Shown one piece after another: positions 1 through 54,534 of a stretch of DNA of 54,534 nucleotides. A program made the position numbers and the translations under genes. How positions within the stretch are numbered: position 1 is the stretch's first letter; each line of letters begins with the position of its first letter. Location of the stretch: the NCBI GenBank assembly GCA_947471985.1, contig CANIZL010000038.1, forward strand, positions 1 through 54,534. Direction: 5' to 3'. A model generated the notes under the pieces. That model was not told the origin of the DNA. It searched no databases and saw nothing but the letters and a program-made list of their open reading frames with translations. This DNA comes from Verrucomicrobiota bacterium. GTDB taxonomy: Bacteria; Verrucomicrobiota; Verrucomicrobiia; Limisphaerales; UBA9464.

Positions 1-132
1 ATTTTTTCATCGCCCCGACAGCCGCTGCCGCGGAAAGTTGACCAACTCAACCTCAGGCTCATGTCAAACATAAACGCGCGATTTGCTCAGTATTTTAACG
101 ATTTTAACCCACTATTCTCAAGCAATGAGTTT

Positions 133-261
133 TCAGATGGGCTCTAAGATTCGCGCATCATCCGGTTTGGCATTGGCTCCGCCGGCCATGATCAGGACCA
201 GCATGATCAACGTCGCCAATAATCCGGCGAGAATGGAAAGAACGGCGAGTGCGGTGGTCAT
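133..261 (-). CDS. Small hydrophobic (single-TM) hypothetical protein, 42 aa
   Basis: A 42-codon ORF starts with ATG at 261 and ends in TGA at 133. Residues 4-26 are an uninterrupted run of Ala, Leu, Ile, Val and Met, as expected for one membrane helix or an uncleaved signal anchor. A polar tail rich in Asp and Pro follows (roughly AKPDDARILEPI). No convincing Shine-Dalgarno sequence lies next to the ATG; the only purine-rich stretch is about 20-25 bases upstream. It sits downstream of, and on the same strand as, the secreted repeat protein at 510-2957. The family is unknown. The TM-like composition is the only argument that it is real. Confidence 0.35.
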   Translation of the reverse strand: MTTALAVLSILAGLLATLIMLVLIMAGGANAKPDDARILEPI

Positions 262-509
262 TGGATTAGCGATTTATTGTCTCCCCCACGGACCCGAAGA
301 GCGGGCTAACGATGCAGGAAATCCTTGCTCCAACGTTCGTTTCGGCATTCCGGAGTGCAAGACTATGGGGGAAACAGGTCCAAGCGACCGGCTGATGGAA
401 GGCGTGGAGAGCGGGAAGAGGGTGCGACCCAGTGGATCACGGTACCAGGACCGAAGGGGCGCCGGTTTTAAGTCAAATCGGGCATGCCCCCCTGGTCCGC
501 TGTCGCGTC

Positions 510-2957
510 TCAGTCGCCGTAACCGTCGCCGTCGCTGTCGCCGAAGAGCCGGAAGAATCCACGCGAGGTGTTCGTTCCAGTGTTGGTTGAGGAATGCGTT
601 GCGCCGGTGCCGAGCACTATGGGGAACGGATTCCAGACGGCGGGAGCGAGGTCGTTCGCCTTTTCCAAAGTATAGAAACGTCCGCGCGCCGTGTTGAAGC
701 TCAGGACGAGCGTGCCGGGGAGGTCCTTGGTCAGGGCCAGACTTGGGCGCGGCACGGCGGTCAACACCACGTCATTGCCGTCGCCGCCGACGTAAGACAG
801 TACCAGCATCAGGTCGCCGACCACCGCCACGGCGCCGCCTTCGCGTACGTTGGCGAAGCGGCCCACGATGGGCTCCCGGCCGTTGTTACGGAGGATCTCA
901 AACTGCTGCCCGGTCGACGGCGTGAAGCCGTAGAGGAATTCCACGGCCAGATTCCCGTCCAATTGCGCCCGGTCCGTGACGACCCGCGCGTAGTGGCCCT
1001 CGCCCATTCCGGCGGCCGTGGCGGGAGTGGTGCCGCCCAGGCCGAAGGTCACCGTCGCGCCCGGCTCTTCCACCGTGAACTGTCCAGTCGCCAGCAGCGA
1101 AGGGTTCAACTTAACGCCGCCGCAAGTGAGACCAAGGCACCCGACGACGCGCGGGATATGGAAGTCATCCAGTTGCATGTGCGATCGGGCGAGATTGACC
1201 GACGAGCCCGTCGAGTCGAGTGACTCGGCCTGGAAGGTGGTGTTGTTGATTCGCAGCACTGCGCCTTCGCGCAGACTCAACGACTTCACGGCCGCCGTCT
1301 GTCCGGGCGTGGCGGCGGGTACACTCACCTGACGCGCCAAAAGAATGTGCTCCTTCGTCGCGGCGGGCACCTGGCCGTCGCTCCAGATGAGCGGGTCAAA
1401 CCAATTGCCGGAATTCGTGGCGTGGACCAGCGGCGTCGCGACGGCCAGCAAGGGTTGCACGGTCAAAACCACGTCGTTGCCATCGCCCCCGAGGTAGCTG
1501 AGGTAGAGGCCGAGATTGTTGTAGCGGGTGACGAGGGCGCCCTCCGGGGCGTTGGCGAATTGCCCGCTCAGCCCGCCGCCGCCAGCGGTGCTGTTGGGGG
1601 TGTTGACCCGAATGATTTCAAACTGTTGCCCGGCCTGCGGCGCGAAGCCGTCCAGGATCTCCACTCCCAGTTGCCCCGCCAGTATCGCGGTGTCCGTGAC
1701 CACCCGTGCGTAGTGGCCCGCGCCCACGGCATTGGTCGCGGCGGCGTTGGTGCCGCTCAGGCAAAACGTGGTGGTGATGTTATTGCCCGATAGTTCAAAC
1801 GAATGCGCTTCCAGGAGGGAAGGATTGAGCCGCGTTGAACCTCCAGAGGTGCCAGTGCCGGACGCCGCACTCGAAGGACTACGGAAGGTGTCCATCACCA
1901 GATGCGAACTGAAGGTGCGGAGCGAGGAGTTGATCGAGGCCAGCACGGTCGCCTGGAAGGTGACGTTGCTGAGGATCAGTTCCGAGCCCGCCAGCAACGT
2001 GAGAGATTTCACCGCGACACTCTGACCGGGCGTGGCCGCCGCCAGACCCACCTGTCGCGCCAGCAGCACATGCTCCTTTGCCGCCGTGGGCACTTGACCG
2101 TCGCTCCACAGCAGCGGGTCGAACCCGTTGCCGGAATTCGTCGCGTAAACCAGAGGTGGCGAGGCGACCGGCAGGGTCTGCGCCGTCAGTACCACGTCGT
2201 TGCCATCGCCGCCCGCGTAGGTGAGATAGAGACCGACGTTATTATAGCGGGCGACCAACGCGCCTTCCGGGGCGTTGACGAATTGACCGCGGAGGGGGCC
2301 GCTGCCGTTGAAGCGGATTATTTCGAACTGCTGCCCCGGTTGCGGCACGAAGCCGTAAAGAAATTCGATGGCCAGACGGCCGTCCAATTGCGCCGTGGCG
2401 CACACAACGCGCGCGTGATGACCGGGACCGCGCCCGTCCGCCGTTGCGGCATTCGGGCCGCCCAGACCGAAGGTCGTCGTCACGTTCGTGTCATTCAGCG
2501 TGAACTCCTGCGTCTCGACGAGCGAGGGGTTGAGCTTGATGGTTCCGCAACCAATTCCTATGCAGGCGACCGGCTGGAACACCCGCAGGCGCGTGACTTG
2601 CAGATGCGAGCCATAGACGCGGACGGTCGAGTTCGACACGGTCAGGTCGTCCAGTTGCAGGCGGGCGTCGCGCACCTCGGCCTCGGCTTCGTTGAGGAGG
2701 GTGAGGCTCTGGAGGACGAGCGGTGTGGCCAGCCCGTGCGCATTGAGTCGCACGACTGCACCCTCCACCGTGGCGACGGTGTCGCTGCCGGGGTAGAGGC
2801 CGCCCGACCAGTTGATGTCATCGAACCAATTGCCGTGTCCGGCGGTGAAGGTGGAGGCCACCGGGGTTTGGGCGGGCAGCGGCAGGGTCAGGAGCAGCAT
2901 CCCCAGGCAACTGGTAAAAACACGGGAGCCGGCGGCGGCGGCAGTATTGTTCTTCAT
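510..2957 (-). CDS. Secreted protein with three tandem ~235-aa beta-rich repeats
   Basis: This 815-aa protein has an N-terminal signal peptide (about residues 1-30, ending near LPAQ). Three homologous repeats follow at about 35-255, 270-495 and 505-730. Each opens with a G-N-x-F-D-x-x-x-W-S/DG element, contains a 'KLNPSLL/V' and 'TTF-LGG' strand, and closes with GGDGNDVVLT. The pattern resembles the autotransporter-associated beta-strand repeats common in Verrucomicrobia; the closing GGDGND also resembles an RTX calcium-binding turn. The C-terminal about 70 residues (FYTLEKANDLAPAVWNPFP) match the end module seen on many verrucomicrobial exoproteins. The last residues, DSDGDGYGD, look like a calcium-binding acidic loop. 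No autotransporter barrel or sorting helix is visible. The ATG follows AAAGG directly. Function is unknown; a structural or surface role is a guess. Confidence 0.8.
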   Translation of the reverse strand: MKNNTAAAAGSRVFTSCLGMLLLTLPLPAQTPVASTFTAGHGNWFDDINWSGGLYPGSDTVATVEGAVVRLNAHGLATPLVLQSLTLLNEAEAEVRDARLQLDDLTVSNSTVRVYGSHLQVTRLRVFQPVACIGIGCGTIKLNPSLVETQEFTLNDTNVTTTFGLGGPNAATADGRGPGHHARVVCATAQLDGRLAIEFLYGFVPQPGQQFEIIRFNGSGPLRGQFVNAPEGALVARYNNVGLYLTYAGGDGNDVVLTAQTLPVASPPLVYATNSGNGFDPLLWSDGQVPTAAKEHVLLARQVGLAAATPGQSVAVKSLTLLAGSELILSNVTFQATVLASINSSLRTFSSHLVMDTFRSPSSAASGTGTSGGSTRLNPSLLEAHSFELSGNNITTTFCLSGTNAAATNAVGAGHYARVVTDTAILAGQLGVEILDGFAPQAGQQFEIIRVNTPNSTAGGGGLSGQFANAPEGALVTRYNNLGLYLSYLGGDGNDVVLTVQPLLAVATPLVHATNSGNWFDPLIWSDGQVPAATKEHILLARQVSVPAATPGQTAAVKSLSLREGAVLRINNTTFQAESLDSTGSSVNLARSHMQLDDFHIPRVVGCLGLTCGGVKLNPSLLATGQFTVEEPGATVTFGLGGTTPATAAGMGEGHYARVVTDRAQLDGNLAVEFLYGFTPSTGQQFEILRNNGREPIVGRFANVREGGAVAVVGDLMLVLSYVGGDGNDVVLTAVPRPSLALTKDLPGTLVLSFNTARGRFYTLEKANDLAPAVWNPFPIVLGTGATHSSTNTGTNTSRGFFRLFGDSDGDGYGD

Positions 2958-3168
2958 CCTTTAGGTAAAATAGAAGCGATTCCGCCCGCGGTGTCTATCG
3001 TGCTTGTGATAAGGAACGGAATTCGAAGACACCCTATCGCCAAGTCCATTGGCGGCCCGCCGCAGTGTCGGCGCTCCGACTCAGTATTTCCCGGGAGGTG
3101 GGCGCCAGGAGGATGGCCGAGGGCCGCATCGGGGAGGGTATTATTTCATCACGCGGGTGACGTCGATT

Positions 3169-6100
3169 TCAATCGCGGTGGTCGTCCGGCGCGGTGGTCA
3201 GTGCAGTCCGCAAAGCCTCCACGAGTTGGGAGCGGTCGACGGGATTTAATATTACGGACAGGTGATCGCCTTCGATCCGATGGCGGACGACTTGTCCGCG
3301 GAGCAATCCCGGCCAGAACGCATGATGGTAGTCCGGCGTCTCCTTGAGCGTGATTAAGTGGACGTCGCCCGGGTAGGGTTTGGGGATATAACGGTCGGTG
3401 GCGAGATTGTAGGGGTCGTTTTGACCTTCAGTGCCCGGCGCTGCCGTGGGATCGCGCATGCCGACGCCCGCCGGCATTTCGGCGTGGGCCACGCCGCGGG
3501 TTCGGAGCCAATAATAGCGGAGCGAATTCCAGCGGGCTTTGAAATAGTCGGCGCGTTCACTCCAGGAGAGGTGCCGCCATCCATGCCAATGGACTGCGAT
3601 ACGGCAGCGCAGGTAGGGGAGCAGAATGCGCGCCTGCAAGTGCCGCGGCAGGGCGCCCGTTGCGTGGGTGTCCACCAGCGCCAACCAGGCCACTTGGGCG
3701 CCTTGCTGGCGGAGTTCCTGGGCCACGGCGTAGGCGATCCAGCCACCGAGGGAGTAGCCGGCGAGATGGTACGGTCCTTCAGGTTGGAAGGCCCGGATCT
3801 CCCGGGCGTAATGGGTCGCCATGGCCTCCAGTGTTTCGTGCCGGGGGACGCGGCCATCGAGTCCGACGGCCTGGATGCCGTAGATGGGGCGATCGACCTG
3901 AAGTTCGCGGGCGAGGTTGAGGAACCCATAGACGTCGCCGCCCCAACCGTGGACGAAATAGAGCGGGGCGCCGTGCCCGTTGGGTTGGAGCGGTACGAGG
4001 GAACTCCAAGCGGGGGCCCAGTCTTCGCGCCGCAGCATTTCGGCCTGAGTGGCAATGGTTGGGGCGTGGAAGAAGGCGGCGATGGGAATCCGCCGGTCGA
4101 CCAATTGCTCCACCCGGGCCGCCAGTCGCGCCGCGAGCAGGGAATGACCTCCCAGCTCAAAGAAGTTGTCGTTCCGACCGATCGTGGTTCCTGGGAACAC
4201 TTCTTCCCAAATTCGGGCTAACCGCCACTCCAGGAGGTCGCGCGGCGACGGATCCGCGGCCCCGGTCGGGGAGGCGGTGTCGGGCTTGGGCAAGGCCTTG
4301 CGATCGACTTTGCCATTGGGGGTGAGGGGCAGGGCACCGAGGGCGACGGAGGCGGCCGGGATCATATAGTCCGGCAGGGTGGCCTGAAGAAACGCGCGAA
4401 CCTCGGCGTGGGTCGGGCCGGACGCGGGTGGCTGCGGAACGATGTAGGCCACGAGCCGCTGGTTGCCCGGGACATCTTCGCGGGCGACGACAACGACATC
4501 CTGCACGGCGGGGTAACGGGCGAGAGCGGCCTCGATTTCGCCGAGCTCGATGCGGAAACCGCGGAGCTTCACCTGATGATCGATCCGTCCGAGGTATTCG
4601 AGGGAGCCGTCGGGGCGATGGCGGGCCAGGTCGCCGGTGCGGTAGAACCGGGCTCCCGACCGGGGGTGGAACGGGTCGGGAAGGAAGCGTTCGGCTGTGA
4701 GGTCGGGCCGGCGCCAGTAGCCCCGAGCCACGCCGGTCCCGCCAATATAGAGTTCGCCGGTGACACCGATGGGGAGCGGTTGAAGGCCTTGGTCCAATAT
4801 ATAGATCTGCGTGCCGGCGATGGGACGGCCGATGGTGTTGGGTCCGCCCGGCGTGCGGTGGGCACAAGTGGAGTACGTGGTGGTTTCGGAGGGGCCGTAA
4901 AGATCGCGGACCCGCCGAATCGACGGCCGGCAATAGAGGGCATCCACCAGGGTGGTGGGCAACGGTTCTCCCGCGAGATTGATGGATTGCACGGAGGCTG
5001 GAATGCCGTCCAGCCGGAGCAATTCTTGCAGGGCCGAGGGAACCGTGTTGAGCAGGGTCACGCCGTCGCCGGCGGAGCGGTCGGCAAGGGCGAGTAAATT
5101 TTCGACGAGCCGCACCTGCGCGCCCTGGGCGAGCGGCGCGAAGAGCTCAAAGATCGACAGATCGAAGCAGACGGAGGTGGAGAAGAGGGTGATGTCCAGC
5201 TCCTGGGCGGTGAACTCCTTGCGGGTCCACTGGATGAAGGCCGCGGCTTGCCGGTGTTCGACCATGACGCCCTTCGGGACGCCCATGGATCCGGAGGTAT
5301 AGATCACGTAGGCCAGGTGGTCGGAACTACCGCGGATGGGCGTTGCATCGCCGGCCTGGGTGCGCGTGGGAGGTCCGTCTTGATCGAGGCAGAGCGTCTG
5401 TCCGCCATAGGCCGGAAGATGGAGCAGCAGCGATTGTTCGGTGAGGAGCACGGGGGCCTGGGCGTCCTGCAGGATGAAGGCGATTCGCTCGGCGGGATAG
5501 TTGGGATCCAGCGGTACGTAGGCGCCCCCGGCCTTGAGGATCGCGAGGAGACCGATGACCAGCTGGGGCGAGCGGCGGAGGCAGAGGCCCACGAGCACCT
5601 CGGGGCCCACACCGAGGGATCGAAGGTGACGGGCGAGCTGGTCGGCCCGGCCGTTGAGTGCGGCGTAGGTGAGGGATTCGTCGCCGAACTGGAGGGCGAC
5701 GGCATTGGGGGTGCGGCCGGCCTGCTCTTCGAAGAAGTTGTGCAGGCAGCGCGTGGTATCCGGCAATGTTCCGGTATTATTCCAATCGACGAGGAGTTGT
5801 TGACGCTCCGTGGGCGGGAGCAGCGGCAATTGCCCGGTGGGGATTTCCGGATGGAGCATCACGGCGTCCATCAGGTGGAGGAGATGCTCCTGTAATTGCT
5901 GGATTTCCTGGTGCGAAAAGTAGTTCCGGCGCGCCACGAAATCCCATTTCACGTCCGCCTCGGCGTGATAATCCCGAATGTAAACCATCAAGGGCACCTG
6001 CTCCTGGCCGTGCAACAAAAGCTCAGTGCGACAGGCGACCGTGTCGAACACCGCACCATGCTCATGCCGTTCATACGACACGCCGACGTCATAATGCTGA

Positions 6101-9100
6101 CCGTGTGCCGCGACGGGCGGGATGGCCCGATTGATCTCATATATGGGGAAACGCTGTCGTCGATGGCCGGCCCTCAGGGTCTGTTTGAGGTGGCGCAGAA
6201 GCTGGACAAACGAGGCCGCAGCGGGCAGACGCAGGCGGAGCAGATTGATTACCGCAAAAAGGCCGGCGGTGGATTTCGCCGTCGGGTTCCGACGGTTTAG
6301 GGCGGGGATCCCGAACACGAGCTCTTCGCGGGATCGGGTGCGACCCATGTAGAGCGCCAGGGCCCCCACGATCACTTGGAACGCGCTGGACTGCTGTTTC
6401 TGGCCGAATTGTTCCAAGCGGCGATGCCATTCGCGCGGAACGTTGATCGAGTAACACGCGCTTCCCGGGTCCTCTCCCCGCGCCGTCCGGGGTTCCAGCA
6501 GCGGTTCCGGAGGATTGGCGATCTGCCGCAGCCAGTAGGCGCGATCCTGTTCGTGAGCTTCGGAATCGACGTAATGCAGGTCTTCCTCAATAAACTCTAG
6601 ATACGAAGAATTTTCCCGTTCCGGGATTTGGTTTCCGCGGAGTGCGGTATAGATGTCCGCCAAGGAACGGCGGAGCAGCGCGATGCCCCAACCATCCGTG
6701 ACGAGGTGATGATACTGCATCAACCAGAAGTGTTCTTCGTCCGCCACCCGGATGAGGTCGAAGCGGAAAAGTGGCTGCCCTTCGAGGAGGAACGGTTGGA
6801 CGAATCGTTGCTGCATCCATTCGTCGGCCGCCTTCCGTGGATCCGGCACTCCGCGGAAGTCCTGTAAGGGAACATCGACTTCCAAGGACGGCCGCACGGT
6901 TTGTCGCGGGACCCCCTCGGCATCCCGACTCCGGGTCAATTGCAGGCGAAGGGCGTCGTGCTGGCGGATCAGCTCTTGGACCGCGCGGCGAAAGAGTTGT
7001 ACGTCGAGGGACCCCCGAAGGTGGACCCATCCGCCGATGTTATAGAGCGGCAGTTCGCCATGGATCAGTTGGTCGATCCAGATTCCCCTTTGCGGCGAGG
7101 TGAGGCGATGAACCTGGGAGTGAGCGTCCGCCATGCGGAACTGCCCGACCGGCGTCTCCGGCTGGCGCTGCACCTGCTCCAGCATTGCTTGGTAACTTTC
7201 GGCGAGGAACTCCAGGGTGGATCGTTCGTACAAGGAGGTGTCGTAGCTCCAACGGGCGATCAGACTGTCGTCCACACCCGGCTCCAAGGTGAGCACGATG
7301 TCGAGGTTCGATATATCCTGCGCGCCCTCCTCGGAATGGGGGCCCCAACGCTCCACGTGCAAGTCGGTCTTGGGCCCTGAGGCATCAACCGTCGGAGCGG
7401 GAATAGTCACCAGGTTGAAAAGCACCTGGAAATACGGGTTGTAGGAGTGCTGGGCGGTGGCCGGTTGTGCGGCCAGCATTTGTGCGAAGGGAAGCTGCGC
7501 GTGCGCCTGGGCCTCCAACGCGCCCTGGCGGACTCGATGCAGGAGCTGGCCAAAGCTCTCGTCGACCTTGAGCTGGGTGCGCAGAGGAATGATGCTGATG
7601 AAATTGCCGATGAGGTTTTGGGTTCCCGGATCGCGCCGGTCAGAAACGGGCACGCCGATGCAGAGATCCCTTTTCCCGCTGAACCGTTGCAGGAGCACGT
7701 TAAAGACGCTGAACAGCACGACGAAGGGCGTGCATTGCCGGTCGCTGGCCAGTTGGCGCAGGCGGGATTGCTGCTCGCGGGGCAGGACCCGCGTCAGGCT
7801 TTCGCCGGTGCCTTGCGGTTGATCTGCCCGCGGGCGATCCGTGGGAAATCCGGTCAGTCGCGGCGCGCCCTGCAACTGCGTCATCCAAAAGTCCCGCAGC
7901 CGGGCCAATTGATCGCCCGTCAGGTGCTGACGCTGCCAGGCCGCGTAGTCGGTGTACTGAAAGGGCAGTGGAACGAGACTCAGTCCGGTCTTGCCGCACG
8001 CGGCGGCATAGAGGATCTGCCATTCCTGCTCGAAGATCGCCATCGACCACCCATCACCCAAGGTGTGGTGCAGGGTTTGCAGGAGGACATGGTCCTCGTC
8101 CGCGAGTTGGACGAGTTGGATTCGCAGCAGCCGATCCGAACGGAGGTCGAATGGGGTGCGTGCCTGGGCCTGGGCCAATTCCTTCAGTCGAGCGGTGCGT
8201 TCCGGATCGCGAAGGGGACGGAGGTCGACGAACTCCAAGGGATCGTGGATTGGATGTACGGCGACCTCGGAGGGTCCGCCGTCCCGGGGAAAGAAGTGCC
8301 GCAAGCCGGCTTGCCGTTCCAGCAGTTGACGCAGCGCGAGCCGGAGCGCCGGCAGGCTGAGGGCGCCCCGGATTCGCACCGCTTGGTGCATATTGTGCAC
8401 CGCGGCACAACGGTCGAGTTGGCTGCGCCACCAGAAGGCCTGTTGCTCATGCGACATGAGCTTCGGTTGGTCGTCCCTTTGGACCTCGATGACGGGAATC
8501 GCTTCCGCTTGCGGTCGTTGCGCGAGCCAGTCGGCTAGATCGCTCAGGATGGGTCGCTCGAAAAGTATCCGCAGCGGCAGGTCTCCGCCGAGACGGGCGC
8601 GGATGCGGGCGATCACCTTCGCGGCCAGTAGGGAGTGCCCGCCGAGGACGAAGAAGTTGTCGTGAACGCTGACGGTCGGTTGGGCGAGGACGGACGACCA
8701 GATTTCGACCAGCAGGGTCTCCATCGGGGTCCGGCCGACGTCGAGCGCGCGGGATACATCGGCGGCGGCGGGCTGGGGCAAGGCCTGACGGTCGACCTTG
8801 CCATTCGCGGTCAGCGGCAGGGTGTCGAGGAATACCGAAGCGGCCGGGATCATATACTCCGGTAGCGTGGGCCGGAGAAAGGCGCGGACATCGGCGTGCG
8901 TCAGGGCGGGCGCTTGCGGCTGGGGGACCAGGTAGGCCACGAGGCGTTGGTCGCCCGGCGTATCTTCGCGGACGGTGACGACGACGCCTTGCAACGCGGG
9001 GTGATGGCTCAGCGCGACCTCAATCTCGCCGAGTTCGATGCGGAAACCCCGGAGCTTCACCTGTCGGTCCATGCGGCCGAGGAAGTCGAGGCCGCCGTCC

Positions 9101-11652
9101 GGGCGCCATCGAACCCAATCGCCCGTCCGATACCACCGCTCCCCGGGCCGCGGGCCGATCGGAAGGGGGACGAATTTCTCGGACGTCGTCACCGGGTCAC
9201 CGAGATAGCCCAACGCGACCCCGTCCCCGCCGATCCAGAGCTCGCCCGGGACGCCGATCGGGACCGGTTGCAGGTTCCGGTCCAGGACCAGGCACTGGGT
9301 GTTGGCGATCGGCCGGCCGATCGGGATTGGTTCATCTGCTGTGGGTGGATCTTCCCGTCGGATTTCGTGCGTGGTGGCGAACGTGGTGGTCTCCGTGGGA
9401 CCATACCCGTTGACCCATCGGATCCCGGGAAGGAGTTCAAGCGCCTTGCGGACATGCCTGGTCGAGAGCCTCTCGCCACCGGCGATGACGTGTCGGACGG
9501 GTGTCAGGATCGCGGGCGCGTCGTCCACGATCTGGTGGAACAGCGCGGCGGTGAGCCACAGACAGGTCACGTTGTCCCGTTCCAAAACCCGGCCGAGCGC
9601 GGGGAAATCGAGTTCCTCCGGCGTATAGACCACGAGCGTGGCCCCATGAAGCAGCGGACCCCAGATCTCCAGGGTGGAGGCATCGAAGGCGAGGGGAGCG
9701 AGCAGCAGGAAGCGGAGGTCGGGTCCCCAGGGCAGGAAGTCCGTCCCGAGCACCAGCCGGGCAATGCCGCGGTGCGGGACCACCACTCCCTTGGGTTGGC
9801 CCGTCGAACCCGACGTGTACATCAGGTAAGCCGGGTCATGCGGCGTGGATTGGGCATTGGGCCGGTGGGTGGGCTGGCGGGCGATTGCGGGGGCAGCGGC
9901 CGTCAAATCCACCCCGACCACCGACGAATAGTCCGAGTCCGGCGACGGCGGTGTGCGATGGACGACCCAACTTATGCCGGCATCCCGGATCATCGCCTGC
10001 CGACGTGCGGGCGGAAATTCCCGGGGGAGCGGAACATAGGCCGCGCCGGTTTTGAGGATCGCCAACGCCGACACGACGAAGTCGGGGGATCGCGCCAAAG
10101 CGAGGCCGATGAACGTCCCGGGGCCTGCCCCGAGGGCCAGAAGGTGGTGGGCCAGCTGGTTCGCGCGGTTGTCCAGCTCCCGATAGGTGGTGGTGCGGTG
10201 ATCGGCGACCAAAGCGATCGCGTCCGGGCAGCGGTCGACGACCGCTTCAAAGATCCGGGGCAGCGGGAGGTCCCGTGGGTAGTCCGCGGCGGTGTCGTTC
10301 CAATCGATGAGGAGTTGCTGACGTTCCGGCGGCGTGAGCAGCGGCAAGGTTTCGATGGGGCACCCCGGGTCGGTCACGATACCGCGTAGCAGGGTCTCCC
10401 AGTGGCCCAGCAGCCGCTGCATCCGGTCCTCGGAGAAACTCGCGCTCCGATACTCCACCACGGTGGCCCAACCACCCGCCCGTTGGGTGATCCGAAGGCT
10501 AAGGTCCAGCGGGGTCGTTCGAGGGGATACGTCCCAGAGTGTTGTCTGGAGGCCCGCTGCCGGGAAAGTGTCGTCCGGCGCGTCTTGCAGTTGGAAGAGG
10601 ACCTGAAAGAACGGGGTTTGCCCGGGATCGCGCTGTTGGGGCAGCACCTCCACCAGATATTCGAAGGGGACATCCGACTGAGCATAGGCCTCAACGGCAG
10701 CGTCCCGCACACGTCGCAAGAGTTCGGTGAACGTGGGCGAACCCACCAAGGACGTCCGCACGACCACCGTGTTGCCCAAGCAACCCAGCAATGCCTCGGT
10801 TTCTCGGGTGAGTCGATTCGCCACCGGGACGCCGACGGACAGGTCCGCCTGGCCGGTGTAGCGATGCAGGAGCGTCTTGAACGCCGCGAGCAAGACCATG
10901 AAGAGGGTGGCCCCATGTGCCTGGGCCACGCGGGTCAGCGCCGCCGTTAGTTCGGGATCCAACGCACGGATGATTTGTTGGCTGGCGAACGCCCCCGTGG
11001 CCGGCCGGGGACGATCCTTGGGTAGTTCCAGAATATCGGGTTCCGGCGTCAACCGACGGCGCCAGTGATCGACCTGCGCGATGCCAGCCGAACTTTGCAG
11101 CCATGCCTGCCGGGTGGCCGAGTACTGCCTGAACTCGAGCGGGAGCGGGGGCAGCACCGGTGACTGTCCCCGCTCCAACGCCGAGTATATTTCGCCCAGC
11201 TCCCGCCACAGGAGGGCTCGCGATCCTTCATCCAGCAGGGCCTGATGGACGTTGAGGAGGAGGACGTGTTCGTCGGGTTGGAGACGCCACAGTACGGCCC
11301 GGAGAGCCGGGCCCACCTCAAGGTGAAACGGCTCGTCCACGGCGGACGCCAGGCGGCGCTGGAGTTCCGCCTCGCGCGCCTCGGGCGGCAGTCCCTCAAG
11401 GGTTTCCTCAGCCCACGCGTAGGCGCCTTGGGGGGCCACGCATTGTACGACTTCGTCACCTTGCCGCTCCAAGGAGGTCCGCAAGGACTCATGGCGTTCG
11501 ACGACCGATTGCAGTGCCTGCCGCAGCGACTGAGTGGACAACGGACCGCCCAGGTGGAATGCCGACGGATGGGAATACACGGCGGCCCCATCGGCGTGTT
11601 GGTGCAGGTGCCAAAGCCGTTTCTGGGCCGGTGAAGAGGGGTGGACGCTCAC
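3169..11652 (-). CDS. Two-module non-ribosomal peptide synthetase (C-A-PCP-C-C-A-PCP-TE)
   Basis: This 2827-aa NRPS starts at a GTG. An in-frame stop lies seven codons upstream and the first C domain is already complete, so the start is firm. Domains by motif: C1 about 7-440; A1 about 460-970 (TSGSTGQPKG from T613); PCP1 with phosphopantetheine site Ser1007 (LGGHS); C2 about 1060-1500 (HHTLGDG, H1195-H1196); C3 about 1515-1950 (HHLVTDG, H1648-H1649); A2 about 1965-2465 (TSGSMGVPKG from T2119); PCP2 with Ser2504; thioesterase about 2565-2815 with Ser2634 (GYSLGG), Asp2661 and His2797. C1 reads HQALLDE (H136-Q137) where HHxxxDG is expected, so its catalytic His is Gln. Pocket residues read by eye suggest a Val-like substrate for A1 (DALWIGGTFK-like) and a small residue (Gly/Ala/Cys) for A2 (DLFNLGLTYK-like); both are tentative. 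No MbtH protein, phosphopantetheinyl transferase, tailoring enzyme or transporter is adjacent. Product unknown. Confidence 0.95.
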   Translation of the reverse strand: MSVHPSSPAQKRLWHLHQHADGAAVYSHPSAFHLGGPLSTQSLRQALQSVVERHESLRTSLERQGDEVVQCVAPQGAYAWAEETLEGLPPEAREAELQRRLASAVDEPFHLEVGPALRAVLWRLQPDEHVLLLNVHQALLDEGSRALLWRELGEIYSALERGQSPVLPPLPLEFRQYSATRQAWLQSSAGIAQVDHWRRRLTPEPDILELPKDRPRPATGAFASQQIIRALDPELTAALTRVAQAHGATLFMVLLAAFKTLLHRYTGQADLSVGVPVANRLTRETEALLGCLGNTVVVRTSLVGSPTFTELLRRVRDAAVEAYAQSDVPFEYLVEVLPQQRDPGQTPFFQVLFQLQDAPDDTFPAAGLQTTLWDVSPRTTPLDLSLRITQRAGGWATVVEYRSASFSEDRMQRLLGHWETLLRGIVTDPGCPIETLPLLTPPERQQLLIDWNDTAADYPRDLPLPRIFEAVVDRCPDAIALVADHRTTTYRELDNRANQLAHHLLALGAGPGTFIGLALARSPDFVVSALAILKTGAAYVPLPREFPPARRQAMIRDAGISWVVHRTPPSPDSDYSSVVGVDLTAAAPAIARQPTHRPNAQSTPHDPAYLMYTSGSTGQPKGVVVPHRGIARLVLGTDFLPWGPDLRFLLLAPLAFDASTLEIWGPLLHGATLVVYTPEELDFPALGRVLERDNVTCLWLTAALFHQIVDDAPAILTPVRHVIAGGERLSTRHVRKALELLPGIRWVNGYGPTETTTFATTHEIRREDPPTADEPIPIGRPIANTQCLVLDRNLQPVPIGVPGELWIGGDGVALGYLGDPVTTSEKFVPLPIGPRPGERWYRTGDWVRWRPDGGLDFLGRMDRQVKLRGFRIELGEIEVALSHHPALQGVVVTVREDTPGDQRLVAYLVPQPQAPALTHADVRAFLRPTLPEYMIPAASVFLDTLPLTANGKVDRQALPQPAAADVSRALDVGRTPMETLLVEIWSSVLAQPTVSVHDNFFVLGGHSLLAAKVIARIRARLGGDLPLRILFERPILSDLADWLAQRPQAEAIPVIEVQRDDQPKLMSHEQQAFWWRSQLDRCAAVHNMHQAVRIRGALSLPALRLALRQLLERQAGLRHFFPRDGGPSEVAVHPIHDPLEFVDLRPLRDPERTARLKELAQAQARTPFDLRSDRLLRIQLVQLADEDHVLLQTLHHTLGDGWSMAIFEQEWQILYAAACGKTGLSLVPLPFQYTDYAAWQRQHLTGDQLARLRDFWMTQLQGAPRLTGFPTDRPRADQPQGTGESLTRVLPREQQSRLRQLASDRQCTPFVVLFSVFNVLLQRFSGKRDLCIGVPVSDRRDPGTQNLIGNFISIIPLRTQLKVDESFGQLLHRVRQGALEAQAHAQLPFAQMLAAQPATAQHSYNPYFQVLFNLVTIPAPTVDASGPKTDLHVERWGPHSEEGAQDISNLDIVLTLEPGVDDSLIARWSYDTSLYERSTLEFLAESYQAMLEQVQRQPETPVGQFRMADAHSQVHRLTSPQRGIWIDQLIHGELPLYNIGGWVHLRGSLDVQLFRRAVQELIRQHDALRLQLTRSRDAEGVPRQTVRPSLEVDVPLQDFRGVPDPRKAADEWMQQRFVQPFLLEGQPLFRFDLIRVADEEHFWLMQYHHLVTDGWGIALLRRSLADIYTALRGNQIPERENSSYLEFIEEDLHYVDSEAHEQDRAYWLRQIANPPEPLLEPRTARGEDPGSACYSINVPREWHRRLEQFGQKQQSSAFQVIVGALALYMGRTRSREELVFGIPALNRRNPTAKSTAGLFAVINLLRLRLPAAASFVQLLRHLKQTLRAGHRRQRFPIYEINRAIPPVAAHGQHYDVGVSYERHEHGAVFDTVACRTELLLHGQEQVPLMVYIRDYHAEADVKWDFVARRNYFSHQEIQQLQEHLLHLMDAVMLHPEIPTGQLPLLPPTERQQLLVDWNNTGTLPDTTRCLHNFFEEQAGRTPNAVALQFGDESLTYAALNGRADQLARHLRSLGVGPEVLVGLCLRRSPQLVIGLLAILKAGGAYVPLDPNYPAERIAFILQDAQAPVLLTEQSLLLHLPAYGGQTLCLDQDGPPTRTQAGDATPIRGSSDHLAYVIYTSGSMGVPKGVMVEHRQAAAFIQWTRKEFTAQELDITLFSTSVCFDLSIFELFAPLAQGAQVRLVENLLALADRSAGDGVTLLNTVPSALQELLRLDGIPASVQSINLAGEPLPTTLVDALYCRPSIRRVRDLYGPSETTTYSTCAHRTPGGPNTIGRPIAGTQIYILDQGLQPLPIGVTGELYIGGTGVARGYWRRPDLTAERFLPDPFHPRSGARFYRTGDLARHRPDGSLEYLGRIDHQVKLRGFRIELGEIEAALARYPAVQDVVVVAREDVPGNQRLVAYIVPQPPASGPTHAEVRAFLQATLPDYMIPAASVALGALPLTPNGKVDRKALPKPDTASPTGAADPSPRDLLEWRLARIWEEVFPGTTIGRNDNFFELGGHSLLAARLAARVEQLVDRRIPIAAFFHAPTIATQAEMLRREDWAPAWSSLVPLQPNGHGAPLYFVHGWGGDVYGFLNLARELQVDRPIYGIQAVGLDGRVPRHETLEAMATHYAREIRAFQPEGPYHLAGYSLGGWIAYAVAQELRQQGAQVAWLALVDTHATGALPRHLQARILLPYLRCRIAVHWHGWRHLSWSERADYFKARWNSLRYYWLRTRGVAHAEMPAGVGMRDPTAAPGTEGQNDPYNLATDRYIPKPYPGDVHLITLKETPDYHHAFWPGLLRGQVVRHRIEGDHLSVILNPVDRSQLVEALRTALTTAPDDHRD

Positions 11653-12284
11653 GCGGGATTCAGCCGGAGATTACCGGTCGTTGATCGGCGTACTGGGGAA
11701 TGGATGGCATGAGCGCGGTAGGAAAGACATCGCGTGGGTTGTAACTCGATTACCGATGGGGAAAAGCGAAAGGAACGAAGGATTGATCAAGTCGTTGGAG
11801 CGGCCGTAGCCGGCTAAATCGGGGCGGAGAAACCGGCCAATCCCGCCACCGGCAATTCAAGATCCCGCTGGAAGTGCCCGCGGGTGACCTCAAGGTGTTG
11901 ATCGGGGTGGGCGAGGCGAATCCGTAGCCGCCTCAGAATTTTGCCCCCGATCGGTTTCTCAATTGGGTTCCCCAAAACAACGCCGCGGGCCCGTTGAGGT
12001 GATCCGTTGTTCAGCTTCTCCACCCAGGGCTTCGGCTTGATTCATCGGCATTGGCACCGTCAGTGCAAATGATGGCAGCCCTCGCCTGGGGAGGATTGGA
12101 AACGCCGAGGATTGGTCCGGCTGGTCGAGCGACTGGAGCGCCCCCGAAAATGAGTCTTCGATTTTAGAGTATATACGGAAAATCTCCGGGCGGCTCAGCC
12201 GTTGGGAAATTCTATTTCGACGTCCCGTAGATAGCCATTGTCAAGTGGGCACGGCCAAATCGCAGAATCGGCGGACGGCATTGA
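11653..12284. other. 632-bp gene-free interval between NRPS and sigma-factor fusion gene
   Basis: Both flanking genes are on the minus strand, so this is the 3' side of the sigma-factor fusion and the 5' region of the NRPS. It holds only a 69-codon ORF (11814-12023, minus) of low-complexity Arg/Leu composition that does not look like a protein. No repeat copy, tRNA or strong hairpin-plus-T terminator was seen. The NRPS promoter should lie here, but no convincing -35/-10 pair could be picked. Confidence 0.4.
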
Positions 12285-15200
12285 TCACAAATCTTTGGAA
12301 GTCGTTTCTGATTCTACTTCGAGGGTGCCCAAATCGAGGACCGCGCCTTCAGAGTCAACCGGCACCGTGAATTGGAGTCGGGCATTCAGGAGGCGCTTGA
12401 ACTGGGCTCTCTGGATCCCATCGTTCGGCTGAATTGCGTCTGGCACCGAATAACCGAGAAACGCAGTCAAATCGTAGATGCCGGGCGGTACGCCTTCGAG
12501 CGTGAAGCGGCCGTTCTTATCAATCCCAACATTCAGGAGTTTCTCCCGTTGAAGTTGCGCCTGAATCTCCGGCTGCCGGCGCCACTTCATGACTGCTGTA
12601 AGGTTGGTTCGGATTTCGATCGGTGGGAGTGGATGGTGAATCGATTTCGCTCTCCCGTGCCAACGACTGCCGGCAGGAAACACAAAACCAGCTGGAAAAT
12701 GGAGCCGGCCGATAACGCGAGTTCCGCCCCCCAATCGAACGTCGATCAACCCGCCTGCGTTTACATTCACTGATACTTGATCGCCGGCCGGAATCTCCGC
12801 GGTAGATCCGTCCAATTCACCGACAGAATGAACGGAAACGGCATCCCATTGCCCGGGCGGCACGTGCCGGAACGAGACCTGCCCCTGGTCATCTACCGTT
12901 CGAATGGCCTCTCCGAGGTCGATTTTGACGGCCGACGAAGAGATTTCGGACGGATGAATCCAGACCTTTTTGGACGTCGAATTCGAGCCGCCGAATTGGA
13001 CGTTGATCCGTCCCCACGGTTCCAGTCGCAAGACCCGATCCGCTTCAAGTTTGGAACGGCTGACACTGGCGAAGCCCCCCGAATGTACGGCAACGACCTG
13101 ATCGATGCGGCTGTCGGTGGTTAGTGTGACTCGCCCACGTGAATCGGAAGTCTTGAGTTCGGGGATGGGGAAACTGCCGGACAGAATCTGCGCTTCGCCA
13201 AGTCGAATAATGTCGCCCATACGGGCCAGAGCAATCTGGACGTCGGGCGCTGGACGGCCATCGGGAAGGAGCAGAGAAACATCAAATTCGGTCGCTGGAT
13301 GCAATGTCACATTGAGTCGGATTTCGCCCGCAAATCCCTCCATCAAATTGGTCTCCAACGATTGATAGCCGGCGGCTTCGAAGTTGAGCATGTGGCCGAA
13401 ATACTCCAACGGTGGGACCGTGATTGGGAATCGATACGTACCGTCGGAGAATTTCCCGTCATATCCGCGGCTCTCAAATCGCGGGGGAGGCTCCGCGGAA
13501 TCTCCACCGAAAAGCTCGTGCGTCCGCGCCGGATACCCCAATTGCACTTTGCCATTGGCAATAGGGCGACCGGATTTTGAGTCCGTAATGCTTCCGTAGA
13601 CTACCGCATTCGTGATCGAGCGCATTAGGACCACGGGATGTTCCTTCCCGTCGGCGGCGAGGTTGATCTCGGTTCGCTTATATCCAATCGCTTCGATGAT
13701 AAATCGATTCGTTCCGACCGGCGATTCCAGCCACTCGGCTCGACCCTCTCCGTCGGTTCGGCCGAAAAACCCCACCTTGGGTTTCGCGGAAATCTCGGCC
13801 AACTCCGGCTCGGATCGACCCGACTCGGAACGGTACACATACCATGCATTGCTGATGGCCCGCCCGTCCGAACTCACGACCTGGAATCGCAATTGCTGGG
13901 CGGGTCCCAGCCGCAGTCGAATGGGTTGGTTGGTCGGAGAAACCGTGCGAAGCCAAACGGCACGGGGAGCGAAATTCGGAGAGGATGCGGTCAGTAATAC
14001 ATTGCTGCTGGGGCAGCCTTGGAGTTCGAATCGTCCGTCGGCATTGCTTTGGGCGATCCTCTCCGGGGAATGAATGGAGTCTTCAATCTTGACGGTCGCC
14101 CCCAGGATGGGATCTCCAGTCTCGTCTTCGACGTAGCCATGAATCTTCCGAGCCGGGCGAACCTGGGCGACATGTCGTCCGGATTGGATCAGTTCAACGC
14201 TCTCGGAGGATTCGGCCAGGTTCAGTTCCTCCGAGGACAGATACCCGGTGCTGGTGGCCCTGATTCTCACCCGTCTCAATACGTCGCCGGCGATACGGGA
14301 ATGACTCCAGTGGCCGAAACTATCGATCGAAGCCCAGGCCGATCCGAAATCGTGACTTTCGGTTGCCAAGGGATCCATCCCATTGGATAGCAGAATGAAC
14401 TCGATACGCCCGCCGTCTAGGGGCTTGCCTTCCGGATCGATTACTCGGCCACTCAACGGAATGCCTGGATCCAACCGCACCACATAGTTGGTTGGGATTT
14501 CATCCCCCTGGCCGGGCTGCCAATGGAGCCGGGTATCGGCCCACCTGTCGACTTGGGAAACCAGTTCCAGGGTGTCGAGCGGCGGGTCTAGCGGAATTCG
14601 AAGTTGGCCCTGCCGATTCGCCGTAAAGGTGAATCGCACAGGATTTTCTCCGAGCTGTTTCCAGGCCAGGTAAACGACCGACACGTTAGCCACTGGTAGC
14701 CCGGTCGCCCGGTCGATAAATTCCAGACGGAGAATTCTGTCGGAGGTGTCGAGCGCGGCGGGATCGGTTTCGGCGTCCGGGTTGCCGGCGGACTGAATTG
14801 TCGCTGGAGTCGTCACCGAAGAGGAACTCGCCGTCGAGAGATTCGTTCCGAGCCTGGCCGATGATTCCGCCGCACGGACCGAATGTAAGCTGGCCGTTCG
14901 CCGAGTCAGTACCAGGAGCAGTCCCGTGACCAAGACCAGAGTGACGGACGTCCGTGCAAACTTGTTACGGACTAGCTTGAGTGCCCAAGAGGAACGGACC
15001 CCACCGCGGCCGGGCGTGGTCACCCGCCCGAGCAAGCCCGCCGGTGCCGGGCTAACTGCATGGCTTTCCATCGCCAGTCCCAAGGCGATGGCCGTGGAGG
15101 TAACTCCCCGATGGCTCAACGCCGTGTGCAGTTTAGTCAGCGCCCGATCCACTCGCATCCGGGCGGTATTCTCGGCCAATCCCAAACGAGCGCCGACCTC

Positions 15201-15647
15201 GGTGAACGAGCGCCCCTCAAAATGACGGAGCAATATGGCTTCTTGATCCTCGGGCCCGAGGTCGGCCATGGCTTCGTCAAGCCATGGCCGAACTTGATCC
15301 CAATCGGGATCGGCACCGGCAGCATAGAGTATTTTGGACATGGTGTGGGCAGTGGATTCACGCGCCAGGCGACGGGCTTCGGCGCGGCGGTGCTCCGTCG
15401 CCGCAAACCGGGTGCTGGTATAGAGCCAACCGGAAAGGGTGGTTCTTCCGCGAAGTTGAGGGGCTTTTTCAGCCAGGTCGGCAAACACCTTTTGGGTGAC
15501 ATCCTCAGCCGCCTGAACCTGGCAACCCACCTGACGCAAGGAGGCCGAGTAGACCAGATCCACGTAACGGCGGAGCAGTTCCGAGAACGCGCCTTGGGAG
15601 CCATTCTCGACGAAGTCGTCCAAAAGTTCCGAATCAGTGCGAGTCAT
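12285..15647 (-). CDS. ECF sigma factor fused via one TM helix to carboxypeptidase-regulatory-like domains
   Basis: The frame is open from 15902, but homology to sigma factors begins at the ATG at 15647 (MTRTDSELLDDFVENGSQGAF), so about 1120 aa. Sigma-70 region 2 spans about 20-90 (AFSELLRRYVDLVYSASLRQ and AEDVTQKVFADL). Region 4 spans about 130-185 (LGPEDQEAILLRHFEGRSF and a helix-turn-helix with GLAENTARMRVDRAL). A hydrophobic helix lies at about 233-249 (SVTLVLVTGLLLVL), followed by RRT. The remaining about 870 residues contain several carboxypeptidase-D-regulatory-like beta modules, such as IPLSGRVIDPEGKPLDGG, KIHGYVEDETGDPILGA and YGSITDSKSGRPIANG. By topology the sigma part is cytoplasmic and the modules are outside the inner membrane. 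Long C-terminal extensions of ECF factors are known in Planctomycetes and Verrucomicrobia. Here the extension may act as a built-in sensor or anti-sigma, which is inference. No separate anti-sigma gene is adjacent. Confidence 0.85.
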   Translation of the reverse strand: MTRTDSELLDDFVENGSQGAFSELLRRYVDLVYSASLRQVGCQVQAAEDVTQKVFADLAEKAPQLRGRTTLSGWLYTSTRFAATEHRRAEARRLARESTAHTMSKILYAAGADPDWDQVRPWLDEAMADLGPEDQEAILLRHFEGRSFTEVGARLGLAENTARMRVDRALTKLHTALSHRGVTSTAIALGLAMESHAVSPAPAGLLGRVTTPGRGGVRSSWALKLVRNKFARTSVTLVLVTGLLLVLTRRTASLHSVRAAESSARLGTNLSTASSSSVTTPATIQSAGNPDAETDPAALDTSDRILRLEFIDRATGLPVANVSVVYLAWKQLGENPVRFTFTANRQGQLRIPLDPPLDTLELVSQVDRWADTRLHWQPGQGDEIPTNYVVRLDPGIPLSGRVIDPEGKPLDGGRIEFILLSNGMDPLATESHDFGSAWASIDSFGHWSHSRIAGDVLRRVRIRATSTGYLSSEELNLAESSESVELIQSGRHVAQVRPARKIHGYVEDETGDPILGATVKIEDSIHSPERIAQSNADGRFELQGCPSSNVLLTASSPNFAPRAVWLRTVSPTNQPIRLRLGPAQQLRFQVVSSDGRAISNAWYVYRSESGRSEPELAEISAKPKVGFFGRTDGEGRAEWLESPVGTNRFIIEAIGYKRTEINLAADGKEHPVVLMRSITNAVVYGSITDSKSGRPIANGKVQLGYPARTHELFGGDSAEPPPRFESRGYDGKFSDGTYRFPITVPPLEYFGHMLNFEAAGYQSLETNLMEGFAGEIRLNVTLHPATEFDVSLLLPDGRPAPDVQIALARMGDIIRLGEAQILSGSFPIPELKTSDSRGRVTLTTDSRIDQVVAVHSGGFASVSRSKLEADRVLRLEPWGRINVQFGGSNSTSKKVWIHPSEISSSAVKIDLGEAIRTVDDQGQVSFRHVPPGQWDAVSVHSVGELDGSTAEIPAGDQVSVNVNAGGLIDVRLGGGTRVIGRLHFPAGFVFPAGSRWHGRAKSIHHPLPPIEIRTNLTAVMKWRRQPEIQAQLQREKLLNVGIDKNGRFTLEGVPPGIYDLTAFLGYSVPDAIQPNDGIQRAQFKRLLNARLQFTVPVDSEGAVLDLGTLEVESETTSKDL

Positions 15648-16055
15648 CTCACCATCGTATCTGCCGCCAGAACCCAAAAGCGCACAAGAATGATAAAAAT
15701 GCGAACTCCAAACGTGGGATTGAAGGACTGGATGTGACCGGAATCCCTCGCTTTGTTGGATGGGGTTGGGGAAATCGGCTCGGGGAAAAATTCTCGGATA
15801 TCGCTGTAAGAGGATTTGGCGGCGGGATTTACCTACACTCCGGCGAAAACCGGCGGCAACAGCCTGCGTCTGACCTCCATCAGCGCGGCCTTGGCGACCC
15901 ACTCAGCGGACTTAAAGATCGCTGCTTCGGCCGGCAACAAAGTCGTCGTCTCCTAACATGATTTCGATTTTTGGCGGAAGGCGGCAACTGGGTGGACCGC
16001 ACTTGGCGGGGTGGGGTATTTGGCCGGTTGAGGCGGCCTAGGGGCTCTTAAGGGG

Positions 16056-16087
16056 CGGACTCGCCGACTAAAAGGTCAGCGGTACCT
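16056..16087. repeat. Solitary copy of the 32-bp extragenic motif (copy a)
   Basis: This 32-bp segment starts CGGACTCGCCGACTAAAA and ends GTCAGCGGTACCT. It is almost identical to segments at 16293, 17668, 17782, 17844 and 19718, all in the same orientation. It contains the short dyad GACT...GTC and a KpnI-like GGTACC. It has no preceding composite unit of its own. Confidence 0.75.
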
Positions 16088-16130
16088 GGGCCACCGGTTT
16101 TTCAACCGCGTGAGGTGGGGTTTGCGTGCG

Positions 16131-16324
16131 GGAGGGGAACTTTGGGTGCGTTTTGGTTCTTGGTTCTTGGTTTATCGCTCCCCGTTGGGGCGCGGGAAAT
16201 CGGAGGGGCGTTACCCAGCCTGCTGGGCTGGGCTAAGGAATGTCGCACCTTTGGCGCTGGGGGATGGGGCAGATACGGCTTGTGGCCGGGGGCGGACTTG
16301 CAGACTAAAAAGTCAGTGGTACCG
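16131..16324. repeat. Composite hairpin-rich extragenic repeat, unit I
   Basis: The order of elements is: a GAACTTTGGGTGCG leader; a double 7-mer GGTTCTT; hairpin 1 at 16176-16194 (CGCTCCCC, loop GTT, GGGGCGCG); hairpin 2 at 16214-16232 (CCCAGCC, 5-nt loop, GGCTGGG); a spacer with TTTGGCGCTG; and the 32-bp motif at 16293-16324 (CGGACTTGCAGACTAAAA...). The same order recurs at 17456-17699 and 19545-19749. Sequence between the hairpins diverges while the stems are kept, which suggests a structured element rather than a random duplication. Confidence 0.75.
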
Positions 16325-16496
16325 GGGTGGGGCGCTTGTGATGGCCCAATTTTAATTCGCAGCGAAGAAGTGCGTTTTCGTTGGGCTATTCGCTGCCTGG
16401 AGCGCATTCTGGCGGGATTCGGGATTAGGGAAATTGCGTGGCGATTCATGCGCCGGTCTCAGCCAGCTTATGTTTGGTGTTTTCTTGAATGTTTCT

Positions 16497-17411
16497 ATGC
16501 CGAAGGGTTTGTGGGAAAGAGTTGCTGCGCGTTGCGCGGGTGTGGGCCGGCGATGGCGGGCGAGAATTCTCCTGCTGGTCGCAGGTTGTTTTAGCGCTTT
16601 GCCGATTGCGTGCGCGCCGGCGGCGGCGAAGCCGACGGCCGGGGTCGTTCGGCAGTTGGACCACATTTTGATCGCTTCCAGCGACGCCAAGGAGCTGTTC
16701 TTCCTTTTGTCGGAGACGTTCCAATTCCCGGTGGCGTGGCCGATGACGGACTATGGCAACTTCGCCAGCGGTGGGGTGGCGGTAGGGAACGTGAATCTGG
16801 AGATCGTCAAAGACACCGGGAGGGCCGGGGCCGCGGGGAGGGTGAAGTCTCGTTGGGCGGGGTTTGCGCTCGAACCGGAGCCGCTGCGGACCAGCGTGCC
16901 GGAACTGGACGCGCGGGGTATCCGACACGGTACTCCGGCGCCGTTCAAGTCGGGTTTGTTTACCACACGTTGGACGACGGTCGGTTTGCCGGAGGTGTCG
17001 GGGGATGCTTCGGAGGTCTTTTTGTGCGAGTTCGCCGAGGACGTGGCCCCGCGGCGCCGGCTTTTGCGGGAGCAATTGCAGGCGCGGGGCGGGGGACCGT
17101 TGGCGGTGCAGTCGGTCCGGGAGATTGTGTGCGGTGCCCGGGAGGTGACGGGAATGCGCTCGCGCTGGGCGAAGTTGCTGAATCCGATCCCGGCGTCCGG
17201 ACCGGGGTTTTGGTCGATCGGAGCGGGTCCGGGGATCCGCGTCATCGAAGCGGAAAGTGAGGGAATCCAGGGGTTGGTGATTCAGGTGAAGTCTTTGGAA
17301 CCGGCGCGTCGTTATCTTCAGGAGCGCGGGCTTCTGGAGGGCGGGCAGACGAACTCGATCACGTTGGGTGGGCCGCTTTTGGAGGGGTTGGGTATTCGGC
17401 TGGTTGAGTAG
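16497..17411 (+). CDS. Exported VOC/glyoxalase-like domain protein
   Basis: This protein of about 304 aa is counted from the ATG at 16497; the frame is open further upstream to a TTG at 16434 and an ATG at 16470, and no start has a clear ribosome-binding site. The N-terminus has two Arg (GRRWRARILLLVAG) before a hydrophobic stretch ending ACAPAAA, so a signal peptide is likely. The mature part opens with LDHILIASSDAKELFFLLS and continues GNFASGGVAVGNVNLEIV, typical of the first beta-alpha-beta module of the vicinal-oxygen-chelate fold. A second half (GIQGLVIQVKSLEPARRYL) repeats the pattern. One His in LDHI and one Glu in NLEIV fit metal-ligand positions of the family, but the substrate is unknown. 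It lies between two copies of the composite repeat. Confidence 0.7.
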   Translation: MPKGLWERVAARCAGVGRRWRARILLLVAGCFSALPIACAPAAAKPTAGVVRQLDHILIASSDAKELFFLLSETFQFPVAWPMTDYGNFASGGVAVGNVNLEIVKDTGRAGAAGRVKSRWAGFALEPEPLRTSVPELDARGIRHGTPAPFKSGLFTTRWTTVGLPEVSGDASEVFLCEFAEDVAPRRRLLREQLQARGGGPLAVQSVREIVCGAREVTGMRSRWAKLLNPIPASGPGFWSIGAGPGIRVIEAESEGIQGLVIQVKSLEPARRYLQERGLLEGGQTNSITLGGPLLEGLGIRLVE

Positions 17412-17455
17412 GTGTTGAAGACTCCGTAGGGGGCGGGGGACGCAAATTGCGGCGC

Positions 17456-17699
17456 GGAAGGGAACTTCGGGTGCGTTCTTGGTTCGTCGTTCGTCGTTCG
17501 TCGTTCGTCGTTCGTCGTTCGTCGTTCGTCGTTCGTCGTTCGTGGCTTATCGCTCCCCGGTGGGGCGCGGGGAATTTGGTGCCGCTACCCAGCGCGATGG
17601 GCTGGGCTGACGAATGACGCAGCTTTGGCGCTGAGGAACTGGTGGCAGAAGCGTATTGCGCCAGAGACGGACTCGCCGACTAGAAAGTCAGCGGTACCG
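17456..17699. repeat. Composite hairpin-rich extragenic repeat, unit II (with expanded 7-mer tract)
   Basis: It has the same order as unit I: leader GGAACTTCGGGTGCG, a 7-mer tract, hairpin 1 (CGCTCCCC GGT GGGGCGCG), hairpin 2 (CCCAGC...GGGCTGGG, slightly eroded on the 5' arm), spacer AGCTTTGGCGCTG, then a 32-bp motif copy at 17668-17699. It differs from units I and III mainly in the 7-mer tract, where two GGTTCTT copies are replaced by a long GTTCGTC array. Confidence 0.75.
17482..17544. repeat. 7-bp tandem repeat, GTTCGTC x 8 plus one imperfect copy
   Basis: Eight uninterrupted copies of GTTCGTC run from 17482 to 17537, and a ninth reads GTTCGTG. At the equivalent place, repeat units I and III carry only two copies of a related 7-mer (GGTTCTT). 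This is the expected form of a slippage-prone, variable-number locus. It lies between genes, so a coding effect is not expected. Confidence 0.95.
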
Positions 17700-17875
17700 C
17701 GGGGGGGCGCCTTCGGCGCAGATCCGCGATCTGGTGCCCAAGGGCGGGGGAACGGGGGGCAGAAAGGTTGCGCGCCGGAGGCGGACTCGCCGACTAAAAA
17801 GTCAGCGGTACCGAGGGGGGGCGCCTCCGGCGCCAAAGCGAGGCGGGCTTGCCGACTTGAAAGTCAGCGGTGCCC
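17668..17875. repeat. Three clustered copies of the 32-bp extragenic motif (copies c, d, e)
   Basis: Copies occupy 17668-17699, 17782-17813 and 17844-17875, all in the same orientation, with start-to-start distances of 114 and 62 bp. Copies c and d are followed by a run of G and then a GCGCC...GGCGC inverted pair (GCGCCTTCGGCGC or GCGCCTCCGGCGC); copy e is followed by a G run only. Copy e is the most diverged (CGGGCTTGCCGACTTGAAAG). The cluster lies just beyond the stop codon of the secreted protein at 17914-19410. Confidence 0.8.
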
Positions 17876-17913
17876 GGGGGGGCGTGATTTGCCCCCCGGG
17901 CGGCGGTGATGGG

Positions 17914-19410
17914 TCAGTTGATTTCGAGCTGGCTCGTCAACACCGTGTTGGTGTTCTTGTCGCGCAGTCCTTTCCATTGCACGCGCATCCCGACCTTTAC
18001 GTAGCTGTCCACCACGTGGCGGACGCCCTTGGAGGTGTTCACCGTGATCGAGGTGTGGGCATCCCAGATCAGTCGCTTGGATCCGACCAGCACGTATCCG
18101 TCGCCGATCGCGGAGATCAGGCCTTTGCTCTCGTCCTTGATCGTGTAGCTGGTGGCCACCGGCGGCGGAGGCGGCGAATTAATATTGAGGCTGGCGCTGG
18201 CGGCAGTGGAACGGCCAAGGGCATCGGTCACCACGATCGATACGGTCGCGGGACCCGCGACGGAGGGCGTGCCCGTGACGGTCACGCCATCGGAAACCAG
18301 ACCGGCCGGCAGGCCGGTGACGTCGACCAGATACGGGGCCACGCCACCGCTGATGGTCACATTGAGCGGAGCCGTGTAACCGACACCGACGGTTCCATCC
18401 GGGAGATTCAAGGCCGAGGCCACCAACGGCAAGGGCGCGGGCTTCACGGTCAGGGAGGTCAACACCAGGCCCTGCGAGGTCACGATACCGGTATAATCGA
18501 CCAGAAGTCCGGTCTTATACCAATTCACCAGTCCACCGAGGAAGGTGGTATTGCCGGGATTCAGATTGGTCGTCCAGAGATGGTCGAGCAGGTTCAAACC
18601 GCCGTTGATGACGATGAATCCCGGATTACGGGCCACGTACGCGGTGATGACGGCGTTGCTGCCGGAGACCGTTTCCACCACCACCGGCGGCGCGTTGTCG
18701 ATGACTTCGAAGGCATTGTCACCCACGCTCGCGTCATTGGCGATCACGCCGCCTTGCAGAATCGGCTGGCCACCATAATAGGCGCCGTAGGGCAGGTAGC
18801 CCACGACCGCGCCGCTGGCATCGAGGACGGGCTCACCCGAGGTGGTCCGGTCGTGAACCGCCGGAACGACCCAACCGGTTACACCTTGCGGGTACGATTG
18901 ATTTGAGACGTCTGAGAGCAGCAACGTGTATTTCGCACCGACCGTCAGGGCAATTCCCGCGGCGCCGAAATCGGCCTCGACGTAGCCGCTGAACGGGGCG
19001 GTCAAAGTCTGGATATTGGAATAAAGGACCGGGCCCCCTGAACCTTCGCCGACCAGCAGATCCAGCCGCACGGAGACGGAGGGCGCGACGGCATAGGGAT
19101 AGGAACCCACGGCGATCTGGCCGGGATAGACGGTGGCGAGCCAGGCGGTGAAGGAGTCTTCATCGGACAGGTAGATTCCGCCGCGCACGTCGGAGGCCGT
19201 GGCGGTGAAGCTCTGGCCAATCGGCGCATGATTGAAATCGTGGCCGGACGAGGAGGTGGGTGGAAACGACAGATCCGTGGTGGCGGCGGTGGCGGTGGCG
19301 GCACCGCAGAGCAGGGCCGAGGCCCAGGCCGTCAGTCGCTGGAACGCCGAGCCGCCCGGATGCGCACGGCGGTGGTCGATGTCGGGGGACGTGGATTGGG
19401 GGGGATTCAT
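17914..19410 (-). CDS. Secreted protein with Ig-like (He_PIG-type) and C-terminal beta domain
   Basis: This protein is 498 aa from the ATG at 19410 (MNPPQSTSPD). A GTG nine codons upstream is also in frame; the ATG is preferred. The signal sequence is around residues 25-45 (LTAWASALLCGAATATAA). The region of about 55-220 resembles a choice-of-anchor or DUF-type beta sandwich. It is followed by a short 'VITAYVARNPGFIVINGGLNLLDHLW' section and a putative Ig fold with the sequence LPDGTVGVGYTAPLNV...LPAGL, the hallmark of He_PIG domains. After a PPPPP linker a C-terminal domain (about 420-498) resembles DUF5666-like beta modules (GDGYVLVGSKRLIWDAHTSI). Function is unknown. It is flanked on both sides by the extragenic repeats. 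Confidence 0.7.
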   Translation of the reverse strand: MNPPQSTSPDIDHRRAHPGGSAFQRLTAWASALLCGAATATAATTDLSFPPTSSSGHDFNHAPIGQSFTATASDVRGGIYLSDEDSFTAWLATVYPGQIAVGSYPYAVAPSVSVRLDLLVGEGSGGPVLYSNIQTLTAPFSGYVEADFGAAGIALTVGAKYTLLLSDVSNQSYPQGVTGWVVPAVHDRTTSGEPVLDASGAVVGYLPYGAYYGGQPILQGGVIANDASVGDNAFEVIDNAPPVVVETVSGSNAVITAYVARNPGFIVINGGLNLLDHLWTTNLNPGNTTFLGGLVNWYKTGLLVDYTGIVTSQGLVLTSLTVKPAPLPLVASALNLPDGTVGVGYTAPLNVTISGGVAPYLVDVTGLPAGLVSDGVTVTGTPSVAGPATVSIVVTDALGRSTAASASLNINSPPPPPVATSYTIKDESKGLISAIGDGYVLVGSKRLIWDAHTSITVNTSKGVRHVVDSYVKVGMRVQWKGLRDKNTNTVLTSQLEIN

Positions 19411-19544
19411 AGTGTGTGTACGATTTCTGTCGGTCACATGTGTTGTCTACGCGTCGATCATGAATCCACGGTGAATCGCCGATGAAAAAGTGTTCATAAT
19501 TCGGGAGAGCCGGGGGGTGTTTTGCGAAAAGTTAAGCGGCAAAG

Positions 19545-19749
19545 GGGGCGTTTAGGTTCTTGGTTCTTGGTTTATCGCTCCCCGTTGGGGCGCGGAGGAT
19601 TGGGGGGCCGAAACCCAGCCCGCTGGGCTGGGCTGGGGAATGGGGGCGGGTGGCAGACCCGCGATCCGGTGCGCAGGGCGCTGGGGGAACGGGGACGGCC
19701 CGTTTCGGGGTTGGGGACGGACTCGCCGACTAGAAAGTCAGCGGTATCG
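19545..19749. repeat. Composite hairpin-rich extragenic repeat, unit III
   Basis: The 7-mer pair GGTTCTT x2 is followed by hairpin 1 (CGCTCCCC GTT GGGGCGCG), hairpin 2 (CCCAGCC CGCTG GGCTGGG) and a 32-bp motif copy at 19718-19749 that ends GGTATCG instead of GGTACCG. The unit fills most of the 374-bp gap between the secreted protein (start 19410) and the end of the cytochrome-WD40 gene (19785). Confidence 0.75.
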
Positions 19750-19784
19750 GGGGGCGGCGGGACGCGGCCTCGCGATGCGGTCCG

Positions 19785-21146
19785 CTATTTGGCGGAAGCC
19801 GCTGCCACGATTGGGACGGGGACGAACTGGGCGACTCTTTGTTCCTTGGCCCAGTCGAAGATCCGGACCGTGCCTTCGTAGCCGGCGGTGGCGAGGCGCG
19901 TGCCGTCGGGGCTGAAACTCAAGCCGAAGACCAGTCCGGCATGACCGCGCAACGTGGCTTTGCGCTGCGACGTGGCGACTTCGTGAATCCGCACTTCGCC
20001 CGCCGGACTGCCAGTGGCGGCCAGCCATTTTCCGTCCGCACTGAACGCCACGGCGGTGATTCCCTGATCGAAATGTTCGAACTCGCGCACGGCGTTCGGA
20101 TCCGCATTGGGATCGATATTATCCGCCTTCGCCACCGCGCGATACAGTCGCGGGCGCACCTCGGAGCCAAAGAGCACCCACTCTTCCCGCGGATGCCGGG
20201 CCAGGCACTGAATCGGCTCGGAATCGCGATTGAGGATGTCCAGGAGGGCGCCGGTGGTGGCGTCGATCAGTTTCAGGGATTTGTCCCGGCTGCCGGAAAC
20301 GATCTGCTGCCCGTTTTTGACGAAGACGGCGCCGAAAACCCAATCGCTGTGCTGATCGAACTTCACCAATTCCCGGCCGTCTTCGACCCGCAGCACGCGG
20401 GCGGTTTTGTCCGCGCAGCCAAACGCGACGCGGGTGCCATCGGGCGACCAATGGACGCCATAGACGGAATCAAAAGCAACCCGGTAGGTATGCTGCGCGC
20501 GGGCCGTGGCAGTGTCCCAGATTTGGATTTCGCCAAAGACTCCGGGCGCGCCCGCGGCGACCGCGAGTTGATGACCATTCGGGGAGTACTCGAAGGCTTC
20601 GATGCGCGGAGCGGCACCGACCAAGCGCGCAGTGATCTGCTGATTCGTGGACGACAACAGGAGCACCTCATGGAATCCAGCCACGGCCAACGTCTGGCCA
20701 TCGGGCGCGTAGGCCAGGGTGGTAATGACCGGCGCGGCGGAGTAGGTGGGGGGCGATTGAACCTCGGTGGCGACGGCCGGGGAATCATCCGGGGCACCGC
20801 CACGGATCCAACGTTCGATCCGCGCACATTCCGCGGCAGAAAGCGGATCCCCATTCTTGGGCATCGTAGCGTCGGCTCCCTGAATGCTCTCCAGCAGGTG
20901 GCTTTCCGCGGGTTTGCCCGGGACCAGGACGGAGCCGTGTTTGCCGCCTTTCATCACGCCGGCATACGTGGACAGGTCGAGTCCGCCCTTCTGTTTGCCG
21001 GGATGATGACAGCCGAGGCAGGATTGGGTGAAGATCGGAGCGATCTCCCGGACATACGAGACAGGCCCATCCGCGCGGGCGAGGACGGTCCCGCAGTGGG
21101 CCACAAGCGCCAGGCTGGCCACGGCATGCCGAACCCAGCGGCTCAT
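19785..21146 (-). CDS. Planctomycete-type cytochrome c fused to WD40 repeats (copy 1)
   Basis: This 453-aa protein has a short signal peptide (1-26) and a heme-binding CxxCH at C43-x-x-C46-H47 (SCLGCHHPG). The PSCyt1-type module includes KGGLDLSTYAGVMKGGKHGS and the distal MPKNGDPLSAAE. From about residue 140 to the end lie six or seven WD40-like blades, with cores such as FSPDGTRLATAGYEGTVRIFDW. These proteins are exported and thought to be periplasmic. Whether the heme carries electrons and what the propeller binds is not known. The ATG overlaps the stop of the preceding PPC gene by 4 bp (ATGA), so the two are translationally coupled. It is a clear paralogue of the product of 26237-27592. 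Confidence 0.9.
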   Translation of the reverse strand: MSRWVRHAVASLALVAHCGTVLARADGPVSYVREIAPIFTQSCLGCHHPGKQKGGLDLSTYAGVMKGGKHGSVLVPGKPAESHLLESIQGADATMPKNGDPLSAAECARIERWIRGGAPDDSPAVATEVQSPPTYSAAPVITTLAYAPDGQTLAVAGFHEVLLLSSTNQQITARLVGAAPRIEAFEYSPNGHQLAVAAGAPGVFGEIQIWDTATARAQHTYRVAFDSVYGVHWSPDGTRVAFGCADKTARVLRVEDGRELVKFDQHSDWVFGAVFVKNGQQIVSGSRDKSLKLIDATTGALLDILNRDSEPIQCLARHPREEWVLFGSEVRPRLYRAVAKADNIDPNADPNAVREFEHFDQGITAVAFSADGKWLAATGSPAGEVRIHEVATSQRKATLRGHAGLVFGLSFSPDGTRLATAGYEGTVRIFDWAKEQRVAQFVPVPIVAAASAK

Positions 21147-21973
21147 GGCGCGTCGCTCACCTGCAGCAGGTAGGCGTGGGTCTTGGATGGCTTTTCGTTG
21201 ACCGAGGTCAGGGCGAGGAAACAGGGACCATCGGCAGTGAACTTGTAGCTCAACAGCGCATCGCGGCCGGTATCGCTATCGTCGTTCGAGCCCAACACGG
21301 CGCCTTCCGCGCTATACAGCGTCAGGGAACTGTCCAAGGTCGAACCCAAGCGGCTGGCGATTACCTCCGCCCGCAGGGTGTGGCCGGCTTTCCCGGAAAT
21401 TCGAAAGACATCCACATCGACGCCCTCGCCCAACAAGCCGCGCACCGTGCAGCTCGACGGCAACGTTTGGGCCTGTTTGAAACCATCGTTGGGTTCCACT
21501 TCGTCCACCACGAGGGACGCCGACAGGATGACCAAAGGCAGGGGTTTGCTTTCGCCGTCGGGGGAAACTGCCACGACCGCGCTGTTCGTGCCGCTGGGGG
21601 CCTCGGCCGGCAGGAAGAATTGAATTTCCACCTGTTGATCCCCGGCTTTCGCCGCGGAGGAACCTTCCGGGACCTTGGCGTCCTCGGACTTCAGGATCTG
21701 GATTTCGGGCGACGGCGTCAGCCCAGTCAGGCGCAGGGATTTGGTGGTCTTCACCCGCTGTCCCCGGAGGACGAGCCGATTGGTTTTTCCCGGCACGAGG
21801 GCGAGGGGCAAGGGCAGGAGCAGGACGGGCGGTTCGGGCTTCTTTTCCTTGTCCTTGTCCGGGGCGTCGGCGGCGGACGCCAGGGACGGCACGACTGCGA
21901 GCACTCCGAGGAGCAGCGCGTGGAACAACCGCGACCCGGCCGGGCGGCGGAGTAATTTCAACGAGGGGCGCAC
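21143..21973 (-). CDS. Secreted PPC (pre-peptidase C-terminal) domain protein
   Basis: The frame is open from 22138 but overlaps the DUF1501 gene until 21987, so the GTG at 21973 is the best start (276 aa); an ATG at 22021 would overlap by 35 bp. A signal peptide follows (GSRLFHALLLGVLAVVPSLASA), then a Lys-rich linker, a beta-rich region, and at about 175-276 a PPC domain with the typical EVEPNDGFKQAQ, DVDVFRISGKAGHTLRAEV and LGSNDDSDTGRDALLSYKF elements. It is coupled to the downstream cytochrome-WD40 gene by an ATGA overlap. The larger PPC protein at 27607-30042 stands in the same position before the second cytochrome-WD40 gene, so the pair seems to act together. Confidence 0.85.
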   Translation of the reverse strand: MRPSLKLLRRPAGSRLFHALLLGVLAVVPSLASAADAPDKDKEKKPEPPVLLLPLPLALVPGKTNRLVLRGQRVKTTKSLRLTGLTPSPEIQILKSEDAKVPEGSSAAKAGDQQVEIQFFLPAEAPSGTNSAVVAVSPDGESKPLPLVILSASLVVDEVEPNDGFKQAQTLPSSCTVRGLLGEGVDVDVFRISGKAGHTLRAEVIASRLGSTLDSSLTLYSAEGAVLGSNDDSDTGRDALLSYKFTADGPCFLALTSVNEKPSKTHAYLLQVSDAP

Positions 21974-21986
21974 CGGGGAGGGAATC

Positions 21987-23339
21987 CTAGGAGTACAGCT
22001 CGTGAATGAGACTGCCCTCATCCAAGATGTGGACGGGCCGACCCTCGGGCGTGGTGAGCAGTTTGCGCGGATCAATGCCCAGAGCCTGGTACACCGTGAA
22101 GCAGACATCGGCGGGCCGCACCGGGCGTTCGGTGACAAACGCGCCGTCCTTGTCGGTGGCCCCGAGCACGTGTCCGCCGCGCACCCCGGCGCCGGCGAAC
22201 AACAGCGAACCGGCGCGGCCCCAATGATCGCGACCCGCGTCCTTGTTGACCTTTGGCGTGCGCCCGAATTCGCCCATGACCACGACGAGGGTGTCCTTCA
22301 ACGAGCCGCGGTCCTTCAGATCCTGGAGGAGCGCGCTGAGTCCCTGATCGAATTCCGGGAGCTTTTTATCGAGATTTTCGAAGATCTTGGCGTGATGATC
22401 CCAGCCGCCGTAGTTGACGGTGGTGAAGCGGACGCCCGCCTCGACCAGGCGCCGGGCGAGCAGGCAGCTCTGACCGAATTCCGTGCGACCGTACGTGTCG
22501 CGGAGCTTTTCCGGCTCGCTGTCGATGGCGAAGGCTCGTTGGGCATCGGGCGAAAGGATCATCTCGGCCGCCTTCTGGGAGAACTCGTCGTAGGTGGCGA
22601 TCTGGTCGTTGGCCTTGATGTGGCTGGAGAGCGTGTCGACGGCCTGCAACAGGGAGCGACGTCGCTCGAGCACGGCCGGCGTCACGGCGGCGGGACAGAC
22701 CAGGTCGCGCACCTTCCAATTTTTGTCGTTGGCGTTCCCGGCCTTGAAACTCTCAAACCGACCGCCGAGCCACGCGCTCTTGCCCAGTTCCCAGGTGAAG
22801 CTGGGATTTTTCGGCGCGGCCACGTAGGGCGGCACCTTGCCGGTAAAACCCGTCTCGTGGGCCACGATGGCGCCCATCGACGGATGATCGCCAAAGGGGG
22901 AGCCGAATTTGCCGGAGAGGACCCAGTTGGTGGCGGTTTCGTGGTGATCGTTTTCGTGGGTGCCGGAGCGCACGAGGCAAACCTGGTCCATACATTTCGC
23001 CATCCTGGGCAGGAGTTCGCCCACGTGGAGACCGGGAATGTTGCTCGGAATGCCGTGGTATTTGCCGCGGATTTCCGCGATCGCATCGGGCTTCAGATCA
23101 AACGTGTCGTGGTGGGAGAGTCCGCCGCCGAGATAGATCAGCAGCACGGATTTGGCGCGGGGACTCACCGCGGCGTCGGCGGAAGCCCCCGCGGATGCGC
23201 CGGCGGCGGCCTTTTCCCACGACAACAAATGGCCGAGCGAAAGCCCCAGGGGCGCGAGCGCGCCCACGCGCACGAAGTCGCGGCGCGAAACACCGTTGCA
23301 CAACTGCGATCGGCGGGAGGACAGGGAGATATCGAGCAT
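21987..23339 (-). CDS. DUF1501 family protein with Tat signal
   Basis: This 450-aa protein carries a twin-arginine signal (SRRDFVRVGALAPLGLSLG, about residues 18-37), so it is exported folded. The body is the DUF1501 alkaline-phosphatase/sulfatase-like fold: LLIYLGGGLSHHDTFDLKPDA, a middle GTHENDHHETATNW, VNYGGWDHHAKIFENLD, and GEFGRTPKVNKDAGRDHWG. The His/Asp clusters probably bind metal. GAAAGG stands 7 bp before the ATG. It follows the DUF1549/DUF1553 gene by 16 bp; this two-gene pair is a standing association in Planctomycetes and Verrucomicrobia. The substrate is unknown. Confidence 0.9.
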   Translation of the reverse strand: MLDISLSSRRSQLCNGVSRRDFVRVGALAPLGLSLGHLLSWEKAAAGASAGASADAAVSPRAKSVLLIYLGGGLSHHDTFDLKPDAIAEIRGKYHGIPSNIPGLHVGELLPRMAKCMDQVCLVRSGTHENDHHETATNWVLSGKFGSPFGDHPSMGAIVAHETGFTGKVPPYVAAPKNPSFTWELGKSAWLGGRFESFKAGNANDKNWKVRDLVCPAAVTPAVLERRRSLLQAVDTLSSHIKANDQIATYDEFSQKAAEMILSPDAQRAFAIDSEPEKLRDTYGRTEFGQSCLLARRLVEAGVRFTTVNYGGWDHHAKIFENLDKKLPEFDQGLSALLQDLKDRGSLKDTLVVVMGEFGRTPKVNKDAGRDHWGRAGSLLFAGAGVRGGHVLGATDKDGAFVTERPVRPADVCFTVYQALGIDPRKLLTTPEGRPVHILDEGSLIHELYS

Positions 23340-23355
23340 GGCGGGCCTTTCGGGG

Positions 23356-26076
23356 CTAGTGGTTGAAAGCGAATTCCTTCGAATTGAGCAGAGCCCAAAA
23401 CAGATCCGGCAGGGCCTGTTCCGGCTTCGTGGTTCCCAGGAGTTGCAGGCACTGCCGGGTTTCCGCGGCGGTGGGTGGGCGGTTTAACGTGGCGAGATAA
23501 AGCGCCTTTACGGATTCGGCCACGGGTTGCTCGCGGGCGAGCAGGGTCTTTAGACGGCCTTCGGCGGAGTCGATCTTGAGTTGCAGTTCGTCGCCGTTCT
23601 GGAGATTCAGCAACTGGGGCAGCGTTACCTCGCCATTGCGTTCGCAGGCGCAGGCCGTGACGCGTTCGCTGCGGCCGAATAGCGTGAGGAAATAACTGCT
23701 CACCGTCGGCTCCGGCAGCTGGATCGCCTTCAGTCCGACGGGAAAGCCGTCGAACTTATCCGCCACCCCGGTCGCCGCACTGACGGCGTCCGCCATGACT
23801 TCGGCGGGCAGACGACGGGCGTAATAGTGCGAATAAAAACGGGTCTCCGTTTCGTTGCCCGGCAGGGTGCGGGAACTCAGCTGATACGTGCGGGATTTCA
23901 GGATGAACTGCATGACCCGCCGCAGATCGTAGCCGCCGGCGATCAGCTCGTGCGTCAACAGATCCAGCAGCTGCGGATTGCTCGGCGGATTGCTGGCGCG
24001 CAAATCATCGACCGGTTCGACGAGGCCCACGCCGAGGAAGTGTTTCCAAAGCCGGTTGACGATGGCGGCGGAGAAATTGGGATTGTTGGTGGCCGTCATC
24101 CACGTCGTGAGCCGGGCCCGCGGATCCTCTCCGGGTTGCCAGTTCATTTCGTTCCGGTCCAGCGCGCGGGCGGTGACGTCTTGATGGGTGCGGGGCTGAT
24201 GGGCTACGGGGGGGCGGGATTGGGCTTCACTGAGTTCCCGCTTGCGCTCGCCCAGCTCCCGTTGGCGATCGGCGAAGGTCTTGCGGGCGGTGTCGGTGTT
24301 GGTGCTTTCCGCCTGGAGGAGTTTTACCTGCGCTTCGTTGAACCGGTTCCGGGCCTCGTCCAATCGCTGCGTGCGATCCCGTTCATCACGGCTTTGGATG
24401 AGCAGACGGGTGACGCCGTCGTTCGCGTCCTTGCGATCCATCGACACCCGTTGGAAGAACGCGGCAAAATGGTAGAAGTCGTCCTGCGTGTACCGTTCCA
24501 GCGGATGATTATGGCAACGGGCGCAACCGATGCGGGTGCCCAGAAACGCCTGCGCCACGGCATCGGTGACGTCGCTCTCGGTGGCGGGCTTTTCGCCAAT
24601 CAGATAGGTGTAGTAGCCGACTTCCGGGTGATTGACGGCGTCGCCCTGAGCGGTCAGGAGATTTCGCACCAGTTCGTTCCACGGGCGGTTGATCGCCACT
24701 TCGTGTCGCAACCAGCGATGAAACGCGCGGACGTTCTTGTTCCCCCGGACATCGTGATCGCGCTCCTTGCGATTCTGAAGGAGGTCGGCCAGTTGCAGCG
24801 TCCAGTAGTCGACAAATTCCGGGCGCTGGAACAGTCCGTCGATGAAGCGATCGCGTTTGTCCGGGCGCGAATCGACGAGAAAGGCCTGAACTTCCGCCGG
24901 GGTCGGCAGGGTGCCCAGTGTGTCGAGCATCACCCGTCGCAGAAAGGTGAGATCGTCGGTGCGGGGCGACGGCGGCAGGTGGAGCGCGGCGAGCTTGGTG
25001 AAAACGGCGTCGTCCACGGCGTTCTGGCGGCGGGCGAGACGCCAGTCCTCGACCGGCTGGGGGTAGGGAACCGTGAACCGGATCACGGCCACCTGACCGA
25101 GGAAATGCGCGCGGATACTGGTTTCACCGCTGCGTTGCACCCGGGCCAGTCCGTCGGGTGTTACGGCGACCGTCGGCTCGTTGTTCGAGAAAAACTGGGC
25201 CAACCAGGTGACGTCCTGGGTCCGTCCGTCGGACCACGTGGCCTGGACAAGCAACTGCTGGGTGTCGCCGGGCCGCACGATCCGGTCGCCGGGCAGGATT
25301 TCCAACTTCGCGACGGTGGGCTCCTGATCGAGGGTCATGCCGGCCGGTACGTACGGGGCGCGGGCGGTCACCCAATCCTGGAACACCTGATGATACCGGC
25401 TGCCCTTGGCAAACCGGACGCCGCCCTCGTGTGGGACGGTTCCCTCGGCCTTCTGGATGAGCAGCGATTCGGACGGGAAAGCGGGATTTACCCGGCGACC
25501 CGCGACCTCCGCGGTGAGCCACCGGTAATCCATCTCGGGCGCGTAGCTCCGGAGAGAAAGGCGGAAACCATTCTGCCCGGCGAGTTTGCCGTGGCAGGCT
25601 CCCATGTTGCAGCCCTGACGGGTCAGGATGGGTTCGATGTCCCGACGGAAACTGGGCACCGAAGGTTCCCCGGCGTGAGCCACGGTGACGGGTAGATGGT
25701 TGGTTTGGCCTTGATACGACGCCCACACTTCGGCCGTGCCGTTGCCGACCGGGATGCAAACGCCGTTGGTATCGACGGAAAAAACTCCTGGATTCGCGGA
25801 CCAGAACCGGGCGACGCGGGAACGATCCGTGCCGTCGATGTCTTGAACCAGGACGCCGTGTCGATCCGTGGTGCCGTGCAGGTTGATGGCTGACGGAAAC
25901 AGGTGCAGTGGTGCTTTCGGGGTGCTTCCGGTGGGGACCGCCGACGCCGCCGGGGCGAGGGGGGTGAGTCCCAAGAGGAGCCCCAGGAGTGCGCCGACGG
26001 ACCAGCCCGCGACGGGGACACGCGACCGGATCCGCCGATCCGGCGTGCCCTTTTGCCCTGCGTCTGGTTTGGTCAT
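23356..26076 (-). CDS. DUF1549/DUF1553 protein with Ig-like domain and heme motifs
   Basis: This 906-aa protein has a signal anchor at about 25-47. A bacterial Ig-like (BIG2) domain spans about 55-135. A cytochrome-like segment carries CNMGACH (C156, C161, H162). DUF1549 lies at about 345-550 and includes a CxxCH, GCARCHNHPLE (C518, C521, H522). A charged, coiled-coil-prone stretch of about 570-625 is rich in Arg, Glu and Gln. DUF1553 lies at about 650-880 (NPNFSAAIVNRLWKHFLGVGLVEPVDDLRASNPPSN... type). These are among the most expanded families of the PVC group and are exported. A role in polymer breakdown or electron transfer has been proposed, but no activity is established. It starts 160 bp after the end of the upstream cytochrome-WD40 gene. 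Confidence 0.9.
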   Translation of the reverse strand: MTKPDAGQKGTPDRRIRSRVPVAGWSVGALLGLLLGLTPLAPAASAVPTGSTPKAPLHLFPSAINLHGTTDRHGVLVQDIDGTDRSRVARFWSANPGVFSVDTNGVCIPVGNGTAEVWASYQGQTNHLPVTVAHAGEPSVPSFRRDIEPILTRQGCNMGACHGKLAGQNGFRLSLRSYAPEMDYRWLTAEVAGRRVNPAFPSESLLIQKAEGTVPHEGGVRFAKGSRYHQVFQDWVTARAPYVPAGMTLDQEPTVAKLEILPGDRIVRPGDTQQLLVQATWSDGRTQDVTWLAQFFSNNEPTVAVTPDGLARVQRSGETSIRAHFLGQVAVIRFTVPYPQPVEDWRLARRQNAVDDAVFTKLAALHLPPSPRTDDLTFLRRVMLDTLGTLPTPAEVQAFLVDSRPDKRDRFIDGLFQRPEFVDYWTLQLADLLQNRKERDHDVRGNKNVRAFHRWLRHEVAINRPWNELVRNLLTAQGDAVNHPEVGYYTYLIGEKPATESDVTDAVAQAFLGTRIGCARCHNHPLERYTQDDFYHFAAFFQRVSMDRKDANDGVTRLLIQSRDERDRTQRLDEARNRFNEAQVKLLQAESTNTDTARKTFADRQRELGERKRELSEAQSRPPVAHQPRTHQDVTARALDRNEMNWQPGEDPRARLTTWMTATNNPNFSAAIVNRLWKHFLGVGLVEPVDDLRASNPPSNPQLLDLLTHELIAGGYDLRRVMQFILKSRTYQLSSRTLPGNETETRFYSHYYARRLPAEVMADAVSAATGVADKFDGFPVGLKAIQLPEPTVSSYFLTLFGRSERVTACACERNGEVTLPQLLNLQNGDELQLKIDSAEGRLKTLLAREQPVAESVKALYLATLNRPPTAAETRQCLQLLGTTKPEQALPDLFWALLNSKEFAFNH

Positions 26077-26236
26077 GATCGTTGATTTTTCCGACGTCCG
26101 GTCCTCTGGCGGCGCGAACGCAGCCGTGACGGACGTTGGGACCCGGGTGAAACTTCGAAAAGCTTAATGCCTGGCACAGGAAAAACTACTCGGAGATACG
26201 TTCCGGAGTCTTTCCAGGGCCGGGCGCATCCGGTTC

Positions 26237-27592
26237 CTATTTTTTGGCGGTTTGACGGGCCGGTGGCTCGGTGGCGATGGGCGTGAAAATGGCCCGAAGC
26301 GCGCCGGTCAGCGGATCAAAAACCCGCACGAGGCCATCAAATCCGCCCGTATACAGCGCGGTGCCGTCCGGACTGAACGCGAGGGCAAAGACGGCGCCGT
26401 CGTGGCCCTTCAGTTCGTGTTTGCGGGTGCCGTCGGCGGTTTGGTAGATCCGCACGCTGCCGCCGACACCGGCCGCGGCCAGCAAGGTGCCGTCCGGCGA
26501 AAATGCCACGGCGTGCACCGGGCCCGGCTGGCGCTCGAACTCGCGGACCAGATTCACGTCGTTGTTGCCCGCGGTGCGTTCCTGGTTTTCCCGGGCTCGA
26601 TAGATGCGCAGGCCGCCCTCGGCGCCGCCGTACGCGCCCCATTCCTCCTTCGGATGGCGCGCCAGGCTGACGACAGGTTCCAGCAGTTTGTTGATGTCGT
26701 CGATGAACTGTCCGTTGAGGACGTTGATGAGTTTTACCGAGCGATCCCGGCTGGCGCTGAGCAGGCGTTCGCCGTTGTTCACCCAGGCGGTTTGCCGGAC
26801 CCAGTCGCTGTGATTGTCGAATTTGACGATTTCCTGCCCGTTGGTGACGCGGAGGATGTGGGTGCTCTTGTCGGAACCGCCAAAGGCCAGGCGGGTACTG
26901 TCGGGGGACCACGAAACACCGAACGCGGAATCGCTGCCGACTTTCCAAGCGGCGACTTCCAGGGCCTCGGGAATGGACCAGACCTGAATTTCGCCAAAGC
27001 GGGCCGGGGCGCCACCGCTGACGGCCAAGCGACTGGAATCCGGGGAAAAGGCGAGCGATTCCACGCGCGTCGCTTCACCCAGCAAACGGGAGCGCAGGGT
27101 CAGGTTGGTGGTGTCGAACAGAAAAACTTCGTGATAGCCGGAGACCGCGAGCCATTGGCCGTTGGGCGAAATCGCGAGGGCACTGAGGACCGGTCGCGCC
27201 GGATAAACCGGCGGTGCGGCGAGCTTGGTCGAGTAGGCGTTCGCGGGGGTATCATCCTTCGCCCCTTCCTGGATCCAGCGGGTGAGCAGGGTGACTTCGG
27301 CGGCGGACAGCGGATCGCCTTCCTTGGGCATGTCGGGTTCCGCACCGGAGACCTGCTGGAGGATCAGCGAATGAGCGGGATCTCCGGCCAGAAAATTGGT
27401 GCCGTGTTTGCCGGGCTTCAGGAGGCCGGCATAGGTGGAGGTGTCGACCTCGCTCTTCAGCTTGTTGGGATTGTGACAGCCGTTGCAGGAGCGTTTGAAG
27501 AGCGGATTGATGTCCTGATACCACGAGACCGGGGTGGCGGCCTGGGCCGCGACCGTAACGAGGGTGGACAGGAGCAGGGCGGGGAAGTTCAT
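26237..27592 (-). CDS. Planctomycete-type cytochrome c fused to WD40 repeats (copy 2)
   Basis: This 451-aa protein has a signal peptide (1-19), CxxCH at C36-x-x-C39-H40 (RSCNGCHNPNK), and a distal MPKEGDPLSAAEVTLL that may carry the axial Met. It ends in a WD40 propeller from about residue 140 onwards, with FSPDGTALYTGGFDGLVRVFDP as the last blade. Layout and length match copy 1 at 19785-21146, and many stretches are shared (for example FDNHSDWV against FDQHSDWV). It lies 14 bp after the PPC gene. Confidence 0.9.
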   Translation of the reverse strand: MNFPALLLSTLVTVAAQAATPVSWYQDINPLFKRSCNGCHNPNKLKSEVDTSTYAGLLKPGKHGTNFLAGDPAHSLILQQVSGAEPDMPKEGDPLSAAEVTLLTRWIQEGAKDDTPANAYSTKLAAPPVYPARPVLSALAISPNGQWLAVSGYHEVFLFDTTNLTLRSRLLGEATRVESLAFSPDSSRLAVSGGAPARFGEIQVWSIPEALEVAAWKVGSDSAFGVSWSPDSTRLAFGGSDKSTHILRVTNGQEIVKFDNHSDWVRQTAWVNNGERLLSASRDRSVKLINVLNGQFIDDINKLLEPVVSLARHPKEEWGAYGGAEGGLRIYRARENQERTAGNNDVNLVREFERQPGPVHAVAFSPDGTLLAAAGVGGSVRIYQTADGTRKHELKGHDGAVFALAFSPDGTALYTGGFDGLVRVFDPLTGALRAIFTPIATEPPARQTAKK

Positions 27593-27606
27593 GGCGACGG
27601 GGCGGG

Positions 27607-30042
27607 CTACTTGAGGGGCGCGGTGGGGAGGTTGGCGGGGGTGCCGTTGGTGGTGGCGGCGACTTCCCGCTCCGGCGCCTGAACCAGCAGTTTGATGGGC
27701 TGGGTGCGTTGGCGGAAGATGCGGTCACTGTTGGTGACGCTGGCCAGGACCTGGAAGGACAATTCCTTGGCAATCGCTGTCTGGTCACCCACCAGCAGTT
27801 TGACGCCCGCCTCGCTCGCGTTGGCGGCGATGGGTCCGTAGGTGGCGGTGACCCCCGCGGGCAGACCTTCCAACTGCAACGGAATTTCTCCGACGTAACC
27901 GCGCCGTTCGAGTTTGACGACGAATTCGGTCTGATTGGCCTCGGACTTGGTGCCGGTGGGTAGGGCGACGGCGGAAAGCTTGACGATATCGCTGCGGAAC
28001 GACGTGGAGCCCGGCAGCATGGCGGTGACGAAGAAGGGAATCTCGCGCGTGGTGATCCAGACCGGCGCGGCGGCGTACTCGACGACGCTGGCGCCGTCCA
28101 CCGTGGCTTCGGCACGAAGCAGTAGAGGCCGTACTCCGCCCGGGGAATTGAAGGCCGCGTTGAGTCCCAGCCGGGCGCGGGCCTGCGTGCCAGGCAGATT
28201 GACCGATGGTTGACCGAGACCCGCGAAATCCTCGGCGATCACTTTTACGTCGCCATTGAAGCCGTCGCGGCGGGCGACGGCCACCTCCACGCCGCCGGTC
28301 GAGTTTTGTTCCAACGTCACGCTGGCTTCCGCCACGGCGAGGCTGAACGGCGCGGCGGGCAGCACCGTGAGGAAGCCGGCCTCCGGCAGATTGACGGCGC
28401 GCTTTTGCTGCCGTCCGGCGTGTTCGGCGGCGGCGACCAAGCGCAACGGAACATTTCCCGACGCGGCGGTGGCATCGGCGCTCAGAATCAGCCAGCCGAA
28501 ATTTGCACCGCGCGGATCGAGGATCACCGGGGAACTGCTGACGCCCGGAGGCAGGTTTTCGGCGGCGACGGTGACGATGCCGTCCAATCCCTGACGCCGT
28601 GCCACTTCCACGCGCACAGCGGTGTGGCCGCCCGCGTGCACGCGTACCCGACCCGCGTTCGCCGTTACGGTGAAACCGGGCGTGGTGTCCGGAGCCTGGA
28701 GGGTGAGCCGGTAGCCGAAGGCGGGTCCGCCCCGATCCACCAAATCCCGGAGCGACACCAGATACTCCTGACCGGCTTTGAAATCCGCTTCGATCCGCGC
28801 GTCGGTGCCGCCGGCATCGTCATCGTTGCGTTGCAGGACGTTCCCGCCGGCATCCATCAAGGTCAGCAAGGCATCGAGTGGGGAACCAAACCGACGGGCG
28901 TGCACTTCCAGAACGAGTCGCTGATCGCGGTCGGGTTTGAAGCGGAAGAGGTCCGCATCCCCGGCTTTATCGAGGTGTCCCTGGATGGCCACGGGCGGGC
29001 GGACGATGTTGGCTTCCTCCTTGGAATTGTTGGGTTCGGCTTCGCGGTAATCCGGCAGATCGCTGGCCTCGAACGGAAGGGGATTGGACGAGCCGGCTGC
29101 GGTTTTGGCCCGGATATCCTGACGTCCGGTCGGAGTGCCGGCGGCGATGCTGAGGGAAAGGCGATCTGCTCCTTCGAGATTTTGTCCGGCCAGTTGGACT
29201 TCGACGGTCGTGCCGCGCTGACCGCCGAAGGGAAACAGACGCTCCAGGTACGGCACGACGCCCGCCACCAGCCGATACCGATAGGCGTCGCCGCCCTGAA
29301 AGCGCAGATCGTGCAACTTAAGGACGAAGTCGCCTTCCGCGGGCGGCGTGAAGTCGAGGAAGGGATCGAGTCCGTGCACATCTTCGCTGCGGGCCACCTC
29401 CCGGCCGGTGGAATCGAAGACTTCGATCGACGCATCGAGCGGGGAGCCGGTGCGATTGGCCTGCACGTCGAGGATGACGTGTTCGCCGGCGCGGGCGTGG
29501 AATTTGAAATAGTCCGCGCCGGCGGACTGGCGGATGACTCCGCTGACGGCCCGGGGGAGATCGAGTCGCTGGGCTCGTTCCGGAGTGTCGTTGGGTTCCT
29601 GTTCCCGGACCTCGACGAGGTCGCTCACATTGAGTTGCTGGCCGTTGGAGACGCCGTTCGGTCCGAGGATCCGCATTTCCTGTGCGCCCAGCGGAGTGTT
29701 GGCGGCGAGGACCAATCGGAGCGCGGTGGATTTGGCGCTGGCGGCGGGCGGGCTGGCGGACAGACCGCTGCCGGAGGCCTCGATGGTCAGGTTGGTGCTG
29801 GTGGGGAGTTGCAGGGAACCGGTGATTCCGGAGCCGGTGAATTGTACGATTGCGCCAGGCTGGATGCCGTCGCCGGAGACCGTCAGTTCATTGGTGGTCC
29901 CGCGTTGGAACCAGACGACGGGCAGGGAATCCAGGCGCGGCGCGATCTGCGCGTGCGTCCGGGGGGACAAACCGAGCACGCCGGTGCTCAGGAAGAGCCA
30001 CCGGATCACCGTGGGACGGCGGGCTGACGATCGGGGAGACAC
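27607..30042 (-). CDS. Large secreted protein with two PPC domains
   Basis: The protein is about 811 aa from the GTG at 30042; the frame opens at a TTG at 30078, and another GTG at 30009 lies just before the signal sequence, so the start is uncertain. The signal is RWLFLSTGVLGLSPRTHAQ. A beta domain follows, then two PPC domains at about 145-240 (EVREQEPNDTPERAQRLDLP, YFKFHARAGEHVILDVQA) and about 345-445 (EAEPNNSKEEANIVRPP, LFRFKPDRDQRLVLEVHA, LQRNDDDAGGTDARI). The rest is a series of beta-sandwich modules to the C-terminus. PPC domains are found on secreted hydrolases, but no catalytic domain is visible here. It heads the six-gene block. Confidence 0.85.
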   Translation of the reverse strand: MSPRSSARRPTVIRWLFLSTGVLGLSPRTHAQIAPRLDSLPVVWFQRGTTNELTVSGDGIQPGAIVQFTGSGITGSLQLPTSTNLTIEASGSGLSASPPAASAKSTALRLVLAANTPLGAQEMRILGPNGVSNGQQLNVSDLVEVREQEPNDTPERAQRLDLPRAVSGVIRQSAGADYFKFHARAGEHVILDVQANRTGSPLDASIEVFDSTGREVARSEDVHGLDPFLDFTPPAEGDFVLKLHDLRFQGGDAYRYRLVAGVVPYLERLFPFGGQRGTTVEVQLAGQNLEGADRLSLSIAAGTPTGRQDIRAKTAAGSSNPLPFEASDLPDYREAEPNNSKEEANIVRPPVAIQGHLDKAGDADLFRFKPDRDQRLVLEVHARRFGSPLDALLTLMDAGGNVLQRNDDDAGGTDARIEADFKAGQEYLVSLRDLVDRGGPAFGYRLTLQAPDTTPGFTVTANAGRVRVHAGGHTAVRVEVARRQGLDGIVTVAAENLPPGVSSSPVILDPRGANFGWLILSADATAASGNVPLRLVAAAEHAGRQQKRAVNLPEAGFLTVLPAAPFSLAVAEASVTLEQNSTGGVEVAVARRDGFNGDVKVIAEDFAGLGQPSVNLPGTQARARLGLNAAFNSPGGVRPLLLRAEATVDGASVVEYAAAPVWITTREIPFFVTAMLPGSTSFRSDIVKLSAVALPTGTKSEANQTEFVVKLERRGYVGEIPLQLEGLPAGVTATYGPIAANASEAGVKLLVGDQTAIAKELSFQVLASVTNSDRIFRQRTQPIKLLVQAPEREVAATTNGTPANLPTAPLK

Positions 30043-30223
30043 GCGGCCAATCTGGCCTGACGCCCTCGGGAAACGCAAAGCGGTTTACGGGATTCTGTTC
30101 AATTCCGAAGGGGTGGCACGCGGAGGCGCGGGGACGCGGAGGAGGCAAGGGTAAGCTGATGCTCCGCCGCGGGAATTTCTTCGTGGCCGCTCCTAAAACG
30201 ATCCGTGGTCGAGGGATCCGAGC

Positions 30224-32488
30224 TTACAGCCGTTTTCCGGGGGTCAGCTTTTCCGCTGGTTTGGTCGAGCCGGATCCGGTTTTGCGGTTCGGTCGGGCGG
30301 CGGAGTTTTCGGCGTGATTCATGAACTCCAACTGGCTGCGGTGGGCTGGTACGCCTTTCGGGCGCGGAGGAATCTGGTAGGTGCCGTCCGTCTGAAGCAG
30401 GCGAGCTTTGACGTTGTCCCGCAGGGTCCAGGCGATGATCTCCTCCATCAACCGGTGTTTCAGCGCGCCGTCCTCCACCGGGAAGGCGACCTCGATGCGC
30501 CGGAAGAAATTGCGGGGCATCCAATCCGCGCTGGCCACGAAAACCTCCGGTTGCCGCGCATTCTCGAAGACCCAGATCCGGCTGTGCTCAAGGAAACGAT
30601 CCACCACGGACCGCACGGTGATGTGCTCGCTCTGTCCGGGGACCCCGGGCCGCAGGCAGCAAATGCCCCGGACGATCAAGTCGACGCGCACCCCGGCCCG
30701 GCTGGCCCGATACAACGCATCGATGATCTCGCCGTCCACCAGGGAGTTCATCTTGGCGATGATGCGCGCGGGCAGACCCTCGCGAGCGTGGTTGGTCTCG
30801 CGTTCGATCAGCTCCAGCATTCGACTGTGGATGGTGTAGGGCGCCACCAGGAGCTTGCGCATGCGCTGAAAGCGGCAGATGCCGGTGAGCAGATTGAAGA
30901 GGTCCGTGGCGTCCTCGCCGTAGGCTGGTTGCGCCGTCAACAGGCTGACGTCGGTATAGAGCCGGGCGGTGCTGGCGTTGTAGTTGCCGGTGCCCAGATG
31001 CACGTACCGCCGGATGCCGTCCGCGTCGGCCCGCACGACCAGAGCCACCTTGCAATGGATCTTGAAGCCCACCAACCCCCAGATCACGTGTACGCCGGCA
31101 TCTTCCAGCGCCCGCGCCCATTTGATGTTGTTGGCTTCGTCGAAGCGGGCCTTGAGTTCCACCACGGCGGTCACCTGTTTGCCGGACTTGGCGGCGTTCA
31201 TCAACGCGCCGACGATGCGCTGGTCGCCGCCCGTCCGATACAACGTCTGTTTGATGGCCAGTACCTTGGGGTCCACGGCGGCCTGCTGCAGGAACTGCAC
31301 GACCGTTTCGTAACTTTCATACGGATGATGCATCAGGTGGTCCCGCTGACGAATGGTGGCAAAGAGATCCGTTGATCCGCGGACGCTCGACCCTTCGGGC
31401 GCCAGAAACGGGACGTCGCGCAGGTCCGGCGAATGATCCCCCTCGCAAATCGCCATCAGGCGGGTGGGATTCAACGGGCCGTTGATCAAGTAAATGTCCT
31501 CCTCAGCGAGCCCCATGCGGGTGCGCAATTCGGTGCGGATTTCCGGTGGAATATCCGCGTCGAGTTCCAACCGTACGGCGTCTCCCGTGCGTCGGTTGTG
31601 AAGTTCCTTTTCCATCGCGTGGAGGAGGTTTGTGATCTCCTCCTCGTCGAGGTACAGTTCAGAATTGCGCGTCACCCGGAATGCCCACCAGCCATCGAGC
31701 CGGGTGCCGGGGAAGAGTTCCGCCAGGCGTGCGCCGATGAGGTCGGCCAGGAAGACGAAGTCCATGCGGCCATCGGCCCGCGGCAGTTTGACGAGTCGCG
31801 GCAGACCGCGCGGGACCTGGACGATGGCGAGACGGGTGCGGGTTTGCCCGCCCTCTTCCAGAGTGGCCCGGGTGATGAGGTTGAGGGTCTTGTTGGCGAT
31901 CTGGGGAAACGGGTGTGAGGGGTCGATGGCCAGTGGCGTCAGCACGGGATGCACCTGACTCCGGTAGTAATCCTCCAGCCAGATCCGGTCCGCCTCGCCG
32001 AGCGCGTTCGCGTCATGGAACTGAATGCCGTGCAGGGCCAGTTGGGGAACGAGTTGTTCGCGCCAGCAGGTGTAGGCCTCTTCGACGAGCCGGCGGATGC
32101 GATGCTCCACGGCCCGGAAACATTCGCTGGCCGTCAGGCCATCGGGTGATCGCTCCACCACCTTGGATTCCATCTGCTGCTTGAGCCCGGCGACGCGGAC
32201 TTCGAAGAATTCGTCGAGGTTGGAATGGGTGATGCAGAAGAACTTGACCCGTTCCAGCAGGGGCGTCTGGGGATTGACCGCCTCATCGAGGACGCGCTGG
32301 TTGAATTCGAGCCAGGACAGTTCGCGATTGAGATACGGCGAAAGGTGTCCGATCGGTTCGGCCGGGGACTCCGGGTTTTCGGAAGGCGCGTCCGGCGTCA
32401 GGGCCGAGGTGTTTGCTTCCGATCGTGCGGCGACTTTGCGCGCGGGTCGGTTGGGCGGGCGATTCGGGGTGCGGCTTTTCGTTGGCAT
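30224..32488 (-). CDS. ppk1: Polyphosphate kinase 1
   Basis: This protein is 754 aa from the ATG at 32488 (MPTKSRTPNRPP); the frame is open upstream but only through GC-rich intergenic DNA. After a basic, low-complexity N-terminal tail of about 50 residues the PPK1 fold starts at YLNRELSWLEFNQRVLDEA. The catalytic region includes RQRDHLMHHPYESYETVVQF, IKQTLYRTGGDQRIVGAL and His478 in FKIHCKVALV, which matches the phospho-accepting His of the family, then HLGTGNYNASTARLYTD. It catalyses reversible transfer of the ATP gamma-phosphate to polyphosphate. The length is slightly above the usual 690-740 because of the tail. It lies 95 bp downstream of the response-regulator gene, on the same strand, so read-through is possible. 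Confidence 0.95.
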   Translation of the reverse strand: MPTKSRTPNRPPNRPARKVAARSEANTSALTPDAPSENPESPAEPIGHLSPYLNRELSWLEFNQRVLDEAVNPQTPLLERVKFFCITHSNLDEFFEVRVAGLKQQMESKVVERSPDGLTASECFRAVEHRIRRLVEEAYTCWREQLVPQLALHGIQFHDANALGEADRIWLEDYYRSQVHPVLTPLAIDPSHPFPQIANKTLNLITRATLEEGGQTRTRLAIVQVPRGLPRLVKLPRADGRMDFVFLADLIGARLAELFPGTRLDGWWAFRVTRNSELYLDEEEITNLLHAMEKELHNRRTGDAVRLELDADIPPEIRTELRTRMGLAEEDIYLINGPLNPTRLMAICEGDHSPDLRDVPFLAPEGSSVRGSTDLFATIRQRDHLMHHPYESYETVVQFLQQAAVDPKVLAIKQTLYRTGGDQRIVGALMNAAKSGKQVTAVVELKARFDEANNIKWARALEDAGVHVIWGLVGFKIHCKVALVVRADADGIRRYVHLGTGNYNASTARLYTDVSLLTAQPAYGEDATDLFNLLTGICRFQRMRKLLVAPYTIHSRMLELIERETNHAREGLPARIIAKMNSLVDGEIIDALYRASRAGVRVDLIVRGICCLRPGVPGQSEHITVRSVVDRFLEHSRIWVFENARQPEVFVASADWMPRNFFRRIEVAFPVEDGALKHRLMEEIIAWTLRDNVKARLLQTDGTYQIPPRPKGVPAHRSQLEFMNHAENSAARPNRKTGSGSTKPAEKLTPGKRL

Positions 32489-32583
32489 GACGCGCGTGCA
32501 CGGTAGCCGCGAAGCGTCAACGGGCGAGGGCGAAATTGGCGGGCCGCCGAAGGGCGCCGGCCGGCCGGCCCGGGTGGGGCCGG

Positions 32584-33288
32584 TCAGGAGGCCCGGGAAT
32601 CCTGGGTTTCCACCCACCGGACCGCGTGGCGCACCAGGGAAGTGGCATCCTTGAGGTCCAGCTTCTCTTTGATGTGGCCCCGGTGGACATCGACTGTTTT
32701 CGGGCTGAGATGCAGTTGTTCGGCGATTTCCCGGGTGCTTTTTCCGACGCCCACCAGTTGGAACACCTCAAACTCGCGGTCGCTCAGTTTTTCAATGGGC
32801 GAATTCGAACCTCGCGGACGCCGCCCGGACAAGCTGTCGAGGAGTTTGGCGGACATGGCGGCACTGACGTAGACCTCGCCGTCCAGGACCTGTCGGATGG
32901 CCTTCAGGATTTTTTCCGCCCCGGCCTCCTTCATGATGTATCCGCGAGCGCCGGCGCGGAGCACGCGTTCCCCGTGGATCATTTCGTCGTGCATGGAGAG
33001 CACCAGGATGGGCAGGTCCGGATACGCGGCCAGCACGTCCTTGATGAACTCCACCCCGCTGCGACCGGGCATGGTCATGTCGGTCACCAGAAGATCGGGC
33101 AGCGAGAGTGACAGTTGGGTGAGGACCTCGGCGGGGCTGCCCGCCTCGGCGGAGACCTGCAGGTCGGGTTGCTTGTTGATGAGCCCGGAAAGCCCCGCCC
33201 GCATCATGGGGTGATCATCCACCAGGAGGATGGTTTTCCGACCGCTGGCGGGGGGAGGCACGGGCGCGGAGGATGGGGCTTTTTTCAT
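32584..33288 (-). CDS. NarL/LuxR-type response regulator
   Basis: This protein is 234 aa from the ATG at 33288 ([10 protein letters not shown]), which overlaps the kinase stop codon by 4 bp. The receiver domain spans about 18-135, with Asp24-Asp25, phospho-acceptor Asp70 ([13 protein letters not shown]), and Lys120 (YIMKEAG). A LuxR-type helix-turn-helix spans about 165-225 ([38 protein letters not shown]). A Pro/Ala-rich N-terminal tail precedes it. It is the partner of the kinase at 33285-34505. Targets are unknown; ppk1 lies immediately downstream. Confidence 0.95.
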
Positions 33289-34505
33289 GAAGGCAGACGG
33301 AGTGTGCAGGTGACCAGGACCCCTTTTTTGGGGGCGGATTGGAACGTGAGGCTGGCGTTGATCAAATTGGCGCGGTGTTGGAGCACCCGCAATCCCATGC
33401 CATCGCCCGGCACCGTGCGGACCGAAAAACCCATCCCGTTGTCCGCCACCTGCAACTCCAGATGGCGCTCCCGGTGGGTCAGAGTGATTCGAATGCGGGT
33501 CGCTTGACTGTGCTTGAGGGCGTTGTTTACCGCCTCCTGGGCAATGCGATAGAGGTGCATGGCCACGGTGGGATCCGCCACCGGGGTCGGGGTGCGGCTG
33601 GTGTAACGGCAATCCACCCGGGTCAGGGCGCGGGTGGATTGGGCGAGTTCGCGGAGGGCGTTGGTCAGGCCGTCCGCCTCCATGGCGACCGGGCTGAGGC
33701 CGTGGGACAAGGCCCGGGTTTCCCGGGTGGCCGCCCGCAGTTCGTTGCTGAGTTCCTTGAAGGACTTCACCAGCGCCGGCGCCTGTTCCTTGATGTCCTC
33801 CAGGAGGGTGTGGCAGAACAACTCGAGAGCGGTCAGGCGTTGGCCGAGGCCGTCGTGCAGGTCGCGCCCGAAGCGCCGTTGTTCCCGTTCGGTGATGTCG
33901 AGGATCTCCTGCTCCAGTCCCTTCCGCTCGGTGATATCGGTCCGGATGGCGACATACTGCACCGGCTTTCCGGCGTCATTGACGAACGGCACCAGGGTTG
34001 TGTCCACCCAGTAAATCCGCCCGCTTTTGGCGCGATTCTGGATCTCGCCCCGCCAGACCTGTCCCTGGGCGATGGTTTGCCAGAGCTCGCGGAAGAATTC
34101 CTTGGAGTGATGGCTTGAATTGATGATGCGGTGGTCCTGGCCGAGCAGTTCGGCTCGGGAATACTCGGAAATGGCGCAAAACTTGTCGTTGACGTAGGTA
34201 ATCAACCCCCGGGCGTCGGTGATGGCGACGATGGCGTGTTCGTCCAGGGCGGCCTTGACGTCATTCAACTCCTTCAGGATCGCGGGCAACCGATTGTCAG
34301 TCTGGCGGATACCCAAGGCCGCCGTGGGTGTGGACTGGAGCAGGGCAGACGCGTCGATGGCCCGGATCCGGGCAATCAACTCCGCCTGCGACATTTTCGC
34401 CAATCCGTCGGGCTTCACCATGCCCCACGGTAGCACGATGGGCTTTTCGCAGACAAGGCGGCGCAGAGCCTCCGTGAAGGCAGGTTCCGGTCGCCGCTCC
34501 TTCAT
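33285..34505 (-). CDS. Soluble PAS-domain sensor histidine kinase (HisKA_3/NarX type)
   Basis: This 406-aa protein has no membrane segment. The N-terminal about 75 residues are unassigned. A PAS domain plus PAC spans about 83-195 ([50 protein letters not shown]). The HisKA_3 dimerisation helix carries the phospho-His, H217, in [15 protein letters not shown]. The HATPase domain has its N-box at about 318-332 ([16 protein letters not shown]), G1 DNGMGF (355-360) and G2 GDGMGL (367-372). It overlaps the upstream AraC-type gene and the downstream response-regulator gene, each by 4 bp (ATGA), so the three are coupled. The ligand of the PAS domain cannot be read from sequence. Confidence 0.95.
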
Positions 34506-35380
34506 GCGGACCGCGGCAGGTGCCCGCGGTATTCCGTGGGGGACTCGCCCACGATGTTCTTGAACGTGCGGTTGAAGTGGGTGAGGGATTGGAAGCCGAC
34601 TTCGTAGGCAATCTCGCTGATCCGCAAGTTGCGGTTGAGCAGGAGGTTCTTGGACTTTTCGATCCGGATCCGGGAGACGAACTCGGTGAAGTTCACGCCG
34701 GTGGTCCGTTTGAACAGCTTGCAGAAATAGAAGACGCTCGTGTGCACGTACTTCGCGACCTGGGAGAGCGACAGGTCTTCCGAGTGGTGCTCGGTGATGT
34801 ATTGCTTGGCCTTGGTGATGACGGGCGGCTCGGCGTTGGTGGTTTGGACGACGATCTGGTTGCTCTTCATCGACAGATGATCGGCGAAGATGACCAGGAG
34901 ATCGGTGGCGGAATCGAGCTTCTTCTGGCTGACCACCGGGGTTTGGAAATAGGCGTCACGCGATTCGGAAAGATCGATGCCGAGTTCGACCCCCTGGGCG
35001 ACGGCCTTCTTGAACGAGGCGGCGGTGGGACGTTGACGCATGACCTGGCCGGTTTGGAGGAAGCCGATGGTTTCGCCGCCGAGTTTCACGGGCACGGCCA
35101 CTTCGCTGAGGCCGAAGGCGCAGTTCAGGACGCCGGGCTTGTCCCGGGCGGATTGGACCAACTCATCCTGAGCCCGGAGACAGGCGGCGCAGGACCGGCT
35201 CTTGTTGGACATCAGAGCGCAGAACGAGGCCTCGCGGCATTTGCCGTGGAGCGAAAGCTGCCAGGTTTCCAATGGTCGCAGGGCGATCGGCAGGTTGGTT
35301 GCCTCGGTGTAGGCCCGTTCGTAATCGCGATACAGGCTTGAGTTCGTCAGGGCCTCGATCAGTGTTCCGCTCGTATTCAT
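34502..35380 (-). CDS. PocR-domain AraC-family transcriptional regulator
   Basis: This 292-aa protein has an N-terminal PocR sensory domain at about 15-165, recognisable by [18 protein letters not shown], the Cys set C48, C54, C64 and C67 ([11 protein letters not shown]), and [18 protein letters not shown]. An AraC helix-turn-helix pair spans about 190-290 ([20 protein letters not shown] and [20 protein letters not shown]). PocR domains sense small molecules such as diols or hydrocarbon derivatives in characterised cases; the inducer here is unknown. It is the first gene of a three-gene operon with a kinase and a response regulator. Confidence 0.95.
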
Positions 35381-35704
35381 AGGTCAGTTTTCCGATGACC
35401 GTCCTTGGCCATCACGGGGACAATTTTGGAGTAGCCCGGTCACTGAAACCATTGGACCCGGTTCCTGATCTCGGTGGTTGCCCGTCGGGATGGCGGGTAG
35501 GGAACAACCCTTACTGAAGGTCGGGAGAGATAAAATTGGCCGAACCGCCAACGAAGGGGGGCGGGGATTGCGGGGGGAGGCCTTGGGCCGTGGATGGGGC
35601 CGACAATTCGGGGCCCCTCGATGCTCCCGACGAGGCCGGGTTGCGGACGTGCTGCGGAGGCGCGAGGCCCTTGTGGGGGCAGCAGGTTTGGTCCGTCGCC
35701 GGCT
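35381..35704. other. 324-bp gene-free interval; promoter region of the PocR operon
   Basis: This interval lies between the cbpM stop (35705) and the PocR-regulator ATG (35380), both on the minus strand. It contains an imperfect inverted pair GGTTG-CCCG...CGGG-CAACC at about 35475-35513, which could be an operator or attenuator; this is weak. The remainder, up to 35704, is very G-rich with only spurious plus-strand ORFs. Confidence 0.4.
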
Positions 35705-36034
35705 TTAGCGGAGTTGCTGATAATGCCGCAAATCGCGGCGCAGCCGTTCCACCTCTTCGGATAAATTCAACAGCAGGCGCAGGCCGGAATCATTCACTCC
35801 GTAACACTCGCGTAGATGTTCCAGGCGACGCAGCGCCCGCACGGTTTCGTCGTCAAACGCGGGAGCGTCGAACGTGCCGGCGACGGGCGCGATCAAGCCG
35901 CTTTCCTGATAATACAGAATTTGCCGCGTGGTGACGCCGGTGAGTTCGGCGACGATTTCCAGGGTGTAGGTGGCGTCGATCGGCGGGTCGAACGGCGGGT
36001 GGCCGGGCGCGGTGGATTCCGGGGACGGGTTCAT
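35705..36034 (-). CDS. cbpM: MerR-like chaperone-modulator (CbpM-type)
   Basis: This 109-aa protein has a MerR-type winged-helix at about 22-90 (YTLEIVAELTGVTTRQILYY, ALRRLEHLRECYGVNDSGL) and a C-terminal helix ending LRRDLRHYQQL. It is short and lacks an effector domain, as CbpM proteins do. It starts 5 bp after the cbpA stop codon. In E. coli, CbpM binds the J domain of CbpA and blocks it. The gene pairing is the main argument for the name; a DNA-binding role is the alternative. Confidence 0.75.
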   Translation of the reverse strand: MNPSPESTAPGHPPFDPPIDATYTLEIVAELTGVTTRQILYYQESGLIAPVAGTFDAPAFDDETVRALRRLEHLRECYGVNDSGLRLLLNLSEEVERLRRDLRHYQQLR

Positions 36035-36039
36035 GAGGT

Positions 36040-37032
36040 TCAGGCCGCGGCGGGCAGTCGGGGATTGAAGGTGGATGTGCTGCGGAGCTTCTCCCAGAGG
36101 GCCCGCTCTTCCTCACTCACCTGGGTGGGGAGCTGCACGGAAACGAGGACGTAGAGGTCGCCGCGTTCACCGGACTTGCCCCTGGGCAGCCCGCGTCCAC
36201 GGACGCGCAGGCGGTGTCCGTTGGCGGTGTTCGCCGGGAGGCGCAGCGTGACGGATCCATCCAGGGTGGGCAGCTTGATTTCACCGCCCAGGACCGCCTC
36301 CCACGGGGCCACATCCAGCTCGTAATACACGTCCGAGCCGCGCGTGGAGAAGTCCGGATCCGCCGCGTGCCGGACGCGCAGATACAGGTCGCCCGCGGGT
36401 CCGCCGCCCCGGCCGGGTTCTCCCTGACCGGGCACCCGGATGCGTTGTCCGTCGGTGGCTCCGGCGGCGATGCGAACCCGAAAGTTTCGCGTGGTGGCCT
36501 GTCCGGTCCGCGGGTCGGTGGATTGCAATGAGACCGGGCGCACGGTGCCGCTCATGGCTTCCGCCAGGGTGACCAGAATGTCCCCTTCGACGTCGCTGCC
36601 CCGGCGGGCGCGTCCCCGGGATTCCGTTTCGTCGCCCGCCGGCTCGGCCCCTTCGGTGGGAAAACCGTAGCGACTGCCCCCGCTGAAAAATTGCTCAAAG
36701 AAATCGCTGAAGCCGGTTCCGCCAAAATGGAACTCGGAACCCGCTCCGGGTTGGCCGGGCGGGCCTTCCGGGGACCCTTCGCGGGGTGCTTCGGCGCCGG
36801 CGTGACGCCAGTTGGCGCCGAGGAGATCGTATTTTTTCCGCTTCTCGGGATCGCTCAACACCTCGTTGGCTTCGTTGATCTCCTTGAATTTGTTTTCGGC
36901 GTTGGCCTTGTCCTTCGCCACGTCCGGGTGGTACTGGCGGGCCAGCTTGCGGAACGCCTTTTTGATCTCTTCCGGGCTGGCGTCCCGAGCCACGCCCAGC
37001 GTGGTGTAGTAGTCTTTGAACTCAACGGACAT
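36040..37032 (-). CDS. cbpA: CbpA-type DnaJ (J domain plus C-terminal domains, no zinc finger)
   Basis: This 330-aa protein has a J domain at 6-70 with HPD at 35-37 (RQYHPDVAK). A Gly/Phe-rich region ([20 protein letters not shown]) follows, and two DnaJ C-terminal beta domains run from about 150 to 310 ([39 protein letters not shown]). The four CxxCxGxG motifs of DnaJ are missing, which defines the CbpA class. It is a co-chaperone for DnaK. It is cotranscribed with cbpM, and a perfect 38-bp palindrome lies 20 bp upstream of its ATG. Confidence 0.9.
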
Positions 37033-37052
37033 GGTGGGAAAGTCTCCCCGTC

Positions 37053-37090
37053 GGACCGGTCACGGGATCCCCGGATCCCGTGACCGGTCC
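37053..37090. promoter_or_regulatory. Perfect 38-bp palindrome (18-bp arms, 2-nt centre) upstream of cbpA
   Basis: Arm 1 is 37053-37070 (GGACCGGTCACGGGATCC), the centre is CC, and arm 2 is 37073-37090, an exact reverse complement. It lies between the end of the radical-SAM-like gene (37160) and the cbpA start (37032), both read on the minus strand. It could end the upstream transcript, though no T run follows, or be a protein-binding operator or an RNA hairpin in the cbpA leader. Confidence 0.9.
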
Positions 37091-37159
37091 AGCGGCTAGG
37101 TTTGCTTCAGCGTCGAGGCAAGCGGATCGGAGCGCCAATCTGGCCGGGGCAATTGTTGG

Positions 37160-38038
37160 TCAGAAGACCTCCACGGTCAGGCCGGACACGGTCCGGACGT
37201 GCCGGGCGATGTCGAAGAGCGTGCGAAGGGGCAGGGGGTTCCGCGGGGCCTCAGTGTTCGGGCCGGATTCCGAGTAGACCTGGACGAGCGGGATCTTCGC
37301 CCCGTCGTCCTTCATGGCCTTGAGACTCTGCGCGTACGCTTCGATCTCGGGTCCGACCGGACTTTCCCCGGGCACGGCCGAGAAATGTCCCTGCAGAATC
37401 ACGGGGCGCTGTCGGGCCAGGCGGGAAATTTGCTGCCGAAGCTCGGCGGTCGGCGGGGCCGTTGGATCGGCTGGCCGGGACGATTCCGGATCGTAGCGCA
37501 CCCAGATTTCATCTCGCGGAGTGAAGAGCCGCAAGGCTTCAATCACCTCGGGTCGATGGAATTCGCAGGCGTTGGTGCTCAGGATCAGCTTGAAAAATGG
37601 AAACCGGGTGAGGGCGCGCAAGTGCACGAGGGCTTCCAGGGCTTCGACAAACTTGGGGGACTGTGTGGGCTCGCTGTCGCCGCCGATGGACACATGACGG
37701 AGCGATAGTAATTCGGCGGGCAGATTTTCGTAGCCGGCCAGTTCGCGTACCCCGCCGGATTGTACGAGGGCCAGCGTGCGGGTCATTTCGGCCAGCATGA
37801 CGGGAACCTCCAGATCCAGAGGGCGCCCGGTCTCCTTGGCGGGGACACCGTCTTCACTGGATCGGTGCAGGGGGGCGAGGTCAATCCCGATGGAAAGGCC
37901 CCGGGCCCGCGGCGAGAGCTCGATGCTGACGTAGCGATTGCCGAGATAATCGCGGCGGCAGGGAGCCTCCTTGGATGGGGTAACCGCCCGGTCCAGAGCT
38001 GCTTTGGGCGCGTCGGGCGTGATTTCGGGTGGGCTCAT
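37160..38038 (-). CDS. Radical-SAM superfamily homologue lacking the Fe-S cluster cysteines
   Basis: This protein is 292 aa from the ATG at 38038, with GGAAAG 4 bp upstream; the frame is open further but without support. The N-terminal half reads NRYVSIELSPRARGLSIGID, then LAPLHRSSEDGVPAKE. In ordinary members of this subfamily the segment after GLSIGV(N) is the CxxxCxxC cluster motif. Here it holds no Cys, and the only Cys in the protein are C27 and C158. Downstream family landmarks remain: SIGGDSEPTQSPKF (119-130, equivalent to GDGEPT), LILSTNA, VILQGHF, and VQVYSESGPNTEAP through LPLRTLFDIARHVR and the very C-terminal GLTVEVF. It should therefore be unable to carry a 4Fe-4S cluster. The role is unknown. 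Confidence 0.7.
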   Translation of the reverse strand: MSPPEITPDAPKAALDRAVTPSKEAPCRRDYLGNRYVSIELSPRARGLSIGIDLAPLHRSSEDGVPAKETGRPLDLEVPVMLAEMTRTLALVQSGGVRELAGYENLPAELLSLRHVSIGGDSEPTQSPKFVEALEALVHLRALTRFPFFKLILSTNACEFHRPEVIEALRLFTPRDEIWVRYDPESSRPADPTAPPTAELRQQISRLARQRPVILQGHFSAVPGESPVGPEIEAYAQSLKAMKDDGAKIPLVQVYSESGPNTEAPRNPLPLRTLFDIARHVRTVSGLTVEVF

Positions 38039-38233
38039 AGGCTTTCCGGGGTTGTCCGCGAGTTCTCCAAGTGCGCTGGCCGCTCTGCCAATTCCATTTT
38101 CATGCTGTACGCCCGTATCATACGGCGCAGGTGCACGTTGATGGCCCATCGGGTGGATGCCTACACGGGCATTGTGATAGGTTGGCCATTTGTTGTTCTG
38201 GCCGATTTGCGGCCGGGGATTCCCGGCGTCGCC

Positions 38234-39250
38234 TCACCAAGTCCAACGGCCGGCCACGAACATGAAGCGCTGATACTGCGCCAGACGGGTCCAGGGTACC
38301 GCCTGCGCTCGCTTCCGGCGGACCGCTTCGCCGGGTGAATCCGGCTGGCGAGCCGTTCCCTTGTAAACCCGGCCGCCGAGCTGGCGCACGCGCCCTTCCG
38401 CGGCATAGAGCTCCCGGATATAGGGCGCGTAAATCCAACGGCGCACGAGCGGATCCATCTTTCGGTCCTGCCATCGATAATCGTGGAGCTCGTAGATCCA
38501 ACGATGGATCAGATGGATGCGGGCAAAGTGATAGACGACGAGTGGATCCCCTTCGACGAGCACCCGGCCGCCACGGTAGTGGATCCGCTGGGTTTCGACG
38601 TTCCACGGGGCCACGCCCGCGCCGGCGTATTCGAGGATCGTCACGTCGTAGCGGTCGGGCCATTCCTCCAGGTATTTTTGATCGCCGTGGCGGCCCGGTT
38701 CGAAGCGGTCGTAGCACCACTCCAGACATTGTTCCCGCCACCGATTCAGGCACGCCAGCGCCGAGGGTGTGCGGCGGAAGGCCAGCATGCCGACATTGAA
38801 GCGTCCGCCCTTGGCCTGGACGTACCGCTGTTCCATGAGCACGATCGAGCGATCGCGCAGTCCCGCGAAGATCGGCGCCGGGGCATCGAAGAAAAACATG
38901 TCCGCATCGAGGTAGGCGAGCGTCTCGATGGTGGGGTCGCGCCGCAGCACGTGCACCAGCAGGGCGGGGCCGCAGGTCCAGAAGTACTCGACCGGTTGAC
39001 GGTTCGGTTTCACGGCCAGCAGCGCGGGATCCGCCTGTTCCAACTCCGCCAACGGCACCCGCCGCACGTGCTGGGAATCCAAGCGCCGCAGCAGTTCCTC
39101 GGTCTCCGCGTCCAGACAGAGGACCCAGAGGACAAACGGCGCGCAATGCTGCTCCAGTGACCGCAGGAGAGCCAGTCCCCGCGTCAGGTAGTGACGATCA
39201 AAATAAGTAGCGTAATGGGTGGGGTGAACCCCGGGAGTCCGGGAATTCAT
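38234..39250 (-). CDS. GT-A type glycosyltransferase-like protein
   Basis: This protein is 338 aa from the ATG at 39250, which overlaps the upstream glycosyltransferase stop by 4 bp. It has a nucleotide-sugar transferase fold: YATYFDRHYLTRGLALLRSL at the start, a DxD metal motif at D115-A-D117 (LAYLDADMFFFDAP), and GGRFNVGMLAFRRTP further on, followed by GDQKYLEEWPDRY. These match the GT8-like/nucleotide-diphospho-sugar transferase clan. The C-terminal quarter is Arg-rich. Donor and acceptor are unknown. It probably works with the coupled gene at 39247-40452 on a surface glycan. Confidence 0.8.
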   Translation of the reverse strand: MNSRTPGVHPTHYATYFDRHYLTRGLALLRSLEQHCAPFVLWVLCLDAETEELLRRLDSQHVRRVPLAELEQADPALLAVKPNRQPVEYFWTCGPALLVHVLRRDPTIETLAYLDADMFFFDAPAPIFAGLRDRSIVLMEQRYVQAKGGRFNVGMLAFRRTPSALACLNRWREQCLEWCYDRFEPGRHGDQKYLEEWPDRYDVTILEYAGAGVAPWNVETQRIHYRGGRVLVEGDPLVVYHFARIHLIHRWIYELHDYRWQDRKMDPLVRRWIYAPYIRELYAAEGRVRQLGGRVYKGTARQPDSPGEAVRRKRAQAVPWTRLAQYQRFMFVAGRWTW

Positions 39251-40452
39251 ACGGCCGTGGGCCCGATTCCCGCGGCGAACGTGTTCAATTGCAGCAATTC
39301 CAGCCATTGGCGGCGGACCGATTCCAGGGAAAAGAGTTCGCGGGCCCGTTGGCGTGCGGCGGCGCCCAGGCGCCCCCGGAGCGCGGCATCCCGGGCCAGC
39401 GTCACCAGGCGGTCCGCCATCGCCACTGTGTCGAATTCCGGCACCAGAAACCCGGATTTACCGTCGCGGATTTGTTCCGTGATGCCGCCATGCCGACTGC
39501 CGACGATGGCCAGCCCGTGCGCCATGGCCTCGGCCACCGTCACGGGGCAGGTGTCGTAGCGGTCGGCCACGGCCACGCTGGGGTGCAGAAGAATCTGGCA
39601 GGCGCGGACGCGCTCGAGCGCCTTATCATGGGACAGGAATCCATGAAAGGTGACGCTATCCTCGAGTTGGTAGGCCCGCGTTAACTGCTGCAGAGCGGGC
39701 AGCAAGGCACCGTCGCCCAGGAACTCCAACGTCAGCGGAAGCTCTGGACATAGCTCCCGGGCTCGGCGGAAGGCATCCAGGGCCAGTACGTGCCCTTTCA
39801 TGGCCTCCATGCGGCCGATGACCAGGCAGTGGATGGATTGTTCCGCGTGGGAAACGGCCGCGTTGGGGATCGCCACGGCATGGCGGATGACGTGGGTCTT
39901 TTCGGCGGGCAAACCCAATTCGATCAATTGCCGACGGCCGAATTCGCTGGGCGCGATGACCCCGTCCGCCGCCAGGTAAAGCTGGTAGGCGGCGCGAACC
40001 GCGGGATTTCGGAGGCCATCGGTGATGTCCGTGCCATGAGTCTGACAGTAGTACCGGAGACCGAGGTCCCGGGCGATATCCAACAGAGGTGCATGGACGT
40101 CCATCCACTGGGCCAGGATCGCCTGCACTCCGTGGTGGATGAGAAAGTCGCGGATCTGTTGCTGATGATCCGGGTGCCAAAAACGTTGCCGGTGATCCTC
40201 CGGCAGCCGGGCCAGGATGGGTTTCTGGTTGTCCGGCGCCGCAAACACGGGCGGCAGGTTCGGCGGCAGGTACGACAGCGGGGCGTCGGTGCCCCAGAAG
40301 GGAGCAACGGGCTCGTAGGCGCAGATCGCCACAACCACGGTCTGTTGTGGCAGGATCGTTTCGATATGCGCCTTCACCCAGGACTGACCCCAGCGCCCAA
40401 TCACGGGCGCGAAAATGGCGAGCGGCTTCAGATGGTTACCCCTTGCGGCCAT
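39247..40452 (-). CDS. GT4-family glycosyltransferase (GT-B fold)
   Basis: This 401-aa protein has an N-terminal acceptor half with YYCQTHGTDITDGLRNP and GVIAPSEFGRRQLIELGLP. The C-terminal GT4 domain carries CLVIGRMEAMKGHVLALDAF, VTFHGFLSHDKALERVRAC, and the nucleotide-sugar motif DTCPVTVAEAMAHGLAIVGSRHGG with its conserved Glu. No signal or membrane segment is seen. It is the first gene of a two-gene unit; its stop overlaps the next start (ATGA). Confidence 0.9.
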   Translation of the reverse strand: MAARGNHLKPLAIFAPVIGRWGQSWVKAHIETILPQQTVVVAICAYEPVAPFWGTDAPLSYLPPNLPPVFAAPDNQKPILARLPEDHRQRFWHPDHQQQIRDFLIHHGVQAILAQWMDVHAPLLDIARDLGLRYYCQTHGTDITDGLRNPAVRAAYQLYLAADGVIAPSEFGRRQLIELGLPAEKTHVIRHAVAIPNAAVSHAEQSIHCLVIGRMEAMKGHVLALDAFRRARELCPELPLTLEFLGDGALLPALQQLTRAYQLEDSVTFHGFLSHDKALERVRACQILLHPSVAVADRYDTCPVTVAEAMAHGLAIVGSRHGGITEQIRDGKSGFLVPEFDTVAMADRLVTLARDAALRGRLGAAARQRARELFSLESVRRQWLELLQLNTFAAGIGPTAV

Positions 40453-40702
40453 GACAAATCTCGGACGCGCAAAAAGGCGGGAGAGGCCTCAATCGTCAAC
40501 TTTGATGACTGGATTTACGCTTGGGGGAGGCGATGGGGTGCTGGCCGTCGGGAGATGACAGGCAGGTTCCCGCGAACCCGATCCACGCATTGCCGGGAGA
40601 GTCGGCGGCGGTTTCGCCTTCGATTACCCTTGGTGTCACCGGATGCGATAGTTGGTAGATTCAATTCGCGATCGGCCGGCGACCCCCCAAGGTGGTAGAC
40701 TG

Positions 40703-41398
40703 ATGACGTCGTCTGATTCGAATAAGCATGCAGCTGAAACCGCAGCGTCGGCGTCCCGCCGGTCGGTGCTGGCCGCACCGGACTTTTCCCAGCCAGCCAA
40801 ACGGATCGCCGATCTTGTGGACCGCCCCGACTTCCCGCAGTGCGCCCTCGGCGAACACGTCAACATCGGCGGGGTGTCCGGCGTGGTGATGGAAATCGTC
40901 CGGCAATCCCTGAAAGTGCAGTCGCCGGAAGGCAGTGTGCAGAGTTTTAACTGCAACCGTTTGCGGACCATTTACGGGGCCCGTCCCGACCACGCAGAAG
41001 ATGAAGTGGCGCCCCAGCCAGTTCGCGTTGAACCGGTTGTGGGTGAGCCGGTAACGGACCCCGTCCCGGCGTCCGTGTCCTGGTTGGATGTAAAACCGCC
41101 CACCGCCGCGGAGAAACGGGCGGCCGCAGCGGCCGCTGCCGCGGCGGCGAAAATCCCGCTCCCGGTGCGGCGTGATTTTATCGCGGAGCCGGACTTCACC
41201 GCTCTGGTGCAACCCATTGCGGCCCTGGCGGGGCGCGAGGACTTTCCGCGGTGCGCCTACGGGGCACATATAGATATCGTCGGGTATGTCGGGGTCGTGG
41301 TGGAGTTGGTGAAGGACTCGGTCAAGGTGCAGTCCCAGGCGGGCCCGGTCCGCAGCTTCAACGCCCCCATGCTGCGGAAACTCTACGGCAACGTCTAA
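40703..41398 (+). CDS. Protein with an internally duplicated uncharacterised 70-aa domain
   Basis: This protein is 231 aa from the ATG at 40703, with AAGGTGG 8 bp before it; the frame is open upstream to 40652. Residues 23-92 and 160-229 align without gaps over 70 positions with 36 identities counted by hand. Shared features are xPDF, DFPxCAxGxH, a Val-rich GVVxEhV strand (h = hydrophobic), SxKVQS, and an SFN...LR..YG end. Each copy keeps one Cys and one His (CALGEH, CAYGAH). The linker (93-159) is Pro/Val-rich and contains a nine-Ala run. No signal peptide is seen. The domain is not one I recognise; a small beta barrel is plausible. It is transcribed towards pgk. Confidence 0.75.
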   Translation: MTSSDSNKHAAETAASASRRSVLAAPDFSQPAKRIADLVDRPDFPQCALGEHVNIGGVSGVVMEIVRQSLKVQSPEGSVQSFNCNRLRTIYGARPDHAEDEVAPQPVRVEPVVGEPVTDPVPASVSWLDVKPPTAAEKRAAAAAAAAAAKIPLPVRRDFIAEPDFTALVQPIAALAGREDFPRCAYGAHIDIVGYVGVVVELVKDSVKVQSQAGPVRSFNAPMLRKLYGNV

Positions 41399-41547
41399 GA
41401 ACTAAGGAACTAAGGCGAACCCTCCCGGGACGGTGTCGGCCGGGGGGATTCCGTCAGGGGATATCCGCCGGGTTCTGGCGGGTGCCGGCCACTTCCCTTT
41501 GCCCCCGGGCCGGGATCCCCGCAGACTGGGGCGCATTTTTTAAGATT

Positions 41548-42801
41548 ATGGCAAAGCTCTCTGTTCGCGATCTCAACGTCTCCGGCAAACGCGTCTTCAT
41601 GCGGGTCGACTACAATGTCCCGATGGAGGAAAAAGACGGGAAAATGGTGATCAATGACACCACCCGCATCAAGGAAACGCTGCCCACGCTGCGGCTGCTG
41701 CTCGGCAATGGCGCCCGGCTGGTGCTGGCGGCGCATCTCGGTCGTCCCGACGGCAAACGCGAGCCCTCCATGAGCCTCGCCCCCGTCGCGGCCAAACTCG
41801 GCGAAATGCTCGGCCAACCCGTGGGCTTCCTTGAAGAATGCGTCGGCGCCAAGGCCGAGGCGGCCGTCGCGGCCCTCGGCAACGGTCAGGCTTTGCTGCT
41901 CGAAAACGTCCGGTACCACGCCGAGGAAGAGAACAATGACCCCGTGTTCTCGGCCCAGTTGGCCCGGCTCGCGGACGTCTACGTCAATGACGCTTTCGGC
42001 GCCGCGCACCGCGCGCACGCCTCCACCAGCGGCGTCGCCCGCATCGTCCATGCCTGGGGCGGTCCCTGCGCCGCCGGATTGCTCATGGAACGGGAACTGA
42101 AGTTCCTCGGCGACGAGTTGGATCGTCCGGCCCGTCCCTTCGTCGTCATCCTCGGCGGCGCCAAGGTGAGCGATAAGATCAAGGTCATCGACCGCCTGCT
42201 GGAAAAGGCTGACACCATCCTGATCGGTGGCGCGATGGCGTACACCTTCAAGCTGGCGCACGGTGGCAAGACCGGGAAATCGCTGGTGGAAAAGGATCAC
42301 ACCGGCACCGCGCTCGCGGCGGAAGCCAAGGCGAAGGAACGCAAGGTGCAGTTCTGTCTGCCGTCCGACACCGTGATCGCGGACTTGAAGGACACCGGTA
42401 AGCTGAACAAGAAGGGTCGGCCGGTGTTCGAGCCGATCAATCCCCGGGTCATTTCCGGTGACATTCCGGACGATGCCGAAGGGTTCGACATCGGACCGGC
42501 CACCGCGCAGGCCTATGCGGCGATCATTCAGGGGGCGAAGACCATTCTGTGGAACGGCCCGATGGGCATGTTCGAAGACAAGCGGTTTGCCGAAGGCACC
42601 AATGCGGTGGCCCAGGCGGTGGTGTCGGCCACCCAGCAGCACGGTGCCAAGTCCATCATTGGTGGGGGCGACAGCGTGAAGGCGATCAACAAGGCCGGGC
42701 TCGGCGACAAGGTGACGTTCGCGAGCACGGGCGGCGGTGCGAGTCTCGAGTTCCTTGAAGGCATCCCGCTGCCGGGTGTGGTTTGCCTCGACGACAAGTA
42801 A
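41548..42801 (+). CDS. pgk: Phosphoglycerate kinase
   Basis: This protein is 417 aa from the ATG at 41548. It catalyses 1,3-bisphosphoglycerate + ADP to 3-phosphoglycerate + ATP in glycolysis. Family landmarks are RVFMRVDYNVPM near the start, HLGRPDGKR, LLLENVRYHAEEENND, YVNDAFGAAHRAHAS, FVVILGGAKVSDKI, LIGGAMAYTF, WNGPMGMFED, IIGGGDSVKAI and GGGASLEFLEG, all intact. No clear Shine-Dalgarno sequence precedes the ATG (the leader reads GCATTTTTTAAGATT). It is apparently monocistronic. A 482-codon open frame on the opposite strand is a shadow of this gene. Confidence 0.98.
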   Translation: MAKLSVRDLNVSGKRVFMRVDYNVPMEEKDGKMVINDTTRIKETLPTLRLLLGNGARLVLAAHLGRPDGKREPSMSLAPVAAKLGEMLGQPVGFLEECVGAKAEAAVAALGNGQALLLENVRYHAEEENNDPVFSAQLARLADVYVNDAFGAAHRAHASTSGVARIVHAWGGPCAAGLLMERELKFLGDELDRPARPFVVILGGAKVSDKIKVIDRLLEKADTILIGGAMAYTFKLAHGGKTGKSLVEKDHTGTALAAEAKAKERKVQFCLPSDTVIADLKDTGKLNKKGRPVFEPINPRVISGDIPDDAEGFDIGPATAQAYAAIIQGAKTILWNGPMGMFEDKRFAEGTNAVAQAVVSATQQHGAKSIIGGGDSVKAINKAGLGDKVTFASTGGGASLEFLEGIPLPGVVCLDDK

Positions 42802-42824
42802 GTCGCGGAGTGTGGCGTGGACCT

Positions 42825-42851
42825 CGCCGGGTGCACCTTCGGGTGCCGGCG
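42825..42851 (+). terminator. GC-rich hairpin after pgk (terminator candidate without T run)
   Basis: The hairpin has stem GCACC...GGTGC closing a TTCG tetraloop and an outer CGCCG...CGGCG stem, with a short bulge. It begins about 24 bp past the pgk stop. No T-run follows, so it is a weak candidate for an intrinsic terminator or a 3'-end stabiliser. Confidence 0.4.
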
Positions 42852-42951
42852 GGGCCAACTCACGTCAAGGACGATCCACGGGATCCGGTGATCCAGTAAA
42901 CCAAACGGCCCGATAAGGTCCGCACGGGACCTCAACGAGCCGTGTTTTGAT

Positions 42952-42969
42952 CGGCGGTTGGAGCCGCCG
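42952..42969 (-). terminator. Short hairpin just after dnaJ (weak terminator candidate)
   Basis: CGGCGG and CCGCCG flank a 6-nt loop, 7 bases beyond the dnaJ stop. The following minus-strand bases are ATCAAAACAC, so no U run is made. The low confidence reflects that lack. Confidence 0.3.
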
Positions 42970-42975
42970 TGGCCC

Positions 42976-44124
42976 TTATCCGAAAAACTCCTTCGCGCGA
43001 TCGAAGAACCCTTTGGCTTGGGGGTTGACGCTTTCGTCGCAAACCCGCGCAAAACCTTCCAGAGCGGCCCGCTGTTGGGCGTTCAGCTTTTGGGGGATTT
43101 CGACATTCACTCGCACGATCAGGTCGCCGGTGCCGTAGCCCTGCACGTTCTTCACGCCACGACCTTTGAGCCGGAATTTGGTCCCGCTCTGGGTGCCGTT
43201 GGGCACGGAGATCCGGGCCTTGCCGGTCATTGTGGGCACATCGACCTCGCCGCCGAGGGCCGCCTGCACAAAACTGATCGGCACCTCGCACAGGAGATCA
43301 TCGCCATCGCGGTTGAACAGGCTGTGCTGTTTGACCGAGAGCACGACGTGCAAATCCCCGTTGGTCCCACCGCGAACTCCGGCGGCGCCGTTGCCGGCGG
43401 AGCGTAGCCGCACGCCGGTGTCGACCCCGGCCGGGATGCGGATCCGGACGCTCGTGGATTGATTGCGACGTCCTTCGCCGCCGCAGGTGCGGCAAGGCTT
43501 TTCAATGGATTCGCCGGCACCCTGACAGCGGGGGCAGGTTTGCTGGATGCTGAAGATGCCCCGCGAGGTGACGACGCGACCGCGGCCGGCGCATTGGGGG
43601 CACCGCACCACTTTGGAGCCCTTTTCCGCCCCGGCCCCGGCACAGCCTTCGCAGGTCATCGGCTTGGTGAAGCGAATCTCCTTCTCCACCCCGTTGAAGG
43701 CCTCTTCCAGGGTCAGTTCAAGATCGTAACGCAGATCTTCACCCCGCCCGCCACTGCTTTCCTCGGCTTCGCCGCCGAAAAACTGGTCGAAGAAATCGCC
43801 GCCACCGCCACCCCCGCGGCCGCCGAAGGCCTGACGGAAGATGTCGAAGGGGTCGCCACCGCCCCCACCGGCGCCATTGGCGCGGGCGCGGGGATCGAAG
43901 GCGGCCGTGCCGTACTGGTCGAAGGCGGCGCGTTTCTGGGGATCACTCAGGACGCCGTAGGCTTCGCCGAGTTCCTTGAAGCGTTCCTCCGCTTCCTTGC
44001 TGCCCGGATTCTTGTCCGGGTGATACTTCACCGCGAGTTTGCGGTACGCCTTCTTGAGTTCTTCGTCCGTGGCAGTTCGGGCGACACCCAGTACTTCGTA
44101 AAAATCACGCTTGGTCGAGGGCAT
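42976..44124 (-). CDS. dnaJ: Chaperone protein DnaJ
   Basis: This 382-aa protein has a J domain with HPD at 35-37 (KYHPDKNP), a Gly/Phe-rich region at about 85-125 with very long Gly runs, a zinc-finger domain at 158-219 with the four CxxCxGxG motifs ([32 protein letters not shown]), and C-terminal substrate domains to about 350. It stimulates DnaK ATPase. It lies 15 bp after grpE, clearly cotranscribed. No dnaK is in the window. It is distinct from the CbpA-type gene at 36040-37032. Confidence 0.97.
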
Positions 44125-44139
44125 GGAAGGAATGCGGGG

Positions 44140-44748
44140 TCAGGCTTGTTGATCGTTGGCGCCCTGGGTGTCGGTGGGAGTTCCGGGCGCGCGGGCGACA
44201 ACCACGCTGGCTGGGCGCAGGAGGCGGTCCTTGAGCCGGTAGCCTTTGCGCATCTGTTGCAGAATGCGGCCTTCCGGTACCGTGCTGCTTTCCGCTTGGG
44301 AGACGGCTTCGTGCACGGAGGGATCGAAGTCCTTGTCCGTGGTGACAAGTTCCTCCAAACCCTGTTCAGCGAAGACCCCGCGGAGCTGTCCCTGAATCAT
44401 CTGCACACCGGCCTTCAGGGTCTCGAGATTAGTCCCGGGAATCTGCGCGGCGGCCATCGCCATGTCGAAGGTGTCGAGCACCGGCAGCAGCCGGGAGATC
44501 ATGCCTTCGATGGCGGCCCGTCGCACTTCATCGCGTTCGCGGGCGGCGCGTTTTTTGAAATTTTCGAAATCAGCGTAAAGCCGCAGGTACCGTTCCTGCG
44601 CTTCGGCGCCCTGTGCTGCCAGGGCTTTCAGCTCGGCAAGGCCTTCGGCGGTCATCGGCTCCGTGGGGTTTTCCATATCGTGGGGGGCCGCGTCAGACGC
44701 GGTCGAGGGGGCCGCAGCGGCGGCTTGGGCGGACATTTCTTGGCTCAT
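44140..44748 (-). CDS. grpE: Nucleotide exchange factor GrpE
   Basis: This protein is 202 aa from the ATG at 44748, with GGAAG about 9 bp upstream; the frame is open to 44901. It has an Ala-rich acidic N-terminal tail, a long coiled-coil helix (LAELKALAAQGAEAQERYLR...), the family signature YADFENFKKRAARERDEVRR, LLPVLDTFDMAM, and a C-terminal beta part (FDPSVHEAVSQAESSTVPEG, LRPASVVVAR). It is the first gene of a grpE-dnaJ operon. Confidence 0.95.
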   Translation of the reverse strand: MSQEMSAQAAAAAPSTASDAAPHDMENPTEPMTAEGLAELKALAAQGAEAQERYLRLYADFENFKKRAARERDEVRRAAIEGMISRLLPVLDTFDMAMAAAQIPGTNLETLKAGVQMIQGQLRGVFAEQGLEELVTTDKDFDPSVHEAVSQAESSTVPEGRILQQMRKGYRLKDRLLRPASVVVARAPGTPTDTQGANDQQA

Positions 44749-44967
44749 CTTCCAAAACTTCCAGTTCAAAATCCGTGCCACGTTAAGAGACGCGACGAAG
44801 GTGGCAATTCTGGGGGAAACAAACCGGTCTCCGCCTTCGTGGGTCCCGGGAATGGGCAAATTGCGCCAAGTTGCCCATTCCAACGGAGGCATGCCTGGCA
44901 CACTTGCGGCCGCACCGGGTTTCAGCGGGCTCGGGGGCGGGGGCGGGCAACCGAGCGGGAGTTCCCG

Positions 44968-45897
44968 CTAGTTCGTCGTGCCGAGCCAGTGCACGGCATT
45001 GTCGAGGACGTGCAGGACGTTGGGGTCAAAGAAGACCGGATACTGCTCATGGCCGGGGCGAAAATAGAAAACCCGTCCCGCACCGAGGCGCCAGACGCTG
45101 CCGCTGCGGAATTTTTCGCCCGCCGCCCAGTGCTCCTCCAACACGACTTCGTCCGGCGGCGGCACATGAAAGGGTTCATCGTACATCTCCGTGTGGGCGA
45201 TGCTAAACGTCCGTGGCAAACCCCGGGCAATCGGATGTCCGGGCAGCTTGACCGTCACCACGCTCGGCTTTCCGTCGCCGCGATAGGCCGGGAAGCAGCA
45301 ATTGGGGAGGGTCAGTTGGATCTCCACCGGTCGCCCCGCCGTCCGCTGATACTTCACCGAGGGCGAAACCGGGTCGGTGTATTTCGGGGCGGTGATCGGC
45401 CGCGGAAAGAGGTCGCGCTCGACCCATACGGCCTGGGCGCGTTCGGCCGGTGACAGGCCACGCAGGGCATCGGCGCGGGCCCGTTCGTTCATTGCTTCCA
45501 CAAAGGGCCGCGACCAATGGGCCGAGTGCAGCGCGATCAATTGCAGTCGACCTGACTGGATCCGCCGGACGATGTCCTTCGCCACCGCTGGCTCAATTTC
45601 CATCTGGCGGACGTGTCCCCACCAGATCAGCACATCGGTCTCGTCCAAGCTGCCGAGTCCTTGTTGCGGGTCGTCCAGCGCCGCGGAACGAACGGAAAGA
45701 CCGGGCCGGGTTCGCAGGTGATCGGCGATCTGATTTCCGAGCCAATTGGTGTAAGCCTCCTTTTGTCGGGGTTGGCGTTCGTCCCAGACGAGCACGCGGA
45801 TGGGCCGGGTCGGGGAGTGAACGCAACCCGTCAGGAGGATCGTCAGCAACGCCAGCACGCCCAAAAGGCGGCGACGGAAAAAGGGAAGGGGACGCAC
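44968..45897 (-). CDS. ThuA-like lipoprotein
   Basis: This 309-aa protein starts at GTG (45897). It has a lipoprotein signal with lipobox LLTGC (Cys25). The mature part is a ThuA/class I glutamine-amidotransferase-like fold: IRVLVWDERQPRQKEAYTNW, DETDVLIWWGHVRQMEIEP, LIALHSAHWSRPFVEAM, HTEMYDEPFHVPPPDEVV and VFYFRPGHEQYPVFFDPN. ThuA domains are linked to sugar use in other bacteria; activity here is unknown. It sits between argC and grpE on the same strand. Confidence 0.8.
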   Translation of the reverse strand: MRPLPFFRRRLLGVLALLTILLTGCVHSPTRPIRVLVWDERQPRQKEAYTNWLGNQIADHLRTRPGLSVRSAALDDPQQGLGSLDETDVLIWWGHVRQMEIEPAVAKDIVRRIQSGRLQLIALHSAHWSRPFVEAMNERARADALRGLSPAERAQAVWVERDLFPRPITAPKYTDPVSPSVKYQRTAGRPVEIQLTLPNCCFPAYRGDGKPSVVTVKLPGHPIARGLPRTFSIAHTEMYDEPFHVPPPDEVVLEEHWAAGEKFRSGSVWRLGAGRVFYFRPGHEQYPVFFDPNVLHVLDNAVHWLGTTN

Positions 45898-45947
45898 GGG
45901 ATTCTAGTGCCAGAAACCCGTGCCGTTGTCACGCCCGGCTTGCCGGT

Positions 45948-47021
45948 TTACAGCAACCCCGCGATTTCCGGGAACCCAGCGAGCACGTTGAGACTTTGTA
46001 CGGCCTGGCCGCTGGCGCCCTTGAGAATGTTGTCCTCGGCACTGAGCACGATCAGCCGCCCCGTGCGGGGATCGAGCCGCCAGGCGATCTCCACCACGTT
46101 GGTCCCAACGACGTTCTTCGTATCCGGCAGGGCCTTGCCTTCCAGCACGCGGACGAACGGCTCCTGGGCATACGCAGCGGCGTAGCAGTCGGTGATGCGT
46201 TGTCCGAGCGCCGCCACTTCCGCGGCGGTGCTGAAGTTTTCCGTGGGCGCCAGATACAGCGTGGTGTGAATACCCCGATTCACCGGGATGAGGTGCGGAG
46301 TGAACTGGATCGTGACCGGCACACCGGCCGCGATCGCGAGTTGCTCCTCGATTTCGGAAAGATGCCGGTGCTTGGGGACGCCGTAAGCCCGGACGCTTTC
46401 GTTGCATTCGCAGAACAGATAATCGACCTCCGCCTTGCGCCCGGCGCCGCTCACGCCGCTCATCGAGTCAGCGATGATGCCGGTCGGGCGAATGATGCCG
46501 GCTTTGAGCAAAGGCAGGGTGGGCAGGAGGATGCTGGTGGGATAACAGCCCGGTGAAGCGATCAGGCGCGCGCCGCGAATCTGCGCCCGGTACACCTCGG
46601 GCAGTCCGTAGACGGATTGGGCCAGCAGCTCCGGCGCGGGATGGTCGTGCGCATAAAATTCCCGATACACGGCGGCGCTCTTGAGCCGGAAATCCGCGCT
46701 CAAATCGATCACCACCGCCCCCGCCTGCAACAGCGGAATGGCGTATTCGGCCGCGACCCCATGGGGCAGGGCGAGAAACACCACGTCCGCCTGACGGGCC
46801 AGCGCGGCCGCATCGGGTTCACTGAAACGCAACGCTCGCGATTTCGGGTGGCTGGCAAATTTGGGAAAAATCTGGGCGACGGTCTGGCCCGCGTTTTGAC
46901 GCGACGTGACGGCCACGAGATCGGCGTGCGGATGATTCAGCAGCAGGCGCACAAGTTCCTCCCCGGAGTAACCGGAGGCTCCGACGATGGCGACCCGCAC
47001 AGGCGAACGAAATGTGCTCAT
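45948..47021 (-). CDS. argC: N-acetyl-gamma-glutamyl-phosphate reductase
   Basis: This 357-aa protein reduces N-acetyl-glutamyl phosphate with NADPH, the third step of arginine synthesis. Its nucleotide-binding motif is VAIVGASGYSGEELVRLLL at the N-terminus. The catalytic Cys is Cys159 in SPGCYPTS, and it has DSMSGVSGAGRKAE, YGVPKHRHLSEIEEQ, and the C-terminal SAEDNILKGASGQAVQSLN. The length is usual for the long form. No other arg gene is near. Confidence 0.97.
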   Translation of the reverse strand: MSTFRSPVRVAIVGASGYSGEELVRLLLNHPHADLVAVTSRQNAGQTVAQIFPKFASHPKSRALRFSEPDAAALARQADVVFLALPHGVAAEYAIPLLQAGAVVIDLSADFRLKSAAVYREFYAHDHPAPELLAQSVYGLPEVYRAQIRGARLIASPGCYPTSILLPTLPLLKAGIIRPTGIIADSMSGVSGAGRKAEVDYLFCECNESVRAYGVPKHRHLSEIEEQLAIAAGVPVTIQFTPHLIPVNRGIHTTLYLAPTENFSTAAEVAALGQRITDCYAAAYAQEPFVRVLEGKALPDTKNVVGTNVVEIAWRLDPRTGRLIVLSAEDNILKGASGQAVQSLNVLAGFPEIAGLL

Positions 47022-47261
47022 GACGGCTGCTAGGATTCACGCTGGCCGACCGCTGGCAAAATGATCTCAGCACCCGGCCGGGGACACCGGAGAGGGGGCG
47101 GAGGTTCCCCATACTGGTTTTGCCTGGGCGTCGCTTGCCCAGACCTGGGCCCGGCTTGCCCAGCGCGAAAGCGATTTTGCCCGTGCATTCTGGTGGCGTT
47201 GATCGGGCACGGATGCCCGGAGAAACACACGGCAAGGAAAGATAACAAACCGTACCAAGTT

Positions 47262-47822
47262 ATGAACACTACCAAAAACATCGTTCGCAAACTCACCCTC
47301 ACCGCCACCCTGCTGGCATTGGTGGCCGGCGTCGCCGGCGTCAGCCAGGCCGGTCCCAAGATCCTCGCCACCGATGATTGGAGCGATGCTCCCATGGGTG
47401 GGGCCAACCACACGGTGGTGCCGGGATTCTGCCTCGGCACCCGCATCGATACCGACTGGGCGGCGATCACCACCGTCGCGGCGGACGGCGACGATCTGGA
47501 GGAACTTGCGGATGACGACAGCATCGTCTTCCCGCCGCTCGGCCGCTCAGTGGCCTACACCCTGCCGGTTTTCGTGACCGGAACGGGATTCCTGGATGCG
47601 TGGATCGACTTCAATCGGGTGGCTGGATTTGAGCTGGCGGAACGGGTGGCAATCGCGCAGCCGGTGGTGCCCGGCGTGAACTATATCAAGTTCAAGGTGC
47701 CGGCCAACATCCCGGCGGGATTTGCCTACGCCCGGCTCCGCCTGAGCACGGTGGGCGGCCTCGCTCCGATCGGTTTCGGTGGCGCCGGTGAAGTCGAAGA
47801 TTATCGCGTGACGATTTACTAA
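47262..47822 (+). CDS. Small secreted GEVED-type domain protein
   Basis: This protein is 186 aa from the ATG at 47262. It has a signal peptide of about 30 residues (LTLTATLLALVAGVAGVSQA). The mature part reads DDWSDAPMGG...HTVVPGFCLG, then DDSIVFPPLGRSVAYTLPVF, LDAWIDFNRVAGFE, FKVPANIPAGFAYARLRLST, and ends GEVEDYRVTIY. This is the GEVED beta-sandwich usually found as one module of large exoproteins; here it is nearly the whole protein. It is divergent from argC and closed by a strong intrinsic terminator. Confidence 0.85.
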   Translation: MNTTKNIVRKLTLTATLLALVAGVAGVSQAGPKILATDDWSDAPMGGANHTVVPGFCLGTRIDTDWAAITTVAADGDDLEELADDDSIVFPPLGRSVAYTLPVFVTGTGFLDAWIDFNRVAGFELAERVAIAQPVVPGVNYIKFKVPANIPAGFAYARLRLSTVGGLAPIGFGGAGEVEDYRVTIY

Positions 47823-47847
47823 ACCCTGGCCCCCGGGTTTTGCCGCT

Positions 47848-47892
47848 GTGCCGGTGGTGAGCGCGAGGTGCGCCACCGGCACTTTTCTATTT
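47848..47892 (+). terminator. Intrinsic terminator of the GEVED-protein gene
   Basis: The stem arms are GTGCCGGTGG (47848-47857) and CCACCGGCAC (47873-47882), a perfect 10-bp pair with a 15-nt loop, followed at once by TTTTCTATTT. It is the clearest rho-independent terminator in the window and lies 26 bp past the stop. It is also 20 bp beyond the 3' end of mutL on the other strand. Confidence 0.85.
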
Positions 47893-47911
47893 CGCCCCCG
47901 GGCGCGAACCT

Positions 47912-49993
47912 TCAGGCCATCCGTCCAAAGCGCTTTTCCAGGTCCTTCCAGTTCATCTCGATTAACGTGGGACGGCCGTGCGGGCAGGTGTAGGGCATGG
48001 CGCAGCGACGGAGATCGTCCACCAGTTGACGTACTTCGGATTCCCGCAGGGAGTCGTTGGCTTTCACCGCGTGTCGACAGACCGTCTTGGCCACGACGTG
48101 CTCGGACAATCGGCCCACGTTCAGTCCGTTGCCGGCCGCCTTGAGTTCGTCGATCAGCCCGACCGCGAATTGGCGCGGGCTGGCGGCCTTGACCGTGGGC
48201 GGCAGGGCATTGAGCAGAAAGGTGCGATCGCCGAACTCGGTTAATTCCACGCCCAGACGGGCGAGGGTTTCCAAATTGAGCCGCACGAAATTCGCGTCGC
48301 GAGGCGAGAGTTCCACGGTCTCGGGGAGGAGCAGGCGCTGGCTGGGGGACGAACCGGCGTCCTCCAAACGATTCAACATCTGCTCATACAGGACGCGCTC
48401 GTGGGCGGCGTGTTGATCCATGAGCACCAGGCCCCGATCGGATTCCAGCAGGACGTACAGGCGACCCAGGATGCCGATGTACCGCAGGGGCACCCGCAGC
48501 AAGGGCGCCGGCGCGGTCGCATGTTCCGGCGCGGTGGTGGCATGGGAAACGGTGGAGACTTCGGCGGCCGGCGGTGGCGTGGGGGAGACGGCGGCGCTGG
48601 GCGTCGTGGTTACCCTGGGAAGTTGGGGCTCGGGCGGCAGCGGGGCGACGCTTTCCCGCGGGGGAAATGTGGTATGTCCCGGTGGTACGGTCGGGGGCGG
48701 CGACGTCGGACGGTGGAGCGGAACGGGGGCGGGCTTCGCGGCGGGCACCTCGGCTGGTAGGGCGGAAGAGACCCACAAGTCCGGCGTGACGGGTTGGGGT
48801 TCAGCCGGCGCGGCGTGCGCGGCGGGTGTTGCCGGCGCGACGTGGGGAGCGCCGGAAGCCCCACCGGGCACCGCGAATTTCAGCAGCGTTTCCCGAACGG
48901 CCTGCGCCACCAGCCGGCGGACCCGCATTTCCTCGCGGAATTTCACCTCCCGCTTCTGCGGATGAATGTTCACGTCCACCGCCGCGGGATCGATCTCGAG
49001 AAAGAGGCAGGCCACAGGATAACGGCCCTTCATCAAGGCCGTATGATACCCCTCCACGAGCGCGAAGCTGAGGCTGCGGTTTTCCACCGGACGTTGATTG
49101 ACGAACAAGTGCTGGTCGTCGCGGGTGCTGCGGGAAACGCCCGGAGCGCCGAGGAAACCCCAGAGGCGAAACGAGGATCTCGCGGGTTCCGCGGGGCTCG
49201 CGGGCGCGTCCGCGAGGGCGAATCCGCCGTCCGCATTGTGCGGGTTTTCCTCGGTATCCGGAGCGGCGGATTCCTCAATCTCCGCCCGGAAATCCACCAC
49301 CAGCAGCGGCACGTCGGCGCCGAGGAAGGTTTTCAGCCGCTCGCGCAGGGCGGGAAAGCGATCGCTCTCGGTGCTCCACTGGACCGGCGGCAGTTGCCAC
49401 AGGGTCCGGCCGTCGCTGGTGAAGGTGAAGCCCACGTGTGGATGGGCCAGCGCGGCGAGCGTGAGATAATGCTGCAGGTGCGCCCGTTCGGTTTCCTCGG
49501 CGCGGAGGAATTTGCGGCGGGCGGGCAGGTTGAAGAACAGGGAGCGCACCTCCACTGCCGTGCCCGGGGCGCACCCGGCGGCCTTCACGTCGAGGATCCG
49601 TCCGCCATTGATCACGATCTGGGTGCCTTCACCGGTGGCATCGTCCCGCTCGCGCGTGGTCAGCGTGAAGCGGCTGATGCTGGCGATGCTGGGGACGGCC
49701 TCGCCGCGAAAGCCCATGGTGCGGATGGCCGCCAGGTCCTCCGCGCGGCGGATCTTGCTGGTCGCGTGCCGCTCCAGGCAGAGCAGGGCATCGTCCTTGC
49801 TCATGCCGCAACCGTCGTCCGTGACGCGGATCAGGCTGCGCCCGCCGGCGGCGATCTCCACATGGATGCGCGTGCTGCCGGCATCGAGGGCGTTCTCGAC
49901 GAGCTCCTTCACCACGCTCGCGGGACGTTCCACGACCTCCCCCGCCGCGATCTGGTTCGCGACGTGTTCTGGCAGGAGACGGATTCGGTTCAC
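47912..49993 (-). CDS. mutL: DNA mismatch repair protein MutL
   Basis: This protein is 693 aa from the GTG at 49993 (VNRIRLLPEHV); the upstream frame extension is not conserved-looking. The GHKL ATPase has KELVENALDAGS (29-40), TDDGCGM (58-64) and GFRGEA (94-99). A Pro/Ala-rich linker of about 100 residues follows the transducer domain. The C-terminal dimerisation domain carries the endonuclease motif D526-QHA-xx-E532-x4-E537 (DQHAAHERVLYE) and a final CPHGRP. The intact motif fits the MutH-less type of repair, in which MutL makes the nick. It follows the mlaD gene by 99 bp. Confidence 0.97.
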   Translation of the reverse strand: MNRIRLLPEHVANQIAAGEVVERPASVVKELVENALDAGSTRIHVEIAAGGRSLIRVTDDGCGMSKDDALLCLERHATSKIRRAEDLAAIRTMGFRGEAVPSIASISRFTLTTRERDDATGEGTQIVINGGRILDVKAAGCAPGTAVEVRSLFFNLPARRKFLRAEETERAHLQHYLTLAALAHPHVGFTFTSDGRTLWQLPPVQWSTESDRFPALRERLKTFLGADVPLLVVDFRAEIEESAAPDTEENPHNADGGFALADAPASPAEPARSSFRLWGFLGAPGVSRSTRDDQHLFVNQRPVENRSLSFALVEGYHTALMKGRYPVACLFLEIDPAAVDVNIHPQKREVKFREEMRVRRLVAQAVRETLLKFAVPGGASGAPHVAPATPAAHAAPAEPQPVTPDLWVSSALPAEVPAAKPAPVPLHRPTSPPPTVPPGHTTFPPRESVAPLPPEPQLPRVTTTPSAAVSPTPPPAAEVSTVSHATTAPEHATAPAPLLRVPLRYIGILGRLYVLLESDRGLVLMDQHAAHERVLYEQMLNRLEDAGSSPSQRLLLPETVELSPRDANFVRLNLETLARLGVELTEFGDRTFLLNALPPTVKAASPRQFAVGLIDELKAAGNGLNVGRLSEHVVAKTVCRHAVKANDSLRESEVRQLVDDLRRCAMPYTCPHGRPTLIEMNWKDLEKRFGRMA

Positions 49994-50092
49994 GCCGGGC
50001 AACGTGCTTGCCGGGGGAATCCGGACCAAGAAAGAATCACCACCCCGCCGCCCCCCAATTGCCGAAGGCACCGGCCGGGAACCGTGGGCGCC

Positions 50093-51274
50093 CTAATTCA
50101 GGCCCGCGCCGCGCCGGAATCCCGGGGTCAAAGACCGGAGGGCATCGCGCTCCTCTCCGGTTGACTCCGACGGGTCGGTGGGTTTCGCCCCGCTTTGTGC
50201 CTTGAAGGCCGAGCGGAACAGCCAGTGCTTGGTGATCAGGTTGTTCACGTTGCTGACCAGCAGGCTGGTGTTCGCGGTGATGTTGGTGTCGCGAAGCAGC
50301 AGGACGTTCAGGTTGGTGAGCGTGAGATTGACGTTCCCGGCGATGGCGGGCAGTTGCTCGTTCACGGAATCCATGAGCCGCCGGCTGGTGGCGAGCGTGT
50401 TCGCCAGGTCATTGGTCAGGCCGGGCAGGACGTCCGCAACCTGTCCCGTAATGCGCCGCGAATTGGCGATCAATCCACCCAGATCATTGGTCAACGAGGC
50501 GACGGCCAGGCGGGCGGTCTGAAGGGTCAGGACGACGTCGTTGGTCAGGGCGCCGATGGTCTGACGCGTGAAGGACAGGGTTTGCAGCGCGTCCTGGGTT
50601 ACGCGCGGCAGGTCGGTGCGCAGGAACGCGGTGATGTCGTCGGCGTTCTTGAGGATGCGTTGGGCCTGAGCCAGCAAGGTCTCCGATTGATCGACCGCCA
50701 GGTAGTACCCCTTCTGCTTGTTGGTCAGGGCACCGTACTGGAGCAGATTGGAGCTCGGGGTGTAGGCGTATTTTTCCCACAACACGCCCTCCGCCTTGTC
50801 GTTTACCATTTTTGCCGTCGGAACGGTGGATTTGCCGCCGGGCTGAAGTTCCAGAAAACTCCCGCCGGCCAGTTCCACGGGAAAACCGCTGATCCGAACC
50901 CGGTAATCCGTGAAGATGTAGCCGGCGTACTTGGGCGTGACTTTGAACGCCACAAAGACGTTGAAATTGTTGGTCTGGTAGTAATCCCAGGTCTGGCGCT
51001 CCTCCAGCCGGATGGCGGTGACCTCGGTGACTTCGCCAACCGTAAAGCCCAACATTTTTACCGGGGTCCCTTCCTTCACGCCGGTGGCGTCGTTCAGGTA
51101 GGTGTAATACGGCACGTAGGTGATGAACCATCCGCGGGCTTCGGCGGTTTGCTTCAGAAAGTAAACAAAACCACCCAGCATCAACAACGCGGTCACGCCG
51201 AGGAACAGGCCGGTGATCCACTCCACCTTGCGCAGGCGGGTGCGGAGTTGCGGGGTCAGATCTTGTATTGGCAT
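50093..51274 (-). CDS. MCE-domain (MlaD family) protein
   Basis: This protein is 393 aa from the ATG at 51274 (MPIQDLTPQL); the upstream frame is open without support. One N-terminal membrane helix spans about 20-40. An MCE domain follows at about 65-170 (EGTPVKMLGFTVGEVTEV, YRVRISGFPVELAGGSFLEL). A long alpha-helical tail of about 180-340 (repeated LTND/LxN heptads) forms a coiled coil, then a short disordered end. MCE proteins form hexamers that shuttle phospholipids between membranes. The usual permease (MlaE) and ATPase (MlaF) genes are not next to it; mutL follows instead and a divergent gene precedes it. Confidence 0.88.
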   Translation of the reverse strand: MPIQDLTPQLRTRLRKVEWITGLFLGVTALLMLGGFVYFLKQTAEARGWFITYVPYYTYLNDATGVKEGTPVKMLGFTVGEVTEVTAIRLEERQTWDYYQTNNFNVFVAFKVTPKYAGYIFTDYRVRISGFPVELAGGSFLELQPGGKSTVPTAKMVNDKAEGVLWEKYAYTPSSNLLQYGALTNKQKGYYLAVDQSETLLAQAQRILKNADDITAFLRTDLPRVTQDALQTLSFTRQTIGALTNDVVLTLQTARLAVASLTNDLGGLIANSRRITGQVADVLPGLTNDLANTLATSRRLMDSVNEQLPAIAGNVNLTLTNLNVLLLRDTNITANTSLLVSNVNNLITKHWLFRSAFKAQSGAKPTDPSESTGEERDALRSLTPGFRRGAGLN

Positions 51275-51422
51275 GGCGGAGTGAACCGAAATCCGAGCGA
51301 CCGCAAATAGAGCTTTCGAATGTCCCCGCGTCGAGCGGCAGCGTGGGAAAACGCGGGGGATGCCGGAACCCGGGTTGCCGGTCCGGCTTCCGCTTCCCGC
51401 GATTTGCGATACCCTGCGGGGC

Positions 51423-53252
51423 ATGTTGCTGCGCTCCTGCTTGTCTTTGGGACTGATCGGATGGATCGGCCTGGCGTGTTCCGCCGGTGAACCGGTCACC
51501 CCGCCGGAATTCGACCGTGCGTTTGCGGAACTTCAGTCGCTCCAGGGCCGCACCAACGAGACCGGGCGATTGCGCGGTCTTTTCGCCCTGCAATGGCGCT
51601 ACGCGATGATCGAAAACCCGGAGGCGGCCACCGGCTACGGGTATCCGGGTCAGAATGAGCGCTGGACGGATCTCTCCCCGGCGGCCGAGGCGCGGCGACG
51701 GACGGAACTGGCGCGTCCGGAACGGGTGTTGGCGGGAATCGATCGCAGTGCGCTGGGCGCTGACGACCTCCTCTGGGCGGAGCTTTTTCAACGGTTGTTG
51801 GCCCTGGATCGCGAGGGACTGCGTTTCCCGTCGGAGTACCTGCGGTTGAATCAAATGGAAGGGGTGCAGCGGGAGGTGCCCGACCTGATCGCCATGATGC
51901 CCACGGCGAAGGCGGCGGACTATGCGGCCATTCTCGCCCGCCTGCGGTCGGTGCCGGTCTTGGTACGTCAAAACCTGGCGTTATTGCGGGAAGGCCTGGC
52001 CAAGGGCATCACGCCGCCCCGCATCACCCTCCGCGATGTGCCCGCACAGGTGCTGAGCCTGGTGCCGCCGGATCCCACGGAATCCGCTTTGTATCGTCCC
52101 TTTCAGGAAATTTCCCCGACCGTGCCGTCGACAGAACACGCGGTCCTGCGGGCGGCGGCGCGGGCGGCGCTGACCAACGGGGTGTATGCCGCCTTTCAGG
52201 AATTGCACCGGTTTCTGGTCGACGAATACGTCCCCCGGGCCCGCGAAGGCATCGCCTGCCGCGATTTGCCCGACGGCGCCGCCTGGTACGCCTTTAATGC
52301 CCGCCGCCAGACAACCACCGACCTGACCCCGGCCCAAATCCACGCGCTGGGATTGTCCGAGGTAAAGCGTATCCGGGCGGAGATGGAGCGCTTGAAGGCG
52401 GAGGTGGGTTTCACCGGGGATTTGCCGGCGTTTTTCCAACATTTGCGCACCGAACCCCGCTTCTTTCATGAATCCGGCACGGCGCTGCTCGCGGGGTACC
52501 GGGACATCGCCAAGCGCATCGATCTCGAACTGCCGCGGCTCTTCGGCAAACTCCCGCGCCTGCCCTACGGGGTGATCGCCATTCCGGGCTATTCCGAGCG
52601 GTCGCAGACGACCGGGTATTATCAGCCCGGATCGCTGGAAGCCGGCCGGCCGGGGGCCTTCTACGCGAACACCTACGATCTGCGCATGCGTCCGAAATGG
52701 GAGATGGAAGCGCTGACGCTCCATGAAGCCGTACCGGGACATCACCTGCAGATCGCCCTCGCCCAGGAATTGGAAGGCGTGCCGGAGTTCCAACGGTTCG
52801 GTCACGTGACCGCGTTTGTGGAGGGGTGGGGGCTTTATAGCGAGAGTCTAGGCTCCGCGCTCGGGTTGTATCGCGATCCCTACAGCAAGTTTGGGCAATT
52901 GACCTACGAGATCTGGCGGGCCATCCGCCTGGTGGTCGACACCGGCATGCACGACCTCGGCTGGAGCCGTCAACAAGCGATCGATTACTTCCAGGCCAAC
53001 GCCGGCAAGACTGAACACGACATCACGGTGGAGGTGGATCGGTATATCGTGTGGCCGGGTCAGGCCCTGGCGTACAAGGTCGGCGAACTCCGCATTCAGG
53101 CGCTGCGACGGGAGGCGGAACAGGCCCTGGGCGGGCGGTTCGATGTCCGGCGGTTCCACGACGAACTGCTGGGGCACGGACCCCTGCCGTTGAACGTCCT
53201 CGAACCGCGCCTGCGTTCCTGGATCCAGGCGCAGGCGCTCCCGGAGAAGTAG
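51423..53252 (+). CDS. DUF885 family protein (metallopeptidase-like)
   Basis: This protein is 609 aa from the ATG at 51423 (MLLRSCLSLGLIGWIGLACS), a signal peptide that may be a lipoprotein signal (LAC). The DUF885 body runs from about 50 to 600, with YGVIAIPGYSERSQTTGYYQ, AFYANTYDLRMRPKWEMEAL and the metal site HEAVPGHH (H434, E435, H440, H441), then GWGLYSESLGSALGLYRDPY and WPGQALAYKVGELRIQALRR. DUF885 proteins resemble zinc peptidases; substrate unknown. It is divergent from mlaD and 66 bp before the DUF4159 gene. Confidence 0.9.
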   Translation: MLLRSCLSLGLIGWIGLACSAGEPVTPPEFDRAFAELQSLQGRTNETGRLRGLFALQWRYAMIENPEAATGYGYPGQNERWTDLSPAAEARRRTELARPERVLAGIDRSALGADDLLWAELFQRLLALDREGLRFPSEYLRLNQMEGVQREVPDLIAMMPTAKAADYAAILARLRSVPVLVRQNLALLREGLAKGITPPRITLRDVPAQVLSLVPPDPTESALYRPFQEISPTVPSTEHAVLRAAARAALTNGVYAAFQELHRFLVDEYVPRAREGIACRDLPDGAAWYAFNARRQTTTDLTPAQIHALGLSEVKRIRAEMERLKAEVGFTGDLPAFFQHLRTEPRFFHESGTALLAGYRDIAKRIDLELPRLFGKLPRLPYGVIAIPGYSERSQTTGYYQPGSLEAGRPGAFYANTYDLRMRPKWEMEALTLHEAVPGHHLQIALAQELEGVPEFQRFGHVTAFVEGWGLYSESLGSALGLYRDPYSKFGQLTYEIWRAIRLVVDTGMHDLGWSRQQAIDYFQANAGKTEHDITVEVDRYIVWPGQALAYKVGELRIQALRREAEQALGGRFDVRRFHDELLGHGPLPLNVLEPRLRSWIQAQALPEK

Positions 53253-53318
53253 AATCGCAACAGAATTGCTGTTCCCGAGGGTGGTCGATAGGCTCGGGAA
53301 TCGCCGCGTCGCCTTGAA

Positions 53319-54149
53319 ATGAAAAAGAGACTGATGCTCTGGGGCTGGATCCCGCTGGGGATGGCGCTGTTGGCCGTCCGGGTCCTCGCTCAGCAACACG
53401 CCCGCGAGTTGACGACGCACAGCACGGGGACTCCGATGTGGACGAACACCGCGGCGCTCGACCGCGATGTCTTCACGTTTGTGCGGGTGAAATACAGTGT
53501 GAACGGGCGGCACGGCTACGGCTCCACCCCCCAACGCTGGATGATCGACGCCCCGGACAGCGACCTGAATTTCTCCTACCGCCTTCAGCAGATGACCTCG
53601 ATGAAGGTCAATCCCGAGGGGCGATTCCTGGAACTCACGGACAAGGAATTGGCGAATTATCCGTTCATCTACATCGTGGAACCCGGCCGGCTGACGTTTA
53701 CGGAGGCCGAGGTGCCGATCCTGCGGCAGTACCTGCTCAACGGTGGATTCCTGATGGTCGATGATTTCTGGGGTGAACGCGAGTGGGCGAATTTTCATGA
53801 GGAGTTGAAGCTGGTGTTTCCGGATCGGGAACCGGTGGATCTGCCCTTGGATCACCCCATTTTTCATTGCGTGTACGACCTGAAAGCGAAGCCGCAGATT
53901 CCGGGACTCCCGCATGCCATCCGCAATCAGGGGACCGACATCACCTGGGAGCGGGAGGATGCCAAGGAGGTGCATTACCGGGGCCTTTTTGACGACAAAG
54001 GCCGGATGATGGTGATGATCTGCCACAATACCGACCTGGGCGACGGCTGGGAGCGCGAAGGTGAATACGAATTCTATTTTCGCGAGTTCTCGGAGAAGAA
54101 GGCCTACCCGCTTGGTATTAATATTATCTACTACGCGATGACGCATTGA
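53319..54149 (+). CDS. DUF4159 domain protein, exported
   Basis: This 276-aa protein has a signal peptide of about 25 residues (MKKRLMLWGWIPLGMALLAV). DUF4159 spans about 45-270: FVRVKYSVNGRHGYGSTPQR, WMIDAPDSDLNFSYRLQQMT, FIYIVEPGRLTFTEAEVPIL, LLNGGFLMVDDFWGEREWANF, LDHPIFHCVYDLK, and MVMICHNTDLGDGWEREGE. In many PVC genomes such genes stand next to MoxR-type ATPase and DUF58 genes; anything of that kind would lie beyond the window. Function unknown. Confidence 0.9.
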   Translation: MKKRLMLWGWIPLGMALLAVRVLAQQHARELTTHSTGTPMWTNTAALDRDVFTFVRVKYSVNGRHGYGSTPQRWMIDAPDSDLNFSYRLQQMTSMKVNPEGRFLELTDKELANYPFIYIVEPGRLTFTEAEVPILRQYLLNGGFLMVDDFWGEREWANFHEELKLVFPDREPVDLPLDHPIFHCVYDLKAKPQIPGLPHAIRNQGTDITWEREDAKEVHYRGLFDDKGRMMVMICHNTDLGDGWEREGEYEFYFREFSEKKAYPLGINIIYYAMTH

Positions 54150-54534
54150 GGGCAGCCGGTGCGCGCGTCGCGGAGGTGTTGCTTGCGGTGGCTGCGAGGG
54201 GGGCGAGTCGAGGCATTTGTCGGAAGTGCCGGCAGTGAATTCCACGAGGTCGTGGACTGCGGCCGTCCTCTGGCGCTTTTGAAATTGAACGTGCGAGCCG
54301 GACGCACGCCGAAATTACCGGCGAGCGGGCATGGTAGTTCAGCGGACGCTCTGGGTGCAGTGACGCTCGACTCCAAAGCGGTAGCGGACTCTCATCCTTA
54401 CCCACATTTCTTGGTGCTATACTTCCGAGGTGGTTTTGCCTTGGCTTGCGGGGTGAACGGAGGCGTTGTTGGGCCGTCTCGTGTTTGCCGTTGGCGATGT
54501 TTACGTCTGGTTGGCGCTGTCGCGTTGGTGAGCC
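54150..54534. other. 385-bp gene-free end of window
   Basis: No supported ORF, no clear terminator and no tRNA was found here. A stretch near 54330-54380 (GGTAGTTCAGCGG ... GCTCGACTCC) recalls tRNA D- and T-arm sequence but does not fold into a cloverleaf. Confidence 0.4.

Follow-up and report, generated by a model that had tools for sequence, protein, structure and literature searches.

The 3.7-kb island of extragenic repeats in the 54.5-kb window (the whole stretch of DNA that was analysed) is, with a probability that we put at about 0.77, a BIME-like mosaic in which non-autonomous debris of a single-strand transposon, dead or dependent, is mixed with REP palindromes. Its three units combine a 7-mer tract, a triple-hairpin arm that in other genomes flanks a Y1 transposase gene in inverted orientation, and a 32-nt palindrome (32-mer) of a separate family.

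Layout of the island

Alignment of the three units bore out the order proposed in the initial annotation (tract, hairpin 1, hairpin 2, 32-mer), and a repeat search of the window recovered the units as families D1-D7. The 32-mer occurs at 16056, 16293, 17668, 17782, 17844 and 19718, all six on the plus strand of the window, and the three solo copies and the unit copies lie only in gaps of the island, as had been claimed, far above chance in comparison with shuffled sequence: the 28-nt core of the 32-mer (at most 3 mismatches) has 4 sites in the window versus 0.00 expected, and hairpin 1 has three exact matches, shuffles averaging 0.61 with 3 mismatches allowed. Both hairpins described for each unit are present, but a third one (CGCACC-TTT-GGCGC), located directly 3' of hairpin 2 in units 1 and 2, had been missed; in unit 3 a different palindrome, GCGGGT-GGCAG-ACCCGC, takes its place. 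Hairpins 1 and 2 and the third hairpin form one triple-hairpin arm, and the predicted fold of the unit 1 arm as minus-strand DNA is exactly the three hairpins (z -2.6). Arms were scored with R1, a search model trained on the host genome.

16056..16087, minus (structured and tagged) strand: solo 32-mer, GTAN-tagged REP-like palindrome, from repeat and core searches
about 16093-16109: weak companion palindrome after the solo 32-mer of 16056, CGGTTTTTCAACCG
16153..16173, plus: unit 1 7-mer tract, (TTGGTTC)n, microsatellite
16173..16260, plus: unit 1 orphan triple-hairpin arm, R1 98.3 bits; hairpin 1 at 16177-16193, hairpin 2 at 16214-16232, hairpin 3 at 16245-16257
16293..16324, minus: unit 1 32-mer, GTAN-tagged REP-like palindrome
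17475..17547, plus: unit 2 7-mer tract, (GTTCGTC)n, expanded microsatellite
17548..17634, plus: unit 2 orphan triple-hairpin arm, R1 85.1 bits; hairpin 1 at 17552-17568, hairpin 2 at 17588-17606, decayed hairpin 3 at 17619-17631
17668..17699, minus: unit 2 32-mer, GTAN-tagged REP-like palindrome
near 17707-17719: palindrome after the unit 2 32-mer, GGCGCCTTCGGCGC
17782..17813, minus: solo 32-mer, GTAN-tagged REP-like palindrome
17844..17875, minus: solo 32-mer, GTAN-tagged REP-like palindrome, tag variant GCAC
19554..19573, plus: unit 3 7-mer tract
19573..19643, plus: unit 3 orphan arm, R1 64.7 bits; hairpin 1 at 19577-19593, hairpin 2 at 19614-19632, hairpin 3 lost with another palindrome in its place (GCGGGTGGCAGACCCGC)
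19718..19749, minus: unit 3 32-mer, GTAN-tagged REP-like palindrome

The 7-mer tracts are local microsatellites. Simple repeats are abundant in the gaps of the host genome.

Triple-hairpin arms and a Y1 transposase

In genome searches and about 1.08 Mb of contigs, from which all copy counts derive, R1 detected 23 arms in the host genome and arms in 42 of 58 related genomes, with up to 76 per genome, and the core of hairpin 2 is also present in records from Planctomycetota, Verrucomicrobiota, Victivallales, Acidobacteria/Thermoanaerobaculia, Anaerolineae and Deltaproteobacteria. Elsewhere the arm usually comes as an inverted pair, and in one relative (G039) such a pair is carried inside a TIR-type MITE, showing that other movers can carry arms. 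The stems had been described as constant and the spacers as variable, which holds, but the three local copies alone show little covariation and the evidence for it comes from other genomes: across 115 aligned arms 93.2% of cells are paired and all three stems covary (14 of 19 pairs, with 238 cells changed on both sides versus a shuffle mean of 78.6), a signal that is abolished by sliding the alignment. Copies elsewhere in the genome and covariation of the stems, on whose absence the initial annotation had beforehand staked a refutation, are both present. For the triple-hairpin arms, neither a transposition event nor an excision junction or target site was seen.

The transposase at the arms belongs to the IS200/IS605 family (NF033573, 64.5-65.7 bits; cut-off 55) and reaches at most 20.6 bits against the RAYT profile (cut-off 80). 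It is 148-150 aa long with a YI--Q motif, compatible with class 3 TnpAY1 on these features. Of 30 tnpA loci, 21 have an arm no more than 150 nt from the gene and 9 have arms on both sides; the flanking arm closest to the gene is directed outward in 24 of 30 cases and the other way in 6; in 9 of the 30 loci the R1 search detected no arm, and since R1 was trained on the host genome, diverged arms at tnpA loci may be missed. The complete arm-tnpA-arm layout is found in Planctomycetota (L138), Deltaproteobacteria (L142) and Verrucomicrobiaceae (L192), and a tnpA remnant sits between arms at G011:C50. A different Y1 family, used as a control, gave one weak arm match in 44 loci, located away from the gene. 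Moreover, among 78 loci chosen by the hairpin 2 pattern alone, 6 contain this tnpA, each with arms adjoining the gene. R1 arms occur without tnpA in fourteen genomes, and tnpA without R1 arms in four. A Y1 TnpA between structured ends, as in IS200/IS605 elements, is found in other genomes and not in the host genome, in which we detected no copy of this tnpA; the host genome being a 96%-complete draft, the gene could be missing from it, and in this draft the copies in the window read as orphan arms.

The 32-mer palindrome

The 32-mer is a GTAN-tagged REP-like palindrome and an element separate from the arms. Its core has 124 sites in the genome versus 2 for a reversed control, and 119 of 129 copies are extragenic by the calls of a home-made Markov gene finder, with predicted genes covering 81% of the DNA; these many, mostly extragenic copies, along with the 23 arms and the strongly covarying stems, support the REP/BIME-like character proposed at the outset. 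The GTA tag, which is unpaired and lies 5' of the hairpin on the minus strand, is kept across 123 copies (T 96%, A 89% and C 97% in the plus-strand reading) and reads on the minus strand GTAC in 79, GTAA in 14, GTAG in 9 and GTAT in 5 of them, the canonical form being GT[AG]G. Copies had been reported in a single orientation, which is true of the window but not of the genome, where 66 are on the plus and 57 on the minus strand, and on four contigs (C24, C67, C75 and C111) copies stand inverted to each other at a distance of about 70 bp. A scan of the genome collection with the exact core turned up no named genome; variants are present in the sister genus, and the 32-mer is nearly confined to that genus and the host genome, whereas arms span phyla.

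Like the repeats of REP, BIME and REPtron systems (PMC8266576, PMC3733652), the 32-mer is short, extragenic and present in more than 100 copies, has a 5' unpaired tag on one strand and a conserved non-Watson-Crick stem position, and forms composites with other palindromes. It differs in that the tag is mostly GTAC rather than GTAG and that no RAYT lies beside it in the Y1 loci searched in the host and sister genus. In BIMEs, palindromes alternate in orientation and are separated by spacers; of the 32-mer, inverted pairs are seen on the four contigs, and the window copies all point one way. In 26 Y1 loci of the host and 30 from sister-genus genomes no palindrome (1 mismatch allowed) was found, so that in these loci no RAYT or other transposase adjoins a 32-mer, whose presumed mobility is by analogy. 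Of the 32-mers flanked on both sides by called genes, 33% lie in convergent gaps versus 23% expected by length, an excess too weak to assign a role via gene orientation.

Origin of the island and relation to known systems

The tract, the triple hairpin and the 32-mer might be thought to move together as a single composite mobile element, given the shared order of the three window units, the minus strand as the folding strand of both modules and a second triple-hairpin type after which a same-strand 32-mer comes no more than 120 nt away in 6 of 13 cases (opposite orientation, 0). We regard this as unlikely, because the complete composite is found only in this island, with modules elsewhere apart or in other combinations, because most arms lack a 32-mer and most 32-mers lack an arm, and because the two differ so widely in phylogenetic range. 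Composite mosaics do occur, but the composite family of the initial annotation is in one respect incorrect, since its modules are dispersed separately.

Three covarying hairpins and GC-rich stems in gaps beside genes would also befit a transcribed sRNA or cis-regulatory RNA (an mRNA stabiliser or terminator), and a small structured RNA had indeed been suggested. This suggestion is not borne out and is improbable: an Rfam scan gave no match at the gathering score, no promoter was found and terminator-like sites remain at the shuffled level, arms occupy convergent, divergent and co-directional gaps with no fixed gene-orientation placement, and the gene that they flank elsewhere encodes a transposase. 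Moreover, RNA of the plus strand should tolerate G.U, but at paired columns A.C mismatches are at least as common (110 versus 31 G.U in alignment A4, 21 versus 19 in alignment A6), arguing against a preference for plus-strand RNA. That the island merely reflects neutral repeats or an assembly artefact in GC-rich, low-complexity gaps, with no mobile origin, fits the microsatellite nature of the tracts and the richness of host gaps in simple repeats, but is very hard to reconcile with shuffle expectations near zero, copies spread over many contigs, cross-phylum covariation and the arm-tnpA-arm layout, and we give it hardly any credence.

We favour the transposon-debris reading, in which the triple hairpin would be an end piece ('arm') of a transposon about 0.65 kb long, of IS200/IS605-like Y1 (HuH tyrosine) type and arranged when intact as [inverted arm]-tnpA-[arm]. 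If the interior is lost, inverted arm pairs without tnpA would remain, and further decay would yield solo arms such as those in the window. TnpA would recognise the hairpins of an arm while the DNA is single-stranded, probably at the replication fork, and may move or copy arm-bearing elements, in trans for those without tnpA; copies would persist between genes, where they are harmless, and are presumably immobile in the host at present. A GTAN-tagged 32-mer may have ended up at a short distance 3' of an arm, the joined unit probably then being duplicated locally, and slippage would have lengthened the 7-mer tract on the arm's interior side.

Initially left without a name, the element can be narrowed to IS200/IS605-like (REPtron-like) arms plus a GTAN-tagged REP. 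Canonical IS200/IS605 elements have one subterminal hairpin at each end, in the same polarity, whereas here each end has three hairpins and the polarity is inverted; shared with IS200/IS605 and its miniature derivatives (MITE/PATE) are a Y1 TnpA above the NCBIfam cut-off, structured ends and non-autonomous, gene-less forms. As in REPtrons, inverted arms flank a Y1 gene, but its product is IS200/IS605 by score and below the RAYT cut-off, and each arm has three hairpins instead of one. By its published description, the poorly characterised class 3 TnpAY1 is close to the arm system: the text of Quentin et al. 2018 (PMC6006769) describes an IS200-like Y1 HuH protein with a single domain, a length of about 150-155 aa and a class-1-like (Y...Q) tyrosine motif, whose genes are flanked by several 'atypical secondary structures' that are also numerous in places without the gene, in Planctomycetes, Acidobacteria and Proteobacteria and in fewer than 0.3% of species. 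The two are alike in Y1 type, protein size, flanking structures, gene-less high copies and these phyla. The text of that paper describes no arm built of three hairpins; our system has three hairpins in each arm, all covarying, with arms in inverted orientation and inverted arm pairs without tnpA, and extends to Verrucomicrobiota and other phyla. The class 3 foot is given there as CnGA; the arm consensus has no CnGA directly 5' of any hairpin and has CTGA/CTAA between hairpins 2 and 3. A search of article texts in the literature found no named repeat with this architecture beyond class 3.

The describers of class 3 saw in it a possible evolutionary intermediate from insertion sequences to domesticated REP systems and called for experiments (text of PMC6006769). 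Triple-hairpin arms with their TnpA would give body to this class. The triple hairpin, which is abundant in a number of Verrucomicrobiota and Planctomycetota genomes and without a match in Rfam, gains from the link to an IS200-type transposase a likely origin, R1 as a search model and a pair of enzyme and substrate that can be tested. The broader proposal, which we hold at even odds, is that arms and TnpA constitute a distinct, phylum-crossing class of single-strand transposons, intermediate between IS200/IS605 and REPtrons and the source of a large part of those extragenic repeats in Verrucomicrobiota and Planctomycetota that lack an explanation, with the GTAN palindrome as a separate REP family. 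Abundant Y1 proteins of 320-350 aa with a Y---NP motif are flanked by a different repeat, GTGCCAGGCTCCCTATC.

Two separable modules in the repeat island

The three units attributed to the island in the initial annotation (16131-16324, 17456-17699 and 19545-19749) are present in the window in the common order described, and are 83-87% identical to one another over the hairpin part. A third hairpin had been overlooked, CGCACC-TTT-GGCGC at 16245-16257, which lies 3' of hairpin 2 in unit 1, is decayed in unit 2 and is replaced in unit 3. The 32-mer palindrome occurs six times in the window (16056, 16293, 17668, 17782, 17844 and 19718), and its core was never found in shuffled sequence. Two genes border the repeat-bearing gaps, and the protein of neither has a Pfam match:

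16497-17411, plus strand: gene of unknown family
17914-19437, minus strand: second gene

By eye, the start of the first product recalls glyoxalase/VOC (RQLDHILIASSD), a putative assignment. Units 1 and 3 carry two to three 7-mers (GGTTCTT); only in unit 2 (17475-17547) has a (GTTCGTC)n tract grown to about ten.

When unit 3 was used as query against the own genome (6.38 Mb, 180 contigs, 96% complete), each match outside the island covered just one module, the hairpins or the 32-mer, and the complete composite appeared in the island alone. The hairpin part stands without the rest on contigs C6, C20, C30, C40 and C48, and the 32-mer core has 124 matches versus 2 for the reversed pattern. The composite family initially proposed holds for the order shared by the three window units, but its modules are separate elsewhere in this genome. 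Given the identity among its hairpin parts, the composite unit may have multiplied by local duplication.

Covariation and spread of the triple-hairpin arm

The initial annotation had proposed a covariance-model search and a look for stem covariation, and both bore out the hairpin part. A model of the triple-hairpin arm (R1), built from nine own-genome copies, matched 23 copies in this genome; of 58 related genomes, 42 had one or more, with a maximum of 76 in one genome. Across 115 aligned arms, 93.2% of cells are paired, falling to 57-60% when the partner is slid by one column, and two-sided changes affect 14 of 19 pairs (238 cells versus 78.6 in shuffles) and all three hairpins, counts biased toward structure because the alignment had been fitted to it. 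Given the effect size and the plain sequences, there is little doubt that the covariation is real. A pattern for the second hairpin (hp2) that left some stem and loop positions unconstrained matched named Planctomycetota, Verrucomicrobiota (including the named strain Brevifollis gellanilyticus), Victivallales, Acidobacteria/Thermoanaerobaculia, Anaerolineae and Deltaproteobacteria records, a range that may include binning errors since most records are MAGs.

Elsewhere, arms most commonly form an inverted pair of 175-300 bp, minus arm then plus arm, with hairpin 1 inside and hairpin 3 outside. In relative G039 such a pair lies within a ~499-bp MITE with ~32-bp terminal inverted repeats (TIRs), of which 17 or more copies, whole or fragmentary, share 92-99% identity. 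This MITE (L219:1632-2130 and about 16 other contigs; TIR CTATAACGGTTGCCAAAAGTAATTTCCGGATA), with the arm pair as cargo, was amplified recently in that genome. A second triple-hairpin type (CAACCCC-GTTG..., ACCCAGGGT...ACCCTGGGCT and AATCCC-GTT-GGGATT) forms a tandem array on own-genome contig C46 (L257:9300-10780), twice followed by the 32-mer; across the genome, a 32-mer on the same strand lies no more than 120 nt from 6 of 13 arms of this type.

Transposase genes between inverted arms

In sister-genus genomes, arms flank Y1 genes (tnpA) whose 148-150-aa products score above the NCBIfam cut-off for IS200/IS605 transposase and weakly match solved transposases of this type. R1 arms lie within 150 nt of tnpA at 21 of 30 loci, on both sides at 9. 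Of the closest arms to the left, 11/14 are on the minus strand, and of those to the right, 13/16 are on the plus strand; as the arms form an inverted repeat, this count is independent of tnpA strand. At 44 control loci centred on another Y1 family, R1 had a single weak match, which was not next to the gene, and among 78 loci fetched by the hp2 pattern alone, all six with tnpA had arms alongside. Complete and decayed examples include:

L138 (Planctomycetota), 661 bp: complete arm-tnpA-arm unit
L192 (Verrucomicrobiaceae), 673 bp: complete arm-tnpA-arm unit
G011:C50, 13193-13381: decayed tnpA fragment between two arms
G011:C50, 13087-13177 (minus strand) and 13395-13483 (plus strand): the arms around it

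The tnpA family is present in 32 of the 58 relatives and associated with arms (both 28, arms only 14, tnpA only 4, neither 12; Fisher p = 0.007, uncorrected for phylogeny); no arm-type tnpA was found in the 96%-complete host draft. The arm-tnpA system is probably class 3 TnpAY1 or a close relative, a class with atypical flanking structures in high copy for which experiments were called for (Quentin et al. 2018, PMC6006769). To this picture are added the three-hairpin inverted arm with its covariation, the inverted-pair form without tnpA and a wider host range. TnpA would work on the arms as ssDNA; the host copies may formerly have been mobilised and would be orphans today. The 7-mer tract occupies the arm's interior side, the place expected for tnpA or the opposite arm.

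The own genome also holds about 20 copies or fragments of another Y1 transposase (320-350 aa, Y---NP motif; L017, L018, L021, L023-L026), at which many of its contigs end and which dispersed GTGCCAGGCTCCCTATC-like repeats flank.

The 32-mer as a REP-like palindrome

The logo of 123 oriented copies is sharp, CGCCGACT-NRAA-AGTCAGCG followed by NTAC, or 5'-GTAN-CGCTGACT-TTYN-AGTCGGCG on the minus strand. The C.A mismatch that 115/123 copies show on the plus strand corresponds to a T.G wobble when the minus strand is read, sister-genus variants have C-G there, and one more distant match, from another family of the same order, reads GCAGACT/AGTCTGC. Folded as DNA, the minus strand is favoured (-6.9 versus -5.0 kcal/mol), and exactly the three hairpins of unit 1 fold from the minus strand and not the plus; therefore both modules are structured on the same side. 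TnpAREP recognises REPs strand-specifically, via a 5' tag and stem irregularities (PMC8266576), and the 32-mer is read by analogy with this. It fits REPs except for its relaxed tag and the lack of a RAYT (TnpAREP-type protein), none being found beside it among Y1 loci of the own genome and sister genus.

Most 32-mers are extragenic (119/129), a few form inverted pairs spaced about 70 bp, and a second palindrome, GCCGGTTTTTAACCGGC, has a 32-mer within 120 nt in 22 of 25 cases. A further motif, TTATCCGCGNTATCCGCGGT, with about 100 sites in the own genome, has a 32-mer within 120 nt on either side in 85/102, and the two form arrays with a period of roughly 160-270 bp (for example L062, L060 and L056).
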